Source: an uncultured Bacteroidales bacterium (GTDB lineage: Bacteria; Bacteroidota; Bacteroidia; Bacteroidales; F082). Taken from it: a stretch of DNA of 9,846 nucleotides. Below are positions 1-9,846 of this stretch, in pieces (position 1 is the stretch's first letter; each line of letters opens with the position of its first letter). The notes under the pieces were generated by a model. The model ran no database searches, was not told where the DNA came from, and saw only the letters and a program-made list of their open reading frames with translations. The translations under genes were made by a program, and so were the position numbers. Location: contig CAMKAR010000058.1 of assembly GCA_946410535.1 (NCBI GenBank), forward strand, positions 1 through 9,846. Reading direction: 5' to 3'.

Positions 1-338
1 ACGAGAAGCAGATGGTCATCCGCCGCCAGTTCGGCTATCCGCCGTTCTATCGTCTGATTCTCATTCGTTTGAAGCACAAGGACTACCAGAAGCTCAATCC
101 CGCTGCGGCGGAGTTGGCCTCGATGCTCAGGCCTATCTTCAAGCAAGACCTGCTCGGGCCAGAATATCCAGTGGTTTCACGGGTCAAGAATTTGTATATC
201 AAGCAGATGATGGTGAAATTCCGCCGCGATTTCAACACACAGAAGGTGAAGGAATTGATTGCTCAGCAGATTCGGTTGTTCCAGCAGGATTCGGAGTATA
301 AGTCCGTGCAGGTTCAGGTGGATGTGGATCCGATGTAA
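1..338 (+). CDS. priA: Primosomal protein N' (PriA helicase), C-terminal fragment
   Basis: The frame is open from the window edge (first full codon at 3) and ends at TAA 336-338, so only about the last 112 residues are present. The segment matches the end of PriA, the DNA helicase that restarts stalled replication forks by loading the replisome. It shows the conserved RRQFGYPPFYRLI stretch near its start, the LGPEYPVVSRVKNLYIKQMMVK segment of the C-terminal domain, and the family's typical ending VDVDPM. The ATG at 12 is internal, not a start, because the frame continues upstream as EKQMVIRR. The helicase motifs and zinc-binding cysteines lie outside the window. The gene converges on the minus-strand ATPase with 14 bp between stops, and I see no terminator there. 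Recognition rests on memory of the family, but the ending is distinctive. Confidence 0.9.
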   Translation, partial: EKQMVIRRQFGYPPFYRLILIRLKHKDYQKLNPAAAELASMLRPIFKQDLLGPEYPVVSRVKNLYIKQMMVKFRRDFNTQKVKELIAQQIRLFQQDSEYKSVQVQVDVDPM

Positions 339-352
339 CCGCTTCGCCTGCC

Positions 353-1615
353 TTAGATTCCTGATTTAAGAAACTGGAACAACCCCATATAGACAATGCC
401 TTTGTTGTCGGTGTAGGTGGCAATGTCGTCTCCCACAATGACGATTTTCCTAAAGCTGTCGTCTATTTTCCTGAAGGAACGTAATTCCTGCTCCTTTTTT
501 TCTTCGCCATCTAATTTATATGCCGACTGGATGTAGTGTTTTTCCATCCCGTTCTGCGCAATGAAGTCGATTTCATATTGGACGTAGGCCATCTTTCCGT
601 CGCGCATTTCGCGGTTTTCCACCAAACCGACATCAACGCTGTAGCCCCTCATTCTCAATTCGTTGTAAATCACATTCTCCATAATATGTGTGATTTCCTG
701 TTGCCTGAAGTTGAGTTTTGCGTTCCTCAGCCCCACATCAACAGCATAGTACTTCTTGATGCTCTCAAAATCCTTGTTTCCTTTGATGTTGAAGCGTTTG
801 GCACCTTCGAAAAGAAATGCGTCTTCAAGGTATTCTATGTAGTTGTTGACGGTTTCGGGACTGATTTTGGTTTTCTGCACACTTTGCAGTACATTGCTGA
901 TGCGTGAGGGATTGGTGAGAGAGCCAATGGATGAGCAAAGCGCATCGGCCAATGATGAAAGGGCTTCACGGTTTTTTACATGGTTGCGTTCCACAACGTC
1001 GTCGATGTAGGTCTTGTCCCACAGCCGTTGCAGGTAGGCCATCTTCTGCTCGGGAGTGCGATGGTGGAGCAGTGCGGGCATACCACCATAGGTGTAGTAT
1101 TCTTTCCAAAGCTCGCTGACGGGTTCGGTTCGGTTTGAACAAAATTCATTGAACGACAGCGGGTAAACTCTTATCTCGTCGCCTCGGCCACGGAATATGG
1201 TACGAATGTCGGATGACAAGAAATGTGAATTGCTGCCGGTGATATAGACATCGACATTGTCTTTGGCATTCAGCCCGTTGACGATTCTTTCGAAGCCTTC
1301 CACCTCTTGCACCTCGTCGAGGATGACATAGTAATTGGCGTTTGCACTGGTGATTCGGCTATAAAGGAAATCCTTCAAGGTGTCGCGTTGGGTGAGATCA
1401 CCATAGATTTCCTCCTCGTCGTCCAAGTCAAATGAAACGATGATGATGTTGTCGCTTTCTACGCCGCTGGCTAACAGATAATCCCTGAAGATGCGTTTCA
1501 ACAGCCACGACTTCCCGCAGCGTCTTGGTCCGGTTATGATTTTCACCTCGCCGTTGTCCATGCGGTCGATGATCTTTTGGAGATAAGTCTCTCGTTTGAT
1601 GTAAGTGTTTTCCAT
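353..1615 (-). CDS. AAA_14 / DUF4143 ATP-binding protein
   Basis: This is a 420-residue P-loop ATPase of the AAA_14 plus DUF4143 type, common in multiple copies in Bacteroidota and archaea and of unknown physiological role. Visible motifs are Walker A GPRRCGKS (about residues 29-36), Walker B VILDEVQ (about 97-103), a sensor-like ITGSNS segment, and the family's FRGRGDEIRVYPLSFNEF. The C-terminal part has EIDF (about 348-351) and YIQSAY (about 361-366), placed like the core of a PD-(D/E)XK nuclease fold. The usual ExK position reads IQS, so I infer it is not an active nuclease. I chose ATG 1615 rather than the in-frame TTG at 1636: the TTG overlaps the -7 promoter box, so it would lie upstream of the mRNA, whereas ATG 1615 has AAGGTAG just before it. 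No partner gene is adjacent, and it stands alone between priA and the structured non-coding region. Confidence 0.85.
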   Translation of the reverse strand: MENTYIKRETYLQKIIDRMDNGEVKIITGPRRCGKSWLLKRIFRDYLLASGVESDNIIIVSFDLDDEEEIYGDLTQRDTLKDFLYSRITSANANYYVILDEVQEVEGFERIVNGLNAKDNVDVYITGSNSHFLSSDIRTIFRGRGDEIRVYPLSFNEFCSNRTEPVSELWKEYYTYGGMPALLHHRTPEQKMAYLQRLWDKTYIDDVVERNHVKNREALSSLADALCSSIGSLTNPSRISNVLQSVQKTKISPETVNNYIEYLEDAFLFEGAKRFNIKGNKDFESIKKYYAVDVGLRNAKLNFRQQEITHIMENVIYNELRMRGYSVDVGLVENREMRDGKMAYVQYEIDFIAQNGMEKHYIQSAYKLDGEEKKEQELRSFRKIDDSFRKIVIVGDDIATYTDNKGIVYMGLFQFLKSGI

Positions 1616-1708
1616 TCTACCTTGAATTTTCTGCAAAATTACAATAAATTCCGATTTTGGACTTTGTTCTATCTGAAATTTTCTGTAAAATTACAATAAA
1701 TTCCGATT
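1615..1708. repeat. Tandem duplication of the ATPase promoter/5' UTR
   Basis: Two copies of about 42 bp lie in direct orientation at 1615-1656 and 1667-1708, with a start-to-start distance of 52 bp. They share an uninterrupted aaaattacaataaattccgatt core and differ only by a few substitutions and small gaps in the flank. The inner copy carries the -7 box and ribosome-binding region of the ATPase gene. The outer copy has a changed -7 box (TAATTTTA on the minus strand) and has AAC where the inner one has the ATG start codon. It could be a local duplication, or a relic of a second ATPase gene copy whose body was deleted. Confidence 0.8.
1634..1641 (-). promoter_or_regulatory. -7 promoter box of the ATPase gene
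   Basis: Read on the minus strand this is TAATTTTG, an exact fit to the Bacteroidota sigma-ABfr -7 consensus TAnnTTTG. It lies about 18 bp before the ATG at 1615, so the 5' leader would be only about 12-15 nt and would contain the AAGGTAG ribosome-binding-like sequence. I do not see a convincing -33 TTTG at the normal distance. The box lies inside the first of two tandem repeat copies. The equivalent site in the outer copy reads TAATTTTA and has lost the final G. Confidence 0.5.
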
Positions 1709-1764
1709 AATATGCCTGTGTCATCTTATGTTTTTCGCAAAACCACAATATAACGCCCTAATAT

Positions 1765-1799
1765 GGTATACAAACTTGTGGACCACAAAGTAGTGTACC
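1765..1799. repeat. Imperfect 35-bp palindrome upstream of the structured leader
   Basis: The centre is a perfect 6-bp inverted repeat, TTGTGG-A-CCACAA (1776-1788). It is flanked by outer arms GGTATAC (1765-1771) and GTGTACC (1793-1799), which pair with one T-G mismatch. It lies between the divergent ATPase gene and the plus-strand promoter box at 1856, a position that suits an operator or a short hairpin. There is no T-run on either side, so a rho-independent terminator is unlikely. A second CCACAA occurs at 1743. Function unknown. Confidence 0.45.
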
Positions 1800-1835
1800 G
1801 AGTGGAAAAAAACGAAAAAAATCCGTAAAAAAGGC

Positions 1836-1863
1836 TTTGGTTTCCAAAATCTTTGTATTTTTG
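1836..1863 (+). promoter_or_regulatory. Candidate promoter of the structured leader and SHOCT operon
   Basis: TATTTTTG at 1856-1863 matches TAnnTTTG exactly. A TTTG at 1836-1839 could act as the -33 element, although the 16-bp spacer is shorter than the usual 19-21. Transcription would start around 1866-1870, just at the GGCTGATT arm of the stem described below. No better promoter was found before the zinc-ribbon gene at 2159, so this is the likely start of both the structured RNA and, by read-through, the three-gene operon. The leader would then be about 290 nt. Confidence 0.5.
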
Positions 1864-2067
1864 TGGCTGATTGCTCGGGGAAAAAATCCGGGCAGTTGAA
1901 GGCAATTTGTGCTTGTATCCGATTGACAAAATCTGGAAAATTTTGAAGTGGATATAAGATACGAATCAGCCAGTCTTATTTGTATTCATCAGTTATTATG
2001 TGATACATATAGGCTGGGAAAACGTATCTATTTTACTTCAAAGGTGTTTTCCAGAGCCTGTCAATCG
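1864..2067 (+). ncRNA. Candidate structured RNA with a 148-nt rod-like hairpin
   Basis: Bases 1920-2067 fold on themselves in an orderly series of perfect helices: 1920-1928 with 2059-2067 (9 bp), 1932-1940 with 2047-2055 (9 bp), 1942-1949 with 2035-2042 (8 bp), 1957-1963 with 2023-2029 (7 bp), 1967-1971 with 2012-2016 (5 bp), and 1981-1988 with 2001-2007 (7 bp with a bulged T at 1986). Small internal loops separate them and a 12-nt apical loop closes the end. A second perfect 9-bp stem, 1864-1872 with 1964-1972, uses one of the same strands and so competes. A small hairpin (TGCTCGG / CCGGGCA, 1872-1878 with 1888-1894) lies near the 5' end. A promoter box ends at 1863. The shape recalls 6S-type rods or a long 5' regulatory leader, but I cannot assign a family. 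The 3' end is undefined because no terminator is visible before 2159. A folded DNA element such as a MITE is the main alternative. Confidence 0.5.
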
Positions 2068-2158
2068 AAATAGGTGCATTTCAAGTTTCCTAGCCTTCTT
2101 GTGTGTAGTTGTGCCGAATCGGGGGAGCTATAGGCTTAATAATTTAAATCGATAAATT

Positions 2159-2275
2159 ATGGAAATTGAATGCCCAAGATGTGGAAGTGATGACTGCTAT
2201 CACAATGGCGTGTGCTATGAATGTAATGATTGTGGTTATAAATGGGGGGATGAAGATAGCCCTTTTGATGATTAA
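2159..2275 (+). CDS. 38-residue zinc-ribbon protein
   Basis: This small ORF encodes MEIECPRCGSDDCYHNGVCY, then ECNDCGYKWGDEDSPFDD. It has two CxxC knuckles, CPRC (residues 5-8) and CNDC (residues 22-25), spaced like a rubredoxin-type or PhnA/YjdM N-terminal zinc ribbon. A further Cys13 and Cys19 lie between them, and the tail is acidic. The GYKW after the second knuckle is typical of these ribbons. Zinc binding is inferred from the cysteines; the partner (nucleic acid or protein) is unknown. Upstream is AT-rich with no Shine-Dalgarno, as usual in this phylum. It is the first gene of a tight operon, 25 bp before the SHOCT membrane protein, and sits right after the structured leader. It is easily missed because of its size, but the intact ribbon and operon spacing argue it is real. 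Confidence 0.75.
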   Translation: MEIECPRCGSDDCYHNGVCYECNDCGYKWGDEDSPFDD

Positions 2276-2300
2276 AAATAGAAATTAAAATCAATTTATT

Positions 2301-2642
2301 ATGAGTAAAAAGGGAGTATTAACTTTAATTGGTGCAGTGGTAGGTTTTTTTGCCACATACCTACTTGTTGGATTGTTGGAAGGCGAAGACCCCGGAAGAA
2401 TAGAGGCGTTAGACCTTATTCTCTATCTACCTGGAGCAATTATTGGCGCAATTGTCGGCTTTGCAAGTGGAGGGAAAGAAAGTTCTTCCGAAAATGCTGA
2501 AAATCCCATAATCAAAGATAGAAAGCCTCAAGAGAAGACTGCGGTGTCCGAGTTGTTGGACTACAAAAAGCTTCATGATTCTGGGATTATTACCCAAGAG
2601 GAATTTGACAAAAAGAAGGAAGAACTTCTGAAACAACTATGA
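2301..2642 (+). CDS. Two-TM SHOCT-domain membrane protein
   Basis: This is a 113-residue protein with two hydrophobic segments (about residues 5-25 and 36-56) rich in Gly/Ala, a short charged loop between them, a polar linker, and a C-terminal SHOCT domain (about 83-112). The SHOCT signature is clear: LLDYKKLHDSGIITQEEFDK followed by KKEELL. SHOCT is a short helical module at protein ends, thought to mediate oligomerisation. The protein is probably an inner-membrane protein with the SHOCT end in the cytoplasm (inference). It is the second gene of the operon, with 25-bp gaps on both sides. The next gene carries its own SHOCT near the N-terminus, so the two may bind each other. There is no catalytic motif. 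Function unknown. Confidence 0.8.
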   Translation: MSKKGVLTLIGAVVGFFATYLLVGLLEGEDPGRIEALDLILYLPGAIIGAIVGFASGGKESSSENAENPIIKDRKPQEKTAVSELLDYKKLHDSGIITQEEFDKKKEELLKQL

Positions 2643-2667
2643 TACAAAACTATAAAAAAGATGTAGT

Positions 2668-4254
2668 ATGTCATCGGATACAGAAAAGACGACCATGCAA
2701 AGGTTGATGGAACTAAAAGATTTGTATGACTCCGGTTTGATCACTAAGGAGGAAATGGAGACCAAAAAACGGCAAATCCTTGGCACGGATAATCCTTCTG
2801 TCGATAATCCAAACGGAGAGATTAGGGACGAATTGAATAATGACGGCCATAATCAAGCGGATGATGATTATAGACCTGGCAAATGCTGTAGTTCTTCCAC
2901 TGATGAAGAAGGGAAACAAGCGGAATCCAATAGCGAGCAGGAAAATGAGCAAAATAAGGAAACTGATTCCAAGCCCAAAAACGATGGACGGAAAATATTC
3001 ATTCTATCTTTAATTGCAGCAGCGGTTGTTGTGGTAATTGTTGGGATGTCAATAGTATTGACCCCCACAGATTATAATAAGAAAGTGGCAAAAGCAATTG
3101 AGCAATACAAAACGCAAAACGCTACTATTCTGTCATCAAGCGGAACGAATGAGTCCACAAAAGATAACCATTATGTCATTTTCCAGAAAGGCGACACTAT
3201 CTATATTGATGAATTGGAACGCAAAACTCCAGTGAGAGCAATTCTCCCCAGAAAAGGCGGGTTTTTCATAAAAAGATTATTCCTGACTTTTGAAAATGAA
3301 AAACCCACTACGTCTTGTGAATTGGTGAATGAAGGGAAGAGGTCGAATTTGAAGATTAGGCCAATGCTGAAAGTACAAAACGCCTATGAAGGGGAACGGG
3401 CTATTTGTTTAAAGGAAATGGAAGATGGCTATGCTTCCCATAGTTATTACTACAATATGAATAACCCAGATACGATTTATATGGTAAACGGCGAGTTTGT
3501 TGAAAGAAACGGCTTTGTGTCGGCTGAACAGTACTTTTCTTTTGGAGAATTGGAATATGTACCGGGTTGGTGGGAGTATTCCCTTTATGATTATATATTT
3601 GAATTGTCTTCATATTATAACATCGATGATATGAGATTCCATCATTTTGGAGAGTATTGTAGATTTGAGAAAGATAATTATCCGATGGACTTGCTGACAA
3701 AAGAGTTTAGTGATCAGAACTTTGATTATGGGTTCCCGTCAAAATGGTTTGGCACTTCAAATATGGATAAGTTTATAAGTTGCCTGAAATGGGATGCTGA
3801 CAAAAAAACCAACCAAGCCAATTTGAATCGGGTTTTAAGCCAGACAATAGATTTTGACGATATGTGTCACGAGTTCAATACCAATCCAGTTAATGCTGCT
3901 CGGTTATACCCAGTTGGCAAACGAATGTATCTTGCTGCAAGAGTTAACAAGATTGACTATTCTCAACGTAAAGAATACAAATACATACTGTTTTCAACAA
4001 GAGACGATGATAATTGTTACATACATACCAATGATGAAAGATTCGCAAGTATCAATTATCCTACAACTGTTTTGGTCGAAGTAGAGTTTGAAGATAGATT
4101 TAGGCATGAAGGTCAGGATTTAATGCAGGCGTTTTTTGGGGAACTGTTTGATATGTTTGATTACCAAATCAAATACATTTTTAAAGATGCTGAACTGATC
4201 TCTTACGAGGGTTACAATGGTAACGAAAATTATTACGAAGAGGAAGATTATTAG
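2668..4254 (+). CDS. SHOCT-TM protein with large extracytoplasmic region; ends at an in-frame TAG
   Basis: The protein has 528 residues. In order it shows an N-terminal SHOCT domain (about 10-40, LMELKDLYDSGLITKEEM), a long polar acidic linker, one strong TM helix (about 109-131, IFILSLIAAAVVVVIVG), and a large region presumably outside the inner membrane. Its last part (about 400-515) starts with EFNTNPVNAARLYPVGKR and resembles the OB-fold tRNA_anti-like family, usually written as FxxNxxxAxxxYxGK; this is a medium-strength match by eye. The end, NYYEEEDY, is followed by TAG 4252-4254. The same frame then stays open for 81 codons encoding an SH3-like domain, so the ancestral product was probably about 610 residues. 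It is the last gene of the zinc-ribbon/SHOCT operon, 25 bp after its neighbour, and AT-rich like it. It is either a truncated but stable protein, a read-through product, or a recent pseudogene. Function unknown; the layout suggests envelope sensing or scaffolding. Confidence 0.8.
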   Translation: MSSDTEKTTMQRLMELKDLYDSGLITKEEMETKKRQILGTDNPSVDNPNGEIRDELNNDGHNQADDDYRPGKCCSSSTDEEGKQAESNSEQENEQNKETDSKPKNDGRKIFILSLIAAAVVVVIVGMSIVLTPTDYNKKVAKAIEQYKTQNATILSSSGTNESTKDNHYVIFQKGDTIYIDELERKTPVRAILPRKGGFFIKRLFLTFENEKPTTSCELVNEGKRSNLKIRPMLKVQNAYEGERAICLKEMEDGYASHSYYYNMNNPDTIYMVNGEFVERNGFVSAEQYFSFGELEYVPGWWEYSLYDYIFELSSYYNIDDMRFHHFGEYCRFEKDNYPMDLLTKEFSDQNFDYGFPSKWFGTSNMDKFISCLKWDADKKTNQANLNRVLSQTIDFDDMCHEFNTNPVNAARLYPVGKRMYLAARVNKIDYSQRKEYKYILFSTRDDDNCYIHTNDERFASINYPTTVLVEVEFEDRFRHEGQDLMQAFFGELFDMFDYQIKYIFKDAELISYEGYNGNENYYEEEDY

Positions 4255-4500
4255 GAAAAAAAAGGTTTTCAACAAAGCGATGGCGGTGTAAGCCAATTTG
4301 TTGTCATAGACGGTTCGCAATTACGCCTGCGCTTGGGTCCTTCAACAAGTTCAGATACCTTCAAATGGCCCGATGGCACAAAACGCCATCCTAATGTTGG
4401 TGACAAATATAGATACCTTGGCGAGTCGGGCGATTTTTACAAGATTGACTTTAATGGCAAAGAATTGTGGGTGTCGAAACAATATACGCATTTGGAATAA
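4255..4500 (+). pseudogene. SH3-like C-terminal segment separated by an in-frame TAG
   Basis: Directly after TAG 4252-4254, in the same frame, 81 sense codons run to TAA 4498-4500. The translation starts EKKGFQQSDGGVSQFVVIDG and continues with SQLRLRLGPSTSSDTFKW, then GDKYRYLGESGDFYKIDF and NGKELWVSKQYTHLE. LRLRLGPS near the start, YLGESGDFYKI and LWVS near the end are hallmarks of bacterial SH3 (SH3b-type) domains, which bind cell-wall peptides or proteins. There is no ATG in this frame within the segment, so independent translation is unlikely. A tract of eight A's follows the TAG, but no frameshift is needed to join the parts. One substitution (for example GAG, CAG or AAG to TAG) would explain the break. 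The conserved reading frame shows the stop is recent or is read through. Confidence 0.75.
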
Positions 4501-4519
4501 TAGAATAGTGTAGTATGGG

Positions 4520-4547
4520 AAAAACCGCCAGCAATGTTGTTTTTTTC
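4520..4547 (+). terminator. Weak terminator candidate after the SHOCT/SH3 operon
   Basis: AAAAAC (4520-4525) can pair with GTTTTT (4539-4544), followed directly by more T's and a TTTTTTC run. The stem is only 6 AT-rich base pairs, so this is a weak candidate. No better terminator was seen between the operon end at 4500 and the next promoter at 4644. Confidence 0.22.
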
Positions 4548-4643
4548 ATGCACTTTTTTGCTAATTCACACCTATAGCGACCCAAAAATCTTTGAGAGTG
4601 CGCGGGAATAAAGGCCTTTTTCCAACTTTTTTGCTCAAAAACC

Positions 4644-4674
4644 TTGTGGGTATAAATTTTTATACCTATCTTTG
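4644..4674 (+). promoter_or_regulatory. Promoter of the DUF2442-HTH gene
   Basis: The -33 element TTG (4644-4646) and the -7 element TATCTTTG (4667-4674, exact TAnnTTTG) are separated by 20 bp, the preferred Bacteroidota spacing. Transcription would start near 4678-4681, at or next to the ATG at 4680, so the mRNA should be leaderless or nearly so. No Shine-Dalgarno is present, in agreement. This is the best-formed promoter in the window. Confidence 0.7.
4649..4666. promoter_or_regulatory. Perfect palindrome between promoter boxes, likely operator
   Basis: GGTATAAA-TT-TTTATACC is a perfect inverted repeat with 8-bp arms. It fills almost exactly the spacer between the -33 and -7 boxes. A dimeric DNA-binding protein sitting here would block RNA polymerase. 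The gene just downstream encodes a protein with a C-terminal helix-turn-helix, so autorepression is the simple reading. The link between this protein and this site is inference. Confidence 0.6.
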
Positions 4675-4679
4675 CCAAT

Positions 4680-5096
4680 ATGGAAAAGATAAAGAACATC
4701 TGGTTTGACGAAAAGAGAATCTACTTGAAAACGACCGAAGGCCGGGTTTTGAGTCGCCCGTTGGAGGCTTATCCTGAACTGAAGGAGGCTACTATGGAAC
4801 AACGAAACGATATTGTCATCGATGAGGAAGGCACATCTATCCGATGGGAGGCTTTGGATGCCGATATGCACATTTCGAGCTTTTACGAGACGAGCGAACC
4901 CAATAGCCAAAACGAAGTGGCGGCCATGTTCAAGCGTTTCCCTTGGCTCAACGTGTCGGAAGTGGCACATGCCATTGGCATCAACAAAAGCCTGTTGGCG
5001 CGTTACATCTATGGCATTTCAAAGCCGAGCGAGCAACGCCTGCTGCAAATCCGCCGCACCTTGCATGCCCTTGGAACAGAGTTGCAAAGTGCATGA
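4680..5096 (+). CDS. DUF2442 domain protein with C-terminal HTH (antitoxin-like regulator)
   Basis: This is a 138-residue protein. Residues 1 to about 70 match DUF2442: IKNIWFDEKRIYLKTTEGRV, then PLEAYPELKEAT, EQRNDIVIDEEGTSIRWEAL and DADMHISSF. Residues about 78-135 form an XRE-like helix-turn-helix, with FPWLNVSEVAHAIGINKSLL followed by ARYIYGISKPSEQRLLQIRR, where the SxxxxRYxxGxxxPS pattern is the recognition helix and turn typical of such repressors. DUF2442 proteins often act as the antitoxin-like partner of DUF4160 proteins. No DUF4160 ORF is found upstream or downstream here, so this copy is an orphan or acts as a plain regulator. The start at 4680 is supported by the promoter ending at 4674 and by the domain beginning at residue 1-3. 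The operator-like palindrome in its promoter suggests autoregulation. A frame-shifted ORF at 4813-5250 is a shadow. Confidence 0.85.
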   Translation: MEKIKNIWFDEKRIYLKTTEGRVLSRPLEAYPELKEATMEQRNDIVIDEEGTSIRWEALDADMHISSFYETSEPNSQNEVAAMFKRFPWLNVSEVAHAIGINKSLLARYIYGISKPSEQRLLQIRRTLHALGTELQSA

Positions 5097-5111
5097 AATG
5101 TGCTTATACTC

Positions 5112-5144
5112 AGCCATAACTCGAAAAAATTCCGACTTATGGCT
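5112..5144. repeat. Hairpin downstream of the DUF2442-HTH gene
   Basis: AGCCATAA (5112-5119) and TTATGGCT (5137-5144) are perfect 8-bp inverted arms. Inside them, after one C-C mismatch, TCG pairs with CGA, leaving a 9-nt loop. It starts 16 bp after the stop codon, the usual place for a terminator, but no T-run follows on either strand, so it may instead protect the mRNA 3' end or be a protein-binding site. A second, very AT-rich small hairpin (AAAAAC 5189-5194 with GTTTTT 5199-5204, followed by one more T) lies further on. Confidence 0.4.
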
Positions 5145-5269
5145 AATTATAACGTGTTTTCGAAATGGGCATTGCGCAGACGGCAACGAAAAACCACCGT
5201 TTTTTCCAGTTGAGGCGGAAATTGTTGTGTTTGTCCTAATTGTCCACTAATATTTTGTTGGAAAAGCAC

Positions 5270-5277
5270 TATTTTTG
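5270..5277 (+). promoter_or_regulatory. -7 box of the TonB-dependent receptor gene
   Basis: TATTTTTG matches TAnnTTTG exactly and lies 32 bp before the ATG at 5310, giving a leader of about 25-29 nt. A -33 TTTG at the preferred spacing is not visible; the nearest, at 5254-5257, is too close. The rest of 5097-5309 holds only the hairpins noted nearby. Confidence 0.5.
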
Positions 5278-5309
5278 CGCACTTTTTACGAGCAGATAAC
5301 ATTCTATTT

Positions 5310-7811
5310 ATGAGCAGAAATATCTTAGTTTTGTTGGCATTCCTCATGAGTGCCCAATGGGCTTCAGCCGTCACGGTGAAGGGCCGCGTCGTAGATAAAT
5401 CCAATGGCGCCCCGATGGAGTATGCCACCGTCAGGGCGAGTGCCTTGCCCGATTCCACTTTCGTGGCTGGCGTCATCACCGACCCGAGCGGACATTTTAC
5501 GCTTGAACTGGACAAAGGCCGCTATGTGCTTGAGGTTCAGTATATGGGCTTCATCCCGCTGTATAAAAACGTCGCGATTGACGGCACGAAGACCACAGTC
5601 GAAGTGGGGCGCCTCAGTCTCGAACCTGATGCGCGTATGTTGAACGAAGTCAACGTGGTGGCCGAACAGAGCACCTACGAGATGACCCTCGACAAGCGCG
5701 TCTTCAACGTGGGCAAGGACGTGGGCAACACCGCCGGCAACGCCATCGAGGTGTTAGAGAACATCCCCGCCGTGTCGGTCGACGTGGAGGGCAATGTCAG
5801 TTTGCGTGGCGACGATGGCGTGCGCATCCTCATCGACGGCAAGGAGTCGGGCCTCTCGGGCATGAGCACACAGGACGCGCTGCGTACCTTGCAGGGCGAC
5901 ATGATTGAGCGCGTGGAGGTCATCACCAACCCTTCGGTGCGCTACGATGCCGAAGGCTCGGCGGGCATCATCAACATCATCCTGAAAAAGGACAAACGCC
6001 AGGGCTTCAACGGCGCGGTGAACGTTCGCGGCGGCTATCCGTGGCAATACGGTGCGAGCCTGACGGCCAACTACCGCCTCAAACGTTGGAATCTTTTCGC
6101 CAGCTATGGCTTCAACAACCGCTCCAACATCGGCGGCGGCGTGAACCAAACCAAGCGTTTTGACATTTTTGACCACGACACGATCATGGGCGGGACTCTC
6201 TTCCCTGCGGGCGACACCATCTTCAACCAGCTCACCGACCAGACCACCGAGCGCCGAATGCGCCGCATGGGACACAACGTGCGCGTGGGTGCCGATTATT
6301 ACATCACTGACAATGACATCGTTAGCGCGGCTTTCGTCTACCGTTTCGGGCGTTTGGAGACGCATCCCATAGTGAAATATTACGATGAGTATCCGTTGCT
6401 TGGCACTTCGTCCTACGACGAGCGTGCCGAGGACTACTTGGAAACCGATCCCATGTATGAGGTCACTTTGGACTACGACAAGAAGTTTGTGCGCGAAGGT
6501 CGCAGCCTGAAGGCCAACGTGCGTTTCTTCACCAATGCGGAGAACGCCAGCTCGGATATCACGGAGACCATGTACCCCAACAAGGACATGGAATCTGCCC
6601 TTTGGACGATTTACCAAAAGACGAGCAACGACCAGCGTATGCGCAACTTGCAGGCCAGCATCGACTATGTGCATCCTTTCCTCACCAAGGCGCAATGGGA
6701 GATTGGCGGGAAATATACCAACCGCAACATCCTGAGCAACGACAGCGTGTGGGAAATGAATGAAGGGAATTGGGCTCCCTTGACCAACTATTGCTACGAC
6801 TACGAATACATCGAGCAGGTGGCCGCGCTCTACACCAGCCTCGGCAACGACTGGGGCCGTTGGTCGGGACAAATCGGCGTGCGGGCCGAGATGACCAACA
6901 TCATGACGAACCTGAAGGGCTATGCCCACGACGGCACCGACTCCATCAACGGGGGAAAGCCCTATTTCGACTTCTTCCCGAGCGCACACTTGAATTATTC
7001 GGTAAACGAGTATAACCAGTTCCAGGTGAGCTACACGCGCCGCATCCGTCGTCCGGGCTTCTGGCAGATGAGTCCGTTCCGATCCTATAACGACAACCGT
7101 AACATTCGCATGGGCAATCCGGCCCTGAAGCCGACTTACATGGACAGCTACGAACTCGGCTACATCCATTTTTGGGACAAGGCCAGCTTCAACTTCACGG
7201 CTTATTACCGTCATGGCAACAACATGATACGCAACTATACCTATGAGGATAACGGTGTGTTTTACAGTATGCCTGTCAACTTCGGAAAGGCCGACGACTT
7301 TGGCATTGAAGCCGTGGCACAAGGCCAGATGACGAAATGGTGGAACCTGAATGGCAACGTCAACTTCTTCCGTTCTTACACCAGAGGTTACATCGAGGAG
7401 CAGTATTACGAAACCGAGAGTTGGATGCTCTTTGGGCGTATGGTTTCCAAGTTCAAGATAAGCAATTGGTTCGACTTGCAGCTGACGGCCCACGTCATGG
7501 GTCCGCACAAGGAGCCACTCGGTATGCGCGACGGCAACTGGTGGATGGACCTCGCCGTGAGCAAGGAAATTTTGCATGGCAACGGCACCATCACCTTCAA
7601 CGTGCGCGACTTGTTCAACTCACGTAGCATGGGTGGTGAGTCGTGGGGCGACGGATTCTGGCAATACAGCACCAGCACTTGGAACCGCCGTTCGTTCTCG
7701 CTCAACTTCAACTACCGCATCAACCAGCAGAACATCAAACGTAACCGCCCGGATGGCGACGAAGGCGGTGACGATGGTGGCGGCGAAGAGCAATCCGAAG
7801 AAGGGTATTAA
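5310..7811 (+). CDS. TonB-dependent outer-membrane receptor, OMP_b-brl_3 type
   Basis: This is an 833-residue outer-membrane protein. It has a signal peptide (about residues 1-20, cut after WASA), a carboxypeptidase-regulatory-like beta-sandwich (about 22-105, GRVVDKSNGAPMEYATV ... GFIPLY), a TonB-box-like LNEVNVVAE stretch, and a plug domain (about 120-230) with IPAVSVDVEGNVSLRGDDGV, RILIDGKES and YDAEGSAGIINIILKK. A long beta-barrel with many aromatic girdle residues and the family's YTRRIRRPGFWQMSPF motif follows. This is the architecture of the Bacteroidota outer membrane beta-barrel family that imports or senses substrates using TonB energy. Without an adjacent SusD-like gene it is not a SusCD glycan pair, and the substrate is unknown. 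The last roughly 25 residues, after the expected barrel end, are an unusual Asp/Glu/Gly-rich tail. It is GC-richer than the upstream genes. It has its own promoter box and ends in a strong terminator, so it is probably monocistronic. Confidence 0.92.
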   Translation: MSRNILVLLAFLMSAQWASAVTVKGRVVDKSNGAPMEYATVRASALPDSTFVAGVITDPSGHFTLELDKGRYVLEVQYMGFIPLYKNVAIDGTKTTVEVGRLSLEPDARMLNEVNVVAEQSTYEMTLDKRVFNVGKDVGNTAGNAIEVLENIPAVSVDVEGNVSLRGDDGVRILIDGKESGLSGMSTQDALRTLQGDMIERVEVITNPSVRYDAEGSAGIINIILKKDKRQGFNGAVNVRGGYPWQYGASLTANYRLKRWNLFASYGFNNRSNIGGGVNQTKRFDIFDHDTIMGGTLFPAGDTIFNQLTDQTTERRMRRMGHNVRVGADYYITDNDIVSAAFVYRFGRLETHPIVKYYDEYPLLGTSSYDERAEDYLETDPMYEVTLDYDKKFVREGRSLKANVRFFTNAENASSDITETMYPNKDMESALWTIYQKTSNDQRMRNLQASIDYVHPFLTKAQWEIGGKYTNRNILSNDSVWEMNEGNWAPLTNYCYDYEYIEQVAALYTSLGNDWGRWSGQIGVRAEMTNIMTNLKGYAHDGTDSINGGKPYFDFFPSAHLNYSVNEYNQFQVSYTRRIRRPGFWQMSPFRSYNDNRNIRMGNPALKPTYMDSYELGYIHFWDKASFNFTAYYRHGNNMIRNYTYEDNGVFYSMPVNFGKADDFGIEAVAQGQMTKWWNLNGNVNFFRSYTRGYIEEQYYETESWMLFGRMVSKFKISNWFDLQLTAHVMGPHKEPLGMRDGNWWMDLAVSKEILHGNGTITFNVRDLFNSRSMGGESWGDGFWQYSTSTWNRRSFSLNFNYRINQQNIKRNRPDGDEGGDDGGGEEQSEEGY

Positions 7812-7816
7812 AAACA

Positions 7817-7844
7817 AGAAAGGCGACCGTGAGGCCGCCTTTCT
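7817..7844. terminator. Bidirectional rho-independent terminator between convergent genes
   Basis: AGAAAGGCG (7817-7825) and CGCCTTTCT (7836-7844) form a perfect 9-bp stem with a 10-nt loop. On the plus strand it is followed by TTG after a CTTTCT arm. On the minus strand it is followed by TGTTTTTA. It lies between the stop of the TonB receptor (7811) and the stop of the convergent secreted-protein gene (7863), so it can serve both. Confidence 0.82.
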
Positions 7845-7862
7845 TTGTCATTAACCATAGAA

Positions 7863-8741
7863 TTACATCACGGTTACGCGCTTCACGCTGACACCGTTTT
7901 CAGTAGCCACGCGCACCACGTAGACACCAGCTTGGTATTGGCTCATGTCGAGCGTTTCCAAGTGGCTGCTGGCGGGGGCGTCATATACCATTTGGCCGAG
8001 GCCGTTGAACACGCTGATGTGGTTCATGCCAGTGGCGCTCACGGTCACGTTGCCAGTGGTGGGGTTGGGGTAGATGGCGACTTCGTCGGCGTTTTCGCCA
8101 ATCATGTCGTAGCCGTCGGCGTAAGCCCAAACGAGCCAGCTGTAGCCTTCGCCGCCCACGGTGGCGAGGTCCATCCAGCCGTAGCCATCAACGGCGATCC
8201 AGCGGTTGTTGGGGTCGCCCATGTCGCCCATGGCAGGAGCGGGATACTCGAGCGAGCCGTCTTGGTAGAACATCACCCACAGGTTTTGCGTGCCGTCGAT
8301 GCCGATGGGGGTGTTGAGCGGATACTCGACAATGCTGCCTTGGGTTCCGCTGACGTGGAACGGCTCTTGGCAGACCATGGTTTCGCCTTGGGTTTCGCCG
8401 CCGAGGTAGATGCGCACTTCATAGTCGCCTTCGTAAGCGGGGTCGCCCGAATCGACGAAAGCGAAGCTGGTGATGGTGGCGCCGGCAAACTCAGTCAACA
8501 TGGAGGCAGGAAACATGGAACCCCATGAGAAGCCCATGCCGATGCCCACAGCGGTGATTTCGGTCAGCTCTTCGGGAGCGTAGGTGAGCCAAACGCCGTC
8601 GGTGGTGGCACGGTTGGCAGCAACCATCGAAACGAAATCGGGAGCCGTCTTCACGGTGATTCCCTCAACATTGTTCTGTGCTTGCACACCCATGACGGAG
8701 AGGCAGCACACCATCATCAATGAAAGTAAGTTTTTCTTCAT
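7863..8741 (-). CDS. Secreted protein with T9SS type A sorting domain (paralogue 1)
   Basis: The protein has 292 residues. A Sec signal peptide covers about residues 1-21 (MKKNLLSLMM ... GVQA, then QNN). A beta-rich passenger domain follows, with GIGMGFSWGSMFPASMLTEF, YEVRIYLGG, QNLWVMFYQDGS and MGDPNNRWIAVDGYGWMDLA. The layout (YEVRIY ... IDGTQNLWV ... GWMDL ... SWLVWAY) resembles beta-sandwich modules seen in gingipain-like and other Bacteroidota adhesins; this is inference. Residues about 221-292 are a type A T9SS sorting domain: YPNPTTGNV, NGLGQMVYD, LDMSQYQAGVYVVRV and the ending KRVTVM. T9SS moves such cargo across the outer membrane, after which the sorting domain is cleaved and the protein is released or attached to the surface. 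It is a close paralogue of 8925-9785. ATG 8741 begins the signal peptide. A promoter box lies at 8810-8817. Confidence 0.88.
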   Translation of the reverse strand: MKKNLLSLMMVCCLSVMGVQAQNNVEGITVKTAPDFVSMVAANRATTDGVWLTYAPEELTEITAVGIGMGFSWGSMFPASMLTEFAGATITSFAFVDSGDPAYEGDYEVRIYLGGETQGETMVCQEPFHVSGTQGSIVEYPLNTPIGIDGTQNLWVMFYQDGSLEYPAPAMGDMGDPNNRWIAVDGYGWMDLATVGGEGYSWLVWAYADGYDMIGENADEVAIYPNPTTGNVTVSATGMNHISVFNGLGQMVYDAPASSHLETLDMSQYQAGVYVVRVATENGVSVKRVTVM

Positions 8742-8809
8742 GACTTAATGATTTAAATAATTGAATAATAGTTAGTTGAAATAAAAAAACAAAGTCGTTG
8801 TTAAACTCG

Positions 8810-8817
8810 CAAAAATA
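8810..8817 (-). promoter_or_regulatory. -7 box of T9SS paralogue 1
   Basis: On the minus strand this is TATTTTTG, an exact TAnnTTTG match, placed 69 bp upstream of ATG 8741, giving a leader of about 60-65 nt. A TTTG at 8831-8834 (minus strand) lies 13 bp upstream, which is too close for an ideal -33 box. It sits directly downstream of the terminator of the previous gene, so the two paralogues are separate transcription units. Confidence 0.5.
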
Positions 8818-8831
8818 GGAAAAAATGTTGC

Positions 8832-8877
8832 AAAAAAATCCAGGATTGCAATCTTTTTCGGACTGCTTTCCTGGATT
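8832..8877 (-). terminator. Rho-independent terminator of T9SS paralogue 2
   Basis: Read on the minus strand, AATCCAGGA (8877-8869) pairs perfectly with TCCTGGATT (8845-8837), and a run of T's continues to 8832. Further GCA/TGC pairing inside strengthens the hairpin. It lies 48 bp after the stop codon at 8925, fitting termination of the 8925-9785 gene. A perfect 10-bp palindrome GATTGCAATC (8844-8853) is part of the stem-loop. Confidence 0.75.
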
Positions 8878-8924
8878 CTGTTGTTTTCGGATTGCCGTAT
8901 TATGGCCATTGGGTTAAACCACGA

Positions 8925-9785
8925 TTACATCACGGTAACGCGCTTGGTGCTGATGCCCTTCTCGGAAGCCACGCGCACCATGTAGACGCCAGCTTGGTAT
9001 TGGCTCATGTCCAAAACCTGGCTGTCGTTGCTGACGGGCATGTCCATCACCATCTGTCCCATGGCATTGAACACAGTGATGTGGTTCATGCCGGGGGCGG
9101 CCACGGTCACGTTGCTCGTGGTGGGGTTGGGATACACGGCTATGTTGCTGTCGAACTCGCCGATGGCGTCGTAGTCGTCGGCGAAGGCCCACAAGGCGAA
9201 GCTGTAGCCGGCACCGCCTTGCACCGAAGCCATATCCATCCAGCCGTAGCCATCAACGCCGATCCAGCGGCTGTTGGGGTCGCCCATGTCGGTGATGACG
9301 CAAGCGGCTTGTTGCACCGATCCGTCTTGATAGAAGGTCACCCACAGGTTCTGTGAGCCGTCGATGAGTGCGGGTTGGTCGAGCGGAAGCGGGACGATGT
9401 TGTTGACCGTTCCGGAGATGGTGAAGGCTTGGCGGGCGATTTCCGTTGCGGGAGCCGTGTCGCCACCTTGCCAGATGTGCACTTCGTAATCGCCAGCGGA
9501 GTTGGTGTAGTCCACATAGGCGACCTGGGTCAAATACTTGCCATCGTATTCGGCAATCATCTCGGCGGGGAACATGTAGCCCCAGCTGAAGGCCATGCCG
9601 ATGGAGAGGAATCCGGCAGGTGTCATGGGCTCGGGAGCATAGGTCAGTACGACGGGAACTCTTAGGTCTGAAATGGTAGCGTTGACGTCAGTGTTGACCG
9701 TCACTTTGATTTCTTCTTGTGCCTTGGCCACGCCCACGAAGGCGAAGCAGGCTAACAGCATCAATGAGAATACATTTTTCTTCAT
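8925..9785 (-). CDS. Secreted protein with T9SS type A sorting domain (paralogue 2)
   Basis: The protein has 286 residues with the same plan as its neighbour at 7863-8741. It has a signal peptide (about 1-22, MKKNVFSLMLL ... GVAKA), a beta-rich passenger with SIGMAFSWGYMFPAEMIAEY, YEVHIWQGG, QNLWVTFYQDGS and MGDPNSRWIGVDGYGWMDMA, and a type A sorting domain (about 215-286) with YPNPTTSNV, DMSQYQAGVYMVRV and KRVTVM. By hand alignment the two sorting domains agree at about 51 of 72 positions without gaps, and the passenger motifs align throughout, so the pair arose by tandem duplication. The passengers differ most just after the signal peptide and in the loop after FYQDGS, which may reflect different ligands. 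It is expected at the cell surface or secreted. No TAnnTTTG box is visible in the 61 bp upstream that remain in the window, so its promoter is probably outside. Confidence 0.88.
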   Translation of the reverse strand: MKKNVFSLMLLACFAFVGVAKAQEEIKVTVNTDVNATISDLRVPVVLTYAPEPMTPAGFLSIGMAFSWGYMFPAEMIAEYDGKYLTQVAYVDYTNSAGDYEVHIWQGGDTAPATEIARQAFTISGTVNNIVPLPLDQPALIDGSQNLWVTFYQDGSVQQAACVITDMGDPNSRWIGVDGYGWMDMASVQGGAGYSFALWAFADDYDAIGEFDSNIAVYPNPTTSNVTVAAPGMNHITVFNAMGQMVMDMPVSNDSQVLDMSQYQAGVYMVRVASEKGISTKRVTVM

Positions 9786-9846
9786 AGTACTATTGGTTTA
9801 ATTATTGGTAAAACGTTTTGTTTTGTGTTTTGTTTAGGTGCGTGGA

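Follow-up and report, generated by a model that had tools for sequence, protein, structure and literature searches.

A recent nonsense codon in a flexible linker has probably switched off the optional SH3 tail of a gene whose body is still complete. The gene lies on the + strand of the window, by which we mean the whole stretch of 9,846 nucleotides that was analysed. It contains an in-frame TAG where intact relatives have a sense codon, its tail is a module carried by unrelated bodies, and other relatives of the body have no tail. In the mechanism that we propose, a nonsense codon would have arisen recently in the linker between a membrane-anchored body and an optional SH3 domain. The body, which comprises a putative SHOCT motif, one predicted transmembrane (TM) helix and two further domains, one beta-rich and one OB-like, would still be made whole, and the tail would no longer be translated to any useful degree. 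This loss would be tolerated because the module has been shuffled over many unrelated bodies and many relatives of the body do without it. We infer that the tail goes untranslated and that its loss is nearly neutral.

The interrupted gene and its relatives

An ATG-started ORF of 528 aa occupies 2668-4254 (+) and is closed by TAG at 4252-4254. Beyond this stop the frame is open for another 81 codons (4255-4497), up to TAA at 4498-4500. The 81-residue tail matches the Pfam family SH3_3 (PF08239) with E 5.1e-8 and 33.4 bits, above the curated cut-off of 27, and the body matches the 28-residue SHOCT motif (PF09851) with E 3.7e-6 and 26.9 bits, just missing the curated cut-off of 27. The ORFs and Pfam matches thus bear out what a sequence-only reading had described, namely a SHOCT-TM ORF of 528 residues ended by TAG, with a frame that continues through an SH3 domain to the TAA. 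The segment from 4255 to 4500 (+) therefore contains the remainder of the linker and the SH3_3 tail. Chance can be excluded as the origin of this open frame because 11 of the 21 relatives of the body have body and tail fused.

The domain description of the body rests on Pfam, on the relatives, and on an AF2 model of one intact relative, P0004, which was also submitted to Foldseek. The model has a mean pLDDT of 68 and a pTM of 0.54. It starts with helices at the N-terminus and continues with a helix at 108-131, which we regard as the TM segment. A beta-rich domain comes next, and then a C-terminal OB-like domain that ends near residue 514. The body thus ends before the linker, for which the confidence is very low, and the model of the SH3 is poor. 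Foldseek returned nothing for this model at E 0.001 or better (best E 1.7e-3). The OB-like label is applied to the end of the body because the weak Foldseek matches include tRNA-synthetase OB domains, along with the lipoprotein 3f1z, and because the body has a sub-threshold match to Pfam tRNA_anti-like. Taken together, the model suggests an inner-membrane protein with a sensor- or binding-like part in the periplasm. Given one predicted TM helix, the tail would face the periplasm as well and would add an end that binds the wall or the envelope.

The relatives were collected by a protein search with the joined translation, in which an X stood at the TAG, and this yielded 92 matches. Twenty-one of these (P0001-P0021) have the body in common. 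In 11 of the 21 (P0001-P0009, P0011 and P0012) the TAG column is occupied by a sense codon and the protein runs through to the SH3; the check on homologues suggested by the sequence-only reading therefore came out in favor of an interrupted gene. The residue at this column is identical in 10 of the 11, P0012 aligning with a different linker, and the recent nonsense mutation that had been listed as one option is in this respect well supported. The remaining 10 body relatives (P0010 and P0013-P0021) lack the SH3 and end near the linker. It had been said that the interpretation would fail if homologues were never followed by an SH3, and this is contradicted by the 11 fused proteins, although the SH3 is absent from 10 of the 21 relatives. 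One more protein, P0035, is a distant relative of the body. The other 70 matches cover just 11-27% of the query, and their printed ends show in most cases the SH3 on other bodies and in some cases further domains after the SH3.

The body is rare. A locus from a rumen Bacteroidia MAG (L001) has an intact gene with a sense codon, a similar small SHOCT-type gene before it and a similar gene order, and it is the single locus in the genome collection that carries the body. Among 173 genomes of the family there was one close match, in G001 (E 7e-272), besides a partial match in G141 (29%, E 1.9e-21) and two marginal ones; in a sample of 393 genomes of the order, searched at E 1e-8, G001 alone was found. 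A phage collection searched with window DNA from 1800 to 4700 gave no match, and viral contigs searched with the body alignment and with the tail yielded no relatives.

Comparison with individual alleles bears on the age of the stop. Over body residues 1-518 the window is identical to P0001 at 516 of 518 positions. In the linker, all 25 compared residues agree with P0004 and 17 of 25 with P0001, and the SH3 is closest to P0003 (64/66). The TAG column is occupied by a sense codon in both P0001 and P0004, the close alleles for body and linker, so that the stop is young. Judging from this pattern of matches, it would belong either to a recombinant allele or to a join made in assembly.

The second of these possibilities is part of a broader alternative, in which the TAG would be an error made in sequencing or assembly and might lie where two strain alleles were joined in a metagenome assembly. 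It is suggested by the change in best-matching allele from P0001 to P0004 and by further unusual changes in the tail and the terminator. The SH3 residue at position 572 is altered in the window and kept in 11/11 relatives, and that at 598 is altered and kept in 10/11. Beyond the gene, at 4503-4620 (+), is a 3' region common to other tail genes, 78% identical to the copy in L080, in which remnants of a terminator-like hairpin and of a double repeat of TTTGACAATGCGCA can be recognized. The window hairpin has a folding energy of -10.1 kcal/mol (z -1.0), compared with -19.6, -23.6 and -11.7 kcal/mol (z -5.8, -7.9 and -3.5) in three relatives. With the two changed SH3 residues, this weak hairpin gives the 3' end of the window an eroded look. 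The changes specific to the window lineage in the tail number three synonymous and three non-synonymous, which is too few to show relaxed selection on the tail. However, mosaic genes seem to be common in this family of genes, which weakens the case for an artificial join: synonymous divergence (dS) between the window and L001 varies along the gene from 0.15 in the SH3 to 1.52 at residues 401-520, swings that would fit frequent recombination. Moreover, stops in the linker are present in three other genomes. We consider an error unlikely and retain a recent nonsense codon as the preferred explanation.

A shuffled module and stops in its linkers

In the family of G001, the SH3 tail was found at 39 places in 30 of the 173 genomes (E 1e-8). 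Together with the window these make 40 places, distributed over 11 body families, which have no BLASTP similarity to one another at E 1e-4; some of the bodies are incomplete because the contig or the fetched stretch ends within them. The gene ends directly after the SH3 at 33 of the 39 places and runs on for 120 to 200 residues at 6. The tails of L001 and L007, which are attached to unrelated bodies, are 94.9% identical as DNA (dS 0.21), and these two loci also have in common the terminator hairpin and the double repeat that follow the gene. In older pairs of tails dS is high or saturated and dN is low, and the module is therefore normally under selection as a protein. The order-level sample of 393 contained the tail in four genomes: G001, G110 and G068, all members of the family set, and G382, with a distant copy outside the family (E 8.7e-15, about 47%).

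An in-frame stop in the linker was encountered at 4 of the 40 tail places. These are the TAG of the window, a TAA at the same site in G068 (L036) and G065 (L038), and a TAA in G110 (L037). When the stop common to G068 and G065 is counted once, there are three events in two body families. None of the 40 places has a stop inside the SH3. At 37 of the 40 the stop that opens the frame lies within the available DNA; no known homology crosses it, and no interruption of a body was seen. At the other three the DNA ends before such a stop is reached. P0074 represents the G110 gene in intact form, with 4 mismatches in 735 residues. The stop in G068 and G065 could instead be an old gene end, because P0110, P0111, P0115, L056 and L057 all end at this point. 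P0110 agrees with the G068 gene at every residue along its own length and has the same end point as the cut gene, P0111 and P0115 stop there as judged from the protein ends, and in L056 and L057 the last domain of the G068 gene is present and the gene ends with it. The 800 bases after the L056 and L057 gene ends contain no significant SH3 match. Sixteen short tail proteins were considered as proof of more linker stops, and we rejected them for this purpose, since several (P0093, P0096, P0099, P0101 and P0104) are pieces of fused proteins; many of the 16 are from contigs under 2 kb.

The placement of the stops may be compared with the opportunities for mutation. The L001 gene offers 246 single-base routes to a stop in the body, 18 in the linker and 31 in the SH3. 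The probability that three events would all fall in the linker is 2e-4 relative to the whole gene and 0.05, a marginal value, relative to linker and SH3 together. This placement fits selection for a whole body combined with tolerance of tail loss.

Recurrent stops that are followed by readable sequence raise the question of translation past them. According to Belinky et al. (2021, PMC7918605), in-frame stops are widespread in bacterial genes, many keep dN/dS below 1 and are argued not to be pseudogenes, and read-through is argued for many. If the stop in the window were leaky in this way, read-through would yield a longer product that includes the SH3, as a minor form. The frame is indeed open and the SH3 intact beyond all four linker stops, and there is a weak excess of synonymous differences past the common stop of G068 and G065. 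There the SH3 shows three synonymous differences and one non-synonymous difference (P about 0.04 under no constraint, uncorrected for testing), with one more non-synonymous difference in the linker, a weak hint that the cut-off tail may remain under constraint. Several observations argue the other way. The RNA after the TAG is no more stable than shuffled sequences (fold z 0.59), and in this respect nothing in the window positively supports the read-through proposed in the sequence-only reading. The contexts of the stops also differ (TAG-GAA in the window, TAA-AAC and TAA-AGC elsewhere); because both the stop and the codons after it vary, there is no common leaky context. A stop conserved among orthologues would be expected for read-through, but the orthologues that bear the SH3 have a sense codon, and the stop in G068 and G065 belongs to another gene. 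Finally, the closeness of the intact alleles fits a young stop rather than a conserved signal, TAG serves as the ordinary terminator of 3 of 39 sister genes, and the window tail and terminator look eroded. A leaky stop is in our estimation quite improbable.

A more specific form of this idea arises from the association of the tail with a conserved operon leader, which is described below. The tail is located within 9 kb of this leader in G058, G068, G001, G110 and the window. In G065 the operon of G068 seems to be divided between two contigs, with the leader preceding a similar first gene. Linker stops are present at 4 of the 6 leader-linked tail places and at 0 of the 34 others (post hoc Fisher test, P 0.0002). 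With G068 and G065 counted once P is 0.001, again post hoc and with relatedness uncontrolled, and contig ends may hide leaders. One might then regard the linker stops, met in three of the five leader-led operons with an SH3 tail, as a leaky on/off switch for the tail, an interpretation to which we assign a very low probability.

Lower still stands the possibility that the SH3 is an independent small gene, with translation restarting after the TAG. The sequence-only reading had reported no visible start, and this is correct for the stretch ahead of the SH3, which has no ATG, GTG or TTG. An in-frame TTG is nevertheless found at 4333, and would be the candidate start, but it is situated within the SH3 domain. 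The other linker stops likewise have no in-frame ATG, GTG or TTG before the SH3, and the short tail proteins that might have represented such genes include the fused-protein pieces and short contigs mentioned above.

It had further been remarked that no other gene of the window ends in TAG, and this holds for the seven that we checked, five of which end in TAA and two in TGA. That TAG has been reassigned to an amino acid in the host organism, the one reading that this would favor, is hardly credible, since TAG is the normal end of 3 of the 39 SH3-tail genes in related genomes (L032, L042 and L048), the remaining linker stops are TAA, no tRNA gene was found in the window, and Bacteroidetes are reported to use TAG about as often as TGA (mean TGA/TAG 0.899, PMC10471768). 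A recent nonsense codon thus remains the explanation that we favor.

The operon leader and the surrounding genes

An operon leader is located at 1845-2140 (+), upstream of the interrupted gene. DNA matches, an alignment and complementary arms identify it as a conserved element of about 290 nt that is probably a structured RNA, and we take its 5' edge to be a Bacteroidota-like promoter. From comparison of its copies we think it likely that this is an undescribed structured RNA, a 5' leader that acts in cis and has an identity stem specific to each copy, and that it stands before dozens of differing accessory operons. A DNA search with 1841-2139 located the leader at no fewer than 44 places in 34 of the 173 family genomes (E 1e-5); four candidates were scored per genome and this count is a lower bound. 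In an order sample of 334 genomes it was found in G001 and G110 only, both of the same family.

We aligned 31 copies, consisting of that in the window and 30 of the 44 places, fetched as loci L083-L112. The promoter-like edge is invariant and there are long invariant blocks. RNAalifold predicted 49 pairs from this alignment, 8 of them with double changes, and the contribution of covariation is small (-4.1 of -47.2 kcal/mol). The predicted structure does not contain the long-range stem because gaps introduced by MAFFT split the arms of the stem. When scored sequence by sequence, the arms are complementary in all 31 copies (at least 7 bp), with variable sequence: there are 22 distinct 5' arms and 24 distinct arm pairs. 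The mean stem length is 8.74 bp, compared with 4.53 bp when partners are shuffled and a maximum of 5.48 in 1000 shuffles, a procedure that ignores relatedness. Comparison with 4227 Rfam families gave no match at the gathering score anywhere in the window. Below that score, four matches to the leader with E values up to 5 resemble chance: rteR (19.4 bits, E 2.4, cut-off 72), MIR5638 (18.5 bits, E 0.0059, cut-off 500), nos_TCE and MIR8562. By comparison with Rfam the leader therefore looks undescribed. PMC2864571 lists other Bacteroidota motifs, some of which appear in its table without an Rfam number.

The 45 copies of the leader, including that of the window, precede largely different genes, and some gene sets recur. 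Sequence is present downstream of 44 copies, in several cases less than 3 kb, and in 33 of these 44 an ORF of at least 60 aa has its first ATG within 60 nt of the leader end. Six of 10 proteins picked from leader-led operons have no Pfam match at E 0.001. We considered that a constant leader and a constant tail might serve as recombination arms, and dropped this as a main reading because the SH3 tail occurs within 9 kb downstream of only 5 of the 45 copies.

On the + strand of the window the leader is followed by a 38-aa ORF, a 113-aa SHOCT gene, the TAG gene with its SH3 tail frame, a DUF2442-HTH gene and an 833-aa ORF. The 38-aa ORF (2159-2275, +) lies directly 3' of the leader and is the earliest ATG-started frame noticed there; its translation is cysteine-rich and by eye resembles a zinc ribbon. 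The 113-aa protein encoded just ahead of the TAG gene (2301-2642, +) matches Pfam SHOCT with E 1.9e-9 and 37.4 bits, and a similar protein occupies the same place in L001/G001. The DUF2442-HTH gene (4680-5096, +) matches Pfam DUF2442 with E 4.7e-16 and HTH_3 just under the cut-off, and it also follows the tail gene in G068 and G110. A similar gene recurs downstream of leader-led operons whose genes otherwise differ (L127, L135, L142, L144, L147 and L153), as if it marked one variable site. The 833-aa ORF (5310-7811, +) is presumably a TonB receptor. Upstream, on the opposite strand (353-1636, -), Pfam identifies an AAA_14/DUF4143 ATPase. Submission of eight proteins to PADLOC gave one strong match, that of this ATPase to the candidate family PDC-S01 (E 7.7e-122), and only weak matches for two others. 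At 7863-8741 and 8925-9785 (-) are tandem genes for secreted-looking proteins of 292 and 286 aa that appear alike by eye and are probably the result of a duplication.

The repeat TTTGACAATGCGCA has 52 exact sites in 22 of the 173 family genomes, compared with 3 for a reversed control. It is often paired, with the copies 34 bp apart. Copies are located at L001:7894-7941 and 9296-9343 and at G068:C10:70335-72426, and a degenerate copy is present at 4560-4620 of the window. In seven genomes there are copies separated by 1.37-1.45 kb, and in G001 and G068, the two that were read, they flank a gene that was labeled by eye as ATPase-like. The repeat may mark mobile units.

Significance and comparison with known systems

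The TAG, in a gut-type Bacteroidota bacterium, appears to be an everyday nonsense allele, the product of an unexceptional type of mutation. Three cut-offs in the linker of a shuffled C-terminal module are apparent, and this one offers a natural experiment on the need for the tail. The leader is the more novel result and deserves separate study. If confirmed, it could reveal how accessory genes are controlled in operons that differ from one another and are often unannotated, and specific predictions that can be tested follow from its variable stem.

The leader resembles the Bacteroidota RNAs in Rfam (Bacteroidales-1, Bacteroides-1, Bacteroid-trp, 6S-flavo and rteR) in being a structured RNA element, but it reaches the gathering score of none of them. 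The interrupted gene is similar to the prokaryotic in-frame stops described by Belinky et al. (2021, PMC7918605) in that a stop interrupts a conserved frame and the downstream sequence is readable. It differs from the cases presented there in that the stop is in a linker between domains, beside a shuffled module that many relatives lack, and in that the window exhibits no clear selection for read-through. As in the SHOCT proteins described by Eberhardt et al. (2013, PMC3581485), a short motif, here a putative SHOCT, is joined to other domains. That paper describes the motif as predominantly C-terminal, whereas here it is N-terminal and precedes the TM helix, the beta-rich domain and the OB-like domain. 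With SH3_3 (PF08239) the tail shares the profile match, and the close subfamily to which it belongs was found here in 30 of 173 genomes of one Bacteroidota family and among metagenome proteins.
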